DNA from: an uncultured Alistipes sp.
Lineage (GTDB): Bacteria > Bacteroidota > Bacteroidia > Bacteroidales > Rikenellaceae
DNA length: 64,000 nt
Assembly (NCBI GenBank): GCA_944321965.1
Contig: CALUNH010000002.1
Coordinates: 1-64,000 of the forward strand
Direction: 5' to 3'
The notes below the pieces were generated by a model. It was not told where the DNA came from. It was given only the letters and a program-made list of their open reading frames with translations, and did no database searches. Shown piece after piece: positions 1 through 64,000 of this stretch (the first letter of the stretch is position 1; each line of letters starts with the position of its first letter). Position numbers and translations under genes: made by a program.

Positions 1-325
1 ATCATAAGTCTACTCCTTTTTTAGTTTTTTGTTGGTTCCCTATACAAATCTAAAAAATCTGTAGACTTTTTTATTTATTCCCCAGACACACTATTTGGAA
101 CAGTATCGACCGCTGCACCCGATACAGGATGCAAAGTCTGCGATTTGACCGGTTGCGGTACGGTCAGGCGTTTGGCTTGCGGGAGGCTCCCGTCGGGTCA
201 GATCCATCCAGAGCATGGGCTGCGGGAAAGCACGGCATCCGCAAATCCGTATTCCACAACGCTTCCGCCTCCCCGGGAAACACAAGGGGGCTCCGCCAAT
301 AAACGGGACAGGTGCGGTGAACCGG
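1..325. other. Left-edge spacer, no intact gene
   Basis: I find no convincing gene here. AAGTCTAC near position 6 can pair with GTAGACTT near position 61, which is followed by a T run, but the loop of about 47 bases makes a terminator doubtful. From about 90 to 325 the minus strand has short frames in all three phases. They may be the decayed 3' part of the oxidoreductase fragment that stops at 326. Confidence 0.4.
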
Positions 326-763
326 TCAGAAGCAGCACAGCAATCCGACGAACGGCAACAAGGTCTCGCCGAAAGGCAGAAAACGCAGGAAAAAGGCGCT
401 GCCGAGCAATACCCCGTTCTTGTGGCACAAGCCGATGATCCGCCGGGTCTGTGCCGGGTCGTGTCCGGGAGACTCCTCGCACAAGACATGTTTCCCGGAT
501 CGAACCGCCCGTTCGACATGTTCCGCGCGCACGGAATCTTCGGAAGCCACAAGTACGGCATCGATCCCCACCCGGAGCAATTCGTCGATCGAACCTACGC
601 TCCTTATAAAATGTTCGCTCCGGACCGCTCGTTCCAATTCATTGCCGACATCACATACGGCAACCAATTCGGCGTGATTGGCGGCAAGCAAACCCTCCAC
701 GACCGTATGACGGGTAAAGACCCCTCCCGATCCGATCATACCCCACCTGACTCTACGCCTCAT
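326..763 (-). pseudogene. Truncated Gfo/Idh/MocA-family oxidoreductase (N-terminal NAD-binding part)
   Basis: The 145-residue frame starts with a Rossmann-fold nucleotide-binding segment (WGMIGSGGVFTRH, residues 7-19). It continues with the family pattern of an acidic strand end (AVCDV), a DAVLVASED strand and the SGKHVLCEE segment near residue 90. Gfo/Idh/MocA enzymes are usually 330-450 residues, with a C-terminal alpha/beta substrate domain. Here the frame ends after about 145 residues with a non-family tail (LLPFVGLLCCF). The downstream minus strand has no clean continuation in any frame, so a frameshift or deletion probably destroyed the gene. It lies 7 nt downstream of a second short remnant. 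Function as a dehydrogenase is unlikely. The N-terminal family assignment is good; the pseudogene call is inference. Confidence 0.65.
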
Positions 764-770
764 ATTGCAA

Positions 771-902
771 TCAGTTTTTCAAAAGGTTCAACAATTCGAC
801 TGCTGCGGATGCCAACTGTTCTCCGGCTCCGACCTCGTACAGCGTGGTCCCGGGAGTCGTTTCATAACCATGCGCCATCGACAGACAGCCTGTTCCACGC
901 AT
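771..902 (-). pseudogene. Possible C-terminal gene remnant upstream of the oxidoreductase fragment
   Basis: A minus-strand frame from an ATG at 902 to TGA at 771-773 encodes 43 residues containing TTLYEVGAGEQLASAAVELL, which looks like an amphipathic protein end. The stop is 7 nt before the ATG of the oxidoreductase fragment, as in an operon. In another frame the bases just upstream also read as plausible protein (AVDAFRMRERSAECVEQAV), suggesting a frameshift inside a once longer gene. I do not recognise the family. It could also be chance coding in a GC-rich spacer. Confidence 0.2.
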
Positions 903-943
903 TCGGCCGACCGTTCCCGCATCCGAAACGCATCAACAGCACC

Positions 944-3283
944 CTAAAAATCGATCCGATAGCTGATATTGGGAATGATGTTCGCTTCGCGCTCGGGTTC
1001 CACCTGCCCGGTGTGATAGTTGTAACGATGACCGTAGTAGTCCTTGTAACCCGTCAGGTTCAAAACTTTCAGCGCAAACTCATGCGCCACGCGCCGACGG
1101 TTGATCCGGTAGCTGACGGTCAGGTGCGCAAGCAGTACGGGACCGAACTGCTCCGTGAAGGGGCGGTTCTCGTCGTACACCGCCTTGTGGAGCGCTGCCG
1201 ATGCCTCCCGGTCGACCGGCGAATAGCGGTCGCCGCCCTGGAGGGTCACCCGGCCGCTGATGCCCAGCAGGTTCTGTCGGCTGCGGCCCGTCATCCACTC
1301 CTTCCCGGCCAGCAGATTCACGACATAATTGCGGTTGTAGCGCGTATCGAGCCACTCGCCGTCAGCCGTGCGGAACCGGGCGTCGAACAGCGAGGCGGTC
1401 ACCATGTAATAGAATCCCCGCACGAGGAAGCGCTCGAAGGTGATGTCCACACCGCAGTTCAGCCCCCGCCCGGCATTGGTCAGCCGCTCGGCGAGGAACC
1501 AGTCGTCACCGCCCTGCAGGTTGATGAACGAAAAGGTGGTCCCCGGAACGACCGGCACCGAATAGAGATATTGCACATAGGGTTCCACCCGCAGGTGGCG
1601 GTCCCGGCCGATCCGCCAGTCCCAGGCCAGCGACAGATGATGGGCCTTCGTAAAGTCGAGGTCGCGGTTGACCGGCTCGCCGCCGACCTCCGTGAAGTAG
1701 TAGTTCAGCATCTCCAGGCGGCTGTGCAACCCATAGGCAAGGGCCAGCGAGTGGTCCGGCGCTGCCTGCCACTTCACGTTTACGCGCGGCTCCAGCGTCC
1801 AGCGGTCATTTAACGTGAACCACTGCGCATGAAGCCCCACACCCGCCTCCCAGCGCGGCGACAGACGGATGACGGAGTTCGACCAGGCGGAAAGCAGCGC
1901 ACTCAGACCCGCCCCGTCGGCCAGCGTCTGCAACGCTCCGTCGCGTGCCGGGGCATCCTGCAGAAGCCGGTCGTAGCGCAGCCCCGTCAGCCGGATGCCC
2001 GTCCGGTTCGTATGCCGCTCACCCAGGTGGGTCTGAAGCGCGGTCGAGAAGACAAAATTCCAGTCCGTATTGCGGATGACGTTTTGCGGCAGGGGAACCA
2101 CCTCGTCGTTCATCCGTTCGGTGTGCATGTCCAGCCCGCTGACCGTCGCGGCAAGGGTCGTGTTCAGGCGGGCCGAGCCGCCGAGCGGCACCGTGTGGTT
2201 GAGCCCCACGGCCCCCATGTACTGCCGCACGTCCTGATTCTCCATGTCCTGATCATAGGCCCATTTTGCCGGATCGGTCTCGGCCACGGTTCCCGAGCGG
2301 TCCATCAAGCCGACACCCCACAACGAAAAGGTTCCGGCCCGGCGGCTCGGAAACGCAAGTTTGAACGACAGGTCCTGGTAGTTCGTCCCCTCGGCATCGG
2401 CCGACAGCAGCGGCGTAAGCAGCGAAAGGGTCGAATAGCGGTAGTTGAAGAGGTACGATCCGTCGTAGTTTTTCGAGAAGGGCCCCTCGGAGGCGGCGTC
2501 GATGCCGAGGATTCCCAGTTGGAAGGTATGTTCGCGGCGTGCGTTGTTGCCATTGCGCAGGTACATGTCGAAAACCCCCGAGAGGGCGTTGCCGTACTCG
2601 GCGGGGAAGGCGCCCGTATAGAAATCCGAATTGCCGAGGACCTGGCTGCTCAAGGCCGTGAGGCCCCCGCCGCCGAAACTCGTCACCTCGGCGAAGTGGT
2701 TCGGATTGGGGATCTCCACCCCCTCCATGCGCCATTGCAGGAACTTCGGGGCGTTGCCCCGCACCACGATGCCGTTGTTGCCGACCGTCGAGGCCACACC
2801 CGCAAAGGCCGAGACCAGACGCGCCGGGTCGTCCATGCTCCCGGCATAGCGGTTCGCCTCCTCGACACTCAACATGCGGCCGCCCGTCAGCGCCATGCCG
2901 TTCAGCGGCTCGGTCTTGTCGACCGTGGGCCGCACAACCACCTCCTCGACGGCAACCAGGCTCTCCTGCAGCCGGACATCGAGGACCACCTCCTTCGACG
3001 AGCCGACAAGAATCTCCCGCAACAGCATCGGTTCATAGCCCAGGCAGCTCACCTCGACATCATGGCGCCCCACGGGAACCCGCTGCAGGCGGAAGCGCCC
3101 CAGTGAATCGGCTGTCGTGCCCACCGAAGGCTGCAGGCCCGGCACCACGACCGTGGCATACGGTACGGTACGTCCGCTGTTCCGATCCGAAATCACGCCC
3201 CGAACGGTCTGCAAGGCGGGTTGGGCGGACAGGGCCGCGCAGGTCGACAGGAATACAAGAAGCAGGAGGGAAGATTTCTTCAT
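944..3283 (-). CDS. TonB-dependent outer-membrane receptor with carboxypeptidase-regulatory-like N-domain
   Basis: A 779-residue protein. Residues 1-20 are a Sec signal peptide ending ALSAQ. Residues 26-110 form a CarboxypepD_reg-like beta-sandwich (TVRGVISDRNSGRTVPYATV), followed by a plug domain (about 130-240) with the motif VRGNAPKFLQWRMEGVEIPN, and then a beta-barrel ending in an aromatic residue (SYRIDF). Such receptors import a ligand across the outer membrane using TonB energy; substrates include siderophores, metals, peptides and glycans. No SusD partner is adjacent, so this is not a SusC-type unit. The gene lies 75 bp downstream of a LuxR-type regulator on the same strand and has its own promoter-like sequence, so that regulator is the obvious candidate controller. 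Family call is firm; substrate is unknown. Confidence 0.9.
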   Translation of the reverse strand: MKKSSLLLLVFLSTCAALSAQPALQTVRGVISDRNSGRTVPYATVVVPGLQPSVGTTADSLGRFRLQRVPVGRHDVEVSCLGYEPMLLREILVGSSKEVVLDVRLQESLVAVEEVVVRPTVDKTEPLNGMALTGGRMLSVEEANRYAGSMDDPARLVSAFAGVASTVGNNGIVVRGNAPKFLQWRMEGVEIPNPNHFAEVTSFGGGGLTALSSQVLGNSDFYTGAFPAEYGNALSGVFDMYLRNGNNARREHTFQLGILGIDAASEGPFSKNYDGSYLFNYRYSTLSLLTPLLSADAEGTNYQDLSFKLAFPSRRAGTFSLWGVGLMDRSGTVAETDPAKWAYDQDMENQDVRQYMGAVGLNHTVPLGGSARLNTTLAATVSGLDMHTERMNDEVVPLPQNVIRNTDWNFVFSTALQTHLGERHTNRTGIRLTGLRYDRLLQDAPARDGALQTLADGAGLSALLSAWSNSVIRLSPRWEAGVGLHAQWFTLNDRWTLEPRVNVKWQAAPDHSLALAYGLHSRLEMLNYYFTEVGGEPVNRDLDFTKAHHLSLAWDWRIGRDRHLRVEPYVQYLYSVPVVPGTTFSFINLQGGDDWFLAERLTNAGRGLNCGVDITFERFLVRGFYYMVTASLFDARFRTADGEWLDTRYNRNYVVNLLAGKEWMTGRSRQNLLGISGRVTLQGGDRYSPVDREASAALHKAVYDENRPFTEQFGPVLLAHLTVSYRINRRRVAHEFALKVLNLTGYKDYYGHRYNYHTGQVEPEREANIIPNISYRIDF

Positions 3284-3310
3284 GGCGGATTCATTTGCGG
3301 ATTGTTACCG

Positions 3311-3341
3311 CAAAATTAGCCTCCGCCACACTTCGCGGCAA
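3311..3341 (-). promoter_or_regulatory. Promoter of the TonB receptor gene
   Basis: On the minus strand TTGC (3341-3338) is followed after 19 bp by TAATTTTG (3318-3311), matching the Bacteroidota -33/-7 pattern. The expected start point is near 3304, giving a leader of about 20 nt before the ATG at 3283. Confidence 0.6.
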
Positions 3342-3342
3342 T

Positions 3343-3356
3343 ACTGATTTATCAGT
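3343..3356. promoter_or_regulatory. Inverted repeat, possible operator upstream of the TonB receptor promoter
   Basis: ACTGAT-TT-ATCAGT is a perfect 6-bp inverted repeat immediately upstream of the -33 element of the receptor gene and 2 bp past the stop codon of the LuxR-type gene. The position suits an activator or repressor site. A weak terminator role is possible, but the stem is AT-rich and has no T run. Confidence 0.35.
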
Positions 3357-3358
3357 AA

Positions 3359-4108
3359 TCAGGCATCGAGAATTCCGAGGATCCAGGCGTATTTGACCGC
3401 TTCGAGCGAGTTGTCGACACCGAGTTTTTCGAGGATATGCTGCCGGTGGGTGTTGACCGTATGGACGCTGATGTGCAGCGCGTCGGCGATCTCCTTGCTC
3501 GGGCGGCCCTGCGCAATGCACTGCAGGACCTCCCGCTCGCGGGGCGTGAGGATCTCCTCACGGTCGAAACAGTCGTCCAACGGCGAAAAGGAATCCCCCG
3601 TGCGGGTGTCGATCAGCTGCGAGGCAACCTTCCAGGGCGGCAACTGGTTGGGCGAGAGGTTGACGATGCTCAACACCAGCCAGACGTTCCCCGACGGGTC
3701 GGTCTCCAGAATCTGGAACTCCTCCGTCACCCGTTTATAGGCCCCGTGAACCAGAGCCCTGTATTCGCGGATGAGTTTGAAATGGCGGACATCGGTATTC
3801 GGATGCTTGCGCAAAAAGACATGCCGCATACCCGCCACGCCGTTCTTGGCCACCTGCAGCAGATCGTCAGGATGGATCTGCACGCCCGTATATGCGCCCT
3901 GCGGATCGCTGAAAAGTGCCCGGTGGAACTCCGATTCGTAAACATGCTCGCACCGGTGCAGGTCGAAGATCGAAACGGCGCACCCTGCCAGGAGGGGCGA
4001 CGAAGTGAACGCCTCGATGTGGCGGTCCACGACGGCCGGATCGAGGTTCTCCTCGCGGAACTGCTGGCTGGCCAACAGTTCGGCGTATTGTTTTTGCAGG
4101 GCTTCCAT
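3359..4108 (-). CDS. LuxR-family transcriptional regulator with PAS-like sensor region
   Basis: A 249-residue protein. The last 65 residues are a GerE/LuxR helix-turn-helix (LTPREREVLQCIAQG, then SVHTVNTHRQHILEKLG). The N-terminal 180 residues resemble a PAS-like sensor fold (segment HPDDLLQVAKNG, and a later strand pair VTEEFQILETDPSGNVWLVL). No receiver-domain aspartate is visible, so it is more likely a one-component regulator than a phosphorylated response regulator. The frame stays open to 4246, but I chose the ATG at 4108: a TATCTTTG -7 box at 4130-4123 lies inside that extension, and the extension reads as low-quality arginine/proline-rich sequence. Its stop is 75 bp before the TonB receptor start, implying local control of that gene. 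Confidence 0.85.
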   Translation of the reverse strand: MEALQKQYAELLASQQFREENLDPAVVDRHIEAFTSSPLLAGCAVSIFDLHRCEHVYESEFHRALFSDPQGAYTGVQIHPDDLLQVAKNGVAGMRHVFLRKHPNTDVRHFKLIREYRALVHGAYKRVTEEFQILETDPSGNVWLVLSIVNLSPNQLPPWKVASQLIDTRTGDSFSPLDDCFDREEILTPREREVLQCIAQGRPSKEIADALHISVHTVNTHRQHILEKLGVDNSLEAVKYAWILGILDA

Positions 4109-4122
4109 ATCGGGTTCGGATA

Positions 4123-4130
4123 CAAAGATA
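4123..4130 (-). promoter_or_regulatory. -7 box of the LuxR-type gene
   Basis: TATCTTTG on the minus strand ends 14 nt before the ATG at 4108. It matches TAnnTTTG and decides the start codon, since any upstream start would precede the transcript. Confidence 0.55.
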
Positions 4131-4794
4131 ACGGATCGGCGCTCATTTCCAACCCCCGCCGGACAAAAAACAACCCGGTCCGACGCTCCGGGCAGGTCCG
4201 GGTGCCTGCGGCGCGGGAAACACTCCGCATCCGGGAACGGCCGCATCCGACACGCCGATCCGACTGCAGAACCCGCCGCAACGAGAGAAGCCGCAAACCC
4301 CGCCGCCTACCCGCCGCTCCGAAAATCGCCCTTTTTCCGCCCTTTTCGAACAAAAAAAGAGAATAAATCAAAAAATTTTCTCCCGGCAAACGCCGCCCTG
4401 AACAAGTCGCTAACTGTTAGCCCCTTACCCGGACAGCAGCTCCCGCCCGACGGCCCGGGCGGACAATTCCGGCATTTCTTTTTATAATATTGTCCACTGA
4501 ATTGTATGGAATTTCTGTTTTTTTATGCTATCTTGTGTTGGCAAACTCTCTTTTGGCAAGAAAAACGGACACACGAACGCTAAATCTGTACGGGAAAAAT
4601 TCCTTCCCCTAAGGATATACCGAAACATGAGATGCTGCGCCTTTTGGCGTCCGATACCAGAAAGTATGGACGTTCCCGAAGGCGGGGTTTTTATTTTTTA
4701 TTATAACGCAACGAAGGCATCGTATATTGCATATCTCTGAAAAAAAACGGAAAAACGCGATTAATTATTTTTATGTTTAAATGATCTCATTCGA
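4131..4794. other. Long intergenic region upstream of the SusC operon
   Basis: No credible gene in about 660 bp between divergent transcription units. The right half is AT-rich and probably holds the operon promoter. A weak candidate is TTG at 4502 with TATCTTGT at 4529, but the spacing (24 bp) and box are poor. Small dyads are present: CTAAC-T-GTTAG near 4410, CGCC-TTTT-GGCG near 4640, and CATTCGAATG at 4788-4797 overlapping the susC start codon. No sigma/anti-sigma gene pair, often found beside such operons, is present here. Confidence 0.4.
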
Positions 4795-7700
4795 ATGAAG
4801 ACAAGAAAATTTTACTTTCGATGGCAGGTCGTGGCCGTATTGTGGCTGATGATGGTATTCCCCGTCTGTCTGGCTCACGGACAGGAACAGGGTTCCGCAC
4901 AGCAAGGCAGCTCGCCGAAAAAAGGTGTGCAGGTGGTCACCGGGCACGTTTGCGACAAGCAGGGCGTACCGATTATCGGTGCAAGCGTCACCTGCTTGGG
5001 GGGGGGAAATTTGACCGACATAGACGGTAATTTCACCCTCGAAATAAAGACCTCGCGGCCACAGGAGACACTCGTGATCTCCTATCTGGGCATGAAGCGC
5101 CAAAGCCTGGTCGTCATCTTCGCCCAGACCAAACAACCCCTGAAGGTCGTCATGGAGGAGGATACCACCTCGATCGACCAGGTCGTGGTGACGGGTATCT
5201 ACAACCGTACCAAGGAGAGTTTTACCGGTTCGTACGCCACCTATGACGTCAAGGAGCTGAAAAGCGTCGGCAACATCAACATCATCCAGAGCCTGAAGAC
5301 GATCGATCCCTCGTTCGCCCTCCTCGAAAACAACACGTTCGGCTCGGACCCCAACCAACTGGCCGATGTCGAGATCCGCGGCAAAACGAGTATCGTCGGA
5401 TTCAAGGAGGTCTTCGGTGAAGACCCGAACCAGCCGCTGTTCATCCTCGACGGATTCGAGACGACCCTGCAGACCATCATGGACCTGAGCCTGGACCGCG
5501 TGGCATCGGTTACGGTCCTGAAGGACGCCGCATCGACGGCCATCTACGGTGCAAAGGCCGCAAACGGCGTCGTGGTCGTCGAAACCAAGAACCCCGAACC
5601 CGGGAAACTGCGCGTCTCCTACAGCGGCAATTTCGACATCTCGTTTGCCGACCTGAGCGACTACAACCTGATGAACTCCCGCGAAAAACTCGAATTCGAA
5701 CGCCTGGCCGGACGCTTCGAATCGAACCTGGTGGCCAGCGAAGGAATGCTGCAGCAACGCTACAACGACCTGCTGGCAGAGGTGGAACGCGGAGTGGATA
5801 CCTACTGGATGTCCGAACCCCTGCGCCTGGGCCTGAACCAACGACACAATCTCTATGTGGAGGGCGGTGACGACCGGATGCGTTACGGCGTCGGCCTCAA
5901 CCTCAACAACCAGGAGGGCGTGATGAAAAACTCCAGCCGCCGGGTCTTCAGCGGCAACCTCGACCTCCTGTACCGCGTCGGAAAGCTGAGTTTCTCGAAC
6001 AAGCTGACCATCGACGCCACCACGCTGAGCAATCCGGTAGTCCCCTTCTCGGAATATGCCGAGGCAAACCCCTACTACCGCAAATACAACGAAACGGGCG
6101 GCATCGACCAATGGCTTGAGGCCCGCACGTACAGCAACCCCGCCAACGTCGGATATACCGAAATCTGGGTCGGGAACCCCTTGTGGAACGACGCCCAGAA
6201 CAGTTACGACAAGGGTGACGGACTCTCCGTACAGAACAACTTCCAGATGGAGTACCGCCCCTTGGATTTCCTCTACATCCGCGGCCGCTTCAGCGTTCAG
6301 AAGAGCATCGACGAGACGGAAGCCTTCACCTCGCCGACCGACACCCAGTTCGACGGAGAGGACATCCTCATGAAGGGCTGGTACCGGAACGAATCCGACA
6401 AGGGCATCAACTACAACGGAGACCTGACGGCCACCTTCGGTAAGCTCATCGGGGAGAAACACCAGATCAACGCCGTGCTGGGATCGAGCATCTCGGAGTC
6501 CACAAGCGTGACCAAGGGCTTCGAAGCCATCGGATTCCCCGAAGGCAACTTCACCACCCCGGCCTTCTCGAACCAGTACTCCGAGGGCGGAAAACCAAGC
6601 TACTCCGACTACAAGAAACGCAGCGCCAGCTTCTTCTTCAACGGCAACTACTCCTACGACAACCGTTATCTGCTGGATGTCAACCTGCGCTCCGACGGCT
6701 CTTCGGTCTTCGGCACCAACAAGCGCTTCACGACGACCTGGGCCGTAGGTCTGGCCTGGAACGTCTACAACGAACCGTTCCTGAAGAGGCTGACCGACGC
6801 CTTCTCGATGTTCAAGCTGCGCGCCTCGATCGGTAACCCCGGAAACCAGAACTTCGGATCGTTCTCCTCGATCACGACCTACCGGTTCAACAACTGGATG
6901 ATGAACAACTTCGGAACGGGACTGCTGATCAATGAATTCGGAGACCCCGACCTCGACTGGCAGAAGACGATCAACCTGAACGTCGGTATCGACCTGAGCA
7001 TCCGAAACCGGCTGCACCTGACGTTCGACTACTACAACAAGACGACCGATCCGCTGCTGGCCAGCGTAGGTATTCCGCTGTCGGTGGGCACCTCGTCCCG
7101 GCTGATGAATATCGGCCAGCAGATCAACAAGGGATTCGACGGCAGCATCCGTTATGCCATACTCTACAATCCGGAACAGCGCATCAACTGGACCGTGGGC
7201 GTCGATTTCCGCCACAACACGGCCTACTACGACGACATCGGTGACAAGCTGGACCAATACAACTCGGAGAACCGCTCGAAGAACCTGATGCGCTACTACG
7301 ACGGAGGCAGCCCCACGGCTCTCTACGCCGTTCGTTCGGAGGGTATTGACCCCGCGACGGGCCAGGAGATCTTCCTGACCGCCTCCGGCAAACGGACCTT
7401 CACCCACAGCTACAACGACGAGGTGCTCATCGGCGACACGAATCCCGACATGGAGGGTACGATCAACAGCTCGTTGTACTGGAAAGGCTTCTCGTGCAGT
7501 TTCTACCTGCGTTACAGCTGGGGCGCCGACCAGTTCAACTCGACCCTCTACAACAAGGTGGAGAACATCTCGGAAGAGGGGTTGAAGGTCAACCAGGACC
7601 GGCGCGCACTGTATGACCGCTGGCAGAAGCCGGGCGACATCGCCCAGTTCAAGCGCATCGACCTGACCGAATACACGCCGATGTCCTCGCGTTTCGTCCA

Positions 7701-7902
7701 GAAGAACAACTACATCGAGCTGGAATCCGTCCGCGTCTCATACGAATTCCAGCAGAAATGGATGAGCAAGGTCGGGATCTCGGGCCTGATCCTGAGCGCC
7801 TACATGAACGACATCTGCCGTTTCTCGTCCATCGAGGACGAACGCGGTATCAGTTACCCCTTCGCCCGCAGCGTATCCCTGTCGTTAACCGTTAACTTCT
7901 AA
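4795..7902 (+). CDS. SusC/RagA-type TonB-linked outer-membrane transporter
   Basis: A 1035-residue SusC-family barrel. A signal peptide of about 30 residues ends near AHGQ. A CarboxypepD_reg-like domain follows (residues 48-120, with GASVTCLGGG and TDIDGNFTL), then a TonB-box-like segment (DQVVVTGIYN) and a plug domain with the family motif VTVLKDAASTAIYGAKAANG. The barrel ends SLSLTVNF. The SusD-like partner starts 10 bp later, so the two form one uptake complex at the outer membrane. Downstream genes encode two surface-type lipoproteins and a thioredoxin, with no glycoside hydrolase, so the substrate need not be a glycan. A run of nine G (4998-5006) in codons 68-71 could be prone to slippage. 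Family call is firm; ligand is unknown. Confidence 0.95.
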   Translation: MKTRKFYFRWQVVAVLWLMMVFPVCLAHGQEQGSAQQGSSPKKGVQVVTGHVCDKQGVPIIGASVTCLGGGNLTDIDGNFTLEIKTSRPQETLVISYLGMKRQSLVVIFAQTKQPLKVVMEEDTTSIDQVVVTGIYNRTKESFTGSYATYDVKELKSVGNINIIQSLKTIDPSFALLENNTFGSDPNQLADVEIRGKTSIVGFKEVFGEDPNQPLFILDGFETTLQTIMDLSLDRVASVTVLKDAASTAIYGAKAANGVVVVETKNPEPGKLRVSYSGNFDISFADLSDYNLMNSREKLEFERLAGRFESNLVASEGMLQQRYNDLLAEVERGVDTYWMSEPLRLGLNQRHNLYVEGGDDRMRYGVGLNLNNQEGVMKNSSRRVFSGNLDLLYRVGKLSFSNKLTIDATTLSNPVVPFSEYAEANPYYRKYNETGGIDQWLEARTYSNPANVGYTEIWVGNPLWNDAQNSYDKGDGLSVQNNFQMEYRPLDFLYIRGRFSVQKSIDETEAFTSPTDTQFDGEDILMKGWYRNESDKGINYNGDLTATFGKLIGEKHQINAVLGSSISESTSVTKGFEAIGFPEGNFTTPAFSNQYSEGGKPSYSDYKKRSASFFFNGNYSYDNRYLLDVNLRSDGSSVFGTNKRFTTTWAVGLAWNVYNEPFLKRLTDAFSMFKLRASIGNPGNQNFGSFSSITTYRFNNWMMNNFGTGLLINEFGDPDLDWQKTINLNVGIDLSIRNRLHLTFDYYNKTTDPLLASVGIPLSVGTSSRLMNIGQQINKGFDGSIRYAILYNPEQRINWTVGVDFRHNTAYYDDIGDKLDQYNSENRSKNLMRYYDGGSPTALYAVRSEGIDPATGQEIFLTASGKRTFTHSYNDEVLIGDTNPDMEGTINSSLYWKGFSCSFYLRYSWGADQFNSTLYNKVENISEEGLKVNQDRRALYDRWQKPGDIAQFKRIDLTEYTPMSSRFVQKNNYIELESVRVSYEFQQKWMSKVGISGLILSAYMNDICRFSSIEDERGISYPFARSVSLSLTVNF

Positions 7903-7912
7903 GCATCCTACC

Positions 7913-9343
7913 ATGAAAAAACTCAGATACATCATCGTTGCCCTGATGGCCATGGGCCTGGCATCCTGTGCCGACTGGCTGGATGTGCAGCCCAGCGACC
8001 AGGTCTCCGAGGAGACGGCCTTCGGTTCGATTGCCGGTTTCAAACAGACTCTCAACGGCGTCTACGTGGAGTTGAACTCCGACAACCTTTACGGCAGAGC
8101 CCTCAGTTGCGGTATGATCGAGGTGCTGGCCCAGCGCTACAACATCAGCGAAGAGTTTACGCGCTATTATCCCTTCACCGAATACGACTATACGGGAGCC
8201 ACGGCCCAGGACCAGATCTCCGGCATCTGGGAGAAGTCCTATAACCTGATTGCCAATCTCAACAAGATTCTGGAGAACTGTGAGAAACGGCGCGGAAGCG
8301 TTCTCTCCGACGAGTATTACCACATCATCAAGGGCGAGGCGCTGGCCCTGCGAGCCATGCTGCATTTCGACCTGTTCCGGCTCTTCGGGCCCGCCTATAC
8401 GGGGAACGAGGATCAGGTTTCGATCCCCTACTACACATCGTTCTCGCTGAATGTAGCCCCGAGCCTGCAGGCTTCCGAGTTTATGGAGAACGTGATCACC
8501 GATCTGGAGAACGCGCTTGTCGAGCTGAAGGACGACCCCGTCATCGAAAACGGCATCAGCGGGAAAGTCGGCGATTCGTTCCTCGCCTACCGCAACCTGA
8601 GGCTGAACTACTACGCCACGACGGCACTTCTTGCGCGGGTCTCGATGTACATCGGCGACACGACGCGGGCCAGCAAACTGAGCCAGGAGATCATCGACAT
8701 CCACAACCGGAAGAACTATTTCCCCTTCGTGGAGAGCAAACAGGTGCTTTCGTCCGAGCCCGACCGGATTTTCTCGACGGAGATCCTCTTCGGGCTGCAG
8801 AACCTGAACGTCGACCTGCTCTACTCCTCGCTGTTCGACGCCACGCGCCTGAAGTCCGAGAGCCTGCTCGCGCCCGACGCCGGGATCATCGCGGAGCTCT
8901 ACCCGACATCGGACCGTGACGACTATCGCTACCGCACGGCGCTGAACAGAACGGCCGAAGTCGGCGGAAAAGACCTCGCCGTATTCCAGAAATACATCGG
9001 TGGAGACTCGCTCTATTCGCAGATGATTCCCATGCTCCGCGTCAGCGAAATGTACTACATCAAGGCCGAAATCCAGATTGGAGCAGGCCAGAATGAGGAC
9101 GCCATGCAGACCCTTACAGAGTTCCTTACCCATCGCGGCATCAGCTCGCCCTCCAGCAGCACCCCGCAGGAGTTGCTCGATACCGAATACAAGAAGGAGT
9201 TCTTCGGCGAAGGCCAGTTGTTCTTCTACTACAAAAGGCTGAACCGCACCTCCATTGAAAACGGCTCCGGATTCGGAACCACCGCTCTGGGAAGCGCACA
9301 ATATGTCCTGCCCGTCCCGGACGGAGAGACCCAATACAACTAA
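7913..9343 (+). CDS. SusD/RagB-family outer-membrane lipoprotein
   Basis: A 476-residue partner of the preceding transporter. It begins with a lipoprotein signal (MGLASC, acylated Cys about residue 19) and the usual following segment DWLDVQPSDQVSEETAF. The conserved SusD region (ALALRAMLHFDLFRLFGPAY) lies near residues 140-160. SusD proteins are TPR-rich lids that sit on the SusC barrel and bind ligand at the cell surface. The 10-bp gap to susC and 18-bp gap to the next gene support one transcript. The C-terminal part (PQELLDTEYKKEFFGEGQLF) is the usual family ending. Confidence 0.95.
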   Translation: MKKLRYIIVALMAMGLASCADWLDVQPSDQVSEETAFGSIAGFKQTLNGVYVELNSDNLYGRALSCGMIEVLAQRYNISEEFTRYYPFTEYDYTGATAQDQISGIWEKSYNLIANLNKILENCEKRRGSVLSDEYYHIIKGEALALRAMLHFDLFRLFGPAYTGNEDQVSIPYYTSFSLNVAPSLQASEFMENVITDLENALVELKDDPVIENGISGKVGDSFLAYRNLRLNYYATTALLARVSMYIGDTTRASKLSQEIIDIHNRKNYFPFVESKQVLSSEPDRIFSTEILFGLQNLNVDLLYSSLFDATRLKSESLLAPDAGIIAELYPTSDRDDYRYRTALNRTAEVGGKDLAVFQKYIGGDSLYSQMIPMLRVSEMYYIKAEIQIGAGQNEDAMQTLTEFLTHRGISSPSSSTPQELLDTEYKKEFFGEGQLFFYYKRLNRTSIENGSGFGTTALGSAQYVLPVPDGETQYN

Positions 9344-9361
9344 TCATTTGGAGACATCGCT

Positions 9362-10168
9362 ATGAAACGAATCTGTATAATCATCATAACAGCCATTTTC
9401 GCCGGGCTCTTCTGGAGCGGATGCCAGAAAGATCTGGATACCTATGAGGGTGAAAGCGGCATTTACTTCGATCATACCAGGGATCAGAACCTTCTCCGTG
9501 CGGACACCCTTCCCTTTGCGTGGGGACAGATCGACGGGGACATCCTGGAACAGAAAGTATCCCTGCAGATCAACCTGCTGGGGAACGTGACCGATTACGA
9601 CCGGACCTTCCGGGTGAATGTCATCGAGTCGGTCGTTCCCGAGTCGCTGAAGGACGAGATGAAGGTCGCCGTCGAGGGGACCGACTACCGGGCATTCGCG
9701 AACGAATGCACGATACGGGCCAACGAGGTGAGTACGAATCTCGAAATCACGCTGCTGCGCACCGAGGCCCTCCAGACCGAAAGCCGGATCCTGACCGTTG
9801 CCCTGGAGGAGACCGAGGAGCTGAAGTTCCTCTACTCGCGGGAGGTCACCGACAAGGAGAACAACCGCCGCCGCATCGACCTGCAACGGGTGATCGTCAT
9901 GGACGAGACCCTGCCGAAACCGGACTGGTGGTGGGGCACCGACATCTACAACATCTTCGGCGACTACTCGATGAAGAAGGCCATCACGATCTGCGACGTG
10001 AGAGGCATCGACCGGAAGGAGTGGCTGAGCAGCGAGTTCGGCGACCGCTTGTCCTTTCTGATCTTCCTCGGCGAGTACATGCAGCGCTGGCTGGACGAGC
10101 AGAATCCTCCCATCTATGAGGAGGACGGTGAGACCCTGATGACAATGGGTCCTGATTCACAGTACTAA
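9362..10168 (+). CDS. DUF4843 domain lipoprotein
   Basis: A 268-residue predicted lipoprotein (signal then FWSGCQKDL, Cys about residue 21). The segment ESGIYFD just after the lipidation site and the following beta-rich region match the DUF4843 type commonly encoded directly after SusC/SusD pairs in Bacteroidota. The role is not established; an accessory surface or periplasmic component of the uptake complex is likely. It lies 18 bp after susD and 18 bp before the next gene. Confidence 0.75.
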   Translation: MKRICIIIITAIFAGLFWSGCQKDLDTYEGESGIYFDHTRDQNLLRADTLPFAWGQIDGDILEQKVSLQINLLGNVTDYDRTFRVNVIESVVPESLKDEMKVAVEGTDYRAFANECTIRANEVSTNLEITLLRTEALQTESRILTVALEETEELKFLYSREVTDKENNRRRIDLQRVIVMDETLPKPDWWWGTDIYNIFGDYSMKKAITICDVRGIDRKEWLSSEFGDRLSFLIFLGEYMQRWLDEQNPPIYEEDGETLMTMGPDSQY

Positions 10169-10186
10169 CGACAAAAACCGAATCGT

Positions 10187-11779
10187 ATGAAATTCCGTAC
10201 ATCATACAGGATTGCGGCCGTATGCAGTCTGATCCTCCTGCTCCTGACGGCCTGTTACAGTGACAAGGGGAACTACGACTACCACGATATCAACGATGTG
10301 ACGATCGGGGGTATCGACCGCGAGAACGTCTATGTAGCCTATGCGTTCCAGACCACGCTGAAGATCACGCCCGAGATCCACTCGACGATGGGCGACGAGA
10401 GCAGTTACGAATATACATGGCGGATTATTCCCCGCAATGCCGATACGGGCAAGGGAGCCTCGCTGGATGAATTCGTGGTCAGCCACGATCGCAACCTGGT
10501 CTACCCCGTGCAGTTGACCGACGGCGATTATACGGGCTTCTTCGAGGTGAAGGATCCCGCAACGGGCGTCACCTGGATCGAGGACTTCTACCTCCAGGTC
10601 ATCAGCCAGGGCAGTACCGGATGGGTTGTCGCCTGCGATCAGGGGGACGGCCGGACCCGGCTGGATCTGATCGGCAAGGACAGTGAAAACACCAATGACG
10701 TGCTCTACCCCGATTTGTGGAAAAATCTCGACTTCGAAATGGGTGTGCCCAAGCGCCTCTTCTATGTAGGTGACAACTACGCCAGCTATCTGGGATTCCC
10801 GGTGCTGGTCACGGATCAGGGTAGCTATTCGATCACGGGAAACGACTTCCACATCGGCGAGGATACCGACCTGAAGTGGTATTTCGGGACCGTATCCGAC
10901 CGGATCCTGGTTGCAAACAGCACCATCGAGCTCTACACCACCAACTGGGTGGCCAACTGGTGGGTGATCGACGATAGCGGGAAAATCTACGCGACCGAAT
11001 GTACCGACCGGGCCTTCTTCTCCTACCCGATCAATATACTGGACGGCCAGACCGAATTCAAGGCCGCCCCGTTTGTCGGCGTAAGTTACACCTACAACGA
11101 CACGGATGAAGACTGGAACTACAACTACGCCGCGATCTTTTATGACGAACAGGGACGCCGTTTCCTGGCCAAATACGGAGCGAACAACTACCCCTCGCTG
11201 ATGCAGTGCAGCGGTACGCAACTGTTCGATGTCACCACCGGCCGGGACATGGTATTCATGGATGCCCACTACGAGATCGACGCCCAGGTTGTGGCGGTGC
11301 TCAAGGAGCCTACGAGTCCGCGATACTTCCTCTACGGACTGATGCTGGGCTTTTCGAAGATCGAGCAGAATTACTACGGGGAGATCGGCGGGCCCGTTTC
11401 CGAAGCCAGGTTCTTTACGTTGCACCCGACCTACAATGTACTTTTCTATGCAACGGAAAACAAGGTTTATCGGGTGAACCTAGCGGATCCGGGAACGGCC
11501 ACAGAGGTTATCTCGCTGGATGAAAGTGAAGAGATTGCCGTCTGCAAATTCAACAAGATCAATAATTTATGGGGCACGCCGGGTGCAGATGTCTTCATGT
11601 ACGATCTGGTAGTCTGCACGAACCGGAAGAACGCCACGGCAGACGAGCAGGACATCGGGACCTTCCGGCTCTACGATATCCCGGAACTGGTCAGCGGAAG
11701 TGTCACGGAGAAGACCAAAATCGAGGGTCTGGGCAGGATCGTCGATGTGGTCTACAAGGAACAGGGACCGACCGATTAA
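10187..11779 (+). CDS. PKD-like family lipoprotein of a SusCD operon
   Basis: A 530-residue predicted lipoprotein (hydrophobic signal ending LLLTACYSDKGNYDYHD; Cys about residue 23). The CYSDKGNYDYHDIN opening followed by a PKD-like sandwich (residues about 35-140, with YEYTWRI and GFFEVKDPATGVTW) is typical of the PKD-like lipoproteins that follow DUF4843 genes. The remaining 380 residues have repeated short strand segments that resemble a beta-propeller (FLYGLMLG, VLFYATENKVYRVN). It is probably a surface-exposed ligand-binding accessory. It is followed by a strong hairpin before the thioredoxin gene. Confidence 0.75.
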   Translation: MKFRTSYRIAAVCSLILLLLTACYSDKGNYDYHDINDVTIGGIDRENVYVAYAFQTTLKITPEIHSTMGDESSYEYTWRIIPRNADTGKGASLDEFVVSHDRNLVYPVQLTDGDYTGFFEVKDPATGVTWIEDFYLQVISQGSTGWVVACDQGDGRTRLDLIGKDSENTNDVLYPDLWKNLDFEMGVPKRLFYVGDNYASYLGFPVLVTDQGSYSITGNDFHIGEDTDLKWYFGTVSDRILVANSTIELYTTNWVANWWVIDDSGKIYATECTDRAFFSYPINILDGQTEFKAAPFVGVSYTYNDTDEDWNYNYAAIFYDEQGRRFLAKYGANNYPSLMQCSGTQLFDVTTGRDMVFMDAHYEIDAQVVAVLKEPTSPRYFLYGLMLGFSKIEQNYYGEIGGPVSEARFFTLHPTYNVLFYATENKVYRVNLADPGTATEVISLDESEEIAVCKFNKINNLWGTPGADVFMYDLVVCTNRKNATADEQDIGTFRLYDIPELVSGSVTEKTKIEGLGRIVDVVYKEQGPTD

Positions 11780-11791
11780 TCCGTACTCCGG

Positions 11792-11832
11792 CCCGAAAGG
11801 CCCGGGCCGAGGATAGCCTCGGGCCTTTCGGG
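11792..11832 (+). terminator. GC-rich hairpin between the PKD-like and thioredoxin genes
   Basis: CCCGAAAGGCCCG pairs with CGGGCCTTTCGGG, and inner GAGG with CCTC. No T run follows, so this may attenuate transcription or protect the upstream mRNA end rather than terminate fully. Confidence 0.5.
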
Positions 11833-11872
11833 TTCAGGGAAACGACAATCATCGAAAAAGACGAGAGAGTAT

Positions 11873-12973
11873 ATGAAGGAAAGAGTGCTGATGATGGGAG
11901 TGCTCCTGCTGACGGGTGTAGCCTGCAGCCAGCGGCAAATGTACGAAATAAGGGGAACGATCTCCGGAGCGGAGGAGGGGACCCCGATCGAACTGACGGG
12001 ACCGAGTGTGGAAGGAGAAGATTCGCTGCTGGTGACGGGGAAGGTGACCGGCAGCGGCTTTGGGATCTCGATTGACGAAGGCTGTGAGATGGCCTGTCTG
12101 CGACTTCCGGCGACAAAACGGAAGATTCCGATCTTTTTCGAGCCTCAGATCAGGAATTACCGTATCGACATCGATACAACCGGTAAAAGCCGTATAAAAG
12201 GCGGGGCCCTGCAGGAGATATGGGATGAATACGAGACCCGGCGATTCGAATTCGGCAGGCGGAAGCGCGCAGTTGAAGCGGGCTACCGAGAATCCTGCCG
12301 ACAAGACAATCTCTTCGGCAAGATGCACTTGCGGGCCGTCTATGCGGATCTGGAAGCGGCACAGGAGCAGTTTGAGGACAGTTTGCTGAGGGCGAACGAC
12401 AACATCGTTGCCGCCGCAATCGTATGGTTGCGCAGCCGGGAGTTGGCAGCCGGGCACCGAATCGGCGAGAAAGTCGCGTTGCTGGGCCCGAATGCCCTGC
12501 AAACGGCTCCGGGCAGGGCCGTGAAACGAATCGCCGACCTGGAGACCCGCACGAAGATCGGGAATATTGCTCCGGACTTCACACAGCAGGATCCCGACGG
12601 AGAACCCATCCGTCTGTACGCCATCCAGGCGAAGGTAAAAATTCTGGATTTCTGGGCATCATGGTGTGCGCCGTGCCGGGCCGAAACCCCCAACGTGCGG
12701 AGTATTTACGAGAAATACAAGGATGCCGGACTTGAGATCATCAGCGTCTCCCTGGACACGAAGCGGGAGAATTGGGTACAGACCATCATTTCGGACCGCA
12801 TGACCTGGCTTCACACCTCTGACTTGCAGGGCTGGGAGAATGCTGTAGCCAAACTGTACGGCGTGCGGAGTGTTCCGTCGATCTTCGTATTGGACGAGGA
12901 GAACCGGATTATCGGACAGGATCTGCGAGGCAAGGAGTTGGAAGAGGTTGTCGAGAAGATTTTGAGGAAATAA
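11873..12973 (+). CDS. TlpA/ResA-like thioredoxin lipoprotein, last gene of the SusCD operon
   Basis: A 366-residue protein with a lipoprotein signal (LLTGVACS, Cys about residue 19). Residues 25-120 look like a DUF4369-type beta domain (YEIRGTISGAEEGTPIEL). A helical linker follows, then a thioredoxin domain (about 230-366) with the active site ASWCAPCRAE and the cis-proline loop SVPSIFV. It should act as a membrane-anchored thiol-disulfide oxidoreductase facing the periplasm. Lying 93 bp after the PKD-like gene and ending at a terminator, it appears to belong to the same operon, although a hairpin separates them. Why an uptake operon carries a thioredoxin is unclear; a disulfide-containing peptide or a redox-sensitive partner is possible. 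Confidence 0.85.
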   Translation: MKERVLMMGVLLLTGVACSQRQMYEIRGTISGAEEGTPIELTGPSVEGEDSLLVTGKVTGSGFGISIDEGCEMACLRLPATKRKIPIFFEPQIRNYRIDIDTTGKSRIKGGALQEIWDEYETRRFEFGRRKRAVEAGYRESCRQDNLFGKMHLRAVYADLEAAQEQFEDSLLRANDNIVAAAIVWLRSRELAAGHRIGEKVALLGPNALQTAPGRAVKRIADLETRTKIGNIAPDFTQQDPDGEPIRLYAIQAKVKILDFWASWCAPCRAETPNVRSIYEKYKDAGLEIISVSLDTKRENWVQTIISDRMTWLHTSDLQGWENAVAKLYGVRSVPSIFVLDEENRIIGQDLRGKELEEVVEKILRK

Positions 12974-12994
12974 ATCCCGCTTTTCTGCAAATAC

Positions 12995-13030
12995 AAAAGG
13001 GGAGGACTCCAAGCGGGTTCTCCCCTTTTT
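12995..13030 (+). terminator. Rho-independent terminator of the SusCD operon
   Basis: AAAAGGGGAG (12995-13004) pairs with CTCCCCTTTT (13020-13029). The right arm ends in a T run. Confidence 0.75.
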
Positions 13031-13040
13031 GCTTTAGCAT

Positions 13041-13177
13041 GGAAAACGGAACTCGCACTCGCGTTTCACGCGAGCGATTCCGCGATCTGTTATTGACACC
13101 CCCGGCCCCTGAAAGGGGCGCCTTGAGGTCGCGCGGACGAATCCCTCAGCAACCATACACAAAGCAACAGGGAGAAC
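13041..13177. repeat. Direct repeat copy 1 next to tRNA-Gly
   Basis: This 137-bp unit is nearly identical to 13213-13348 (period about 172 bp). It starts with an imperfect copy of the tRNA 3' end, contains the dyad CTCGCG-TTTCA-CGCGAG, and ends with AAAGCAACAGGGAGAAC. That last sequence is one arm of the hairpin beside the intact tRNA. Short frames crossing it look spurious. Confidence 0.8.
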
Positions 13178-13206
13178 TGCTTGCGGACTTTTTGCTGCGG
13201 CCCTTC

Positions 13207-13348
13207 TGGAGCGGAAAACGGGACTCGCACTCGCGTTTCACGCGAGCGATTCCGCGATTGTTTGTTGACACCCCCGGCCCCTGAAGGGGCGCCTTGAGGT
13301 CGCGCGGACGAATCCCTCAGCAACCATACACAAAGCAACAGGGAGAAC
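13207..13348. repeat. Direct repeat copy 2, carrying an exact 21-bp copy of the tRNA-Gly 3' end
   Basis: Positions 13207-13227 are identical to 13371-13391, the 3' end of the tRNA gene including CCA. The rest repeats 13041-13177 with a few changes, such as GAAGGGGC against GAAAGGGGC. The arrangement suggests tandem duplication of the tRNA 3' flank, or the scar of a tRNA-targeted integration event. Confidence 0.8.
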
Positions 13349-13371
13349 CAAGCAGTTCTCCCTGTTGCTTT
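13332..13371 (-). terminator. 17-bp hairpin immediately after tRNA-Gly
   Basis: AAAGCAACAGGGAGAAC (13332-13348) is perfectly complementary to 13355-13371, with a 6-nt loop. On the minus strand it begins at the last base of the encoded CCA, so it can terminate the tRNA transcript and define its 3' end. The T run after it is weak. Confidence 0.7.
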
Positions 13372-13446
13372 GGAGCGGAAAACGGGACTCGGACCCGCGA
13401 CCTCAACCTTGGCAAGGTTGCGCTCTACCAACTGAGCTATTTCCGC
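13371..13446 (-). tRNA. tRNA-Gly(GCC) with encoded CCA
   Basis: The minus strand folds as a full cloverleaf. The acceptor stem is GCGGAAA/TTTCCGC. The D-arm is GCTC...GAGC, and the anticodon stem is CAACC/GGTTG with loop TTGCCAA (anticodon GCC). The T-arm is GCGGG-TCCGAGT-CCCGT. Discriminator T and CCA are encoded. The body is 73 nt, 76 with CCA. Confidence 0.95.
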
Positions 13447-13597
13447 ATTACATATGCCCTAAACTTGCGCTTCGGGATTGCAAATATATACCGAATTTTC
13501 GATTCTGCAAAATTTTTCGCACTTTTTGTCTCCGAACAAAAATCCCCGGCCGCCAAAACGACCGGGGATAAAAGAATCGACAGATTCCAGATCCGAA

Positions 13598-14869
13598 TTA
13601 ACGAACCTTGAAGCCCTCGTCGGCACGCATCGGAATCGGCAACGAAGCGTAATAACCGCTTTCGAGCTTGCTGCGCACGGACTTGAAGGCTTCGATCGTA
13701 ACCTTTACGTCCTCCAGCGTGTGGGCGGCCGTCGGGATCACGCGCAGGATGATTTCGCCCTTCGGAATGACAGGATAGATCACCATCGAGCAGAAGATGC
13801 CGTGGTTCTCACGCAGGTCCACCACCAGGTTCGTGGCCTCCGGGATACCGCCTTTCAGGAAGACCGGAGTTACGGGCGAGTTTGTCACACCGATATTGAA
13901 ACCGTTCTCCTTCAGGCTGCTCTGCAGGGCGCGAACGATCTCCCAGAGTTTCTGCTGGAATTCCGGATGATTGCGGATCAGGTCCAGACGCTTCAGGGCG
14001 CCGATAACCATCGGCATGGGCAGCGACTTGGCATAGAGCTGCGAACGCATGTTGTAACGCAGCAGGTTGATCAGCCAGCGGGGGCCGCAGACGAAAGCGC
14101 CGATTCCGGCCATCGACTTGGCGAAGGTATTGAACAGCACGTCCACACCGTCAACCACACCGAAGTGCGAAGCCGTACCGCGACCGCCCTCGCCCATCGT
14201 ACCGAAGCCGTGGGCATCGTCGACCAGCAGCCGGAACTGGAAATCCTTCTTCATGGCAACGATTTCGTCGAGTTTGCCCAGGTCGCCCTTCATACCGAAG
14301 ACGCCCTCGGTGATGACCAGCACACCGCCGTTCTGCTCATCGGCCAGTTCCGTAGCGTGCTTGAGCTGGAGACGGAGCGACTCCATGTCGTTGTGTCCGA
14401 AGACGAAACGCTTGCCCTTGTGCAGGCGCAGGCCGTCGATAATGCAGGCGTGCGCCTCGGCGTCGTAGACCACCACGTCGCGGGGCGAGAGCAGGCAGTC
14501 GATGATCGACAGCATACCCTGGTAGCCGAAATTGAGCAGGAAAGCGTCCTCCTTGCCGACGAAGGCGGCGAGTTCGCGTTCGAGTTGTTCGTGATAGACG
14601 GTCTGGCCGCTCATCATGCGGGCACCCATCGGGGCGGCCATACCGAACTGGGCAGCGCCTTCGGCGTCGGCCTTGCGGACTTCGGGATGGTTGGCCAGTC
14701 CGAGGTAGTTGTTCAAGCTCCAGTTGAGCATTTTCTTGCCCCGGAAGGTCATGTGGGGACCGATCTCGCCCTCAAGCTTGGGGAATGCGTAATAGCCGTG
14801 AGCGTAAGCCATATATTGACCGATAGGTCCGCCGGCATTCTTCTCCAGGCGTGCAAAAATATCAACCAT
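13598..14869 (-). CDS. Alpha-oxoamine synthase family PLP enzyme (serine palmitoyltransferase or cysteate acyltransferase type)
   Basis: A 423-residue fold-type I PLP enzyme that condenses an amino acid with an acyl thioester, with decarboxylation. Visible motifs: substrate entry NWSLNNYLGLANHPEV, cofactor aspartate DDAHGFGTMGEGGRG (DDAH 217-220), and the PLP lysine in FNTFAKSMAGIGAFV (Lys251). The AKSMAG lysine region is closer, from memory, to bacterial serine palmitoyltransferases than to BioF or Kbl (usually GTLGKA). In Bacteroidales such an enzyme starts sphingolipid synthesis. Alistipes and relatives also make sulfonolipids through a cysteate-using homologue, so either substrate is possible. 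The gene stands alone with its own -7 box. The product is probably cytosolic or membrane-associated. Confidence 0.8.
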   Translation of the reverse strand: MVDIFARLEKNAGGPIGQYMAYAHGYYAFPKLEGEIGPHMTFRGKKMLNWSLNNYLGLANHPEVRKADAEGAAQFGMAAPMGARMMSGQTVYHEQLERELAAFVGKEDAFLLNFGYQGMLSIIDCLLSPRDVVVYDAEAHACIIDGLRLHKGKRFVFGHNDMESLRLQLKHATELADEQNGGVLVITEGVFGMKGDLGKLDEIVAMKKDFQFRLLVDDAHGFGTMGEGGRGTASHFGVVDGVDVLFNTFAKSMAGIGAFVCGPRWLINLLRYNMRSQLYAKSLPMPMVIGALKRLDLIRNHPEFQQKLWEIVRALQSSLKENGFNIGVTNSPVTPVFLKGGIPEATNLVVDLRENHGIFCSMVIYPVIPKGEIILRVIPTAAHTLEDVKVTIEAFKSVRSKLESGYYASLPIPMRADEGFKVR

Positions 14870-14919
14870 TTTGATTTGTATTTATTGAGTTGTGTTCCGT
14901 TTTTTTCGTTTGGGACGCG

Positions 14920-14927
14920 CAAAGGTA
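14920..14927 (-). promoter_or_regulatory. -7 box of the alpha-oxoamine synthase gene
   Basis: TACCTTTG on the minus strand ends 50 nt before the ATG at 14869. No clear TTTG element is visible about 20 bp upstream. Confidence 0.5.
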
Positions 14928-14999
14928 CAAATAATAAAACGAATTTAACAGTCAAAAGTAGCCGTTTTTTGCTCCCCGGAGATACGTATTTATACGTAT

Positions 15000-16166
15000 T
15001 TATCTCTCTTTTCGCCGTTTCCGGTCGATGGCATCGACGATAACCGCCACGGCGCCGTCGCCCGTGACATTGGTTGCCGTGCCGAAACTGTCCATGGCGA
15101 TGTAGGTGGCGATCATCAGCCCGCAGAGCGTCTCGTCGAACCCGAGCATCGACTCCAGCAGCCCCAGGGCCGCCATGATGGCCCCGCCCGGCACGCCCGG
15201 CGCCGCCACCATCGTTACGGCCAGCAGCAGGATGAAACCCGCAAAGGTCCCGACCGACAGATTCAGTCCGGCAATCATCGCCACGGCCAGGGCGCAGGCC
15301 GTGATCTTCATCATCGAGCCCGACAGGTGGATCGTGGCGCACAACGGGATGACGAACGACGCCAGTTCGGGCCGCACGCCGAGGCGCAGCGTGCGTTCGA
15401 GCGTCACGGGGATCGTCGCCGCGGAGGATTGCGTCCCGAGGGCCGTGACGTAGGCCGCCAGCATCGTGCGCAGCATCCGCAGCGGATTCCGCCGGGCCGC
15501 CAGCCCCGCCACCGAGAACTGGAAGAGCAACAGCACAACGGTCAGCAGGAAGATCACCACGATGAGCTTCACGAAGACGCCCAGGACGCTGGCCACCTGT
15601 CCCGACTGCGTAATCGAGAGGAAGATGCCGAAGATGTAGAAGGGCAGCAACGGAATAATGACCCGTATGATGACCAGCTCGATGATGCGTTTGAAGTCAT
15701 CGAGGGCCGATTTCAGCGTCACGGAGCGGATCGAGGCCATGCCGAGTCCGAGGACGAAGGCCAGGACGAGTGCCGACATCACCCCCATGACGGGCGGCAT
15801 GGCGATGGTGAAATAGGGCGTCAGCGCCTCGCTGGCCTCGGGCAGCTCCACCTCCGCCCCGGCGAGCAGCGACGGGAAGAGGGCCTTCCCGACGAAAAAG
15901 GTACCGAATCCGGAGATCAGCGTGAAGCCGTAGGCCAGCGCTGCGGTCAGGGCCAGCAGCCGCCCGGCATTGCGTCCGAGATCGGCGATCCCCGGAGCCA
16001 CCAGTCCGAAGATCAGCAGCGGGATGACGAATTCCAGAAACTGCCCGAAAACGGCGTTGAACGTCAACGCCACCCGGGTCACCCATCCGGGCAGGAAACA
16101 GCCGCAGACAACCCCCAGCACGATGGCCAGCACCACGCGCGGCAACAAACCGAATTTTCGTTTCAT
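15000..16166 (-). CDS. Dicarboxylate/amino acid:cation symporter (DAACS family)
   Basis: A 388-residue inner-membrane transporter with about eight hydrophobic helices and two re-entrant hairpins. The serine-rich HP1 loop appears as GTQSSAATIPVTL (about residue 245), and the NMDGT-like cation/substrate segment as MDSFGTATNVTGDG near residue 365. The family imports glutamate, aspartate, C4-dicarboxylates or serine/threonine with Na+ or H+. This member is shorter than GltP (about 430). It is divergent from the radical SAM gene with a 49-bp gap. A near-consensus TACCTTTA lies about 17 nt upstream of its ATG on the minus strand. The exact substrate cannot be read from sequence. Confidence 0.88.
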   Translation of the reverse strand: MKRKFGLLPRVVLAIVLGVVCGCFLPGWVTRVALTFNAVFGQFLEFVIPLLIFGLVAPGIADLGRNAGRLLALTAALAYGFTLISGFGTFFVGKALFPSLLAGAEVELPEASEALTPYFTIAMPPVMGVMSALVLAFVLGLGMASIRSVTLKSALDDFKRIIELVIIRVIIPLLPFYIFGIFLSITQSGQVASVLGVFVKLIVVIFLLTVVLLLFQFSVAGLAARRNPLRMLRTMLAAYVTALGTQSSAATIPVTLERTLRLGVRPELASFVIPLCATIHLSGSMMKITACALAVAMIAGLNLSVGTFAGFILLLAVTMVAAPGVPGGAIMAALGLLESMLGFDETLCGLMIATYIAMDSFGTATNVTGDGAVAVIVDAIDRKRRKER

Positions 16167-16178
16167 CGGAGAACAATT

Positions 16179-16211
16179 TTTGTAAAGGTACGAAAAATTT
16201 CGCTACTTTTG
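16179..16211 (+). promoter_or_regulatory. Promoter of the radical SAM gene, start codon 4 nt downstream
   Basis: TTTG (16179-16182), 21 bp, then TACTTTTG (16204-16211). The ATG begins at 16216. With the usual start point about 7 nt after the box, the mRNA would be leaderless. Confidence 0.65.
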
Positions 16212-16215
16212 CCGT

Positions 16216-16989
16216 ATGACATCCCTGTATCACGACATCATCTACGGCCCGGTGCATTCGCGGCGCCTGGGCCTTTCGCTCGGGGTCAACCTGCTGCCCA
16301 CCGAGTCGAAACTCTGTTCGTTCGACTGCATCTACTGCGAGTGCGGCTGGAATGCCGAGCACCCCGGCGGGCGGCGTTTCAACGCCCGGGAGGAGGTGCG
16401 CACACACCTCGAAACCGCCCTGAAAGGCATGGCCGAGGCCGGTACGCCGCCCGATGTCATCACCTTTGCCGGGAACGGCGAGCCGACCCTCCACCCCGAT
16501 TTCGAAGGGGTGATCGACGACACGCTGGCGCTGCGCGACCGCTACTGCCCCGCGGCCAAGGTCTCCGTCCTGTCGAACGCCACGCAGATCCACCGCGAGG
16601 AGGTCCGGCGGGCGCTGCTGCGCGTGGACAACAACATCCTGAAACTCGACTCGGCGTTCGACGCCACCGTGCGGCGGATCGACAACCCGCAGAACCCGAA
16701 CTATACGGTGCGCGACACCGTTGCGCGGATGAAGCGCTTCGAGGGACACATGATTCTGCAAACGATGTTTCTGCGCGGAACGTGCGACGGCGCTCCGGTC
16801 GACAATACCACCGAGGAGGAGGTTGCGGCGTGGCTGCGGCTCGTCGCCGAGATCCGCCCGCGGCAGGTGATGGTCTACTCGCTCGACCGCGACACCCCCT
16901 GCCCGACGCTCGAAAAGGTCTCCCGCGAGGAGCTGCAGCGCATCGCCGCCCGGGTCGAGGCGCTGGGCATCCCCTGTTCCGTCGCCTGA
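16216..16989 (+). CDS. Radical SAM protein
   Basis: A 257-residue protein with the radical SAM [4Fe-4S] motif CSFDCIYC (Cx3Cx2C) near residues 35-42, preceded by SRRLGLSLGVNLLPTESK. A later GNGEPTLHPDF segment matches the second conserved strand of radical SAM barrels. The RRLGLSLGVN...CSFDCIYCECG pattern is typical of a small conserved group often labelled only as radical SAM protein. The substrate is unknown, and no partner enzyme that would reveal it is adjacent. It is followed by yaaA after 38 bp in the same direction, probably one transcript. Confidence 0.85.
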   Translation: MTSLYHDIIYGPVHSRRLGLSLGVNLLPTESKLCSFDCIYCECGWNAEHPGGRRFNAREEVRTHLETALKGMAEAGTPPDVITFAGNGEPTLHPDFEGVIDDTLALRDRYCPAAKVSVLSNATQIHREEVRRALLRVDNNILKLDSAFDATVRRIDNPQNPNYTVRDTVARMKRFEGHMILQTMFLRGTCDGAPVDNTTEEEVAAWLRLVAEIRPRQVMVYSLDRDTPCPTLEKVSREELQRIAARVEALGIPCSVA

Positions 16990-17027
16990 GCATCCGTCCG
17001 ATTCCGAACCGCAAATTCCGGCCCGCC

Positions 17028-17783
17028 ATGCAAATCCTGCTCTCCTGCGCCAAAACGATGGCGGATCACACTGCAATCCGCCCGCCCCGCACCACCGAAC
17101 CCCGCTTCCAGCGGGAAGCCGATGCGGCGGCCGCAGCCCTGGCCTCGCTTCCGGCCGACGACCTGGCCCGGATCCTGCGCGTAAACCGCACGATCGCCGC
17201 CGAAAACCGCCGCCGCTACGCCTCGTTCCACGATGCCGAAAGCCTCGCGGCCCTCGCGGCCTACACGGGAATCGTCTTCAAGCGGCTCGACCCGGGGAGT
17301 TTCACCGACGACGATTTCGAATATGCCCAGGAGCATCTGAACATCACTTCGTTTCTCTACGGGCTGCTCCGCCCGCTGGATGCCATCCGCCCCTACCGGC
17401 TCGAAGGCGACACCATCCTGCCGGGCGAGGAGGAGCAGACGCGCTTCGACTTCTGGCAGCAGCGGCTCACCGAGCCTTTCATCCGCAAAATCCAGGCCGA
17501 CGGCGGCGTGCTGCTGAATCTGGCCAGCGGCGAGATGAAACGCCTCTTCGACTGGCGGCGCCTCGCCCGCGAGGTGCGGATCATCACCCCGGAGTTCCGG
17601 ATCCGCGAAGGCGACCGGCTGAAAACCATCGTCATCTATACGAAGATGTGCCGCGGCGAGATGGCGCGGTTTGCACTGAAAGGCCGAATCGCCGATCCCG
17701 AATCCCTGCAAACCTTCGAATGGGAGGGATTCCGGTTCGATGCGGCCCGGAGCCGCGGCGACAACTGGATGTTCACAATGTAA
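17028..17783 (+). CDS. yaaA: YaaA family peroxide-stress protein (DUF328)
   Basis: A 251-residue protein of the YaaA/DUF328 family, known in E. coli to limit hydrogen peroxide damage by lowering free iron. Family features visible: the opening MQILLSCAKTM, FKRLDPGSFTDDDFEYAQEH, LYGLLRPLDAIRPYRLE, and VLLNLASGEMKRLFDW. I chose the ATG at 17028 because it begins the conserved opening. The same frame stays open far upstream through the reverse strand of the symporter and the radical SAM gene, which is not coding. Co-directional with the radical SAM gene (38 bp) and followed by a terminator. The shared theme could be iron-sulfur or oxidative stress, which is inference. Confidence 0.88.
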   Translation: MQILLSCAKTMADHTAIRPPRTTEPRFQREADAAAAALASLPADDLARILRVNRTIAAENRRRYASFHDAESLAALAAYTGIVFKRLDPGSFTDDDFEYAQEHLNITSFLYGLLRPLDAIRPYRLEGDTILPGEEEQTRFDFWQQRLTEPFIRKIQADGGVLLNLASGEMKRLFDWRRLAREVRIITPEFRIREGDRLKTIVIYTKMCRGEMARFALKGRIADPESLQTFEWEGFRFDAARSRGDNWMFTM

Positions 17784-17812
17784 CCGACCAACGCGACAAC
17801 AACCAACGAAAA

Positions 17813-17843
17813 GTCCGGGCACAATACCCGGACATCTTTTTTT
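17813..17843 (+). terminator. Terminator after yaaA
   Basis: GTCCGGG (17813-17819) pairs with CCCGGAC (17827-17833) and is followed by an eight-T run. Confidence 0.75.
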
Positions 17844-17917
17844 GACAGGAGCACTACAATTTTACAGGCCCACCGTTTTTACGGACCGCTTAATTTCTTT
17901 GAGTCCCCCCCGACGGA

Positions 17918-19816
17918 CTATTCGGAGACACTGTCCGCCGGACGTGCGGCCAGCAGCGCCCGGAGGATCCCCTCCTCGTCGTAGCCGCAAAAGGCCTTCA
18001 ACTGGGCAGGGGTGCCGTGTTCGACCCATTCGTCGCCGATGCCGAGGCGCGCAACCTGCACGTCGTATCCGCGAGAGGTGAAGAAGACCGTGACGGCCTC
18101 GCCGACCCCGCCGCGCAGGCAGCCGTCCTCGACGGTGATGACCCGCCGGAAGCGGCGCCCCACCTCGTCGAGCAGCGCCTCATCGAGGGGTTTCACGAAA
18201 CGCAGGTCGTAATGGGCTGCTTCGACGCCCGCTTCCGCAGCGCGTTCGGCGGCCCGGGCCGCGGCATTCCCGACCGTTCCGACGGTCACTAACGCCACGT
18301 CGCTCCCCTCGCGCAGCTTCCGCCCCCGCCCCACCGGCAGCGTCTCAAACGCTACACCGCGCCACGGCAGTCCTTCGCCGCACCCGCGCGGATAGCGGAT
18401 CATGAAGGGATGGCCGGACTGGAGTGCCGTATACATCAGGTTGCGGAGTTCGGGTTCGTTCATCGGAGCGGCGATCGTCAGCCCCGGGACGGCCCGGAAG
18501 GCCTCCATGTCGAAGACACCGTGGTGCGTCACGCCATCCTCCCCGACCAGGCCGCCCCGGTCGAGGCACATCACCACCGGAAGGTCCTGGATCGCCACGT
18601 CGTGAATCACGTTGTCGTAGGCACGCTGCATGAAGGTCGAGTAGATGTTGCAGAAGGGTACCATCCCCGCGGCGGCAAGTCCGGCCGAGAAGGTCACGGC
18701 GTGACCCTCGGCGATCCCGACATCGAAGCAGCGGTCGGGCATCTCGCGCAGGAGGATATTCATCGAGCAGCCGGTCGGCATGGCGGGCGTGACGCCCACG
18801 ACCCGCCTGTCGCGCCGGGCCAGTTCGAGCAGTGTCTCGCCGAAGACGTCCTGGTAGCGGGCCGGGCCCTCCGGGGGTGCGATACGCTCGCCCGTATCGG
18901 GATTGAAGCGCCCGGGAGCGTGCCAAACCGGCTGGTCGTGCTCGGCGGGCAGGTAGCCCTTGCCCTTCACCGTCAGGACGTGCAGCAGTTTCGGCCCCTC
19001 GATGTCGCGCATCGCACGAAGTGTCCGCACCAACTCCTTGAGGTTGTGGCCGTCCACCGGTCCGAAGTAGCGGAAATTGAGGCTCTCGAAGAAGTTGCTC
19101 TTGTTCAGCAGCCCCTGTTTGACGGCGTTGCCCGCCTTCTGGCAGAGGCGCAGCAGCCGCGGCGTATGCGACAGGATGCCCCACAGCCGCTGTTTGAAGC
19201 GGTTGTAGTGCACCGACGTGGAGATCTTCAGCAGGTAGTTTTTCAGTGCTCCCGTGGCCTGGTCGATGGCCATGTTGTTGTCGTTGAGAATCACCAGCAG
19301 GTTCGTCCGTTTCGAGGCCCCGGCGTTGTTCAGACCCTCGAAGGCCAGGCCGCCGGTCATCGAACCGTCGCCGATCACCGCCACGACGTGGTGTTTCTCA
19401 CCCCGCAGCTCGGCCGCCTTGGCCATGCCGAAAGCCGCCGAAATCGACACCGAAGCGTGACCGCCCCCGAAGGAGTCATACACGCTCTCGGACATGCGCG
19501 GGAATCCGCTGATCCCGCCCAACTGCCGCTTGGTGCGAAACGCTTCGCGCCGCCCCGTGATGATCTTGTGGGCGTAGGTCTGGTGCCCGACGTCCCAGAC
19601 GATCCGGTCCTCCGGCGTATCGTAGACATAGTGCAGGGCCGCAGCCAGTTCCACGACCCCGAGGCTCGACGCCAGGTGTCCCGGATTCACCGAACACTCC
19701 TCGATGATGTAGTGCCGCAGCTCGTCGCAGTAACGACGCAACTCCTCCGGCGTGAGCTGCTTCAACTCCCGCGGCGACGAAATCCGGTCCAGCAGTTTAT
19801 GATCTTCGCACGACAT
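17918..19816 (-). CDS. dxs: 1-deoxy-D-xylulose-5-phosphate synthase
   Basis: A 632-residue thiamine-diphosphate enzyme that joins pyruvate and glyceraldehyde 3-phosphate, the first step of the MEP isoprenoid pathway. Motifs: [16 protein letters not shown], the ThDP-binding [18 protein letters not shown] (about residues 150-167), the [15 protein letters not shown] segment, and the transketolase pyrimidine domain with [15 protein letters not shown]. Length is typical. The last part ([19 protein letters not shown]) is the family C-terminal domain. A TATCTTTG box ends 8 nt before the ATG, so the mRNA probably has almost no leader. Another MEP gene, ispG, lies 42 kb away in the same window. Confidence 0.96.
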
Positions 19817-19824
19817 TGGAGAGA

Positions 19825-19832
19825 CAAAGATA
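19825..19832 (-). promoter_or_regulatory. -7 box of dxs
   Basis: TATCTTTG on the minus strand ends 8 nt before the dxs ATG (19816). A near-match TATCTTCG (19866-19873) on the other strand may serve pyrH, making this a divergent promoter region of about 80 bp. Confidence 0.5.
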
Positions 19833-19897
19833 CGAAATAATAGGGAATTTTTTCGAAAATTTTCCTATCTTCGCATAACGGTTAAATCATACGCGCG

Positions 19898-20605
19898 ATG
19901 AAATACAAACGAATACTCCTGAAATTGAGCGGCGAATCGCTCCAGGGTGCTCAGAAATACGGGCTCTCGCCCGAAGTGCTGCAATCCTACGCCGAGCAGA
20001 TCAAGGCCGCGGCCGCCACGGGCGTCCAGATCGGAATCGTCATCGGAGGAGGCAACATCTTCCGCGGACTCTCCGGTGCCAAAAAGGGCTTCGACCGCGT
20101 GAAGGGCGATCAGATGGGGATGCTCGCCACGATCATCAACTCCCTGGCTCTGCAATCCGCACTCGAAGACAACGGCGTCAAGTGCAAGGTCCTCACCTCG
20201 ATCCGCATGGAACCCATCGGAGAATACTTCTCCAAGGCCCGCGCCATCGAGTACCTCCAGGCCGGATACGTCGTCATCATCGGCGGAGGCACCTCCAACC
20301 CCTACTTCACCACCGATTCCGCATCGGCACTGCGCGGTATCGAGATCGAAGCCGACGTGCTGCTGAAGGGTACCCGCGTCGACGGCGTCTACACCGCCGA
20401 CCCCGAAAAGGACCCCACGGCCACGAAATTCGCAGAGATCTCCTTCGAGGAGGTCCTCGACCGCCGTCTGAAAGTCATGGACCTCACGGCCTTCACCCTC
20501 TGCCGCGAAAACGGCCTCGAAATCATCGTATTCGACATGGATACCCCGGGCAACCTCGGACGGGTCCTCGCCGGAGAACCCATCGGAACCCTCGTAAAAC
20601 ACTGA
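19898..20605 (+). CDS. pyrH: UMP kinase
   Basis: A 235-residue hexameric UMP kinase of the amino-acid kinase fold that makes UDP from UMP and ATP. Conserved segments: LLKLSGESLQG at the start, IVIGGGNIFRG (about residues 48-58), GTSNPYFTTDSASALRG, and DGVYTADPEKDPTATKF. Full length. It leads a three-gene unit with a thioredoxin-like gene 4 bp later and frr. The pyrH-frr neighbourhood is widely conserved; the insertion of a TlpA-like gene between them is less usual. Confidence 0.96.
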   Translation: MKYKRILLKLSGESLQGAQKYGLSPEVLQSYAEQIKAAAATGVQIGIVIGGGNIFRGLSGAKKGFDRVKGDQMGMLATIINSLALQSALEDNGVKCKVLTSIRMEPIGEYFSKARAIEYLQAGYVVIIGGGTSNPYFTTDSASALRGIEIEADVLLKGTRVDGVYTADPEKDPTATKFAEISFEEVLDRRLKVMDLTAFTLCRENGLEIIVFDMDTPGNLGRVLAGEPIGTLVKH

Positions 20606-20609
20606 CGTC

Positions 20610-21194
20610 ATGGCCATCCGAAAACCCCGCAGAAAAAGCAACCGGCAGTTGTGGATCATGCTCGCGCTGATCGTCGTCATCGTCGCCGTCATCGCCCTGC
20701 TCCCCTCCGGCAACGAAGCCGACCGCGAAGAGAATGAAATCGAGGCCACGACACTCGTCAAGGCCGGAGACGTGGCTCCGAACTTCACCGTCGAGATGTT
20801 CGACGGAAGCACGGTCTCGCTCGCCGAACTCCGCGGAAAGGTCGTCCTGCTCAACTTCTGGGCCACCTGGTGCCCGCCCTGCCGCGAGGAGCTGACACAT
20901 GTCCAAAAGGAGATCATCGACCGATTCGCCGGACGACCCTTCGTCTTCCTGCCCGTCTCGCGCGGCGAAAGCCGGGCCGACGTCGCCGCATTCCGCGAAA
21001 AGACCGGATACGAATTCCCCATGGGACTCGACTCCACACGCACCGTCTATGACCGCTTCGCTTCGAACTACATCCCCCGCAACTTCCTCATCGATGCCAA
21101 GGGCAGGGTCGTTACGGCAACCGTAGGTTTCGACAACCTGGAATTCGAAGAACTGATCCAGACCATCGAAGCCACCCTCGAAAAGGCCGAATAA
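20610..21194 (+). CDS. Membrane-anchored TlpA/ResA-like thioredoxin
   Basis: A 194-residue protein with a basic N-terminus and one hydrophobic segment (residues about 13-32, WIMLALIVVIVAVIALLP) lacking a lipobox Cys, so probably an inner-membrane anchor with the domain in the periplasm. The thioredoxin domain (about 53-190) contains the active site NFWATWCPPCREE and the cis-proline region YIPRNFLID. Likely role: reduction of periplasmic disulfides, as in cytochrome c maturation or extracytoplasmic thiol repair. It sits 4 bp after pyrH and 48 bp before frr. Confidence 0.85.
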   Translation: MAIRKPRRKSNRQLWIMLALIVVIVAVIALLPSGNEADREENEIEATTLVKAGDVAPNFTVEMFDGSTVSLAELRGKVVLLNFWATWCPPCREELTHVQKEIIDRFAGRPFVFLPVSRGESRADVAAFREKTGYEFPMGLDSTRTVYDRFASNYIPRNFLIDAKGRVVTATVGFDNLEFEELIQTIEATLEKAE

Positions 21195-21242
21195 TCCCCC
21201 GACCGAGAGAAAACGACAATAAATCAAACCGATACTTGCAAT

Positions 21243-21800
21243 ATGGATACCAAGACTATTCTCAACGACGCTTCGTCCCGGATGCAGAAGGCCATCGACC
21301 ACTTCGAAGAGGAACTCCTCAACGTGCGCGCCGGAAAAGCCTCGCCCAATGTCCTCAACGGCGTGATGGTCGACTATTTCGGTTCGCAGGTACCCGTGTC
21401 GGGTGCCGCCAGCGTCACCGTCCCCGACGCCAAGACCATCCTGATCCAGCCCTGGGACAAGAAGATGCTCCGCCCCATCGAAAAGGCAATCCTCGACTCC
21501 AACATCGGGCTCACCCCCTCGAACAACGGCGAAACCATCCGCCTCACGATCCCGCCCCTGACCGAAGAGCGCCGCAAGGAGTTGGTCAAACAGGTCCGCG
21601 GTGAGGCCGAAACCGCCCGCATCAGCCTGAGGAACGCCCGGCGCGACGCCGTCGACGCCTTCAAGAAGGCCCAGAAGGAGGGTATGCCCGAGGATGAATC
21701 AAAAGACGGCGAAACCCAGTCGCAGAAACTCCTCGAAAAGTTCTCCAAGACGCTGGACGAAATCCTCGCCAAAAAGGAGAAGGAGATCATGACCGTCTGA
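21243..21800 (+). CDS. frr: Ribosome recycling factor
   Basis: A 185-residue protein with the RRF signature: MQKAIDHFEEELLNVRAGKASPNVL (split across residues 14-38), IQPWDKKMLRPIEKAI, GETIRLTIPPLTEERRKEL, and the long C-terminal helix NARRDAVDAFKKAQKEG. It splits the post-termination ribosome with EF-G. Normal length. Ends at a strong terminator. Confidence 0.97.
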   Translation: MDTKTILNDASSRMQKAIDHFEEELLNVRAGKASPNVLNGVMVDYFGSQVPVSGAASVTVPDAKTILIQPWDKKMLRPIEKAILDSNIGLTPSNNGETIRLTIPPLTEERRKELVKQVRGEAETARISLRNARRDAVDAFKKAQKEGMPEDESKDGETQSQKLLEKFSKTLDEILAKKEKEIMTV

Positions 21801-21826
21801 GGCACGGACACAAACCGCCTTTCACG

Positions 21827-21860
21827 AAAAATCCGACCGCTCACCCGCGGTCGGATTTTT
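21827..21860 (+). terminator. Terminator after frr
   Basis: AAAAATCCGACCGC (21827-21840) pairs with GCGGTCGGATTTTT (21847-21860). The T run works for + transcripts and the A run for - transcripts, so it may act on the convergent hydrolase gene too. Confidence 0.75.
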
Positions 21861-22115
21861 CGTAAAGAAGGGGGGGGGAAAGGGAGAAGACAAGAACAGG
21901 AAGAGGCGCTGAGAGCGTGGGGACAAAAGGCGAAAGCCTCAGGATAGAGGCAGAAGAGGTAAAGGTAATAGCCGGTTGGAAGGTGAAGGATGGGGCAGAG
22001 ACGACGGGACAGAAAGCGAAAGAAAAGGTAAGGGTAAGGAGGACGGCAGAATGGGCGGTGGGAACGGAGCAGCGTCGGGAAAGGCGGAAGCAGGAGTGTA
22101 TCCCGCCTCCGGTTG
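21861..22115 (+). other. Purine-rich intergenic tract with a nine-G run
   Basis: About 250 bp between convergent genes. The + strand is mostly G and A, beginning with G9 at 21870-21878. No convincing gene on either strand. It resembles in composition two other tracts near 33.5 kb and 48.2 kb, though I see no direct sequence identity. Confidence 0.5.
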
Positions 22116-22128
22116 ATCCCCGCCCCGC

Positions 22129-23526
22129 CTACTCGCCGAGCGACCCGATCCAGGCCGCCAGATCGGCCAGCACCGCGGGAGAAAAGGTCTCTTCGATCGT
22201 CTCGTACTCCGCGACGTCACCCGTCGTACAGGGCTGGAACAAATGGTTCAGACCCGGGTACTCCTTCACCGTGAGGAGTTTCGAGTCGCCGAGCAGCCGC
22301 CGGACCGCCCCGAGGTTCTCCCCGGCATCGACCTGGCGGTCCAAAGCCCCGTTCAGAGCCAATACGGGACGGTCACCCGTACGGCGGATCGCTTCCGAAG
22401 GATCGAACGTCAGAAAATGGTACACCCACGGCGACGCCGCAGCCCCGTCCAGCAGCCGGAGGATACTCGTGCGGAGCGTCTCCGGCAGGGTCTGCACCTC
22501 CGGATCAGCCGAAAGTCCGGCCTTCAGCGCCGACAGCCGTCCCGGCAGTTCCGACAGAGGTGTCGACCGCAGCGCCGCGTGGCTCCGCTCGATCAGGCGG
22601 CAGCAGGCATCGATCGTCGGAGCATCCAGCCCCTGCAGCTCCATGGCCCGGCGGTTCTGAAGCAGGCTCAGCCGACCGCCCGGCACCAAACCGCCCGCCA
22701 GCGAAACCACAAACGCCACTGCAGGCTCCTCCGCAGCCGCCAGGAAGGCGATCGTCCCGCCCTCGCTGTGGCCGAGGATCCCGATCCGCACCGCATCGAA
22801 ACCCGGTTGCGCCCGCAACCAGTCGACGGCTCCCAGGGCATCCAGCGCAAAATCCGCCGTCGTGGCGTCCGCCAGCAGCGCCCGCTGCTCCGCTTCCGGA
22901 GCACCGAAACCCCGATCGTCGTAACGCAGCACGGCAATGCCCCGGCGGGTCAGGCAGTCGGCAATCACCCAGAACGGCTTATGGTCGAAAAGCTCCTCGT
23001 CGCGGTTCTGCAGGCCGCTGCCCGTCACCAGCACAACCGCCGCCCGCAGCGGCAGCGAGTCGGGAAGCGTCAGCGTCCCCGCAAGCGTCACCCCCGCCGC
23101 CCGGCTCGGGAAGGTCACCTCTCGGATCGCATACGGAAAGGGCGGCTGCGGGGTCTGAGGCCGTTGCGGAGCCGGTCGCCGCGTGAACAGCAGCATCGAA
23201 GAGCGTCCGAACTGCGTAAACTCCCCCATCAGCATCCCGCCCGGCAGCAGATTCCCGCGGAACGAAGCGTCCAGGGCCCCGATCCGGAACGTCAGCTCCC
23301 CGCCGCAGAAGGCAACCGAATCGACCGGGATCCCCCGCACCCCCTGGTCAGGGCTGTCCAACGCCGCCCTATAGCCTTCGGGCGATGCCGCGAGGCGGAG
23401 AACGAGCCGCAGGCTGGCGGCATTCATCGAAAGGGTCCCCTCCCAGACCCCGGCAGGGCTCTGCGCCGCACTGCCCAACGGCAGCAGAAGCAGCAAACCA
23501 ACAAGCAATTGCAACCTTTTTATCAT
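22129..23526 (-). CDS. Secreted alpha/beta hydrolase (S33/dienelactone-like)
   Basis: A 465-residue protein with a signal peptide (LLVGLLLLLPLGSAAQS). Residues 25-130 look like an N-terminal beta domain (GVWEGTLSMNAASLRLVLRL). An alpha/beta hydrolase domain follows, with the nucleophile elbow GILGHSEGGT (Ser about 267), oxyanion segment LVTGSGLQNRDEELFDHKPF, and catalytic acid/His candidates near LNGALDRQVD and YPGLNHLFQP. Related proteins are annotated as alpha/beta hydrolase or serine aminopeptidase-like; the substrate is unknown. I chose the ATG at 23526, which starts the signal peptide; the open frame continues upstream but reads as non-protein. The GLNHLFQ ending is typical for the group. 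Monocistronic and convergent with frr. Confidence 0.85.
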   Translation of the reverse strand: MIKRLQLLVGLLLLLPLGSAAQSPAGVWEGTLSMNAASLRLVLRLAASPEGYRAALDSPDQGVRGIPVDSVAFCGGELTFRIGALDASFRGNLLPGGMLMGEFTQFGRSSMLLFTRRPAPQRPQTPQPPFPYAIREVTFPSRAAGVTLAGTLTLPDSLPLRAAVVLVTGSGLQNRDEELFDHKPFWVIADCLTRRGIAVLRYDDRGFGAPEAEQRALLADATTADFALDALGAVDWLRAQPGFDAVRIGILGHSEGGTIAFLAAAEEPAVAFVVSLAGGLVPGGRLSLLQNRRAMELQGLDAPTIDACCRLIERSHAALRSTPLSELPGRLSALKAGLSADPEVQTLPETLRTSILRLLDGAAASPWVYHFLTFDPSEAIRRTGDRPVLALNGALDRQVDAGENLGAVRRLLGDSKLLTVKEYPGLNHLFQPCTTGDVAEYETIEETFSPAVLADLAAWIGSLGE

Positions 23527-23613
23527 AGCGTCTTTCTCGGAAAGGAATGTTCCCGCAGGAGCGGTTTCTGTCAAAATTACGAAAAATTCCGGCTCACACG
23601 CCCCCGACCGCAC

Positions 23614-23645
23614 AAAAAAGCGGGAGGCCGTTATCGACCTCCCGC
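23614..23645 (-). terminator. Terminator after pckA
   Basis: On the minus strand GCGGGAGG pairs with CCTCCCGC around a 10-nt loop and is followed by six T (plus-strand A run 23614-23619). Confidence 0.75.
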
Positions 23646-23668
23646 ACAGGTTCTTCGGTATGCGAAGA

Positions 23669-25273
<1,605 letters not shown>

Positions 25274-25351
25274 AACTTTTTTTATTTTAATTAAACCTCA
25301 ATCCCTGATCAAACGTCCGGATATCCCGAAAAAGTACACACCCGGACGGCA

Positions 25352-25359
25352 CAAAGGTA
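25352..25359 (-). promoter_or_regulatory. -7 box and leader of pckA
   Basis: TACCTTTG on the minus strand ends 78 nt before the ATG. The roughly 70-nt leader can form a stem from CGTCCGG (25314-25320) and CCGGACG (25342-25348). Confidence 0.5.
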
Positions 25360-25424
25360 AAAAAACTTTTAGAATTGTGAAAAAAATAACAGTCAAAATT
25401 ACGAAAATTTTTTATTATCGCGCT

Positions 25425-25650
25425 CCGGGCTTTCCGGGACCCCTCCCGAAAGCGTTCCGAAACCCTCTGAAACACCCGCCGGAACCTCCGGAAACAACCC
25501 CTGCGAAAACCGGGCCGGAATCCGGATTCCGGCCCGGAACAATCCGCCGGGGCTCCCGGCAGGACGCTCCGCCCGGACCGAATCCCCGCCCCCAGGGTTC
25601 CGAAATGACAGCCCCGAAAAGAAAAAAACTTCCATTCCGAAAAAAATTTC
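25425..25650. other. CCGGAA-rich spacer with a perfect 28-bp palindrome
   Basis: The gap between pckA and hemW holds no gene. It is rich in CCGG, TTCCG and CGGAA words, several as small inverted repeats. Positions 25510-25537 form a perfect 28-bp palindrome (CCGGGCCGGAATCC and its complement) with no loop and no T run. The role is unknown; cruciform, protein site or degenerate repeat are possible. Confidence 0.5.
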
Positions 25651-25671
25651 GGCCGATCCGATTATTTTTAT

Positions 25672-25679
25672 TAACTTTG
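25672..25679 (+). promoter_or_regulatory. -7 box of hemW, start codon 6 nt downstream
   Basis: TAACTTTG (25672-25679), with the ATG at 25686. It implies a leaderless mRNA. No clear TTTG element upstream. Confidence 0.5.
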
Positions 25680-25685
25680 GATGTT

Positions 25686-26798
25686 ATGGCCGGACTCTAC
25701 CTCCATATCCCCTTCTGCAAGCGCATCTGCGCCTACTGCGACTTCTTCAAGGAGGTCGGGACGGCCCGTATGCCCGCCCTCGCCGATGCCATGCACCGCG
25801 AACTCGAACACCGCAGGGAATATTTGGGACAGGAGCCGATCCGGACCCGCTATTTCGGCGGCGGAACCCCCTCGCTCTGCCCGCCCAAGCTCCTGGGCGG
25901 ACTGCTGGAACACGCCGCCCGGATCTTCGACTGCTCACACGTCGTGGAGACCACCCTCGAAGCCAACCCCGACGACCTCACACCCCCATACCTCGACGCC
26001 CTCCGGCGCATCGGCATCGACCGCCTCTCGATCGGCATCCAGTCCTTCGACGACGACTGCCTGCGCCTGATGAACCGTCGGCACAACGCCGCACAGGCCC
26101 TTCAGGCCGTCCGGGATGCCCGGAATGCCGGATTCGAAAACATCACCGTCGACCTGATCTTCGGCATCCCCGGTTTCGGCGGCGACTCGCTCCGCAGGAC
26201 CCTCGACCGAACCCTCGAACTCGGCGTGGAGCATATCTCGGCATACCACCTGACCATCGAGCCCGGAACCGCGTTCGGCCGCCGGGCCGAACGCGGAACC
26301 TTCGCCCCGGTCGACGAGGAGGTCAGCGAAGCGGAATTCGCCCTCGTGCACGAAACCCTCACCCGCGCCGGATTCGAACACTACGAGGTCTCGAATTTCG
26401 CACGCCCCGGATGCCGCGCCCGCCACAACGCCGCCTACTGGAACGGCTCGAAATACCTCGGAATCGGCCCCGCCGCCCACTCCTTCGACGGCCGGGAACG
26501 ACACTGGAACGCCGCATCCGTCGAACGCTACATCAACGGCGAAGCCCCCGAAACCGAAACCCTCTCCGACCGCGACCGCTTCAACGAATATGTCATGACC
26601 CGGCTCCGAACCGCCGAGGGAATCGACCTCCACGATGCGGAAGCCCGTTTCGGTTCGGAACGGACCATCCGGCTGAAAAAACTCGCCTCCGCCTGGCTGC
26701 AATCAGGAACCGTAGCCTTTTCCGACCGGCGTCTGAACATTCCGGCCCCGAAAATGCTCCTCTCCGATGCCGTGATCGAAGCGCTCTTCGAAACGTAA
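25686..26798 (+). CDS. hemW: HemW-like radical SAM heme chaperone
   Basis: A 370-residue radical SAM protein of the coproporphyrinogen-oxidase-like group. The opening MAGLYLHIPFCKRICAYCDF carries the Cx3Cx2C motif followed by F (HemW type). Further family segments: RYFGGGTPSLCP, TLEANPDDLTPPYLDALRRI, RLSIGIQSFDD, and AYHLTIEPGTAFGRR. HemW homologues bind heme and deliver it to respiratory enzymes; the older label is oxygen-independent coproporphyrinogen oxidase. True HemN enzymes are longer (about 450) and have a different N-terminus. I used the ATG at 25686 because it begins the family opening and lies just after a -7 box; the frame stays open upstream with no protein-like sequence. Confidence 0.88.
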   Translation: MAGLYLHIPFCKRICAYCDFFKEVGTARMPALADAMHRELEHRREYLGQEPIRTRYFGGGTPSLCPPKLLGGLLEHAARIFDCSHVVETTLEANPDDLTPPYLDALRRIGIDRLSIGIQSFDDDCLRLMNRRHNAAQALQAVRDARNAGFENITVDLIFGIPGFGGDSLRRTLDRTLELGVEHISAYHLTIEPGTAFGRRAERGTFAPVDEEVSEAEFALVHETLTRAGFEHYEVSNFARPGCRARHNAAYWNGSKYLGIGPAAHSFDGRERHWNAASVERYINGEAPETETLSDRDRFNEYVMTRLRTAEGIDLHDAEARFGSERTIRLKKLASAWLQSGTVAFSDRRLNIPAPKMLLSDAVIEALFET

Positions 26799-26868
26799 CC
26801 GAAGATGCAACCAAGTGAAACAGAAATGTTAAGTTATTCTTAAATATTTTTAGAAATTAAAATTGGAA

Positions 26869-26899
26869 TTGTTTTATCTAAATATAAGTATTACCTTTG
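26869..26899 (+). promoter_or_regulatory. Promoter of the glycogen cluster
   Basis: TTG (26869-26871), 20 bp, TACCTTTG (26892-26899), in an AT-rich stretch. The start point should be near 26906. A TTG that would extend the first gene to 26897 overlaps the -7 box and cannot be its start. Confidence 0.7.
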
Positions 26900-26950
26900 C
26901 GGCCGGATTCAATTCCGTTCGTCACGAATTACAAACAAGCGATTAAGTAT

Positions 26951-29900
26951 ATGAGCAACGCTAAACACACTCCCGATTTCCTGTTCGAAGTAAGCTGGGA
27001 GGTATGCAACAAGGTGGGCGGAATCCACACCGTCATCTCCACCAAGGCACAAACCGTAACCCGAAAATTCGCAGACCGATACCTCCTGATCGGACCGGAC
27101 CTCTCCCACGAAGGCGTCAACCCCGAATTCGAAGAGGACCCCAATCTGCTGAAAGCCTGGAGACAGGGCCTCTACAATGAAGGTATCCGCGTGCGCGCCG
27201 GACACTGGAAAATAAAGGGCGAACCCAAAGTCCTCCTCGTCGACTTCTCCTCGCTCATCCCCCGCAAGGACGAAATCCTCAAAAGCCTCTGGGAATCCTA
27301 TCACGTGGACTCCATCTCCGGACAGTGGGACTATGTAGAACCCGTACTCTTCGGCTGGGCCGCCGGCGTCGTGATCGCTTCCTACGCCGACACCTTCGGA
27401 ACCCCCACCGAAAAGGCCGTGGCTCACTTCCACGAGTGGCAGACCGCAGCCGGAGGCCTCTACCTGCGGAACCGCTCCCCCTATGTGGCCACCGTATTCA
27501 CCACCCATGCAACCGTCATGGGCCGCTGCATCGCCGGAAACCGCCTCCCGCTCTACAACGACCTCACGAAATTCAACGCCGACGAACTCGCCCGGCGCTT
27601 CAACGTCGTGGCCAAACACTCCATCGAAAAGATGGCCGCGGCATACCACGACGCATTCCTCACCGTCAGCGACATCACCGCAAACGAGTGCAAATACCTC
27701 CTCGGACGCGAACCCGATGCCGTAACACCCAACGGTTTCGAAAACGACTTCGTCTGGTCCGGCGACGAATACTACGCCAAACGGGACGAAGCACGCAAAG
27801 CCATGATCTCCGTCGCCGAAGCCTGCCTCGGAGAGAAATTCAACGGAGATCCCCTGATCGTCGGAACCAGCGGACGCTACGAATTCCGAAACAAGGGTAT
27901 CGATGTCTTCATCGAGTCGCTCAAACTCCTCGCCCAGTCGGACAAGTTCCAGCGTGAAATCCTCGCATACATCACCGTCCCGGCCGGAAACCGAGGACCC
28001 CGCGTCGACCTCCAGGCACACCTGGCAAACCCCGAGAACCCCATCGACGAAAAACAGTACAAATACTCGACCCACTATCTGGAAAACCAGACCTGGGACC
28101 CCATCGTGAACGCACTCAGGGAGAGCCCCCTCACTCAGCCCGGTTCGAAGGTAAAGGTCATCTTCGTCCCCACGTACCTCAACCGCGCAGACGGAATCTT
28201 CAACAAGGATTACTACGAGCTCCTCGTCGGAATGGACCTCACGGTATTCCCCTCCTACTACGAACCCTGGGGATACACCCCCCTGGAGTCCGTAGCATTC
28301 TCCGTCCCGACCGTCACCACAACCCTCGCCGGATTCGGCCTCTGGGTCGACAAGCAGCGTGAACACGCCGGCGTCGAGGTCATCCGCCGCGACGACTACA
28401 ACGACTCCGAAGTCGAGAATAAAATCGCAGAATTCCTCCTGCGGTTCAGCCTTCTCGACGAAAAATACGTCAACGAAATCCGCACATCGGCCTTCGAAAT
28501 CTCGATGACCGCCCTCTGGGAGCACCTCTTCGCAGCCTACGAACAGGCATACTCCGAAGCCGTCAAAAGCTCGATCGTCCGCACCAACCGCACCATGCTC
28601 GACGACGGAGGCGCAAAAACCGAACAGATCAACTTCGTCCGCCAGCAGCTCTTCGTCGAAAAACCGAACTGGAGCCGAATGATGGTCGACAAGACCCTCC
28701 CCAAACGCCTCCACGCCCTGGAGGAGCTCTCCAGGAACCTCTGGTGGTGCTGGAACCCCGGAGCCCGCGACCTCTTCGAGGGCATCGACCCCGCTCTCTG
28801 GGCCGAATGCGAAAGCAACCCCATCGCATTCCTCGACAAACTCAGCGTCGAGCGGATGCGCGAACTCGAAAAGGATACCAACTTCCTCGCCATGCTGGAT
28901 GCCGTACACACCCAGTTCCGCGACTACATGAACGAGAAGCCCGACCCCAAGGCCACCACGATCTCCTACTTCTCGATGGAGTACGGACTGCACTCCTCGC
29001 TGAAAATCTACTCCGGAGGCCTCGGAATCCTCGCCGGTGACTACCTCAAGGAGGCTTCGGACCGCAACGTCCCGATGGCTGCCGTAGGCCTGCTCTACCG
29101 CTACGGATACTTCACACAGCGGCTCTCCGCACAGGGAGCCCAGGAGGCTACCTACGAAGCCCAGAACTTCTACAAACTCCCCATCTCGCCCGTGCGCGAC
29201 GAGGCCGGAAACTGGATGACCGTATCCATCGCATTCCCCGGACGCACGCTCCTGGCCCGCATCTGGAAATGCCAGGTCGGACGTACCGACCTCTACCTGC
29301 TCGACGCCGACATCGAGGACAACCTCGAAGAGGACCGTCAGGTAACCCACTACCTCTACGGCGGCGACTGGGAGAACCGACTCAAGCAGGAGATCCTGCT
29401 CGGTATCGGCGGTATCCGCGCCCTCAGAAAACTCGGAATCAAGCACGACGTGTACCACTGCAACGAGGGTCATGCCGCATTCATCGGCATCGAGCGAATC
29501 CGCGACCTGGTCAACCACCGCAAGCTCTCCTTCTCGGAGGCCCTGGAGGTCGTCCGCTCGTCGTCGCTCTTCACCACCCACACCCCCGTGCCGGCCGGGC
29601 ACGACGCATTCCCCGAGTCGATGATCCGCCAGTACATGTCCCACTACCCCGACGTGCTCGGAATCACCTGGGAACAGTACATCAACCTCGGAAAGACGAA
29701 TCCCAACGACCCGAACGAGAAATTCTCGATGTCGGTGCTCGCCTGCAACCTCTCCCAGGAGGTAAACGGCGTGTCGTGGCTCCATGGCGAGGTCTCGAAG
29801 GACATTCTCGGAAACATGTGGCCCGGATACTTCAAGAACGAACTCCACATCGGGTACGTCACCAACGGCGTGCACTTCCCGACCTGGATCGCAACCTCCC

Positions 29901-31201
29901 TGCGCCGGCTCTACGCCCGCTACTTCGCCGACGGGTTCGAAGGACATACCTATGATATCCCCGCCTGGCAGAAGGTCCACAATATCCCCGATGCCGAACT
30001 CTGGGAGGTGCGCATGAAACTCAAGAACCGGCTCATCAAGCATATCCGCAAACGCTACAGCGACCCCAAACAGGTGCGCCTCGACTCCCCGAAGCAGATG
30101 CTCCAGGTCATCGAGGGTCTGCGCCCCGACGTCCTGACCATCGGTTTCGCACGGCGGTTCGCAACCTACAAGCGCGCATACCTCCTCTTCACGAACCTCG
30201 ACCGCCTCGCCGCCATCGTCAACAACAAGGAGCGCCCCGTACAGTTCATCTTTGCGGGTAAGGCTCACCCCAACGACAAGCCCGGCCAGGACCTCATCAA
30301 ACGCATCGTCGAAGTCGCCGCCATGCCCCAGTTCGTGGGAAAGATCCTCTTCCTCCAGAATTACGACATGGAACTCGCCCGCCGCATGGTACAGGGTGTC
30401 GACGTCTGGCTCAATACCCCCACCCGACCCCTGGAGGCTTCGGGCACCTCGGGCGAAAAGTGCGTCATGAACGGCGTCATGCAGTTCTCCGTCCTCGACG
30501 GATGGTGGGTCGAAGGATACAAGGAGGGTGCCGGTTGGGCGCTCCCCATGGAACGGACCTTCACGGACCAGCACTTCCAGGACGAACTCGACGCCGAGAT
30601 GATCTACAATACCATCGAGGAGCAGATCGCCCCGAAATATTACGCCCGCGATACGGACTACATCCCCCACGAGTGGATCGCTTCGATCAAGAAGTGCATC
30701 GCCGACATCGCATCCAACTTTACCACGAACCGGATGCTGATCGACTACGAGGAGCGCTTCTACAACAAACTCGCGGCCCGGAAACGTCTGATGGCTGACG
30801 ACGCATACCGGATGGCCCGCGAAATCGCGGCCTGGAAACGAAAGGTCTCCGCAGCCTGGGATCAGGTCCGCGCCGTGGACGTCCAGCGCGTCAAGATCGA
30901 CAAGGAGGCCGTATACGTCGGCGAAAAGTATCGATTCTCCGTGACCGTGGACATCGCAAACCTCCGACCCGAGGATATCGGCGTCGAAATGGTGCTCGCC
31001 CGGCAGATCGTCGGTGGTCAGTCCGTCAACGTAACCCGGACCATTCAGCTCGAACGGGCCAAGATCGAAGGAAGTCTGGTTACATACGCCCTCGACTATA
31101 CCCCCGATGAGGCCGGAACGTTCGATGTCGCACTGAGAATCTATCCCTCCAACCCGAACCTCCCCCACCGGATGGATTTCGCTCTCGTAAAATGGGCTTA
31201 A
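26951..31201 (+). CDS. Fusion of GT3-type glycogen synthase and GT35 alpha-glucan phosphorylase
   Basis: A 1416-residue cytosolic protein. Residues about 8-600 resemble eukaryote-type (GT3) glycogen synthase: LFEVSWEVCNKVGGIHTVIS, VAHFHEWQTAAGGLYL, ATVFTTHATVMGR, SDITANECKYLLGREPDAVT and, later, VFPSYYEPWGYTPLE, as in GT3 enzymes that transfer glucose from UDP-glucose. Residues about 610-700 look like the DUF3417 lead domain (LEELSRNLWWCWNPGARDLF). Residues about 700-1290 are a GT35 phosphorylase (TISYFSMEYGLHSSLKIYSG, ARRFATYKRAYL) with the PLP-lysine motif EASGTSGEK (Lys1170). The last 100 residues form a beta domain. One chain thus seems able both to build and to phosphorolyse alpha-1,4-glucan. 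Start: ATG at 26951, after the promoter. Three further glucan genes follow. Confidence 0.85.
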   Translation: MSNAKHTPDFLFEVSWEVCNKVGGIHTVISTKAQTVTRKFADRYLLIGPDLSHEGVNPEFEEDPNLLKAWRQGLYNEGIRVRAGHWKIKGEPKVLLVDFSSLIPRKDEILKSLWESYHVDSISGQWDYVEPVLFGWAAGVVIASYADTFGTPTEKAVAHFHEWQTAAGGLYLRNRSPYVATVFTTHATVMGRCIAGNRLPLYNDLTKFNADELARRFNVVAKHSIEKMAAAYHDAFLTVSDITANECKYLLGREPDAVTPNGFENDFVWSGDEYYAKRDEARKAMISVAEACLGEKFNGDPLIVGTSGRYEFRNKGIDVFIESLKLLAQSDKFQREILAYITVPAGNRGPRVDLQAHLANPENPIDEKQYKYSTHYLENQTWDPIVNALRESPLTQPGSKVKVIFVPTYLNRADGIFNKDYYELLVGMDLTVFPSYYEPWGYTPLESVAFSVPTVTTTLAGFGLWVDKQREHAGVEVIRRDDYNDSEVENKIAEFLLRFSLLDEKYVNEIRTSAFEISMTALWEHLFAAYEQAYSEAVKSSIVRTNRTMLDDGGAKTEQINFVRQQLFVEKPNWSRMMVDKTLPKRLHALEELSRNLWWCWNPGARDLFEGIDPALWAECESNPIAFLDKLSVERMRELEKDTNFLAMLDAVHTQFRDYMNEKPDPKATTISYFSMEYGLHSSLKIYSGGLGILAGDYLKEASDRNVPMAAVGLLYRYGYFTQRLSAQGAQEATYEAQNFYKLPISPVRDEAGNWMTVSIAFPGRTLLARIWKCQVGRTDLYLLDADIEDNLEEDRQVTHYLYGGDWENRLKQEILLGIGGIRALRKLGIKHDVYHCNEGHAAFIGIERIRDLVNHRKLSFSEALEVVRSSSLFTTHTPVPAGHDAFPESMIRQYMSHYPDVLGITWEQYINLGKTNPNDPNEKFSMSVLACNLSQEVNGVSWLHGEVSKDILGNMWPGYFKNELHIGYVTNGVHFPTWIATSLRRLYARYFADGFEGHTYDIPAWQKVHNIPDAELWEVRMKLKNRLIKHIRKRYSDPKQVRLDSPKQMLQVIEGLRPDVLTIGFARRFATYKRAYLLFTNLDRLAAIVNNKERPVQFIFAGKAHPNDKPGQDLIKRIVEVAAMPQFVGKILFLQNYDMELARRMVQGVDVWLNTPTRPLEASGTSGEKCVMNGVMQFSVLDGWWVEGYKEGAGWALPMERTFTDQHFQDELDAEMIYNTIEEQIAPKYYARDTDYIPHEWIASIKKCIADIASNFTTNRMLIDYEERFYNKLAARKRLMADDAYRMAREIAAWKRKVSAAWDQVRAVDVQRVKIDKEAVYVGEKYRFSVTVDIANLRPEDIGVEMVLARQIVGGQSVNVTRTIQLERAKIEGSLVTYALDYTPDEAGTFDVALRIYPSNPNLPHRMDFALVKWA

Positions 31202-31252
31202 ACACATTTTGTGACAAAACGGTAGAAAATTCATCGAATTTCAGCAACCGCG

Positions 31253-31283
31253 TTGCTATTTTTCGATTTTTTGAATATCTTTA
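31253..31283 (+). promoter_or_regulatory. Possible internal promoter before the debranching enzyme gene
   Basis: TTGC (31253-31256), 19 bp, TATCTTTA (31276-31283): one mismatch to TAnnTTTG. Located in the AT-rich 108-bp gap after the fusion gene. Confidence 0.4.
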
Positions 31284-31309
31284 GTGTCGAATAGCATTTT
31301 TTTAAGCAT

Positions 31310-33394
31310 ATGTCAGCATTAACCTTCGACAAAAGCGAACTCGGGAACCTGGAGTACTCCCTCCAGCGCGAAATGCTCGCTACCGACCGAATCGGCGGAT
31401 ACATGAGCACGACTATCGTCTGCTGCAATACGCGCCGATATCACGGACTGATCGTATCCCCGATCGATACCTCAGACCGGACCTATGTCCTCCTGTCGGC
31501 GCTCGACGAATCCATCATCCAGCACGACCAGACATTCAACCTGGCGCTCCACCGCTTCAAGGGAACTTACGAACCCCGGGGACACAAGTACATCACCGAC
31601 TTCGAGTACACCCCCACTCCCACCATTACCTACCGCGTGGGTGGCGTAATCCTCAAAAAGGAGATGCTCTGGATCCACAAGCGGACCCAGCTCATGATCC
31701 GTTACACGCTTGTCGATGCTCACTCCGAAACCCGGCTCAGACTCCGGCCGTTCCTCGCATTCCGCGACAAACATGCCCTGACCCATGCCAACATGGAGGC
31801 CGACGGCCACTCATATCCCGCCGTAAACGGTGTGAAATGCAGACTCTACAGCTCATTCCCCTGGCTCTATCTCCAGACAAACAAGCCCGATACGGAATTC
31901 GTGCCCGCTCCCGACTGGTACTACAACTTCGAGTACCTCCAGGACATCGCTCGCGGATATGACGGATACGAGGATCTGATGACTACCGGATATTTCGAAA
32001 CCGAACTCAAAAAGGGCGAAAGCATCATCTTCTCCGCGTCGCTCGACGAAATGGGTTCCGCAAAGACCATCGAGGAGCTCTTCCAGGGTTCCATCGCCCG
32101 ACGCACGCACAAGATCGACTTCATCAGCTGTCTCGAACACTCCGCACGCCAGTTCCTGATCCGACGCCCCGGAAACCGTACCGAGGTGATCTCCGGATAC
32201 CCCTGGCACGGCGTCTCCGGACGACAGACCTTTGTCGCACTGCCCGGAATCACACTCCGCCAGAACCACAAGGAGGACTGCATCGATGCCCTCGATACCC
32301 AGGTCCGAAACATGTGCAACGGCATGTTCTGCGGAGACTTCTCCGCCGCCGTGGCCGCGGATACGCCCCTCTGGTTCTTCTGGACCCTCCAGCAGCTCGA
32401 AGCGCAGATCGGAGCACAGGCCGTCTGGGAACGATACGGCGACGCCATGAAGCAGATCCTCGAATCCTACAGGCTGGGAGTCGCAGGACGGGTCATCCTC
32501 AATGACAACGGACTGATCTGGGCTTCCGCGGAACGGACACCCCTGACGTGGATGAACTCCGTGATCGCAGGATCCCCCGTAACCCCGAGAAACGGATACC
32601 AGGTAGAGGTCAATGCACTCTGGTACAACGCCGTATGCTACGCCTTGAAACTCGCGGCTGAAAACGGGGACAAGAAGTTCGTCAAGGCCTGGGAGAAACT
32701 CCCCGAAAAGACAAAGGCCTCCTTCAACGAACTATTCCACCTCGCCGAAGGTTATCTGGCCGACTACGTGGGATTCGAAGGTCCCGCCAAGGAGATCCGA
32801 CCCAACATGATCATCGCCTGCGGGCTCCCCTACAAGATGCTCGACGAACAGGCGCAGCTCGAAGTCATCCAGACCGTTCGCCAGCACCTCCTCACCCCCA
32901 AGGGCCTGCGGACCCTCTCGCCCCGCAACCCCCTCTACAAGGGTTCGCAGGAGGGTACGCCCGAAGAGCGCGATTTCGCAGGAAAGAACGGCTCCGTTTG
33001 GCCCTGGCTCCTGGAGTTCTACGTCCAGGCCTGCTTCGACATCAACGGAGATGCCTTCCTGCCCCAGGCCGAGGAGATTCTCGAAGGATTCGAGGAGGAC
33101 ATCCAGTCCTACGGAATCGGATCCATCGGTGAACTCTTCGATGCGGATCCCCCCTATGCACCCCGCGGAGCTATCTCGCAGGCATGGAGCGTCGCTTCCG
33201 TACTGGACATCCACGCCATGATCCAGGCGCGCAAGGCGGACAAGGCCGAAACCCCGAAGAAGAAATCCACCCGGAAACCGGCCGCCAAAACTGCAGCAAA
33301 GGCGGAAGCCAAAAGCGAAAAGAAGGCCGAAACAAAAGCCGTAAAGAAAACCGCGACCAAAAAATCCACGGCGAAAAAGGCCGCAACAAAATAG
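31310..33394 (+). CDS. Amylo-alpha-1,6-glucosidase (GH133-type debranching enzyme) with Lys/Ala-rich tail
   Basis: A 694-residue protein without a signal peptide. Residues 1-230 match the N-terminal domain of bacterial glycogen debranching enzymes (LATDRIGGYMSTTIVCCNTRRYHGLIV). Residues 290-640 form the alpha/alpha-barrel catalytic domain (YPWHGVSGRQTFVALPG, LIWASAERTPLTWMNS, GYQVEVNALWYNAVCYALKL, and LRTLSPRNPLYKG). It removes alpha-1,6 branches left by phosphorylase. The last 53 residues are almost only K, A, T, E and S (PKKKSTRKPAAKTAAKAEA and onward), resembling histone-H1-like tails; this is not part of the enzyme family and should be disordered and very basic. The upstream fusion gene ends 108 bp before. 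Confidence 0.9.
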   Translation: MSALTFDKSELGNLEYSLQREMLATDRIGGYMSTTIVCCNTRRYHGLIVSPIDTSDRTYVLLSALDESIIQHDQTFNLALHRFKGTYEPRGHKYITDFEYTPTPTITYRVGGVILKKEMLWIHKRTQLMIRYTLVDAHSETRLRLRPFLAFRDKHALTHANMEADGHSYPAVNGVKCRLYSSFPWLYLQTNKPDTEFVPAPDWYYNFEYLQDIARGYDGYEDLMTTGYFETELKKGESIIFSASLDEMGSAKTIEELFQGSIARRTHKIDFISCLEHSARQFLIRRPGNRTEVISGYPWHGVSGRQTFVALPGITLRQNHKEDCIDALDTQVRNMCNGMFCGDFSAAVAADTPLWFFWTLQQLEAQIGAQAVWERYGDAMKQILESYRLGVAGRVILNDNGLIWASAERTPLTWMNSVIAGSPVTPRNGYQVEVNALWYNAVCYALKLAAENGDKKFVKAWEKLPEKTKASFNELFHLAEGYLADYVGFEGPAKEIRPNMIIACGLPYKMLDEQAQLEVIQTVRQHLLTPKGLRTLSPRNPLYKGSQEGTPEERDFAGKNGSVWPWLLEFYVQACFDINGDAFLPQAEEILEGFEEDIQSYGIGSIGELFDADPPYAPRGAISQAWSVASVLDIHAMIQARKADKAETPKKKSTRKPAAKTAAKAEAKSEKKAETKAVKKTATKKSTAKKAATK

Positions 33395-33423
33395 GAGCAA
33401 AAACTCGGTTCAACACCCCGGGA

Positions 33424-33460
33424 CCGTTCCTCTCCAGGCTAAGACACCTGGGGAGGACGG
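33424..33460 (+). terminator. Hairpin after the debranching enzyme gene
   Basis: CCGT, CCTC and CCAGG on the left pair with CCTGG, GAGG and ACGG on the right, with small mismatches and an 8-nt loop. No T run. It may attenuate read-through into the downstream purine-rich leader. Confidence 0.4.
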
Positions 33461-33462
33461 GC

Positions 33463-33660
33463 CAAAGGGAGCCAGCAAGAGGCGCAAGAGAGAGGGGGGG
33501 GGAGGGTCACAGGAGAAGGGAAAACCACGTAGAGAGGGGGGGGGCACGAGAGAAAGGAAACCACGAGAGAAGGGAACCCACGAGAGAAAGAGGGACCACG
33601 AGAGAAGGAAATAAAGACGCGCAAGAGACACGTGAGAGATGGCTGAGGTGAAAAGAGATG
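33463..33660 (+). repeat. Purine-rich tract with degenerate 17-bp tandem repeats and two nine-G runs
   Basis: Roughly four fifths purine on the + strand. G9 occurs at 33494-33502 and 33536-33544. From about 33545 four imperfect units start with CACGAGAGAA (for example CACGAGAGAAAGGAAAC and CACGAGAGAAGGGAACC). It lies between the debranching and glycosyltransferase genes of the same cluster, so it would be in the transcript if they are cotranscribed. No convincing reading frame. Confidence 0.6.
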
Positions 33661-33740
33661 CCGGGAGCAACGACCGCACAGGATGTTGAACGACAATGTG
33701 ACGAAACACAAGGATACACAAGACAAAATTTAAATAAGAC

Positions 33741-35060
33741 ATGAAAGTATTGATGTTCGGATGGGAGTTCCCGCCCCATATCGCGGGTGGTTTGGGAACA
33801 GCCTGCTACGGAATGACCCGGGGACTGGCGCGAAACGGCGTGGACGTAACCTTCGTCGTACCCCACGCATACGGCGATGAGGACCAGCGGTTCACTCACG
33901 TCCTCAATGCCAGCGAGGTCGAAGCCCTCTACGGTTCTACCGGAAGCGGGGCCGACGACATCCTCGAAAAGATGTCGTTCATACACATCGACTCAAACAT
34001 GGTCCCCTACATCTCCCCCGAAGAGTATGAATCCTACCACGAGAAATACGTCAAATCGGGACAGCACGTCTGGTCCACGACCGACGCATGGAAACAACGC
34101 TACACCTTCTCGGGTAAGTACGGGGCTAACCTGATGGAAGAGGTCGCCCGTTATGCCGTCGTGGCGGCACAGGTGGCCAAGGACCTCGAAGGACAGTTCG
34201 ACGTAATCCACGCTCACGACTGGCTTACCTACTACGCCGGGATCGCGGCCAAACGTGTCTCCGGAAAACCCCTCGTCGTGCACATGCACGCTACGGAGTA
34301 TGACCGAAGCGGCGAAAACGTGAATACCCAGGTCCACGCAATCGAGTTGAACGGAATGCGCGCCGCAGACCGCGTGATCGCTGTCTCCAACCTGACCCGC
34401 AATATCGTTATCAACCGTTACGGAATCCCCGCGGAAAAGGTCGTCACCGTACACAACGCCGTGCGATTTGCGGAAAAGGATACCGCCGTCCCCGAACGCG
34501 GAGTCTCGGACAAGATCGTCACCTTCCTGGGCCGTATCACCTACCAGAAAGGACCCGACTACTTCGTCGAAGCCGCAGCCAAGGTCCTCAAGCGCGTCCC
34601 CAACGTCCGGTTCGTCATGGCCGGATCCGGAGACATGATGAACCACGTCATCCGCCGGGTCGCCCGACTCGGAATCGCAGACCGTTTCCACTTCACAGGA
34701 TTCCTCCGCGGAGAAGACGTACACAAGATGTTCCAGCTCTCCGACGTGTATGTCATGCCGTCGGTGTCCGAGCCCTTCGGAATCTCGCCCCTGGAGGCCA
34801 TGCGGTCGAACGTCCCCGTCATCATCTCCAAACAGAGCGGCGTCGCCGAGGTCCTCGACTATGCCGTCAAGGTCGACTACTGGGATGTCGATGCACTGGC
34901 GGATGCTATCTACGGCCTGATCGAGTATCCGGCCCTGGCCAAAATGTTCGCCTCGAAAGGCCTCGCAGAGGTCACCAACCTCAAGTGGAACGACGCAGCA
35001 GCCAAAATCAAAAAGGTCTACGAAGACGCGATCGAAGAGAGTAAGAATCAATCCAAATAG
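33741..35060 (+). CDS. GT4/GT5-like glycosyltransferase (glycogen synthase-like)
   Basis: A 439-residue GT-B fold enzyme. The N-terminal acceptor domain starts MKVLMFGWEFPPHIAGGLGT, with the G-G-L loop typical of starch/glycogen synthases and relatives. It also has DVIHAHDWLTYYAG and VVHMHATEYDRSG. The C-terminal nucleotide-sugar domain has VTFLGRITYQKGPDYFVEAA and the E-x7-E motif region PSVSEPFGISPLEAMR. Donor and acceptor are not certain. In this context, 12 bp before a GH57 gene and downstream of synthase/phosphorylase and debranching genes, alpha-glucan synthesis or priming is likely. No signal peptide; cytosolic. Its long purine-rich upstream region is unusual. Confidence 0.85.
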   Translation: MKVLMFGWEFPPHIAGGLGTACYGMTRGLARNGVDVTFVVPHAYGDEDQRFTHVLNASEVEALYGSTGSGADDILEKMSFIHIDSNMVPYISPEEYESYHEKYVKSGQHVWSTTDAWKQRYTFSGKYGANLMEEVARYAVVAAQVAKDLEGQFDVIHAHDWLTYYAGIAAKRVSGKPLVVHMHATEYDRSGENVNTQVHAIELNGMRAADRVIAVSNLTRNIVINRYGIPAEKVVTVHNAVRFAEKDTAVPERGVSDKIVTFLGRITYQKGPDYFVEAAAKVLKRVPNVRFVMAGSGDMMNHVIRRVARLGIADRFHFTGFLRGEDVHKMFQLSDVYVMPSVSEPFGISPLEAMRSNVPVIISKQSGVAEVLDYAVKVDYWDVDALADAIYGLIEYPALAKMFASKGLAEVTNLKWNDAAAKIKKVYEDAIEESKNQSK

Positions 35061-35072
35061 AAATACACCATC

Positions 35073-36284
35073 ATGAAAACCGTTTGCCTCTACTTTCAGG
35101 TACATCAGCCCTGGCGTCTGAAAAAGTACCGCTTTTTCAACATGGGCAAGGACCATAACTACCTGGACGACCTCCAGAACCGCGCTATCATGCAAAAGGT
35201 CGCCCGCCAGTGCTACCTCCCCATGAACGCCCTGCTGCTGAAACTCATCAAGGAAAACAAGGGTAAGTTCCGCTGCTCGTTCTCGATCACGGGTATCGCC
35301 ATCGAGCAGATGAAGGCTTTCGCTCCCGAAGTCCTCGACTCCTTCAAGGAGCTCGCCGCAACGGGATGCGTGGAATTCCTCGCCGAAACCTACTCGCACT
35401 CCCTCGCGGCACTCGCCTCCAAGGAGGATTTCGAAGAGCAGGTGAAACTCCACACGAACCTCATCAAGAAGGAGTTCGGCGTGAAACCCACCGCTTTCCG
35501 GAACACCGAGCTCATCTACTCCGACGAAATCGGTGCCATGGTGGCCGGAATGGGATTCCGTACGATGCTCGCCGAAGGCGCCAAGCACGTGTTGGGTTGG
35601 AAATCCCCCAACTACGTCTACGCAAACGCCATCGATCAGAAACTCCGCCTCCTGCTGCGCAACTACAAGCTCTCGGACGATATCGCATTCCGATTCTCCA
35701 ACCAAAGCTGGGACCAGTGGCCTCTGACCGCCGACAAGTACGTACAGTGGCTCGCTTCGGACGAAACCCCCGGAGAGGTCATCAACCTCTTCATGGATTA
35801 CGAAACGTTCGGTGAGCACCAGGCTGCCGATACCGGAATCTTCGAGTTCATGCGCGCCCTGCCCAAAGCCATCCTCGCCAAGAAGAACGGGCTGGAGTTC
35901 GCAACCGTAACCGAAGCCGCCAAAAAGTATCAGCCCGTTGCCGTGCTCCACTGTCCGCACGTGATGTCCTGGGCCGACGAGGAGCGTGACATTACCGCCT
36001 GGCTCGGAAACGAACTCCAGAACGAGGCATTCGCAAAACTGTACGCGCAGAAAGAGAAGATCAGGACCCTGAAAAACCCCGACTTCGACTACGTGTGGAG
36101 CTTCTTGCAGACCTCCGACCACTTCTATTACATGGCAACCAAGTGGCTGTCCGACGGGGACGTACACTCCTACTTCAACCCCTACGACTCGGCTTATGAC
36201 GCCTTTATCAACTACATGAACGTCCTCTCGGACTTCATCATCGAGTTGGACAAGGCCGTAGCTGCCAAAAACGCCCGCAAATAG
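35073..36284 (+). CDS. GH57 family glycoside hydrolase (alpha-amylase or branching-type)
   Basis: A 403-residue cytosolic protein with GH57 motifs: opening CLYFQVHQPWRLKKY (motif 1, HQP), FSITGIAIEQM, the nucleophile region FRNTELIYSDEIG (Glu about 152), and the acid/base region FMDYETFGEHQ (Asp about 241). GH57 covers alpha-amylases, 4-alpha-glucanotransferases and branching enzymes. At 403 residues and without the extra C-terminal helical domain of GH57 branching enzymes (about 520 or more), an intracellular amylase or glucanotransferase is more likely. It starts 12 bp after the glycosyltransferase and ends the cluster at a terminator. Confidence 0.88.
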   Translation: MKTVCLYFQVHQPWRLKKYRFFNMGKDHNYLDDLQNRAIMQKVARQCYLPMNALLLKLIKENKGKFRCSFSITGIAIEQMKAFAPEVLDSFKELAATGCVEFLAETYSHSLAALASKEDFEEQVKLHTNLIKKEFGVKPTAFRNTELIYSDEIGAMVAGMGFRTMLAEGAKHVLGWKSPNYVYANAIDQKLRLLLRNYKLSDDIAFRFSNQSWDQWPLTADKYVQWLASDETPGEVINLFMDYETFGEHQAADTGIFEFMRALPKAILAKKNGLEFATVTEAAKKYQPVAVLHCPHVMSWADEERDITAWLGNELQNEAFAKLYAQKEKIRTLKNPDFDYVWSFLQTSDHFYYMATKWLSDGDVHSYFNPYDSAYDAFINYMNVLSDFIIELDKAVAAKNARK

Positions 36285-36316
36285 GGGCAAAAAGTATCTG
36301 CAAGCCAAAGCAGCCC

Positions 36317-36350
36317 AAAACGGGTCCTTCCTCAGGAAGGGCCCGTTTTT
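36317..36350 (+). terminator. Terminator of the glycogen cluster
   Basis: CGGGTCCTTCC pairs with GGAAGGGCCCG (one G-T pair) around TCA, followed by five T. Confidence 0.75.
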
Positions 36351-36503
36351 CGATCGGGACAACCCGCAATCCGGCTGCCGGAACCCGGTCCGGGACCCTC
36401 CGAGGCGAGGGCGAAGCTCCTCGAAAATCCAGATTCGCAGCGGAATTCTTAAAAAAATTTCATATATCACCCCCGAAAAGCAACTTTTTTACTGCAAAAT
36501 AGT

Positions 36504-36511
36504 TATATTTG
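36504..36511 (+). promoter_or_regulatory. -7 box of gltB
   Basis: TATATTTG, 23 nt before the ATG at 36535. The upstream AT-rich stretch has no clear TTTG at the expected distance. Confidence 0.5.
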
Positions 36512-36534
36512 TAGCGGTTAGATTAGGTTGCCTT

Positions 36535-39500
36535 ATGAACAGAGACCACACCATGCAGGACGGAGGACTCTACCGTCCCGAATACGAACATGACGCCTGC
36601 GGCGTCGGACTCGTCGTCAACATCAACGGAGACAAATACCACTCGGTCGTCGAACAGGGGCTCTGCGTCCTGGAACATATGGCGCACCGCGGTGCCGAAG
36701 GCGCCGACAACAAAACCGGAGACGGTGCCGGAATCCTCGTACAGATTCCCCATGAATTTATCCTGCTCAACGGAATCCCCGTGCCCGAAAAGGGCAGATA
36801 CGGCGTGGGAATGGTCTTCCTGCCCCGAAACGACGAGGACAAACGGGGCTTCATGCGCCTGATCATCGAGGCTATCGAGGAGCAGGAACTAACCCTGATG
36901 GCATCGCGCGACGTGCCCGTCAACAGCAGTATCCTCGGGGCCGACGCTGCCGCCACCGAACCCTGCTTCCGACAGATATTCATCACCGGATGCGACGACC
37001 GGCAGCGCCTCGAAGAGTTGCTCTACACGGTCCGAAAACGCATCGAGTTCAAACTCTCAAGCGCCCCGATCCGCGACAAGCAAAGCTGTTACATCGCAAG
37101 CCTCTCGACTCGAACGATCGTCTACAAGGGAATGCTCTCCTCCCGGCAACTCCGGCACTATTTCACCGATCTGCAGAGCCCCTACTTCTCAAGCGCCATC
37201 GCGCTGGTACACTCGCGCTTCTCCACCAACACCTTCCCCACGTGGAGCCTCGCACAACCGTTCCGGCTCCTCGGACACAACGGAGAGATCAATACCATTC
37301 GCGGGAACCGCCTCTGGATGGGAACCCGCCAGGCCGTGCTTCACCCCAATCTCGCCGGAGATACCAAAGAGGGAATCGGCCCGATCATCCAGCCCGGAAT
37401 GAGCGACAGCGCCTCGCTGGACAATGCCCTCGAATTCTTCCTGCGCGGGGGCATGTCGCTGCCTCATGCGCTGGCCATGCTCGTCCCGGAGAGCTTCAAC
37501 GAGAAAAACCCGCTGTCGAAAAAACTCAAGAGTTTCTTCGAATACCACTCGATCTTCATGGCCCCGTGGGACGGACCCGCTGCAATCATCTTCGCCGACG
37601 GACGGTATGCCGGAGGTATGCTCGACCGCAACGGACTCCGCCCGGCCCGCTATCTGATCACGCACGACGGGCTGATGGTCATCGCGTCCGAAACCGGCGT
37701 AATCGACATCCCGGACGAAAACATCGCCTCAAAAGGGCGGCTCGAACCGGGCAAGATCCTCATGGTCGATACCGAACAGGGGCAGATCTTCACCGATGAC
37801 GAGATCAAACGGCAACTGGCCGAGGAGCATCCCTACGACGAATGGCTGCACGACAACCGCATCGTCCTGAGCCGCATCACCAGCGGACGAAGCGTCACGC
37901 ACCGCGTGCCGGACTACGCCCGTAAACTGCGCGCCTTCGGATACGACCGGGAAGAGATCGAGAAAATCATCGTACCGATGGCCAAGGCCGCCGCCGGCCC
38001 CGTGATGTCGATGGGAGACGATACCCCCATCGCCATCCTCTCGCAGAAACCCCAGCGATTCTTCAACTTCTTCCGGCAGCAATTCGCACAGGTCACAAAC
38101 CCGCCGATGGACTCCATCCGTGAAGAACTGGTGATGTCGCTGACCAGTTACATCGGCGCCGTCCGCAAAAACATCCTCAAACCATCCCCCGAACTGTGCA
38201 AGGTGGTGATGATGTCGTCGCCGATCATCTCGGACCGCGACCTGGACATTCTCCGCCACCTGGAATACAAGGGGTTCCGGACCATCACCCTGCAGATGCT
38301 CTTCCCCGCCGGCGGCGACGGAACCGCCCTCGAAGAGAGCCTCGACAAACTGTGCCAGGCCGCCGAACACGCCGTGGACGAAGGATACAACTACCTGATC
38401 CTTAGCGACCGGGAGGTGGATGAAAAACATGCGGCGATCCCCTCGCTGCTGGCCATGTCCGCCGTGCACCACTACCTCATCGCACGCCGCAAACGTTCGC
38501 AGATCGCCGTGATCGTCGAGAGCGGCGAAGTGTGCGAAACGATGCACGTCGCCCTGCTGATGGGATACGGGGCCAGCGGCGTAAACCCCTATATGGCCTT
38601 CGCCATCCTGAAGGAGATGACGACCGAAGGAACGCTGCCCCTCGACTTCGAAGCCGCCGAGAAGCATTACATCAAGGCCATCGACAAGGGAATGTTGAAA
38701 ATCATGTCGAAGATGGGCATCTCAACCATCCGAAGCTACCGCGGTGCGGCGCTGTTCGAACCCCTCGGAGTCGGAGAGAAGCTGATCAACAAATACCTGG
38801 GAGGAGGAATCTCCTCGATCGGCGGAATCGGAATCGGAGAAGTGGCCCGGCAGGAGACGGCCATGCACGCCCGCGGATTCGCTCCGGAGGCCGAAAACGA
38901 ACCCCTCGAAAACCTGGGCAGATATGCTTACCGCCGTGACGGTGAGCGGCACGGCTGGAACCCGGCCACGGTACTCTCGCTGCAAGCCGCCGCCCGCTCG
39001 GGGGATCCCGAACAGTTCGCCGAGTTCTCCCGACATGCCGAACACGCCGACACTCCGCTCTTCCTGCGCGACATGCTCGAAATCCGCAGCGACAGAGACC
39101 CGATCGATATCCAGGAGGTCGAACCGGCCGAAGCCATCATGCGTCGATTCGTCGTCGAGGCCATGTCGTTCGGCGCCATCAGCCGCGAAGTCCACGAAAC
39201 GATCGCGGCGGCCATGAACCGCATCGGAGGCCAGAGCAACACGGGTGAAGGCGGCGAAGACCCCGCGCGGAACACCCCTCTGGAAGACGGGACTTCGCTG
39301 CGCAGCGCCGTAAAGCAGGTCGCCTCGGGACGCTTCGGCGTAGACGTCGAATACCTGGTCAATGCCGACGAGATACAGATCAAGGTCGCCCAGGGCGCCA
39401 AGCCCGGCGAAGGTGGACAGCTCCCCGGATTCAAGGTCGATGAGATGATTGCACGCACCCGGCACTCGATCCCCGGCATTACGCTCATCTCGCCTCCGCC

Positions 39501-41010
39501 CCACCACGACATCTACTCGATCGAAGACCTCGCTCAACTGATCTTCGACCTGAAAAACGTCAACCCCCGGGCAATCATCAGCGTGAAGCTCGTGGCCGAA
39601 AGCGGCGTGGGAACCATTGCCGCAGGCGTCACGAAAGCCAAAGCCGACAAGATTCTCATCAGCGGATGCGACGGAGGAACCGGAGCCAGCCCCGCCGATT
39701 CGATGAAATACGCCGGTGTACCGGTCGAGATCGGGCTCGCGGAGATGCAGCAAACCCTCGTCCGAAACCGCCTGCGCGACCGCGTGCGACTCCAGGCCGA
39801 CGGACAACTGAAATGTTCCCGCGACGTGTTGATATGCACCCTGCTGGGGGCCGAAGAGTACGGATTCGGGACCGCTGCGCTGGTGGCCCTCGGGTGCCGG
39901 ATGCTCCGGAAATGCCATACCAATACCTGCCCCATGGGGGTCGCAACCCAGGACGCCGAACTGCGCAAACGATTCACCGGAAAACCCGAACACCTGATCA
40001 ATTACTTCCGGCTGCTGGCCGAAGACCTCCGGGCCCGCATGGCACAAATGGGATACCGGTCCCTCGACGAGTTGACCGGTCGCTGCGACCTGTTGCATCA
40101 GCGCCTGATGCCCGAGGATTCCCCGGCTGCGAAACTCGACCTGCGGCGCCTGCTCTTCCGACCCGAAACCGATGCCGAAATCCGGTTCCGGACGCCGCAG
40201 GAAAACACCCTGGACAAGGTGCTCGACAAACAGTTGCTCCCCCTGGCCGACCTCTGCCTGGAACAGGGCAAAAACATCACCCGAACCCATGACATCGCCA
40301 ACACGGACCGAAGCGTCGGAGCCATGCTCAGCGGTCACATCACCCAGCGCTGCGGAAGCGCCGGACTCTCCAACGGTGCGTTGTCGCTGACCTTCTGCGG
40401 AAGCGCCGGACAAAGCTTCGGGGCATTCCTCTGCCCGGGAGTCTCGTTCCGGCTCGAAGGGGATGCCAACGACTACCTCGGAAAGGGCCTCTGCGGCGGG
40501 AAGATAACCGTCGTGCCGCCAGCCAGAGCACGATTCGCCGCCGAAGGAAACGTCATCGCCGGAAACACCCTCCTGTACGGTGCAACCGGAGGCGAAGCTT
40601 ACATAAACGGACGTGTCGGAGAGCGCTTCTGCGTCCGAAACAGCGGTGCCACGGCGGTCGTCGAAGGGGTCGGTGACCACGGCTGCGAATACATGACAGG
40701 AGGAAGGGTCGTCGTTCTCGGAAAAACCGGCTGCAACTTCGCTGCCGGAATGAGCGGGGGTATCGCCTATGTATGGAACCCCCGGGGAAACTTCGACTAC
40801 TATTGCAACATGGAGATGATCGAACTGACGCTCCTGGACAACGACGAGGACCGCAACGAACTCCACGAACTCATTACGGCTCATGTCCGCCATACGGACA
40901 GCGCGATCGGACGACGGATGCTCGATGCCTGGGAACTGTATGCCCCCCAGTTCATCAAGGTCACCCCGGTGGAATACCGCCGATATCTCGAACAAAACGG
41001 CAAGCATTGA
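36535..41010 (+). CDS. gltB: Glutamate synthase large subunit
   Basis: A 1491-residue enzyme forming glutamate from glutamine and 2-oxoglutarate. The N-terminal class II amidotransferase domain has its nucleophile in EHDACGVGL (Cys22), so a 21-residue propeptide would be removed. The central and FMN-binding synthase domains contain NTGEGGEDPAR, AKPGEGGQLPG, ISGCDGGTGASP and the 3Fe-4S cysteines in LGCRMLRKCHTNTCPMG. The C-terminal beta-helix domain has repeated G-G-x-I/V segments (ANDYLGKGLCGGKI, MTGGRVVVLGKTG). The small subunit gene gltD normally follows; here the next gene is a convergent regulator, so GltD must be elsewhere or another reductant is used. Monocistronic. Confidence 0.95.
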   Translation: MNRDHTMQDGGLYRPEYEHDACGVGLVVNINGDKYHSVVEQGLCVLEHMAHRGAEGADNKTGDGAGILVQIPHEFILLNGIPVPEKGRYGVGMVFLPRNDEDKRGFMRLIIEAIEEQELTLMASRDVPVNSSILGADAAATEPCFRQIFITGCDDRQRLEELLYTVRKRIEFKLSSAPIRDKQSCYIASLSTRTIVYKGMLSSRQLRHYFTDLQSPYFSSAIALVHSRFSTNTFPTWSLAQPFRLLGHNGEINTIRGNRLWMGTRQAVLHPNLAGDTKEGIGPIIQPGMSDSASLDNALEFFLRGGMSLPHALAMLVPESFNEKNPLSKKLKSFFEYHSIFMAPWDGPAAIIFADGRYAGGMLDRNGLRPARYLITHDGLMVIASETGVIDIPDENIASKGRLEPGKILMVDTEQGQIFTDDEIKRQLAEEHPYDEWLHDNRIVLSRITSGRSVTHRVPDYARKLRAFGYDREEIEKIIVPMAKAAAGPVMSMGDDTPIAILSQKPQRFFNFFRQQFAQVTNPPMDSIREELVMSLTSYIGAVRKNILKPSPELCKVVMMSSPIISDRDLDILRHLEYKGFRTITLQMLFPAGGDGTALEESLDKLCQAAEHAVDEGYNYLILSDREVDEKHAAIPSLLAMSAVHHYLIARRKRSQIAVIVESGEVCETMHVALLMGYGASGVNPYMAFAILKEMTTEGTLPLDFEAAEKHYIKAIDKGMLKIMSKMGISTIRSYRGAALFEPLGVGEKLINKYLGGGISSIGGIGIGEVARQETAMHARGFAPEAENEPLENLGRYAYRRDGERHGWNPATVLSLQAAARSGDPEQFAEFSRHAEHADTPLFLRDMLEIRSDRDPIDIQEVEPAEAIMRRFVVEAMSFGAISREVHETIAAAMNRIGGQSNTGEGGEDPARNTPLEDGTSLRSAVKQVASGRFGVDVEYLVNADEIQIKVAQGAKPGEGGQLPGFKVDEMIARTRHSIPGITLISPPPHHDIYSIEDLAQLIFDLKNVNPRAIISVKLVAESGVGTIAAGVTKAKADKILISGCDGGTGASPADSMKYAGVPVEIGLAEMQQTLVRNRLRDRVRLQADGQLKCSRDVLICTLLGAEEYGFGTAALVALGCRMLRKCHTNTCPMGVATQDAELRKRFTGKPEHLINYFRLLAEDLRARMAQMGYRSLDELTGRCDLLHQRLMPEDSPAAKLDLRRLLFRPETDAEIRFRTPQENTLDKVLDKQLLPLADLCLEQGKNITRTHDIANTDRSVGAMLSGHITQRCGSAGLSNGALSLTFCGSAGQSFGAFLCPGVSFRLEGDANDYLGKGLCGGKITVVPPARARFAAEGNVIAGNTLLYGATGGEAYINGRVGERFCVRNSGATAVVEGVGDHGCEYMTGGRVVVLGKTGCNFAAGMSGGIAYVWNPRGNFDYYCNMEMIELTLLDNDEDRNELHELITAHVRHTDSAIGRRMLDAWELYAPQFIKVTPVEYRRYLEQNGKH

Positions 41011-41014
41011 ATGC

Positions 41015-41054
41015 TGCAGCGGGGCGGGTCACACAAGTGACTCGCCCCGCTGCA
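41015..41054 (+). terminator. 18-bp hairpin after gltB
   Basis: 41015-41032 pairs with 41037-41054 around ACAA, with one G-T pair. It is very stable but has no T run on either side. It lies 4 nt after the gltB stop and between convergent genes. Confidence 0.55.
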
Positions 41055-41088
41055 ATCATGCAAACCCCAACCTGTGTCTGAGGCGGGG

Positions 41089-41457
41089 TTAATGGCGGGA
41101 GCGATCCTCGAAAATCGAGCTTTTGTTTGCCTGGGCCCACTCCACCAACCCATAAATATGCGGCAGCAGACTCACGCCCCGATCCGTGAGACGATACTCG
41201 ACACGAGGCGGGACCTCGGCATAGACCGTTCGGGAGATCATGCCGTCGGCCTCCAGGGTCCGCAATGTCACCGTCAGCATCCGGTGCGAAATATCCCCCA
41301 GCGTACGATGTACCTCGTTGAAACGCATCGTCCCGTTGGCATGAAGCGTCAACAGAACCAGCATCGACCACTTGTCTCCCAGCCGACTCAAAACATCCCG
41401 AACCGGACAACTGCCCGTAGGTGGAAATTTTTCCAACTTTTTTCCCTTGTCATCCAT
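41089..41457 (-). CDS. HxlR-family winged-helix regulator
   Basis: A 122-residue DNA-binding protein. HxlR/DUF24 features: an early cysteine in PTGSCPVRDVLSRLGDKWSM, the recognition region LHANGTMRFNEVHRTLGDIS followed by HRMLTVTLRTLEADGMI, and the wing RTVYAEVPPRVEYRLTDRG. In relatives such as YodB and HypR this N-terminal cysteine senses quinones, diamide or hypochlorite. The frame is open to an ATG at 41499, but I chose 41457 since the inverted repeat at 41471-41492 lies in that extension. It is divergent from a DJ-1/PfpI gene with the shared palindromic promoter between them, which points to control of both genes. Confidence 0.87.
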   Translation of the reverse strand: MDDKGKKLEKFPPTGSCPVRDVLSRLGDKWSMLVLLTLHANGTMRFNEVHRTLGDISHRMLTVTLRTLEADGMISRTVYAEVPPRVEYRLTDRGVSLLPHIYGLVEWAQANKSSIFEDRSRH

Positions 41458-41470
41458 CTCATTCCCAGCA

Positions 41471-41492
41471 AAGGTTACAAAGACGTAACCTT
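41471..41492. promoter_or_regulatory. Second inverted repeat upstream of the HxlR gene
   Basis: AAGGTTAC-AAAGAC-GTAACCTT: perfect 8-bp arms, 6-bp spacer. Its left half (CAAAGGTTAC) resembles the right half of the promoter palindrome at 41535-41554 (CAAAGGTAAT), suggesting two sites for one dimeric regulator. Confidence 0.5.
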
Positions 41493-41511
41493 CTAACATT
41501 CAAATGCCTTC

Positions 41512-41554
41512 TTGTTTTTGACAGGTTTTAAACATACCTTTGTACACAAAGGTA
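41512..41554. promoter_or_regulatory. Divergent promoter fused with a palindromic operator
   Basis: On +, TTG (41512-41514), 20 bp, TACCTTTG (41535-41542). The sequence TACCTTTG-TACA-CAAAGGTA (41535-41554) is a perfect 8-bp inverted repeat, so the minus strand carries an identical -7 box (41554-41547) directed at the HxlR gene. A protein bound here would block both -7 elements. Confidence 0.6.
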
Positions 41555-41600
41555 ATAAACTTACTTTAAATAACCATTACTGAACCAAAAAAAGAAAAAC

Positions 41601-42128
41601 ATGGCTAAGAAAGTCGCTGTCGTTGCAGTCAACCCCGTGAACGGGATGGGACTGTTTCAGTATCTGGAGGCATTTTACGAGCACAAAATCCCCTACAAGG
41701 TCTTTGCCGTAGCCGACTCGCGGGAGATCCGCACCAATTCGGGTATCAAACTGGTTGTCGACGGTGTCATCGCCGACCTGAAAGAGTCTGTGGATGAATA
41801 CGATGCCCTGGTCTTTGCGTGCGGTGATGCGGTCCCGGTCTTCGCCCAGCACGCCGCCGAACCCTGGAACCGGGACCTGATGGCCGTCCTGAAGAGTTTC
41901 GGAGAGAAGGACAAGGTGATGATCGGACACTGCGCCGCCGGACTGATGTTCGGATTTGCTGGCATTGCCGCCGGAAAGCGGGTCGCCGTACACCCGATGG
42001 CCAAGGTCGGCGTTCAGGGACCCATTGCCACCGATGCTCCGTCGGAGATCGACGGCAACTACTTCACGGCCCAGCAGGAGCACACCATCCCCACGATGAT
42101 CGACCGGGTCATCGAGGCGCTCAAATAA
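41601..42128 (+). CDS. DJ-1/PfpI family protein
   Basis: A 175-residue flavodoxin-like protein. The nucleophile elbow is MIGHCAAGLMFGFAG (Cys about 114), and the opening is KKVAVVAVNPVNGMGLFQYL. Members include glyoxalases, chaperones and proteases of debated activity, often tied to carbonyl or oxidative stress. The insertion of an N-terminal NPVNG loop and lack of the DJ-1 Glu at the usual place make the precise activity uncertain. It is divergent from an HxlR regulator with shared operators; the pairing suggests induction by reactive electrophiles. A terminator follows. Confidence 0.8.
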   Translation: MAKKVAVVAVNPVNGMGLFQYLEAFYEHKIPYKVFAVADSREIRTNSGIKLVVDGVIADLKESVDEYDALVFACGDAVPVFAQHAAEPWNRDLMAVLKSFGEKDKVMIGHCAAGLMFGFAGIAAGKRVAVHPMAKVGVQGPIATDAPSEIDGNYFTAQQEHTIPTMIDRVIEALK

Positions 42129-42175
42129 CTTCCCAACGCCAATAAGGAGCCCCCTCCGGAAAAGCTTCCGGAAAC

Positions 42176-42212
42176 AAAAACGACAGCCTGGATTCAATCC
42201 GGCTGTCGTTTT
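42176..42212. terminator. Bidirectional terminator between DJ-1 and AraC genes
   Basis: AAAAACGACAGCC pairs with GGCTGTCGTTTT, with an inner GGATT/AATCC stem. Poly-A before and poly-T after suit both convergent genes. A second small hairpin (CCGGAA-AAGC-TTCCGG) lies at 42156-42171. Confidence 0.7.
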
Positions 42213-42234
42213 CCCGTATATGGAGTCGTATCGG

Positions 42235-43146
42235 TTACCCCTTGCGTTTGTAACGCGATGGCGAGGTACCCGTATGCTGCTTGAAGTATTTTCCGAAGAA
42301 CGACTGCGTCGAGAAGTTCAGATGGTAGGCGATCTCCTGGATGCTCATCCCCGAATACTTCAGCAGGGTCTTCGCTTCGAGAATCACCGACTCGTCGATC
42401 CACCGCGCCGCCGTCTTCCCGCTCACCTCCTTCACCATCGACGACAGGTACTTGGGCGTGATGTTCATCTGGCGCGCGTAAAAACTCACGTTCCGCTCCC
42501 GCTTGTTATACTGCTGCAGCAACGAGATGAACTGGTCGAACAGAACCTCGCATCGGCCCTGTTTCATCTCCCCGGGCTGGTCCCGCTGGTTGATCTCCGT
42601 AATGATATAGAAGGCTGTCGTGAAAAGCGTCCGGATGATTTCGTGACGGTAGCGCTCCTTGTCGCTGCGCAGCATCGTCTTGATCAGCTGGAACAACTGA
42701 CGGATCTCATCCACGTCCTGCTGGCTCGCCTCCAGCACCGGAGCCTTCCCGAAACGCATGTAGACCGGCAGCGACGTCGACAGGTCGATCTGGATCTCGT
42801 TCACGAACGATTTCGAAAAGGCCAGCAGGTAGGCCGCGGCATTCGACGAACACTTCACCGTCCGGATGATCGAATCCGGATTGAAAAAGACGATCGAGTT
42901 GGGACGGACCGTGTAATTCTGCATGTCGATCGACACAACGGCCTCCCCCGCCATCATGATGATCGCCGTAAAACCGTCTACCGACGTCGGATAGTCCGCC
43001 GTCGTGTTCTTGTCGGCAGTCAACGTCGTGATAACCAAATCGTCCGAAAGGTAAAAGACATCGCTCATCTCCTTCTTGATGCGGGAGATGGAGACTTTGT
43101 GCAGGCCGTCCCGCCCGCCGCGCGTCGTTTTGCCGTTTTCAGCCAT
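42235..43146 (-). CDS. AraC-family transcriptional regulator
   Basis: A 303-residue protein. The C-terminal 100 residues carry the two helix-turn-helices of AraC/XylS: FYARQMNITPKYLSSMVKEV and SIQEIAYHLNFSTQSFFGKYFK, ending GTSPSRYKRKG. The N-terminal part is a cupin-like ligand domain (TVRPNSIVFFNPDSIIRTV). I chose the ATG at 43146 because a TTTG/TATTTTTG promoter lies between 43195 and 43164, inside the longer open frame that reaches 43206. Target genes are not evident; it may regulate distant genes. Confidence 0.87.
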   Translation of the reverse strand: MAENGKTTRGGRDGLHKVSISRIKKEMSDVFYLSDDLVITTLTADKNTTADYPTSVDGFTAIIMMAGEAVVSIDMQNYTVRPNSIVFFNPDSIIRTVKCSSNAAAYLLAFSKSFVNEIQIDLSTSLPVYMRFGKAPVLEASQQDVDEIRQLFQLIKTMLRSDKERYRHEIIRTLFTTAFYIITEINQRDQPGEMKQGRCEVLFDQFISLLQQYNKRERNVSFYARQMNITPKYLSSMVKEVSGKTAARWIDESVILEAKTLLKYSGMSIQEIAYHLNFSTQSFFGKYFKQHTGTSPSRYKRKG

Positions 43147-43163
43147 AGCGCCGTGTTTTTTGA

Positions 43164-43195
43164 CAAAAATAACATTTACCCCGTAAAATCGCAAA
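43164..43195 (-). promoter_or_regulatory. Promoter of the AraC-type gene
   Basis: On the minus strand TTTG (43195-43192), 20 bp, TATTTTTG (43171-43164). Start codon 43146 follows 17 nt after the box. Confidence 0.65.
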
Positions 43196-43261
43196 CCGGG
43201 ATGCAAAAAACGAAGCCCTCACAAGGCGAAGTGAGAACCCCAAACTCCCGTTGAAACGGAA

Positions 43262-44134
43262 TCAGGAATCCGCCCGATTCGGGACAATCACCCGAAGACC
43301 CCCCGCCATACACTCGATATGCAACGGAAATTCGGCGCCCGGCTGTCCGTCGACATCCGTCGGTTCGTTGACCGTCGACTGAATGTCGATCCGACGCGCC
43401 CGGAAGTGACGCACGATCTTCGGATTCCCCCCGAGCAGGTAGTGGCCCATGGCCAGCGTCGAGCGGAAAAGATCCTTCTTCTCCAGCAGAATGCAGTCGA
43501 ACAGCCCGTCGCGGATCGACGACGTGCGCGCCAGACGGAAGCCGCCGGCCGTCTCGCCGTTGAAAATCAGCACCATCAGCGACCGAAGGTCGAAATGCTC
43601 GCCGTCGGCCACGATCTCCAGCGGTACGGCATGGATCGTCCGGAACTCCTTCACCCCCTCGATGATGTAGGCCAGCTTGCCCATGAGGTGTTTCCGCGAA
43701 TTGGGCGTCCGCTGCGAGGTGGTCGTGAAGATCCCGAACGAAAAGATATTGACGAACCACAGGTCGTTGACCCGTCCGACATCGACCCGGTCGATGCGTC
43801 CCGCAGCGATCTGACGGGCCGCCTCCAACAGTTCGTTCGACATGCCGAGCGCCCCGGCAAAGTCGTTCGCCGTACCGGCCGGAATCACTCCGAGAGGGAT
43901 ATCCAAGCCCTTGCTTTTCATTGCATTGACCGCAAAGTTGACCGTCCCGTCGCCCCCGGCCACGACCATCAGGTCGATCGTCTCGTGACCGTCGAAGGGA
44001 TTTACGCTGAAATCGATCGGCTGCGGGACCACCCGGTATCCGTTGGTCCGAAAAATCTCGTCGATCTGTTCGGCCTCGCGGGAGGCTCGGCCTCGCCCCG
44101 ACTCGGGATTATAGAGAAAAACGGCTGTCTTCAT
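43262..44134 (-). CDS. Diacylglycerol/lipid kinase family protein
   Basis: A 290-residue soluble lipid kinase of the DagK/YegS type. The nucleotide-binding motif VVAGGDGTVNFAVN lies near residues 57-70, and the second glycine-rich segment LGVIPAGTANDFAGALGM near 82-99. The C-terminal beta-sandwich has a DGLFD segment. It phosphorylates diacylglycerol or a related lipid with ATP at the inner face of the membrane. It starts 23 bp after the apbE stop on the same strand, so the two are probably cotranscribed. Confidence 0.87.
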   Translation of the reverse strand: MKTAVFLYNPESGRGRASREAEQIDEIFRTNGYRVVPQPIDFSVNPFDGHETIDLMVVAGGDGTVNFAVNAMKSKGLDIPLGVIPAGTANDFAGALGMSNELLEAARQIAAGRIDRVDVGRVNDLWFVNIFSFGIFTTTSQRTPNSRKHLMGKLAYIIEGVKEFRTIHAVPLEIVADGEHFDLRSLMVLIFNGETAGGFRLARTSSIRDGLFDCILLEKKDLFRSTLAMGHYLLGGNPKIVRHFRARRIDIQSTVNEPTDVDGQPGAEFPLHIECMAGGLRVIVPNRADS

Positions 44135-44157
44135 AGAACAATTCGGCTCTTTGTGGA

Positions 44158-45168
44158 TTACTCCATGATCAGGGGTTTCATCGCCGGGGAGACATACTCC
44201 TCGTAGGAATCGCCGTCTCCGGCCAGAATAAAATAGACTTTCACGTCGGGCAGCCGCCCGGCGGTCGCCAGGGCATCATCGGCCCCCAGGGCCAGGAACA
44301 TCGTCCCAAGGGCATCGGCTTCGGCGCACGTCGGAGCGACAACCGTCACCGACAAGAGCCGTGACACCACGCTCCGACCCGTGCGGGGATCGAGCGTATG
44401 GGCCACCTTGTTGCCGTCGGCATCGAGGTAATAACGGCGGTAGTTGCCCGACGTGGCAAGCCCCCCCTCCGAAAGCCGGATCCGGCGCTGCAGGTATTCC
44501 CCGTCGGTCATGTTCCCGTCGAAGGGGGTCTCGACCCCGATGCGCCACGGCTGACCCTGACGGTTCACGCCCCGGCACCGCACCTCGCCCCCGATATTGA
44601 CGATGTAGTTCTCGGCCCCGAACCCCTCGACCAGCTCGGCCAGCAGGTCCACCGTATAGCCCTTGGCCACGGAGTTGAAATCCAGCTGCACGCGCGGATC
44701 GGACTTCACCAGACGGTTGCCCTCCAGGCGCACCTTGTCGCGACCCACGAAGGCGAGGATCGAATCGATGTTCGGATGCGCCGCAGCCTGCTTACCGGCA
44801 AAACCCCACGCCTCGACCAGCGGCTTGACCGTCACGTCGTAGCGCCCGTCGCTCAGCGCCCCGATGCTGTCCGCAAGACGCAGGTTGAAGGCGATATGCC
44901 GGTCGACCGTGTCCGTCTCGTTGCGGTTCAGCCGACTCAGCAGGGACCCCTCGTCGAAAATCGACATCGAAGCCTTCGCCTCCCGGTCCAGATCCATGAC
45001 CGCCCGATAGAGCTCCTGCGAGGTCGTATTCCGCACGTCGGCCACCACATGCAGCGTCGTGCCCAGCATCACCCCGTCGACCGTCGTATACTGCCGACCG
45101 CTCCCGCATCCCGCCAAAAGACCCGCCACAAGCAGGATCAGACTGCCGAAAACTCCCTTGTATCCCAT
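44158..45168 (-). CDS. apbE: FAD:protein FMN transferase (ApbE), lipoprotein
   Basis: A 336-residue flavin transferase that attaches FMN to threonines of RnfG/NqrC-type subunits in the periplasm. It has a lipoprotein signal (LVAGLLAGCGSG, Cys about residue 21). ApbE motifs: GTTLHVVADV, SMSIFDEGSLLSRLNRNE, LDFNSVAKGYTVDLLAE, NIGGEVRCRG and HTLDPRTGRS. A GTG at 45189 would extend the frame, but it overlaps the TATTTTTG -7 box (45196-45189), so I used the ATG at 45168, which begins the signal peptide. Followed by the lipid kinase gene. Confidence 0.93.
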   Translation of the reverse strand: MGYKGVFGSLILLVAGLLAGCGSGRQYTTVDGVMLGTTLHVVADVRNTTSQELYRAVMDLDREAKASMSIFDEGSLLSRLNRNETDTVDRHIAFNLRLADSIGALSDGRYDVTVKPLVEAWGFAGKQAAAHPNIDSILAFVGRDKVRLEGNRLVKSDPRVQLDFNSVAKGYTVDLLAELVEGFGAENYIVNIGGEVRCRGVNRQGQPWRIGVETPFDGNMTDGEYLQRRIRLSEGGLATSGNYRRYYLDADGNKVAHTLDPRTGRSVVSRLLSVTVVAPTCAEADALGTMFLALGADDALATAGRLPDVKVYFILAGDGDSYEEYVSPAMKPLIME

Positions 45169-45188
45169 AATTTTCACACGTTTAGCCA

Positions 45189-45196
45189 CAAAAATA
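45189..45196 (-). promoter_or_regulatory. -7 box of apbE
   Basis: TATTTTTG on the minus strand, 20 nt before the chosen ATG. It rules out the upstream GTG start. Confidence 0.55.
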
Positions 45197-45280
45197 CGAT
45201 TTTCCCGGCTAACTTTTCATTTTTCCGCCCAAAAGACGAAGAATTTTTAACTTTTCATTCCTAAATCCTAATTATATTCG

Positions 45281-45305
45281 TACCTTTGCCGAACGCTCTG
45301 GCGTT
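45281..45305 (+). promoter_or_regulatory. -7 box and leader hairpin of rpsO
   Basis: TACCTTTG (45281-45288) is followed by AACGC-TCTG-GCGTT (45292-45305), which would lie at or near the mRNA 5' end. The leader to the ATG is about 65 nt. S15 often represses its own mRNA through leader structure; whether this one does is unknown. Confidence 0.5.
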
Positions 45306-45359
45306 ATCCACGGTAAGGGGGATGCGTCGTAGAGTGGAACTTAAATAAACTTTTACACA

Positions 45360-45632
45360 ATGGCTTATTTAACAGCTGAAAAAAAGCAGGAGCTTTTTGG
45401 CCAGTACGGCAAGTCTAACACCGACACCGGTTCTCCCGAGAGCCAGATCGCGTTGTTTTCGTACCGTATCAACCACCTTACTGAACACCTCAAAAGCAAC
45501 AAGCACGACTTCGGTACCCAGCGCGCACTGCTGCGTCTGGTCGGCAAGCGTCGCCAGTTGCTGGAGTACCTCAAGGAGGTAGACATCGAGCGCTACCGCG
45601 CTATCGTCAAGACGCTCAATCTCCGCAAGTAA
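45360..45632 (+). CDS. rpsO: 30S ribosomal protein S15
   Basis: A 90-residue protein matching S15 over its full length: YGKSNTDTGSPESQIALFSY, RINHLTEHLKSNKHDFGTQR, LLRLVGKRRQLLEYL and the end YRAIVKTLNLRK. It binds 16S rRNA in the central domain. Adjacent to pnp, as in many bacteria, but with a terminator between them. Confidence 0.97.
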   Translation: MAYLTAEKKQELFGQYGKSNTDTGSPESQIALFSYRINHLTEHLKSNKHDFGTQRALLRLVGKRRQLLEYLKEVDIERYRAIVKTLNLRK

Positions 45633-45642
45633 TCCCGAGGTA

Positions 45643-45681
45643 AAAATGAGGGCAATTCCCGCAAGGGGTTGCCTTCATTTT
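45643..45681 (+). terminator. Terminator between rpsO and pnp
   Basis: AAAATGAGGGCAA pairs with TTGCCTTCATTTT (one G-T pair). Some read-through into pnp is likely because pnp has no obvious promoter in the remaining 40 bp. Confidence 0.65.
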
Positions 45682-45721
45682 CTTGCAACGATCAATCGAA
45701 ACATCATAGGTTTAAATTTTT

Positions 45722-47956
45722 ATGGAAGAAAAGAAGCTGTACAACGCAGTCCGCAAGATCATCACCCTGGCCGACGGCCGCCAGATCGAGATCGAAACGG
45801 GCAAGCTGGCCAAACAGGCCGACGGAGCCGTCGTCGTAAAAATGGGCGACACCATGCTCCTCGCTACCGTAGTGGCCGCAAAGGATGCAAAACCCGACAC
45901 CGATTTCATGCCCCTCCAGGTCGAATACAAGGAGAAATACGCCGCCTGCGGCCGATACCCCGGAGGCTTCATGAAGCGCGAAGGAAAGGCCAACGACAGT
46001 GAAATCCTCGTCGCTCGCCTCATCGACCGCGCCCTCCGGCCCCTGTTCCCCGCAGACTACCACGCCGAGGTATACGTCACCGTGAACCTCATCTCCGCAG
46101 ACAAGGACATTCAGCCCGATGCCCTGGCCGGTCTGGCCGCATCGGCCGCACTCGCCGTGTCGGACATCCCCTTCGGAGGCCCCATCTCCGAAGTCCGCGT
46201 CGTACGCCGGAACGGGCAATACGCCATCAACCCCAACTTCTCCGAAATGCCCGAATGCGACCTCGACATCATGGTCGGAGGTACCATCGACAACATCCTC
46301 ATGGTCGAGGGTGAGATGAAGGAGGTATCCGAGGAGGTCATGCTCGGAGCCATCAAGTTCGCGCATGAGGAGATCAAGAAGCACTGCGCCGTACAGATCG
46401 AACTCTCCAAGGAGCTCGGCAAGGATGTAAAACGCACCTACTGCCACGAGGTCAACGATGAGGAACTCCGCCAGACGATCATCCGCGAACTCTACGACAA
46501 GGCTTACGCCATCGCTACGAGCGGCACCATGAAGCACGAGCGCGAAGAACTCTTCAACGCCCTCGAAGCCGAGTTCGCTTCGCGATACACCGAGGAGGAA
46601 CTCGTCGAAAAGGCCCCCCTCATCCACAAGTATTTCCACGACGACGTCCAGAAAAAGGCCATGCGAAACATGATCCTCGACGAGGGAAAGCGCCTCGACG
46701 GACGCCGAACCGACGAGATCCGCCCCATCTGGTGCGAGGTCGGATACCTGCCCGCCGCTCACGGCTCGGCCATCTTCACCCGCGGTGAAACCCAGGCCCT
46801 GGCGACCGTGACCCTCGGCACGAAACTCGACGAAAAGGTCAAGGACGAAGTCCTCGTACAGGGCACCGAGCAGTTCGTGCTCCACTACAACTTCCCGCCC
46901 TTCTCCACCGGCGAGGCGAAGGCCGCACGCGGCCTCTCGCGCCGCGAAATCGGACACGGACACCTCGCATGGCGCGCCCTGAAGCCCATGATTCCGCTGG
47001 GTGAGGAGAATCCCTACGCCGTGCGCGTCGTGTCGGACATCCTCGAATCAAACGGTTCGTCCTCGATGGCAACCGTCTGCGCCGGAACCCTCGCTCTGAT
47101 GGATGCCGGTGTCAAGATCAAGAAACCCGTCTCGGGTATCGCCATGGGTCTGATCACAGACTCCGAAACCGGAAAATGGGCCGTACTCTCCGATATCCTC
47201 GGCGATGAGGACCACCTCGGTGACATGGACTTCAAGGTGACCGGTACGAAGGACGGTATCACCGCTACCCAGATGGATATCAAGGTCGACGGACTCTCCT
47301 ACGAGGTCCTCGCTGCCGCTCTGGAGCAGGCTCGTCAGGGCCGTATGCACATCCTCGGCAAAATCACCGAGTGCATCGCCGAACCGCGGGCCGACTACAA
47401 GCCTTGCGTACCGAGAATCGTCCAGATCACCATCCCGCAGGATATGATCGGTCCGGTAATCGGCCCCGGCGGAAAGGTCATTCAGGATATTCAGAAGACA
47501 ACCAACACCACCATCACCATCACCGAGGTCGACAACAAGGGTATCGTCGATATCTTCGGCGTCGACAAGGAGGCCCTCGACGGTGCTCTGGCTCGCATCA
47601 AGGCCATCGTGGCCATCCCCGAGGTCGGCGAAACCTATCACGGAAAGATCCGTTCGATCGTCGCATTCGGAGCATTCGTCGAGATCATGCCCGGAAAGGA
47701 TGCCCTGCTCCACATCTCCGAAATCGATTACAAACGTTTCGAGACCATGGAGGAGACCGGACTCAAGGAAGGGGACGAGATCGATGTCAAGCTCATCGGG
47801 CTCGATCCCAAGACCAACAAACTCAAACTTTCGCGCAAGGCCCTGCTGCCGAAGCCCGAAGGTTATGTCGAGCGGGAGCGGCGCCCCAGACCCGAACGCG
47901 GAGACCGGGGAGAACGCCGTGAACGCCGCGAACGCCATGACCATAAGGAGGAGTAA
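45722..47956 (+). CDS. pnp: Polynucleotide phosphorylase
   Basis: A 744-residue 3'-5' exoribonuclease. Two RNase PH cores: the first about 20-230 ([27 protein letters not shown]), the second about 330-560 ([58 protein letters not shown]). A KH domain follows ([15 protein letters not shown]) and then an S1 domain ([26 protein letters not shown] split across the fold). The end is an arginine/glutamate-rich tail of about 25 residues ([16 protein letters not shown]), longer and more charged than in E. coli, perhaps for RNA or partner binding. Confidence 0.97.
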
Positions 47957-48016
47957 AAAGTTTCTGTTTTTGTGATATTTCGGGCAGGAATTTCTCAGCA
48001 AATTCCGTCCGGAATA

Positions 48017-48047
48017 TTGCATAATTTGTCAGAGTTTTCTATATTTG
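48017..48047 (+). promoter_or_regulatory. Promoter of the OmpA/TPR lipoprotein gene
   Basis: TTGC (48017-48020), 20 bp after the G, TATATTTG (48040-48047). The gene starts at 48358, so the leader would be about 300 nt and include the purine-rich tract. Confidence 0.55.
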
Positions 48048-48099
48048 CGATGTTTCAGTGCCCGGAATGCGGGGAGCAAAAAAGGTTGAGTTGCAAAAA

Positions 48100-48320
48100 A
48101 CTACACGCATGGAGGGAGGAGCCGAGAGAGGGAGAGCGAAGGGAGAGACGAGGAGAGTGACGGAGGCTGACGGAGAGTGACGAGAGGCTGAGGTTGACCG
48201 AGGCGGAAGCGGACGGAAGCGGACGGAAACGGAAGTGGAGGCTGACCAATGCGGAAAATGAGACGGTAGCAGAGAGTAGTGAGACGGACAGAAAAAGCGA
48301 CAGAAGCTGACAAATAAGGC
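48100..48320 (+). repeat. Purine-rich leader with degenerate short repeats
   Basis: The + strand is dominated by G and A with recurring words such as GGCTGAC, GAGAGTGACG and CGGAAGCGGA (three near-copies around 48205-48235). It seems to be transcribed as part of the 5' leader of the lipoprotein gene. No believable gene on either strand. Confidence 0.55.
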
Positions 48321-48357
48321 AAACAATTAAATAAACAACTCTAACTTTTACCTAATT

Positions 48358-50091
48358 ATGAAAAACATCATGAGATTGAGCGTTGTGCTCGTGGCTGCCG
48401 CTTTGGCATTTTCGAGCTGTAACTGCTTCAAGAAGATGGCCCAGAATCGGGATGACATCAAACTGACGGTGACCCCCGAGATCCTGACACTGAACAACGG
48501 CATCGTAGCCGCAGACATCAATGTCACCTTCCCGCAGGAGTATTTCAACAAAAAAGCCGTCATCAAGGTAACCCCCGTGATCGTGTTCGAAGGCGGAGAG
48601 GTGGCCGGAACGACCAAATACTATCAGGGTTCGAAAGTCGATGAAAACTACGCAGTCGTAGATCAGTCCAACGGCGGGAATTTCACCCAGCACGTGGAAT
48701 TCGCATATGACCCCCGCATGGATCAGTGCGAACTCCAGATCCGAGCCGAAATCAAATGCCCCAAGGGCAAGTGCAAGGAGTTCACGCTCGTGAACCTCAA
48801 CAACGGTGCAATCCCCACCAAGGAGCAGGCTGCCGTCCTCGCCGGTAACGATGCCGCCGCAAAGGCCGCTATCGCCAAGGAGTTCGGTCTGACCGTCGCC
48901 TACGGACTCAACACCCTCCAGAAGGACCTCAAGTACGGAGACCTCATGCAGCAGATGAACAACGACTACAAGAAGGTAACCACCGTCGTTGACAAAACGG
49001 ACCTCCTCTATGCTATCAACTCCTCCGTCGTAACGAAGAAGAACGAGCAGAACGCAAACCTCGACGCATTCAAGGCCAACGTCGACAAGAACCTCGAAAA
49101 CGATCGCGCAACCCAGAACATCGCCGTGAAGGGCTATGCTTCCCCCGATGGACCGGTGAAGTTCAACGACAAACTCTCCAAGGCCCGCAGCGAGTCCGGA
49201 CAGAAGGTCGTTGCAAAACTCCTCAAGGATGCCGGGCTGGAGATCGACGCCGCAGCTTACGGTGAGGACTGGGACGGTTTCAAGGAACTCGTTGAAAAAT
49301 CCGATATCCAGGACAAGAACCTCATTCTCCAGGTTCTCAGCCTCTACAACTCCCCCGCAGAGCGTGAGGCCGAAATCAAGAACATGTCCTCCGTATTCGA
49401 GGAGCTGAAGAAGGAGATCCTTCCCGAACTCCGTCGTTCGCAGATCGTCAACAGCACCGATCTCCAGGGCCTGACCGATGCCGAAATCATGGAGGCTTAC
49501 CGCAACGGCGGCGAACTGACCGCAGAGCACTACCTCTATGCGGCTCAGGTTCTTGCAAAGAACCCTGCCGAGCAGGTTGAGATCCTTACCGCCGCTTCGA
49601 AGAAGTACAACGATGCTCGCATCTGGAACAACCTCGGTGTTGCCCAGACCCAGGCAGGCGACAAGGCTGAGGCTCTGAAATCCTTCGAAAAGGCTGCAAA
49701 ACTCGACTCCTCGAAGGAACTCAACAAGAACCTCCTGCTGGCCAACCTCGCAAACGGCAACACCGCAGAGGCCAAGAAATACGCTGCGGCTGCCGACGCC
49801 GAGTCGAAGGCTGCCATGGCGGCTGCCGAAGGCGACTACAAGACCGCTGCCAAGGGTCTGAAAGGCTACAACGAGGCTATCGCACTCGTACAGTCGAACG
49901 ACCTGGCCGGAGCCAAGAAGGCTATCGCCAAGGACAACTCCGCAGAGGCTGACTACCTGCGCGCCGTGATCGCTGTCAAGGAAGGCGATCTGAAGACCGC
50001 AGAGGCTCAGCTCAAGAGCGCCGTCTCCAAGAACCCCGAGCTCGCTCAGAAGGCGGCAAAGGATGTCAACCTGAAGGCGCTGAACAAATAA
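48358..50091 (+). CDS. OmpA-like/TPR lipoprotein
   Basis: A 577-residue predicted lipoprotein (ALAFSSCNCFKKM, Cys about residue 21). Residues 35-140 look like a beta domain typical of Bacteroidota outer-membrane proteins (LTVTPEILTLNNGIVAADIN). Residues 225-330 resemble an OmpA-type peptidoglycan-binding fold (IAVKGYASPDGPVKFNDKLS, then KARSESGQKVV). Residues 400-577 are tetratricopeptide-like helices, alanine/lysine-rich (ARIWNNLGVAQTQAGDKAEA). It is probably an abundant periplasm-facing outer-membrane lipoprotein tying membrane and cell wall. Codon use is strongly biased, consistent with high expression. It has a long purine-rich leader and a strong terminator. The exact role is unknown. 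Confidence 0.75.
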   Translation: MKNIMRLSVVLVAAALAFSSCNCFKKMAQNRDDIKLTVTPEILTLNNGIVAADINVTFPQEYFNKKAVIKVTPVIVFEGGEVAGTTKYYQGSKVDENYAVVDQSNGGNFTQHVEFAYDPRMDQCELQIRAEIKCPKGKCKEFTLVNLNNGAIPTKEQAAVLAGNDAAAKAAIAKEFGLTVAYGLNTLQKDLKYGDLMQQMNNDYKKVTTVVDKTDLLYAINSSVVTKKNEQNANLDAFKANVDKNLENDRATQNIAVKGYASPDGPVKFNDKLSKARSESGQKVVAKLLKDAGLEIDAAAYGEDWDGFKELVEKSDIQDKNLILQVLSLYNSPAEREAEIKNMSSVFEELKKEILPELRRSQIVNSTDLQGLTDAEIMEAYRNGGELTAEHYLYAAQVLAKNPAEQVEILTAASKKYNDARIWNNLGVAQTQAGDKAEALKSFEKAAKLDSSKELNKNLLLANLANGNTAEAKKYAAAADAESKAAMAAAEGDYKTAAKGLKGYNEAIALVQSNDLAGAKKAIAKDNSAEADYLRAVIAVKEGDLKTAEAQLKSAVSKNPELAQKAAKDVNLKALNK

Positions 50092-50109
50092 GGATCCTTC
50101 ACAATACGG

Positions 50110-50143
50110 AAAAAGCCCGGATCAAACGATCCGGGCTTTTTTT
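50110..50143 (+). terminator. Terminator after the OmpA/TPR gene
   Basis: AAAAAGCCCGGATC pairs with GATCCGGGCTTTTT around AAAC, with extra T after it. Textbook intrinsic terminator. Confidence 0.85.
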
Positions 50144-50171
50144 GCGGGTTCGAATTATTTTCCTATTTTTG
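50141..50171 (+). promoter_or_regulatory. Promoter of deoC
   Basis: TTTG (50141-50144), 19 bp, TATTTTTG (50164-50171). The -33 element is embedded in the T run of the preceding terminator. Confidence 0.65.
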
Positions 50172-50192
50172 TACAAAACCACCAAGGAAAGT

Positions 50193-51074
50193 ATGGAATA
50201 CGCCAACCATCTGAAAGAGTACGCCCCGGCCTGGAGCCCTGCACAGGTAGACGAGGAGGTAGAACGCATCCGCAAAATCGCGGAATCTCGCAACCACAAC
50301 ACCGAAGTATACAAATTCTGCTATTCGGCCATTGACCTGACAACCCTGTCGTGCAACGACTCGGCAACCTCCGTTACGGAATTCGCGCGAAAGGCGGCCG
50401 AATTCTACGAGAAATACCCGCACATCCCCAATGTCGCATCGATCTGCGTCTATCCCGCATTCGTCGATACCGTAGGATTGGCCGTAGACGGAACCCCGAT
50501 GCGCATTACAAGTGTAGCCGGTGGGTTCCCCGCAGCTCAGACATTCCTCGAAGTGAAGGCTCTCGAAGTGGCCATGGCCGTGGAAAACGGGGCCGATGAA
50601 ATCGACATCGTAATGAACGTCGGACGAATGCTCACGGGTGAATACGATGAAGCGGCCAACGAGGTCGAGGTGATCCGATCGGAGATGGACAGCGACATCG
50701 TATTGAAGGTCATCATCGAGTCCGGAGCTCTCAAAACCCCCGAACTCATCCGCAAGGCGTCGCTGCTATCGATGTTTGCCGGGGCCGATTTCGTCAAGAC
50801 ATCCACCGGAAAGATCGATGTCGCAGCAACGCCCGAGGCTGCCGTAGTGATGTGCCAGGCCATCCGCGACTATTACCAGCAGACCGGACGCAAGGTGGGA
50901 TTCAAGGCCGCAGGAGGCGTCCGGACCCCCGAGGATGCAGCCCTCTACTATACGATTGTCGAGGAGATTCTCGGCAAGGAGTGGCTCACCACGGACCTCT
51001 TCCGCATCGGAGCCTCGTCCGCCGCGAACAACATCCTCTCGGCGATCGAAGGGAAAAGCGTCAAGTATTATTAG
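50193..51074 (+). CDS. deoC: Deoxyribose-phosphate aldolase
   Basis: A 293-residue class I aldolase that splits 2-deoxyribose 5-phosphate into glyceraldehyde 3-phosphate and acetaldehyde. Motifs: SAIDLTTLSCNDSATSV, VASICVYPAFV, GADEIDIVMNVGRML, KVIIESGAL, the Schiff-base lysine in GADFVKTSTGK and the activating lysine in VGFKAAGGVRT. This is the longer form, with an N-terminal extension of about 40 residues. I chose the ATG at 50193 because the promoter overlaps the longer open frame from 50142. Monocistronic with a terminator. Confidence 0.94.
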   Translation: MEYANHLKEYAPAWSPAQVDEEVERIRKIAESRNHNTEVYKFCYSAIDLTTLSCNDSATSVTEFARKAAEFYEKYPHIPNVASICVYPAFVDTVGLAVDGTPMRITSVAGGFPAAQTFLEVKALEVAMAVENGADEIDIVMNVGRMLTGEYDEAANEVEVIRSEMDSDIVLKVIIESGALKTPELIRKASLLSMFAGADFVKTSTGKIDVAATPEAAVVMCQAIRDYYQQTGRKVGFKAAGGVRTPEDAALYYTIVEEILGKEWLTTDLFRIGASSAANNILSAIEGKSVKYY

Positions 51075-51104
51075 CAGTATATCCGGCAGTCTGTTCTGAC
51101 AGAC

Positions 51105-51135
51105 AAAAAGGCAGCCCCGCAAGGGCTGCCTTTTT
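51105..51135. terminator. Terminator after deoC
   Basis: AAAAAGGCAGCCC pairs with GGGCTGCCTTTTT around CGCAA. Symmetric, so it can also stop the convergent small membrane-protein transcript. Confidence 0.8.
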
Positions 51136-51211
51136 CGATGGGAGAGACAAGGAGCAACCGGTAGTACCTTGTAAAATAAGCGGGACACGAAACTCCGCCC
51201 GATCGCGGCCG

Positions 51212-51448
51212 CTACTCCCGGAGCGAATCAGGGAGTTCCGGCGCCCCGGAGAGTGAATCGACGCCCGCACCGGACTCGCCGGAAGCAGGCCCAACGGGGG
51301 CAGGCAGGGTCTCCCGAACCGGAACGGGTTGTTCTACGGTTTCGCCGAAATGCAACAGCGTCCGGAAACGGTCGCGGTGCAGGAACGTCATCACCACCAC
51401 GGCAAGGACCGCTACGGTCACCAGACTGCCAATCAATCGCTTGATCAT
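51212..51448 (-). CDS. Small membrane protein coupled to the S41 peptidase gene
   Basis: A 78-residue protein with one N-terminal transmembrane segment (LIGSLVTVAVLAVVVMTFL, residues 5-23) and a proline/serine/glutamate-rich tail that is probably disordered and periplasmic. I do not recognise a family. Its ATG overlaps the stop of the S41 peptidase gene by 4 nt (ATGA), which supports translation and a link with that protease. Confidence 0.6.
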   Translation of the reverse strand: MIKRLIGSLVTVAVLAVVVMTFLHRDRFRTLLHFGETVEQPVPVRETLPAPVGPASGESGAGVDSLSGAPELPDSLRE

Positions 51449-53085
51449 CGTTCGTCCTCCTCTCCTTTCAGAATCCCGATGGCACGCATGATCACGTTAT
51501 CCACGGGATAGATGTTCGCATAGAATCCGTTGTCCTCAAGCTGCGTGTTCCGGCCGATATAGGCCCGGAGCTGCGCCTCGATCAGTCGCCGGGAGCGGGC
51601 GATGTCGCCATAGCGCGGAGCAACGCCCTTCCGGGCCGCATAGCCGATAAAATCATCCACCAGCGTCCGGTCGCTGTCAAGCAGCGCTTCCAGCTGGTCG
51701 AGCGTCTGCACGGCATTCAAGGCCTCGCGGTGGCGGTCCGCATACTCGATCGTATAGCGGTAGAGGATGTTCCGTCCCACCACCTCGATGAAGTATTTCG
51801 TCACGTCGGTCGTATCGGCCGGAACAAAGACGTCCGGCATGATGCCCCCGCCGCCGTAGACCACCTTCCCGCCCGGCGTCACCCGCTTGAGCGAGTCGGC
51901 GAAATGGATGCTGTCCGCCGAGAAGAACTCGTTGTTCCGGTAGCGGTTCACCAGGTCCTCCTCGTAGCTCGCATCGTCGCCGATCGTGTAGGGTTTCTGG
52001 ATCGAACGGCCCGTCGGCGTATAGTAGCGTGCCGTCGTCAGGCGTAGCGCCGAGCCGTCGCTGTAGGGGATTTGCCGCTGCACGAGCCCCTTGCCGAACG
52101 ACCGTCGGCCGATGATCGTACCCCGGTCGTTGTCCTGCAGCGCCCCGGCCAGGATCTCGCTCGAAGAGGCGCTTCCTTCGTCGATCAGCACCGCAACCGC
52201 CATCTCCTGGGCCGTACCCGTTCCGTCGGCGTATTCCCGCAACTGGCGGTGGCGGCGGTCCTCCGTATAGACGATCAGCTGGCCTTCGTGCAGGAACTCG
52301 TTGGCAACACCGATAGCCTGATCGAGGAAACCGCCCGAATTGCCACGCAGGTCGAAGATCAGTTTCGTGACACCCTCCTCGCGCAGTTTCGCCAGCGACT
52401 GCCGGATCTCCGCGTGGGTGGTCCGCGCGAACTGACCCAGTTTGATATAGCCGATGCTGTCGGCGATCCGGAAGGCCGACTCGACGCTCTTGATCGGAAT
52501 CACGCCCCGTTCGACCTCAACCCGCACCAGATCGGAGATCCCCTGCCGTTCAAGCCCCAGGTGGACCTTCGATCCCCGAGGCCCCCGCAGGAGTTTGACG
52601 ATCCGGTTCTGCGGAATCCGGCGCCCGGCAACCAGCGAATCGTCGATCTCGATGATCCGGTCCCCGGCCTTCACGCCCGCCTTGTCGCTCGGACCCTGCG
52701 GGATGACGTTCAGCACGATCACCGTATCGGTGGCCATGTTGAAAACCACGCCGATGCCGTCGAACTCCCCTTCGAGCGGTTCGTTCAGCTCGGCCATCTC
52801 CGATGCCGGGATGTAGACCGAATGCGGGTCAAGCTCGCGCACCAGCAGCGGAATCACATGCTCCGAAAGCGAATCCATCGACACCGAATCGACATATTCG
52901 TTCTCGATCAGCGAAAGCGTATAGGTGAGTTTGTTCGTGGGAAGCGTCATGCGGTCGAGCACCCCCTTGAGTTGCGAAGCCGTGGTGTTGCGACCCAGAT
53001 ACTGTCCGAGCAGCAGCCCCGCGACCACGCCCGCCGCCAGCAGCAGCGGAAAGAGAATCGTCTGTTTCGAATTGCGGTACATCAC
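51445..53085 (-). CDS. S41 C-terminal processing peptidase
   Basis: A 546-residue membrane-anchored serine protease. One N-terminal transmembrane segment (LFPLLLAAGVVAGLLLG), then a PDZ domain (about 85-170, GIGVVFNMATDTVIVLNVIP, GVKAGDRIIEID). The S41 catalytic core has LIFDLRGNSGGFLDQA, the nucleophile in DEGSASSSEILAGAL (Ser about 306) and the general-base lysine in GRRSFGKGLVQ. The C-terminal 150 residues are a family extension. It processes or degrades periplasmic or outer-membrane proteins. Both neighbours overlap it by 4 nt, so three genes form a coupled operon with DUF3078 first. Confidence 0.92.
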   Translation of the reverse strand: MMYRNSKQTILFPLLLAAGVVAGLLLGQYLGRNTTASQLKGVLDRMTLPTNKLTYTLSLIENEYVDSVSMDSLSEHVIPLLVRELDPHSVYIPASEMAELNEPLEGEFDGIGVVFNMATDTVIVLNVIPQGPSDKAGVKAGDRIIEIDDSLVAGRRIPQNRIVKLLRGPRGSKVHLGLERQGISDLVRVEVERGVIPIKSVESAFRIADSIGYIKLGQFARTTHAEIRQSLAKLREEGVTKLIFDLRGNSGGFLDQAIGVANEFLHEGQLIVYTEDRRHRQLREYADGTGTAQEMAVAVLIDEGSASSSEILAGALQDNDRGTIIGRRSFGKGLVQRQIPYSDGSALRLTTARYYTPTGRSIQKPYTIGDDASYEEDLVNRYRNNEFFSADSIHFADSLKRVTPGGKVVYGGGGIMPDVFVPADTTDVTKYFIEVVGRNILYRYTIEYADRHREALNAVQTLDQLEALLDSDRTLVDDFIGYAARKGVAPRYGDIARSRRLIEAQLRAYIGRNTQLEDNGFYANIYPVDNVIMRAIGILKGEEDER

Positions 53086-54251
53086 TTGTTCTTGAAGGTA
53101 TACGTAAGACCCACGCTCAACAGCGTCTGGGTCTGTACTTCGGTATTCTGGGCCCGGTTATAGTAGAGCTGGAAACTCAGCGTCGTCGTCAGGAACTTCG
53201 TGGCCTTGATATCGACCGTATTCGTCCAGCGGACCGTCGGATGAATCCCCAGGCGCGGTTTCGTCTCCGGGTCCTTGCCCTCCTGCTCCCACGCCTCATA
53301 GGCGTGGCGGTACTCCGTATAGTCGCCGATCCGGTTCTGCTGGCTGATGTCCGTAATCCATCCGTAGAAGGAGTAGATCGTCGTCCGGTAGCGCAGGTAG
53401 CCCGTCTTCCCGAACGTCCGGTCGAAGTTGATCTCCACCGACGAACCCCCTTCGTACTTCGAGGTCTCATTCTCGGAGGCCAGACCGTAAGCCTCCCAGC
53501 CCGGCTTGCTGTCCCAGACATTGTTGCGGATCGTCTCGTTCTCCACGAAAACCGCACTCAGGGCCACAGGAGAGATGTTCACCGCAATCGGAAACTTCGC
53601 CACGGGGCTCTTGTAGGTCAAACCCAGCGAAACGTCGAGGTAACCCGGAGAGAGAAAGGTGCTCTTCAGGTGATCGATCTCCTGCTCGGTTCGCGACTTG
53701 TAGCCGTTGACGAACTGGCTCCGGAACTGGAACGTCGAACCGTAGGTCCAGTTCTTCGCCAGCGTGAAGGCCGGGTTCACCCAGAAAAGGAACTCGTCCT
53801 GGTTCTTGAACCAAACCCCGTTGCTCACCGTCTCGCCGTTGTCGTCCGTCGTCTCGACCTTCATGCGGTTGTAGCCGATTTTGGCCGAGAATTTCGTCTC
53901 GATCGAGAAGAGGTTCTTCTTGAACTGATGACGCAGGTTGAGCGTCGCAACCAGCGCAATGGAGTTGTCACCGCCCGATACGGCAATCCACGGATCGTTG
54001 TAGGACGACAGAGACCCCTGAAGCCCCGAACTGAACTCCAGATAGTTGCGCTCCTTGCGAATCGCGGCCCGCTCGGCCCTGTAGCGTGCCAGGCTGAAAT
54101 AGTCCACATCCACGGAGGTGGATTTCAGTTCGTCGCGGAACTTCACGTCCCGGGACTCGGCCTTGACCTCGTCGATCGAGATCTGGGCCGCGGCCGGAAG
54201 TCCCCCAACCAAAAGAAACATCCCTGCAAACAGCGCATGAAGACTTTTCAT
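53082..54251 (-). CDS. DUF3078 outer-membrane-type protein
   Basis: A 389-residue protein with a signal peptide (MFLLVGGLPAAAQIS). The rest is rich in alternating aromatic/polar strands (LNLRHQFKKNLFSIETKFSA, NQDEFLFWVNPAF, ending LLSVGLTYTFKNK), which fits a beta-barrel. It matches the Bacteroidota DUF3078 type. Function is unknown. Its stop overlaps the start of the S41 peptidase gene (ATGA), suggesting the protease acts on or with it. Confidence 0.8.
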   Translation of the reverse strand: MKSLHALFAGMFLLVGGLPAAAQISIDEVKAESRDVKFRDELKSTSVDVDYFSLARYRAERAAIRKERNYLEFSSGLQGSLSSYNDPWIAVSGGDNSIALVATLNLRHQFKKNLFSIETKFSAKIGYNRMKVETTDDNGETVSNGVWFKNQDEFLFWVNPAFTLAKNWTYGSTFQFRSQFVNGYKSRTEQEIDHLKSTFLSPGYLDVSLGLTYKSPVAKFPIAVNISPVALSAVFVENETIRNNVWDSKPGWEAYGLASENETSKYEGGSSVEINFDRTFGKTGYLRYRTTIYSFYGWITDISQQNRIGDYTEYRHAYEAWEQEGKDPETKPRLGIHPTVRWTNTVDIKATKFLTTTLSFQLYYNRAQNTEVQTQTLLSVGLTYTFKNK

Positions 54252-54283
54252 ATCCGAAGCGTTGACATTAGATTTCCAATTTG

Positions 54284-54320
54284 CAAAGTTATGAATTTAT
54301 TTACAAAATCCTTATTTTTG
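54284..54320. promoter_or_regulatory. Divergent -7 boxes for DUF3078 (-) and nfo (+)
   Basis: TAACTTTG on the minus strand (54291-54284) ends 32 nt before the DUF3078 ATG. TATTTTTG on the plus strand (54313-54320) lies 35 nt before the nfo ATG. The boxes point apart with 21 bp between. Neither has a clear -33 element. Confidence 0.5.
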
Positions 54321-54355
54321 CCCGTAGCTTAAAACACCTGAAAAAAACGTTCGCT

Positions 54356-55204
54356 ATGAAATATTTCGGAGCTCACGTCAGCGCCTCAGGCGGGGTCGAA
54401 AATGCGCCCCGCAACGCCCTCGCAATCGGGGCCTCGGGATTCGCGCTCTTCACCAAGAACCAGCGGCAGTGGATGGCAAAACCCCTGACTGCCGCCGAAA
54501 TCGACGCTTTCCGCCGCGCCTGCGACGAGTGCGGATACTCGGCCGCACAGATCCTGCCTCACGACTCCTATCTGATCAACCTCGGACATCCCGACGAGGC
54601 CGGTCTGGAGAAATCCCGCGAGGCCTTCATCGACGAGATGAAGCGTTGCGAACTCCTCGGTCTCGACCGGCTGAACTTCCACCCCGGAAGCCACCTGAAG
54701 CAGATCTCCGAGGAGGAGAGCCTCGACCGTATCGCCGCGTCGATCAATCTCGCTCTCGAACAGACCCGCGGCGTCACGGCCGTGATCGAAAATACCGCCG
54801 GGCAGGGTTCCAACCTCGGATTCCGCTTCGAACACCTCCGCTACCTGATCGACCGCGTGGAGGACAAGTCCCGCGTCGGGGTCTGCATCGACACCTGTCA
54901 CGCCTTTGCGGCCGGGTACGACCTGCGGACCGTCGAGGCGTGCGACGCCACCTTCGCCGAACTGGAGCGCATCGTCGGGTTCCGATACCTGAAGGGGATG
55001 CACCTGAACGATGCAATGAAGATCCTCGGCAGCCGCGTCGACCGCCATACCCCCCTGGGCGAAGGAATGATCGGCATGGAGTGTTTCCGCTACATCGCCC
55101 GCGACCCGCGCTTCGATGCTATTCCGCTGATTCTCGAAACCCCCGACGAGGCCCGCTGGCCCGAGGAGATCGCCCGTCTCAAGGCCTTCGCCGAGGAGGC
55201 GTAG
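54356..55204 (+). CDS. nfo: Endonuclease IV (AP endonuclease)
   Basis: A 282-residue zinc enzyme of base-excision repair that cuts 5' to abasic sites. Motifs: [103 protein letters not shown] and a final LILETPDE: the His/Asp/Glu metal ligands are all present. I chose the ATG at 54356, at the conserved opening and downstream of the -7 box; the frame is open from 54281. Confidence 0.95.
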
Positions 55205-55243
55205 GCTGGCGGCACGAAGATCTCCGCCCTCCGCCGGAAACAG

Positions 55244-55279
55244 AAACGGGAGACCCTTCGCGAAAAGGGTCTCCCGTTT
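55244..55279. terminator. Bidirectional terminator between nfo and the aminotransferase gene
   Basis: AAACGGGAGACCCTT pairs with AAGGGTCTCCCGTTT. It lies between convergent genes. Confidence 0.75.
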
Positions 55280-55320
55280 GTTTTACAGTCCAAACCGGGC
55301 CGGAGGCATCGGAGTCCGGA

Positions 55321-56520
55321 TCACAGCCGGTCGAGGCACGCCCGGATCAGGGCCGCACTGTCGCGCACCTCCTCCTCGGAGATTGTCAGCGGTGGCGAAA
55401 TCCGGAAGGCCGTATCGCAGAAGAGGAACCAGTCGCTCAGGATCCCCGCCTCCTTGAAGAGCTCCATGATGCGGTAGAGCCGCTCCGACGCTCCCAGCTC
55501 CACGGCCAGCAGCAGACCGCTGCGGCGGATCTCCCGCACGGCCGGATGGTCCCGCAACAACTCCTCGTAAAGAGCCCCCTTCGCCTCGACCGTCCCGACC
55601 ACGCCGCGGTCCAGCAGGTAGTCGAGCGCCGCCAGCCCCGCCGCACAGCAGACCGGATGTCCGCCGAAGGTGGTGATGTGTCCCAGCACCGGGTCGCGCT
55701 GCAGGGTGTCCATCACCTCGTGGCGCGAAATGAAGGCCCCGAGCGGCATCCCCCCGCCGAAGGCCTTCGCCAGGCAGACGATGTCGGGCGTAACCCCGTA
55801 TTTCTGCATCGCAAACATCTCGCCCGTGCGTCCCAGACCGGTCTGGATCTCGTCGAAGATCAGCAGCGCACCCGTTTCGTCGCACCGTTTCCGCAGCGCT
55901 TCGAGGTAGCCCGCGTGCGGAGGCCGCACCCCCGCCTCGCCCTGCACCGGCTCGGTCAGCACACACGCCGTGCGGTGCGTGATGCGCTCCAGCTGCGCAA
56001 AGTCGTTGAACTCGATCGCCTGCACGTCGGGCAGCAGCGGCCGGAACGCCCCCTTCCACTCCTCGCCCTCCGGAGCTCCCATCATGCTCATCGCACCGTG
56101 CGTCGAACCGTGGTAGGCCCGCCGCATGGAGATCATCTCCGTGCGGCCCGTGAAGCGTTTGGCCAGTTTCAACGCCCCCTCGACCGCCTCGGCTCCCGAA
56201 TTGACGAAATAGACGCTTTCGAGCGGCGCCGGAAGCAGCGAGGCAATCTTCGTCGCATAGGCCACCTGCGGAGTCTCGACCAGCTCGCCGTAGACCATCA
56301 CGTGCATGTAGCGCGCCGCCTGCTCCTGAACGGCCCGCACCACCGCCGGATTCGCATGTCCGACGTTGCTTACCGAAACCCCCGCCACCAAGTCGTAATA
56401 GCGTTTCCCCTCGGGCGTATAGAAAAAGGTGCCCTCTCCCCGGGCCACCTCCACCAGCATCGGCGAAGGCGATGTCTGGGCCACATGGGCCAGAAACTGT
56501 TTTCGAAGAATCGTATTCAT
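55321..56520 (-). CDS. Class III (omega) aminotransferase
   Basis: A 399-residue PLP aminotransferase of the acetylornithine/ornithine/4-aminobutyrate group. Motifs: YFVNSGAEAVEGALKLAKR (phosphate/PLP), AYHGSTHGAMSMMG, LIFDEIQTGLGRTGEMFA (Asp for the pyridine N), and the PLP lysine in IVCLAKAFGGGMPLGAFIS. The exact substrate is not determined by motif; annotation in relatives is aspartate aminotransferase family protein. Start ATG at 56520; the frame continues to 56586 but that part reads as non-protein. Last gene of a four-gene minus-strand run (cvpA, rsgA, trmH-like, this one). Confidence 0.87.
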   Translation of the reverse strand: MNTILRKQFLAHVAQTSPSPMLVEVARGEGTFFYTPEGKRYYDLVAGVSVSNVGHANPAVVRAVQEQAARYMHVMVYGELVETPQVAYATKIASLLPAPLESVYFVNSGAEAVEGALKLAKRFTGRTEMISMRRAYHGSTHGAMSMMGAPEGEEWKGAFRPLLPDVQAIEFNDFAQLERITHRTACVLTEPVQGEAGVRPPHAGYLEALRKRCDETGALLIFDEIQTGLGRTGEMFAMQKYGVTPDIVCLAKAFGGGMPLGAFISRHEVMDTLQRDPVLGHITTFGGHPVCCAAGLAALDYLLDRGVVGTVEAKGALYEELLRDHPAVREIRRSGLLLAVELGASERLYRIMELFKEAGILSDWFLFCDTAFRISPPLTISEEEVRDSAALIRACLDRL

Positions 56521-56542
56521 GGATTTTTTCCGTTTGCCGGGT

Positions 56543-57268
56543 TTATTCCGTCCCGCCGAAGCGCCGCTGCAGAATCGCATCGGCATCCTTCACGCTGCGA
56601 CGCATCCAGCGCTCCATCAGCGCAGCCTGCTCCCGAACCGGAAGCGCCCAATCCGGAACCGTATGCCGCACCCGTTCGGAGAGCTGGTAGATCAGAATTG
56701 CCGCCGAAGCCGAGACGTTCAGGCTCTCGACCAGTCCGCACATCGGAATCCGCAGGAATTCGTCCGCCCCGGCGATCGCCTCGTCCGAAATCCCGGCGTG
56801 CTCCGTACCGAACACCAGGGCAAAAGGACCCTTCGTCACGTCGAAGGTCTCCGGCGTCGTATCCTCGCGATGGGGCGTCGTGGCCACGATGCGGTACCCT
56901 TCGCGCCGCAGCGCAGCAATCGCCTCCGCCGTCGAGGCGTGGCGCCGCACGTCGACCCACCGCTCCGAACCCCGTGCAATCACCGGATTCGGCTCGAAAC
57001 GGCACAGCGTCTCCACCGTATGCAGCTCCTGCACCCCGAAGGCGTCGCAATGGCGGATCAATGCCGCCGCATTCTGCCCGTGGTACAGGTTCTCGGCCAG
57101 CACCGTCATATAGCGCGTACGCATCGACACGCTCCCCCGCAGCACGCCGTAACGCTCCGCCGTCATGAACTCCGCCAGGCAGGCGACACGCACCCCAGCC
57201 GGACCCGCCTCGGGCCCGAACAACGCATCGCTGCGCGGGGTCGTATCGTTACTTGCGGTACTTCTCAT
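56543..57268 (-). CDS. TrmH/SpoU-family RNA 2'-O-methyltransferase
   Basis: A 241-residue SPOUT methyltransferase. The knot motifs are visible: YHGQNAAALIRHCDAFGVQELH (motif 1 with N), FALVFGTEHAGISDEA (motif 2), and RIPMCGLVESLNVSASAAIL (motif 3). It methylates tRNA (Gm18-like) or rRNA using SAM; the precise site is unknown. The start at 57268 overlaps the rsgA stop by 20 nt; a later ATG at 57166 is possible, but the family needs most of this region. Confidence 0.85.
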   Translation of the reverse strand: MRSTASNDTTPRSDALFGPEAGPAGVRVACLAEFMTAERYGVLRGSVSMRTRYMTVLAENLYHGQNAAALIRHCDAFGVQELHTVETLCRFEPNPVIARGSERWVDVRRHASTAEAIAALRREGYRIVATTPHREDTTPETFDVTKGPFALVFGTEHAGISDEAIAGADEFLRIPMCGLVESLNVSASAAILIYQLSERVRHTVPDWALPVREQAALMERWMRRSVKDADAILQRRFGGTE

Positions 57269-58175
57269 CTTCGTCGAGGATTTTCAGATAACTCTCGTAG
57301 CGGGCCAGGGAGATCTCCCCCCGCTTCACGGCTTCGATCACCGCACAGCCCGGTTCGTGGGTGTGCGTACAGTTGTAGAACCGGCAGCCGGGCGCCGTGC
57401 GCATCATCTCCGGAAAGTAGTGCCACAGTTCGGCATCATCGATGTCGATCAGCCCGAAACCCTTGATCCCCGGCGTGTCGATCACCGCACCGCCCCCCCG
57501 CAGCGGATACATCGTCGAAAAGGTCGTCGTATGACGGCCCTTGTGGTGGCTCTCGGAGATCTCGCCCGTGCGGATCTCCAGCGACGGGTCGATCGTCTGG
57601 ATCAGGGTCGACTTTCCGACCCCGGAGTTTCCCGAGACAAGGGTCGTCACTCCGCTCAGCAGGCGGCGGACCTCCTCCATGCCGCGCCCTTCGGGAGCCG
57701 AAACCTCCAGCACCTCGTAACCCGCCCCTTCGTAGACCGTGCGGAACGCAGCAACGGACTCCGCATCCTGCAGGTCGATCTTCGAAAGCAGGATCGTAAC
57801 CGGAACCTTGTAGGCCTCGCACGTCACCAGAAAACGGTCCACGAACTCCGGAGGCGTCTCCGGCGAACGCAGCGTCACCATCAGCAGCGCCCGGTCGATA
57901 TTCGCGGCGATGATGTGCGACTCCTTCGAGAGGTTCGAGGCCCGGCGGATCACGTAGTTGCGGCGAGGGGCGATATCGACGATGACACCCTCGCCCTCCG
58001 GATCTTCCGCCTCGCACGTCACCACGTCGCCCACGACTACCGGATTGGTCGAACGCACCCCTTTCAGGCGCAGCCGCCCCCGGATCCGGCAGCGAACCGC
58101 CGCACCCGACTCCGTCACGACATCGTACCAACTTCCCGTCGCGCGGACCACCGTTCCCGTAAACCGTTTATACAT
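57249..58175 (-). CDS. rsgA: Ribosome small-subunit GTPase RsgA
   Basis: A 308-residue circularly permuted GTPase for late 30S assembly. OB domain at the N-terminus (RATGSWYDVVTESGAAVRCR), then G4 (TILLSKIDL), the P-loop G1 (LVSGNSGVGKSTLIQ, about residue 172), G3 (VIDTPGIKGFG) and the C-terminal zinc-binding region CRFYNCTHTHEPGCAV. Length is typical. Its start overlaps the cvpA stop by 8 nt. Confidence 0.95.
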   Translation of the reverse strand: MYKRFTGTVVRATGSWYDVVTESGAAVRCRIRGRLRLKGVRSTNPVVVGDVVTCEAEDPEGEGVIVDIAPRRNYVIRRASNLSKESHIIAANIDRALLMVTLRSPETPPEFVDRFLVTCEAYKVPVTILLSKIDLQDAESVAAFRTVYEGAGYEVLEVSAPEGRGMEEVRRLLSGVTTLVSGNSGVGKSTLIQTIDPSLEIRTGEISESHHKGRHTTTFSTMYPLRGGGAVIDTPGIKGFGLIDIDDAELWHYFPEMMRTAPGCRFYNCTHTHEPGCAVIEAVKRGEISLARYESYLKILDEDEKYRK

Positions 58176-58719
58176 CGAATGCCTCCTTTCCCGTATCGGC
58201 AGACCGCTCAGGCTCTTCCTCCCGCGCCTCCGAACCCGGAACCCGGTCGCCGACCCATTCCAGGAACGGGAAAAGCGATTCGGAGAGCCGCATGACCGGC
58301 CTATAGGTTCGGGAACGTTCGATCGTCCGGGGCCCGACCAGGCTGTAATCTCCGTTCAAACGGTCAAAAGCCGAGAAGAGCACGCCCAGCACCAACAGGA
58401 ATTTCAGCAGCGAAACCACGATGCCCAGCACGATGTCCGCAACCCCGAAGCCTGCAAAACGGAAGAGCTTGCGCGCCAGACGCGCCCCAACGGCCACGCC
58501 AAGCACCACAACCACCAGCACGACGACAAAACCGCCCGCGGCAGCAATCTCCTGATCGAGGCGGAGCCAGCCGCCCACCTCTGCCCCGAACCGTGCCGCC
58601 AGCCAGATCCCCGCGACAATCCCCGCCAGGGAACAGATCTGCACGATGAAGCCCTGGCGCCAGCCGTTCCAGACGGCCAGCACCACCACCAGGCATACGA
58701 TCAGGTCGATACTATTCAA
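58168..58719 (-). CDS. CvpA family membrane protein
   Basis: A 183-residue inner-membrane protein with four hydrophobic segments (for example LIVCLVVVLAVW, GGFVVVLVVVVLGVAVGARLA, VADIVLGIVVSLLKFLLVLGVLF). The opening NSIDLIVCLVVVLAVWNGWR matches the CvpA/colicin V production family, implicated in envelope homeostasis. The frame begins with TTG at 58719-58717; no ATG is near and the family opening requires this start, so a TTG initiation codon is likely. First gene of the rsgA run. Confidence 0.8.
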   Translation of the reverse strand: MNSIDLIVCLVVVLAVWNGWRQGFIVQICSLAGIVAGIWLAARFGAEVGGWLRLDQEIAAAGGFVVVLVVVVLGVAVGARLARKLFRFAGFGVADIVLGIVVSLLKFLLVLGVLFSAFDRLNGDYSLVGPRTIERSRTYRPVMRLSESLFPFLEWVGDRVPGSEAREEEPERSADTGKEAFDV

Positions 58720-58835
58720 ACTTCCGCTTCAAATTGGCGCCGAAAGATACAAAAATTACCTGAACGTGCCAAAAAGCATCATCCCGGCCTCCGGTATATA
58801 TAATAATAAACAGAGGTATCGATCCAGGCTGTCTC

Positions 58836-59048
58836 TCAGCGGATCACATCCCGAAGTTTGACCCCCAAGGCATTACAAATAATACAGAGCGTTTTCACCG
58901 TCAGGTTTGTACGGCCTGCTTCGATTCGGCTCAGATTGGATCTCTCCATGTCACAACGATAAGCCAGTTCCTGAACCGTCAACCGGCTCTCCTTACGCAA
59001 CGTCCGGATCCGTTCCGAAATATAAAGAAGCTCCTCTTGATAGTCCAT
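58836..59048 (-). CDS. Small XRE-type helix-turn-helix regulator
   Basis: A 70-residue protein that is almost only a Cro/C1-type helix-turn-helix: SERIRTLRKESRLTVQELAYR, CDMERSNLSRIEAGRTNLTV, KTLCIICNALGVKLRDVI. Such stand-alone domains may act as repressors of mobile elements or as housekeeping regulators; no toxin partner is adjacent. I chose the ATG at 59048 because a TACATTTG -7 box at 59082-59075 precedes it; an ATG at 59108 would lie upstream of that box. Confidence 0.75.
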   Translation of the reverse strand: MDYQEELLYISERIRTLRKESRLTVQELAYRCDMERSNLSRIEAGRTNLTVKTLCIICNALGVKLRDVIR

Positions 59049-59074
59049 ACTCCCAAATTTGCGATTCCCAACCC

Positions 59075-59082
59075 CAAATGTA
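59075..59082 (-). promoter_or_regulatory. -7 box of the XRE-type gene
   Basis: TACATTTG on the minus strand, 26 nt before the chosen ATG. No clear -33 element. Confidence 0.4.
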
Positions 59083-59162
59083 CGACTTTTCGGCAAAATA
59101 CGTGTCACATATCCCGAAAATAGAAGTCCGCCGCCCGCAGAATCCCGACATCTTTTCTGAAA

Positions 59163-59238
59163 ACAGGAAACGGTTCGGCTCAGTCAACCCGAAAACTGCG
59201 TTTTCATTTGCCTCTGCGCTCCTCTTTCACTATCTTTG
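59163..59238 (+). repeat. Promoter-carrying repeat, copy A (before the GH2-like gene)
   Basis: A 76-bp element about 85% identical to 63515-63591, same orientation. It contains TTTG (59207-59210), 20 bp, TATCTTTG (59231-59238), a consensus promoter that would drive the GH2-like gene. Similarity begins at ACAGGA and stops at the -7 box, so the repeat is essentially a promoter cassette. Confidence 0.7.
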
Positions 59239-59264
59239 CAGAAACCGACAAAAATATGCTCTCC

Positions 59265-61295
59265 ATGAAACGATACATAACGCTGCTCCTGCTCGCCGGA
59301 CTCGCCGCATCGGTCCAGGCCCGGGAAATCCTCCCTATCAACGAAGGCTGGAGATTCTTCTTCAAGTCCGAACGAACCTCCGACAACGCCCGACATGTCA
59401 CACTCCCCCACAGCTGGAATACCGACCCCCTCACCCAGGGATACTGGCTCGAAACCACAGGAAACTACCAGAACGGCATGTATATCCCTACGGAATGGGC
59501 CGCAAAACGCCTCTTCGTAAAATTCTACGGCGTACAGAGCGTCGCAGACGTTTTCGTGAACGGATACCACGTCGGAACACATCGGGGCGGAGGAACGGCT
59601 TTCACCTTCGAAGTCACGGACAAAATCCGCTTCGGAGCCGACAACGCCCTGCTCGTCATCGTCAACAACAGCTCCCGAAACGACGTGCTCCCCACATCAT
59701 CCGACATGAACCTCTACGGCGGAATTTACCGCGAAGCCGAACTCATCGTCACCGAAGCTACCGCAATCTCTCCCCTCTACCTCGGATCGGACGGCGTGAT
59801 CGTTCACTCCCGGGAGGTCTCGGCTGAACGCGCCGAAGGCGAAATCGAAGTGCACCTCACCTCGAAAGACCAGAATGCCTGCACGCTCAATATCGAAATC
59901 AACGCCCCCGACGGTCGGCAGGTCTTCGCAAAACGCCAGAAAGCCAAAATCGACGAAAGACCCGTCGCCATACCCTTTACAATCGAAAAACCCGAACTCT
60001 GGAGCCCCGAACACCCGGCACTCTACACCGTCACGGCTGCCATCGGAGAGGACAGCATCGCAGACCGGGTCGTTGTCCGGACCGGATTCCGGGCTATCAG
60101 CGTCTCCACAGAAAACGGGTTCTCGATAAACGGAGCGCGCATTCCCATCCACGGCGTGGTGCTCCACCACGACAACACGCTCTCCGGCGGAACACTCGTC
60201 GCCGAAGACTACAATGCAGACCTCAGGCAGATCCATGACATCGGAGCCAATGCCATCCGCTCGGCCGTATTCCCCCATGCCCAGTATCTCTACGACCGCT
60301 GCGACGAGCAGGGACTGCTCGCCTGGATCGACATGCCGCTCCATCGCGCCCCCTTCCTGGGCGATATGGCCTATTTCGCAACACCCGGATTCGAGGAGAA
60401 CGGAATGCTGCAGCTCCAGGAGATCATCGCTCAAAACATCAACCACCCCTCGGTGGTCATGTGGGGCATCTTCTCACAACTCTGGATGCGCGGGGATGAC
60501 GTAACACCCTATCTGCGACGGCTGAACGAAACCGCCCGGACGATGGATCCGTCACGGCCCACCGTCGCGTGCAGCGATCAGGACGGAGCACTGAACTTCA
60601 TCACCGACCTGATCGTCTGGAAACAGGCCGTGGGGTGGAGACGAGGTTCGACCGACGACGTGATCGTCTGGCGCGACCTCCTGCGGAAAAACTGGTCATA
60701 CCTGAAGTCGGGGGTCTGCTACGGCGGACAGGGATTCCTCGGGCACAAAAGCTACACGACACAGTACGAACCCCGTTCGAACTGGCTCCCCGAAGAAAAA
60801 CAGACCCGATTCCATGAAGAGTATGCCCGCAACCTGCAGAACGATTCGCTCTTCTGGGGCGTCTGGATCGAAAGCCTCTTCGACTACGGCTCCGCACGCC
60901 GGCCCTACGGCGTGAACGGATCGGGACTCGTCACCCTCAATCGCCGTGAACACAAGGATGCCTTCTATCTCTACAGGGCCATGTGGAACCGGCAGGATCC
61001 CACGCTGCACATCGTCGACAAACGACGCAGGCTGCGCGACGGAAACAAACAGGTGTTCAGGGTCTATTCGTCGCTCGGAATGCCCCTGCTCACGGCAGGA
61101 ACCGACACGCTCGCCATGAACGAATATGCACCCTGTCAGTACCGGACCGATTCGGTGGCGCTGCGGGGCGTCGTCGAGGTGAAGGCGGCGGCGGGGAATC
61201 TGCGCGACAGCGTGACTATCCTCGTCGGCAATGTCCTAAAACCGAAACAGACGCAGGCCCCTCGGCGAACAACAGGTCCGCAAACGACAAATTAG
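59265..61295 (+). CDS. GH2-family (beta-galactosidase-like) protein, probably catalytically inactive
   Basis: A 676-residue secreted protein (signal KRYITLLLLAGLAASVQA). It has the GH2 sugar-binding jelly roll (VTLPHSWNTDPLTQGYW, LFVKFYGVQSVADVFVNGYH, DMNLYGGIYREAELI), the immunoglobulin-like middle domain and a TIM barrel (FSINGARIPIHGVVLHHDN, IHDIGANAIRSAVFPHA). Where active GH2 enzymes have N-E (acid/base) after HPSV-x-MW, this protein reads NHPSVVMWGIFSQLW (Gln405). Where the nucleophile sits in S-E-Y-G, it reads YTTQYEPRS (Gln500). Both catalytic Glu thus appear to be Gln, suggesting a binding or regulatory role. An ATG at 59256 is an alternative start. Its last 80 bp overlap the convergent WbqC gene. 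Confidence 0.8.
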   Translation: MKRYITLLLLAGLAASVQAREILPINEGWRFFFKSERTSDNARHVTLPHSWNTDPLTQGYWLETTGNYQNGMYIPTEWAAKRLFVKFYGVQSVADVFVNGYHVGTHRGGGTAFTFEVTDKIRFGADNALLVIVNNSSRNDVLPTSSDMNLYGGIYREAELIVTEATAISPLYLGSDGVIVHSREVSAERAEGEIEVHLTSKDQNACTLNIEINAPDGRQVFAKRQKAKIDERPVAIPFTIEKPELWSPEHPALYTVTAAIGEDSIADRVVVRTGFRAISVSTENGFSINGARIPIHGVVLHHDNTLSGGTLVAEDYNADLRQIHDIGANAIRSAVFPHAQYLYDRCDEQGLLAWIDMPLHRAPFLGDMAYFATPGFEENGMLQLQEIIAQNINHPSVVMWGIFSQLWMRGDDVTPYLRRLNETARTMDPSRPTVACSDQDGALNFITDLIVWKQAVGWRRGSTDDVIVWRDLLRKNWSYLKSGVCYGGQGFLGHKSYTTQYEPRSNWLPEEKQTRFHEEYARNLQNDSLFWGVWIESLFDYGSARRPYGVNGSGLVTLNRREHKDAFYLYRAMWNRQDPTLHIVDKRRRLRDGNKQVFRVYSSLGMPLLTAGTDTLAMNEYAPCQYRTDSVALRGVVEVKAAAGNLRDSVTILVGNVLKPKQTQAPRRTTGPQTTN

Positions 61296-61818
61296 GCGCA
61301 AAAGGCATCCGCTCGGAAAAGACCTGAAAATAGGACTCGGCAGCAAAGGCCGGGTCCTTCGCGTATCGGGGGCGCAGGTCCAGATCGCCCGGCCGGGCCT
61401 CGACGTAGGTCTCGCAGAGGCGCGGAAACGGAATCCGGGTCAGCGTGCAGAGCATCTCCAGCAGTTCGAGGTCGTAGTCGACAAGGAATTCGTACTCCCG
61501 GCGGTAGAAGGGCTCGAAACGGGAGGCATAGTGGTCGAAATAGGGCGACGAACGGTAGGAGGCGACCAGCGCCCCCCAATGCTGGTGCTGCCAGCGTTTC
61601 GAGTAGTCGAGGCGGACGGTGCGCATGGGCTGCCGCGGCCGGTTCGCGTGGCAGACGTGTGCCGTGAGTTCCATCACGCCGTCCGTAGCCAGGATCCGGG
61701 CCCGGTTGCGCTCGGAGCGCTTCACGAAGTGCTCGCCCAGGTCCACGACGCACTCGTCGTGCAGCAGGCAGGTGAAGTACGACACCGAGGGAAGGTAGGC
61801 AAGGGGAAGAATCGTCAT
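61216..61818 (-). CDS. WbqC family protein
   Basis: A 200-residue protein matching the WbqC/DUF type: LAYLPSVSYFTCLLHDECVV at the start, then HWGALVASYRSSPYFDHYASRFEPFY and the typical YFQVFSERMPFAPNLSFADLLFAEGP near the end. WbqC-like proteins occur in O-antigen and lipoprotein-linked loci; the activity is not known. It is 143 bp downstream of ispG on the same strand. Its 3' end overlaps that of the GH2-like gene on the other strand. Confidence 0.8.
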   Translation of the reverse strand: MTILPLAYLPSVSYFTCLLHDECVVDLGEHFVKRSERNRARILATDGVMELTAHVCHANRPRQPMRTVRLDYSKRWQHQHWGALVASYRSSPYFDHYASRFEPFYRREYEFLVDYDLELLEMLCTLTRIPFPRLCETYVEARPGDLDLRPRYAKDPAFAAESYFQVFSERMPFAPNLSFADLLFAEGPASVSVLGHCRRG

Positions 61819-61961
61819 ATCCGGAGAATTTTTTCAAATAGGAAGAAGCCGGGATCCCATGCGACAGAGGGTATCCCGGGCTCTCAAAAGGCGGAAGCGG
61901 GCGGCAAAGCGGGTCCGGCTCCCGGGAAGAAGAGGCGAGGCGGGCTCGCGGACACTGCCGC

Positions 61962-63461
61962 TTATCGGACGTCGGCCGGGGCGTCGGTCCAGTCGCCGTT
62001 CTCGCGGATCAGCGCGATGAGCCGGTCGAGCGCCTCCTCCTGCGGAATGTTGCGCGCAACGACCTCGCGACCCTTGTAAAGCGTAATGCGTCCGGGGGCT
62101 GCACCCACGTAACCGTAGTCGGCATCGGCCATCTCCCCAGGGCCGTTCACGATGCAGCCCATCACCCCGATGCGGAGGTTTTTCAGATGCGACGTGCGGG
62201 ACTTGATGTCGGCCAGCGTCTTTTCGATGTCGTAGAGCGTCCGCCCGCACGAGGGGCAGGCGATATATTCGGTATGCGAGAAGCGCACGCGCGCAGCCTG
62301 CAGGATCATCAGCTCCACGTCGCGGATCGCCGCCGCGGAGTGGCCCGGAGCGTCGATCCAAAGCCCGTCGGCCAGCCCGTCCAGCAGCAGCGGACCCAGG
62401 TCGGCGGCCGCCTTTACGGCCACGGCCTCCAGCGTCGGCTCCTCGTAGCGGCGTTTCACAATCACCGGGCAATCGGGCGTGTCGAGATTCAGGATCGCGG
62501 CGCGCAGTTCGGCTGTCGGATTCCCCGAAGCGGATTCCAGAACGAGGAATCCGTCGTGCGGCTCGTCGTGCGTCACCGGCACGGTGACATGCGAACGGCG
62601 CCGGTAGGCGGTCGGGGAGTAGCGTTCGGGGTGAAGGACCTCGAACTCACCGGGCCGCGAGGCGAAGTGCGCAACCAGCATCTGCGCCACGGGAATCTCA
62701 TTTTCAGGCGCTTCGGTGAGCGACACGCGGATCGTATCGCCAATGCCGTCGGCCAGCAGCGCCCCGATGCCCACGGCGCTCTTCACGCGCCCTTCGAGGC
62801 CGTTCCCGGCTTCGGTGACCCCGAGGTGGATCGGGTAGTGCATCCCCTCGGCATCCATCGCCCCGACCAGCAGCCGGTAGGCCGCCACCATCACGCGCGT
62901 GTTGCTCGACTTCATCGAAACGACCACCTGGTCGAAATCCCGATCCCGGCAGATCCGCAAAAACTCCATCGCCGAGACGACCATCCCCTCGGGCGTATCG
63001 CCCCAACGGTCGAAAACACGCTTCGCAAGCGACCCGTGGTTCACCCCGATGCGCAGCGCAACTCCCCGCTCGCGGCACTGCTCGATCAGCGACTCGAACT
63101 CCCCGTGGTCGTTGCGGTAGTTGCCGGGGTTGATCCGCACCTTGTCGACATGTTTCGCGGCAATCGAAGCCACTTCGGGAACAAAGTGGATGTCGGCAAC
63201 CACGGCCGTCGCAAAACCGTCGGACCGCAGCGCCCGGACAATATTCGCCAGGTTCTCGCCCTCGCGCCGACCCTGGGCCGTCAGACGCACGATCTTCCCC
63301 CCGGCCCGGTCGATGCGCTCGATCTGGGCAACGCTCGCCGACGTGTCGTTCGTATCCGTATTGGTCATCGACTGCACGGCCACCGGGCGGTCGCCGCCAA
63401 TCGTCACACGCCCGATCCGCACCTCGCACGTCGGGCGTCGTCTGAATGTCGTCAAATCCAT
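61962..63461 (-). CDS. ispG: 4-hydroxy-3-methylbut-2-enyl diphosphate synthase (IspG)
   Basis: A 499-residue [4Fe-4S] enzyme of the MEP pathway. The N-terminal TIM barrel contains VAVQSMTNTDTNDTSASVAQ, KVRINPGNYRND, LRIGVNHGSLAKRV and HLGVTEAGNG. A middle insert (about 260-400) marks the long form found in Bacteroidota, plants and Chlamydiae, though it is shorter here than the roughly 600-residue proteins. The C-terminal Fe-S domain has YIACPSCGRTLYD, GVMGCIVNGPGEMADADYGY. I chose the ATG at 63461 because the -7 box TATCTTTG (63487-63480) precedes it; the frame continues to 63572 through the repeat. Dxs of the same pathway is also in the window. Confidence 0.95.
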   Translation of the reverse strand: MDLTTFRRRPTCEVRIGRVTIGGDRPVAVQSMTNTDTNDTSASVAQIERIDRAGGKIVRLTAQGRREGENLANIVRALRSDGFATAVVADIHFVPEVASIAAKHVDKVRINPGNYRNDHGEFESLIEQCRERGVALRIGVNHGSLAKRVFDRWGDTPEGMVVSAMEFLRICRDRDFDQVVVSMKSSNTRVMVAAYRLLVGAMDAEGMHYPIHLGVTEAGNGLEGRVKSAVGIGALLADGIGDTIRVSLTEAPENEIPVAQMLVAHFASRPGEFEVLHPERYSPTAYRRRSHVTVPVTHDEPHDGFLVLESASGNPTAELRAAILNLDTPDCPVIVKRRYEEPTLEAVAVKAAADLGPLLLDGLADGLWIDAPGHSAAAIRDVELMILQAARVRFSHTEYIACPSCGRTLYDIEKTLADIKSRTSHLKNLRIGVMGCIVNGPGEMADADYGYVGAAPGRITLYKGREVVARNIPQEEALDRLIALIRENGDWTDAPADVR

Positions 63462-63479
63462 TTCCTGCGCAGTTTTCGA

Positions 63480-63508
63480 CAAAGATAGTACAAATTTAAC
63501 TATCTTTG
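63480..63508. promoter_or_regulatory. Inverted pair of TATCTTTG boxes between ispG and recG
   Basis: CAAAGATA (63480-63487) and TATCTTTG (63501-63508) are exact inverted copies separated by 13 bp. The left is the -7 box of ispG on the minus strand. The right is a possible additional upstream -7 box for recG, or a chance dyad. Confidence 0.45.
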
Positions 63509-63514
63509 TAGAAT

Positions 63515-63591
63515 ACAGGATGCGGTTCGGCCGAGTCAAACCTGAAAACTTCGTTTTCGTTTGCCTCTGCACTCACCTTTCATTATCTTTG
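63515..63591 (+). repeat. Promoter-carrying repeat, copy B (before recG)
   Basis: A 77-bp element similar to 59163-59238. It contains TTTG (63560-63563), 20 bp, TATCTTTG (63584-63591). The GTG start of recG follows after 5 nt. Confidence 0.7.
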
Positions 63592-63596
63592 TCTTC

Positions 63597-64000
63597 GTGG
63601 AGATACTCGACAATGACATAAAGTACGTCGCCGGGGTCGGAGAGGCCCGGGCCCGGCTCCTCGACCGCGAACTCGGAATTCGGACCGTGGGCGACCTGCT
63701 CTCCCACTACCCCTTCCGGTACATCGACCGAACGCGAATCTACCGCATCGCGGAGATCACCGATACGGCCGGGCTTACCTATGTCCAGTTCCGGGCCCGC
63801 GTCACCGGCGTATTCTATGCCGGAACCGGTCGGAAACGCAGATTCTCCGTCCAGGTCCAGGACCCCTCGGGATCCGCGGAACTCATCTGGTTCCAGGGAA
63901 TCAAGTGGATCGAGAAAAAAGTCGAGGTCGGACGCGAATACCTCGTCTTCGGCCGCCCGAACTTCTTCCGCGGCGAACTCTCCATCGCACACCCCGAACT
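63597..64000 (+). CDS. recG: ATP-dependent DNA helicase RecG, N-terminal part (runs off the window)
   Basis: The first 134 codons are present. The opening (V/M)EILDNDIKYVAGVGEARARL and the following GIRTVGDLLSHYPFRYIDRT match the RecG N-terminal wedge domain. The OB-like segment (VQFRARVTGVFYAGTG, FSVQVQDPSGSAELIWFQG) continues to the edge. RecG rewinds stalled replication forks and branches. The start is GTG at 63597; no earlier in-frame start is possible because the promoter is adjacent, and no ATG follows in frame soon. The mRNA would be leaderless or nearly so. Confidence 0.88.
   Translation, partial: MEILDNDIKYVAGVGEARARLLDRELGIRTVGDLLSHYPFRYIDRTRIYRIAEITDTAGLTYVQFRARVTGVFYAGTGRKRRFSVQVQDPSGSAELIWFQGIKWIEKKVEVGREYLVFGRPNFFRGELSIAHPE

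What the first reader, a model, noticed from the sequence alone, without database searches (positions are those of the whole stretch)
26951..31201. One protein joins a eukaryote-like GT3 glycogen synthase to a GT35 glycogen phosphorylase
Seen: N-terminal half carries GT3-like segments (FEVSWEVCNKVGGI, HFHEW, FTTHATVMGR); C-terminal half carries a full phosphorylase with its PLP lysine motif EASGTSGEK, in one 1416-residue frame. Known: the two activities oppose each other, and in yeast and animals they are separate proteins under reciprocal control. Inference: fusion could give a switchable or substrate-channelled machine, or one half may be regulatory.
Basis: partly seen in the sequence, partly recalled or inferred. 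Interest (0 to 1): 0.7.

Follow-up and report, generated by a model that had tools for sequence, protein, structure and literature searches.

The report
Fused glycogen builder and breaker enzyme
In an Alistipes-like bacterium and in most of the related genomes searched, one protein carries a glycogen-synthase domain followed by a glycogen-phosphorylase domain, both with their catalytic residues kept, so a single molecule would likely do two opposite jobs that yeast and animals keep in separate proteins.

Summary
26951-31201 is one open frame of 1416 residues: a GT3 glycogen-synthase domain (Pfam 311 bits), a poorly conserved linker and a complete GT35-type alpha-glucan phosphorylase (TIGR02094, 843 bits). 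It is no frameshift: 84 of 129 genomes of the order have a stop-free match across both halves. Trees of GT3, phosphorylase and both together put 37 of 38 split genomes in one clade inside the fused forms, so the fusion looks ancestral here and was split once, on the line to Bacteroides, Prevotella, Parabacteroides and most Dysgonomonas sampled. Both halves keep their catalytic residues and are under purifying selection (dN/dS 0.19 and 0.15). 'Eukaryote-like' is only partly right: the tetramerization insert and most of the glucose-6-phosphate site are missing. Best reading: a bifunctional glycogen-turnover enzyme, its direction likely set by substrate supply. No activity was tested. Ten searches of an open-access library listed no paper on the fusion; databases already hold it, named only as phosphorylase. 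New variant of a known kind.

The parts
26951..31201 (+). Single coding frame, 1416 aa, GT3 glycogen synthase fused to GT35 alpha-glucan phosphorylase
   Evidence: the 120 best relatives listed of 7997 scored are 1367-1430 aa and cover 100% of it, the nearest (P0002) 94% identical
26978..28585 (+). GT3 domain, residues 10-545
   Evidence: PF05693; GYS1 alignments; AlphaFold2 model of 1-575, pLDDT 91.9, pTM 0.90; 39 best PDB hits are GT3 glycogen synthases
27875..27895 (+). Donor diphosphate-binding residues R309 and K315 (GYS1 R331, K337)
   Evidence: mapping; R309 in 140 of 141 and K315 in 141 of 141 proteins; role from PMC9287172 passages
28262..28288 (+). Donor/catalytic residues E438, Y442, E446 (GYS1 E510, Y514, E518)
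   Evidence: E438 and E446 in 141 of 141, Y442 in 140 of 141
28586..28699 (+). Linker, residues 546-583: 16% identity to 72 relatives, in which it is 32-37 residues long (38 here); low model confidence at 548-569 and 575-588
28697..29002 (+). DUF3417 (N-terminal part of the phosphorylase), residues 583-684
   Evidence: PF11897, 119 bits
28961..30769 (+). Alpha-glucan phosphorylase core (TIGR02094), residues 671-1273
   Evidence: closest solved structure 9l6i, Segatella copri glycogen phosphorylase
30458..30460 (+). Predicted PLP lysine K1170 in EASGTSGEK
   Evidence: K in 146 of 146 proteins; equivalence to muscle K680 by motif, recalled
30770..31198 (+). C-terminal part of the phosphorylase, residues 1274-1416, shared with 9l6i
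   Evidence: alignment up to residue 850 of 9l6i
26869..26899 (+). Promoter-like ATTG-N20-TACCTTTG upstream of the ATG; resembles the Bacteroidetes -33/-7 consensus
   Evidence: read by eye; consensus recalled; no statistical test
31310..33394 (+). GH133-type glycogen debranching enzyme (GDE_N, GDE_C)
   Evidence: PF12439 261 bits, PF06202 251 bits
33741..35060 (+). GT4-like glycosyltransferase, role in glycogen unknown
   Evidence: PF00534 121 bits; glgA_Coryne profile 135 bits, below its cut-off of 302
35073..36284 (+). GH57 enzyme (amylase or transferase)
   Evidence: PF03065 265 bits

Best explanation
One gene encodes a 1416-residue protein in which a complete GT3 glycogen-synthase domain is followed by a complete GT35 alpha-glucan phosphorylase, and it likely works as a bifunctional glycogen-turnover enzyme that is predicted to add glucose from UDP-glucose and to remove it with phosphate at the same non-reducing chain ends. 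Shown by sequence: the single frame, the two families, the conserved residues of both active sites and purifying selection on both halves. Inferred from trees: an ancestral fused state and one later fission. Inferred from families: UDP-glucose as donor, both activities in one molecule, and co-localisation of the two on the glycogen particle at a fixed 1:1 ratio. Because the eukaryotic tetramer insert and most of the glucose-6-phosphate site are missing, I expect no eukaryotic allostery or phosphorylation switch. Net direction would be set by UDP-glucose and glucose-1-phosphate against inorganic phosphate; the phosphorylase half might also lengthen short maltodextrins into primers (glycogenin, GT8, was not searched for).
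For: GT3 profile, donor residues and predicted fold; phosphorylase profile, PLP-site residues and a 49%-identical solved Segatella copri glycogen phosphorylase. Within the genus dN/dS is 0.185 for the GT3 half and 0.148 for the phosphorylase half, medians of 131 usable of 210 pairs among 21 genes. 84 of 129 genomes of the order carry both halves in one stop-free match. After the fission the two genes stayed next to each other in 20 of 22 genomes. The fusion sits with glycogen genes: GH133, GT4 and GH57 on the same strand directly upstream in 43, and downstream in 1 (the window), of 62 fused loci with at least 5 kb upstream and 4 kb downstream held. In the window's genome this is the only GT3 and the only TIGR02094 protein found; GT5 is only a 281-residue fragment, and none of the three NTP_transferase proteins reached the glgC cut-off, which leaves UDP-glucose and GT3 as the likely route.
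Against: No activity, donor specificity or oligomeric state was measured, and no UDP-glucose pyrophosphorylase was identified (uninformative). Of the three uridine-sandwich residues of GYS1, Y493 is kept (Y421) and F481 is aromatic (Y409), but I367 is not conserved (T342 here). A GT4 enzyme in the same cluster could be the real synthase. Several lineages lost the GT3 half and kept the phosphorylase (5 phosphorylase-only rows at 4 places on the tree; four of those five genomes have no GT3 match at all), and one clade separated the halves, so tethering is not essential. In one characterised glycogen-enzyme fusion (Waddlia GlgA-GlgB) a domain appears inactive (PMC7935935). Five of 142 GT3 sequences depart from an eight-residue donor signature, two of them at R192. 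The linker is low-confidence and no inter-domain arrangement was predicted (pTM 0.62). The window's genome is 85% complete, so the absences are provisional, and two of 14 genomes searched have a nearly full-length GT5 below the cut-off beside the fragment (G639, fused; G638).
Confidence: 0.6

Rival explanations
1. The two halves act independently and the fusion only keeps the two proteins at equal dose and in one place, with no coupling or control between them. This is the uncoupled sub-case of the best reading, so the two confidences overlap.
For: The linker is poorly conserved (16% identity) and low in model confidence. One large clade runs the pair as separate, mostly adjacent genes with the same residues conserved. 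The neighbouring glycogen genes also travel together without being fused.
Against: The fused state has persisted over lineages that share about 50% identity, and linker length stays at 32-37 residues in 72 relatives (many other poorly conserved stretches vary even less, so this is weak).
Confidence: 0.5
2. The GT3 half is mainly a glycogen-binding or regulatory module for the phosphorylase, and the GT4 protein of the cluster is the true glycogen synthase.
For: GT4 and GH57 stay beside the phosphorylase in 4 of 5 phosphorylase-only loci. A review marks the role of GT4 in archaeal glycogen metabolism as needing clarification (PMC11046441, passages). In L117 the second half of the GT3 domain is missing while the phosphorylase is whole, and L151/L155 have E at R192.
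Against: E438, E446 and K315 are present in 141 of 141 GT3 halves (L117 and L292 are not among them) and purifying selection is nearly as strong on GT3 as on the phosphorylase. In G614 the short GT3 is gone and a full-length GT3 is present elsewhere in the genome, which looks like replacement of a synthase.
Confidence: 0.2
3. The joined frame is an assembly or frameshift artefact of two neighbouring genes.
For: In the split clade the genes are mostly adjacent, some in the same frame.
Against: Same fusion in independent genomes and databases, with selection on the codons of both halves and of the linker.
Confidence: 0.01

Closest known systems
Eukaryotic glycogen synthase, GT3 (yeast Gsy2, human GYS1)
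   Same: GT-B fold (predicted), donor-site residues R331, K337, E510, Y514 and E518 equivalents
   Different: Fused to a phosphorylase; no match to GYS1 375-443 (tetramerization insert) and most glucose-6-phosphate contacts lost: H501 is D, R579 is not conserved, R582 is R or K in only 30 of 74 fused rows
Segatella copri glycogen phosphorylase (PDB 9l6i, 20yr) and the alpha-glucan phosphorylase subfamily TIGR02094
   Same: Aligns from residue 568 to 1415 with 977 bits; PLP-site residues conserved
   Different: A separate protein; Prevotella relatives of the window's protein lie in the split clade, so this is inferred to be the separated sibling of the C-half. Placing Segatella with Prevotella is recalled.
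Chlamydial GlgA-GlgB and TreS-Mak fusions (PMC7935935)
   Same: Bacterial glycogen enzymes joined in one polypeptide; TreS-Mak has both activities (passages)
   Different: They join consecutive, not opposing, steps; the branching half of Waddlia GlgA-GlgB appears non-functional
PFK-2/FBPase-2, Rel/SpoT and GlnE type enzymes (recalled)
   Same: Two opposing catalytic domains on one chain
   Different: Those have shown reciprocal control; none has been looked for here

Membership tests
CAZy GT3 glycogen synthase | Profile match above the curated cut-off, better than GT5 and group-1 profiles | tested here: met
   PF05693 311 bits vs PF08323 45 and PF00534 37.5
CAZy GT3 glycogen synthase | Donor-site and catalytic residues | tested here: met
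   H186, R192, R309, K315, E438, Y442, E446 present; the I367 equivalent is not kept
CAZy GT3 glycogen synthase | Fold closest to solved GT3 enzymes | tested here: met
   39 best Foldseek hits are GT3 (TMq 0.78-0.86); first GT5 at rank 40 with TMq 0.55
CAZy GT3 glycogen synthase | UDP-glucose:glucan transfer | not testable with these tools
   needs an assay
Eukaryotic regulated glycogen synthase (subset of GT3) | Tetramerization insert | tested here: not met
   GYS1 375-443 unmatched; 129 residues between the GRYE and YEPWGYTP motifs against 182 in three full-length bacterial GT3 proteins
Eukaryotic regulated glycogen synthase (subset of GT3) | Glucose-6-phosphate arginine cluster and H501 | tested here: not met
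   H501 is D; R579 and R582 equivalents are E504 and V507; R586 (R511) is kept here and is R in 58 of 100 fused and 26 of 38 split rows
GT35 alpha-glucan phosphorylase (TIGR02094) | Profile match above the curated cut-off | tested here: met
   843 bits, cut-off 191.7, full profile 1-600
GT35 alpha-glucan phosphorylase (TIGR02094) | PLP lysine and phosphate-site residues | tested here: met
   K1170, R1069, K1074, H841, N972 in 146 of 146; muscle numbering recalled
GT35 alpha-glucan phosphorylase (TIGR02094) | Phosphorolysis of alpha-1,4-glucan | not testable with these tools
   needs an assay
Bifunctional enzyme with opposing activities | Both catalytic domains intact on one chain | tested here: met
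   (by sequence only)
Bifunctional enzyme with opposing activities | Reciprocal control of the two activities | not testable with these tools
   no trustworthy inter-domain arrangement

The most novel reading that the evidence does not exclude
A single polypeptide holds both opposing active sites of glycogen turnover and works as a self-contained glycogen end-editor: the phosphorylase half primes and trims chains, replacing glycogenin, the GT3 half extends them from UDP-glucose, and the ratio of UDP-glucose to phosphate flips the same molecule between storage and release without kinases or allosteric sugars. This would be the ancestral glycogen machine of an order of dominant gut bacteria, later split in Bacteroides and Prevotella.
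Probability: 0.25. Interest if true: 0.8.

Novelty: new variant of a known kind. Interest (0 to 1): 0.58.

Why it matters
Synthase and phosphorylase are the textbook pair of opposed glycogen enzymes, kept in separate proteins under reciprocal control in yeast and animals. Here an order that includes major gut bacteria carries them, apparently from its ancestor on, as one protein without most of the eukaryotic control sites. It would help explain how Bacteroidetes make glycogen although they lack GlgC (a gap stated in PMC10395257). It also offers a natural experiment: the same two catalytic halves, fused in Alistipes-type and Marinilabiliaceae relatives and separate in Bacteroides and Prevotella, so the effect of physical coupling on glycogen cycling can be measured directly. 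The database name ('alpha-glucan family phosphorylase') hides the synthase half.

Tried and rejected
Rejected: (1) frameshift or assembly artefact. (2) GT4 or GT5 identity of the N-half. (3) Fusion as a recent event in Alistipes: trees show it is older. (4) Split as the ancestral state: the split clade is one side of a branch, so the root decides. I added fused outgroups from another family of the class (f210, 34-37% identity) and phosphorylase paralogues. Rooted on the paralogues, the f210 fusions and then other fused rows branch off first and the split clade is nested; rooted on f210, the split clade is nested in both single-half trees too. A long-branch warning stands for the paralogue rows. 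(5) A specially fixed linker length: it varies little (sd 1.03), but many other low-identity stretches vary less, so I make no claim of fixed geometry.

Led nowhere: PF01704 for a UDP-glucose pyrophosphorylase was uninformative because the control rang nowhere. The structure job on residues 217-1416 gave pTM 0.62 and no trustworthy inter-domain arrangement; the full 1416 residues exceed the 1200 limit. The promoter and terminator scans were at chance level. Papers: searches (listings with starts of abstracts) listed no paper that I recognised as being on the fusion. I saw passages of PMC11046441, PMC10395257, PMC6204037, PMC9188544, PMC9287172 and PMC7935935, no whole text.

Mistakes corrected: one search read six loci on the plus strand; four were redone. 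One search computed dN/dS on the longest frame, which for some genes was the antisense frame and gave values above 1; that part is discarded and one search replaces it (the signature list does not depend on it). In the GYS1 mapping positions 287 and 311 did not carry the residue the paper names and were not used; Lys19 lies outside the aligned part.
Full report
What is there. The plus-strand frame 26951-31201 encodes 1416 residues. Pfam finds PF05693 Glycogen_syn (311 bits, two stretches), DUF3417 at 583-684 and Phosphorylase at 833-1188; NCBIfam finds TIGR02094 at 671-1273 with 843 bits. Against the PDB, residues 568-1415 match Segatella copri glycogen phosphorylase 9l6i (977 bits) and residues 10-349 and 373-503 match human glycogen synthase GYS1 (247 bits). 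AlphaFold2 of residues 1-575 gives pLDDT 91.9 and pTM 0.90. Its 39 best Foldseek hits in the PDB are GT3 enzymes with TMq 0.78-0.86; the first GT5 enzyme is rank 40 with 0.55.

It is real and common. The 120 best hits listed by the protein search (of 7997 scored, itself capped) are 1367-1430 residues long, cover 100% of the query and bear both sets of Pfam domains; the four that carry an organism name are Alistipes 'alpha-glucan family phosphorylase'. In the window's family 142 of 150 genomes have a GT3 match; in the order 259 of 295; in a spread over the phylum only 21 of 395, of which 18 pass the cut-off. A search of 129 genomes of the order with the whole protein found matches in 119, and 84 of the 129 show one stop-free match from residue 70 or earlier to 1401 or later (my count from the listing).

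Fused versus split. I extracted frames from 104 loci: 74 fused, 20 split pairs on one strand with a gap of 1-168 bases, and 8 phosphorylase-only and 2 GT3-only loci, of which two of each are the separated halves of G584 and G629. Not fetched were 12 of the 84 fused genomes and further genomes with contig-cut matches. A tree of 102 rows put all 22 split genomes into one clade (SH-aLRT 100), inside the fused forms. Fused named organisms include Labilibacter, Carboxylicivirga, Marinifilum, Lentimicrobium, Butyricimonas and Rikenellaceae; split ones include Bacteroides, Mediterranea, Prevotella, Parabacteroides, Proteiniphilum and Dysgonomonas. Names do not sort perfectly: Dysgonomonas sp. HGC4 (L200) and three MAGs called Prevotellaceae (L197, L202, L210) are fused; none of them falls in the split clade, which holds split rows only. 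Adding 43 of these 80 (27 fused, all 16 split) gave 37 of 38 split rows in one clade (100), sister to five fused rows, four named Marinilabiliaceae and the unnamed G572 (99). The 38th, L204, is a MAG with an oddly placed break next to a fused relative and is probably a frameshift, not checked further. Fusions also occur outside the order: L291 with the whole gene cluster, and three divergent ones of family f210 (L293, L294, L297). With these added the split clade stays nested in fused lineages in the joint tree and in GT3-only and phosphorylase-only trees (98 and 100; rooted on f210). These are quick LG+G4 trees without bootstraps. The simplest history is an ancestral fusion, one fission, and several losses of the GT3 half.

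Are both halves working enzymes? Using the alignment I mapped GYS1 residues that hold UDP and glucose in the substrate-bound structure (roles from PMC9287172 passages). E510, E518, K337 and H205 equivalents are present in 141 of 141 proteins, R331 and Y514 in 140, R211 in 139; on the other side K1170 (PLP), R1069, K1074, H841 and N972 are in 146 of 146 (muscle phosphorylase numbering recalled; the truncated L117 and L292 were left out, and L291 was not in these two counts). Around the uridine, Y493 is kept and F481 is Y, but I367 is not conserved (L in 36 of 74 fused rows, T here). Five of the 142 GT3 sequences depart from the eight-residue signature GHRRKEYE (L146, L151, L155, L156, L158). 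Within the genus, median dN/dS is 0.185 (GT3), 0.148 (phosphorylase) and 0.190 (linker, 129 pairs), from 131 of 210 pairs among 21 genes, the window and 20 that I chose; pairs were used if dS lay between 0.1 and 1.5 in both halves. So neither half looks like a relic in the window's genus. Exceptions exist elsewhere: L117 lacks the second half of the GT3 domain, and L292 lacks DUF3417 and the phosphorylase C-terminus.

What is missing compared with eukaryotic synthase. The stretch GYS1 375-443, which contains tetramerization-domain residues K429 and R430 (PMC9287172), has no match. The distance between two fixed motifs is 129 residues here against 182 in three full-length bacterial GT3 proteins, L003, L005 and L008. 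Of the glucose-6-phosphate contacts, H501 is D429 (D in 138 of 138 fused and split rows and 2 of 3 f210 rows), R579 is E504 and variable, R582 is V507 (R or K in 30 of 74 fused rows), and R586 is R511, kept as R in 58 of 100 fused and 26 of 38 split rows. By contrast the nine full-length GT3 proteins from other families of the phylum that I checked keep the QRN helix motif. The placement of R579-R591 rests on anchoring W598 on W523 by eye.

Context. Downstream in the window lie a GH133 debranching enzyme, a GT4-like enzyme and a GH57 enzyme on the same strand. In 62 fused loci with at least 5 kb upstream and 4 kb downstream held, the trio lies directly upstream on the same strand in 43, downstream in 1 (the window), is partly present or otherwise placed in 3 and absent from the flanks in 15; two loci with shorter flanks (L121, L137) also have it downstream. 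Among split loci with at least 5 kb upstream it is upstream in 1 of 8. In four of five phosphorylase-only loci GT4 and GH57 still precede the phosphorylase, as if GT3 had been cut out. In G614 a full-length GT3 exists elsewhere in the genome; the other four phosphorylase-only genomes have no GT3 match. The window's genome (85% complete) shows no second GT3 or TIGR02094 protein, a GT5 N-terminal fragment of 281 residues, a GlgB-like GH13 of 686 residues (271 bits, below the 741 cut-off) and no NTP_transferase protein over the glgC cut-off. A like GT5 fragment is in 14 of 14 genomes searched; two of them also have a nearly full-length GT5 below the cut-off.

How it most likely works. Inference: the GT3 half transfers glucose from UDP-glucose, the phosphorylase half releases glucose-1-phosphate, and both sit on the same glycogen particle at a 1:1 ratio. 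Without most eukaryotic control sites, direction would follow substrate supply. Whether the halves influence one another is open: the linker (546-583) is 16% identical with low model confidence, and its length (32-37 in 72 relatives, 38 here) is steady but not exceptionally so. The fission shows that the tether can be dispensed with; 20 of 22 split genomes keep the genes adjacent.

What is known. A 2024 review places Bacteroidetes GT3 in a GT3 tree and mentions a conserved fragment of GT5; the two uses of 'fused' found in the held text concern GlgB-MalQ and Mak-TreS (PMC11046441, passages, first 300,000 characters held). A 2023 review notes that Bacteroidetes lack GlgC and may have more human-like enzymes (PMC10395257, passages). 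[quoted passage not shown] Ten searches of the library listed no paper that I recognised as being on a GT3-GT35 fusion; most subscription papers and all bioRxiv preprints are outside it, and CAZy could not be consulted. Both families are known, so I file it as a new variant of a known kind.

Noticed in passing
own genome G000:C22:11292-11969 (L169); 14 genomes: A GT5 (GlgA) N-terminal piece in a short open frame of 266-306 codons occurs in 14 of 14 genomes searched, fused and split alike, with no GT5 over the family cut-off (two also have a nearly full-length GT5 below it); a conserved half-enzyme of unknown role.
   Followed up: partly
window 26909-31234 (-): An antisense open frame of 1441 codons covers the whole fusion gene; a frame of that kind misled one of my own scripts. 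Probably a composition effect.
   Followed up: no
L117 (G575): A fused protein of 1157 codons lacking the second half of the GT3 domain; G686 of the same genus also shows only one GT3 stretch.
   Followed up: no
L292 (G912): A fused protein of 1173 codons that keeps GT3 but lacks DUF3417 and the phosphorylase C-terminus.
   Followed up: no
L151, L155 (G553, G668; family f66): R192 of the GT3 donor site is E in both, so the synthase half may be inactive there.
   Followed up: no
L113 and G614:C33:212034-213803: Phosphorylase alone behind GH133-GT4-GH57, and a full-length GT3 elsewhere in the genome: apparent replacement of the short GT3.
   Followed up: partly
L194; L186; L238; L249; L200: Fused proteins under the names Candidatus Heimdallarchaeota, Chitinophaga pinensis (MAG), Capnocytophaga canis, Chitinophaga rupis and Dysgonomonas sp. 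HGC4: transfer, misnaming or binning contamination.
   Followed up: no
L293, L294, L297 (family f210, same class): Highly divergent fusions of 1337-1360 codons, 34-37% identical in both halves, with the donor and PLP residues that I checked present.
   Followed up: partly
own genome G000:C6:77153-77812 (L174): A 312-residue nucleotidyltransferase with only 21.5 bits to galU; a candidate for the missing UDP-glucose pyrophosphorylase.
   Followed up: no
window 13374-13446 (-): A tRNA gene, the only Rfam match over the gathering score in the window.
   Followed up: no
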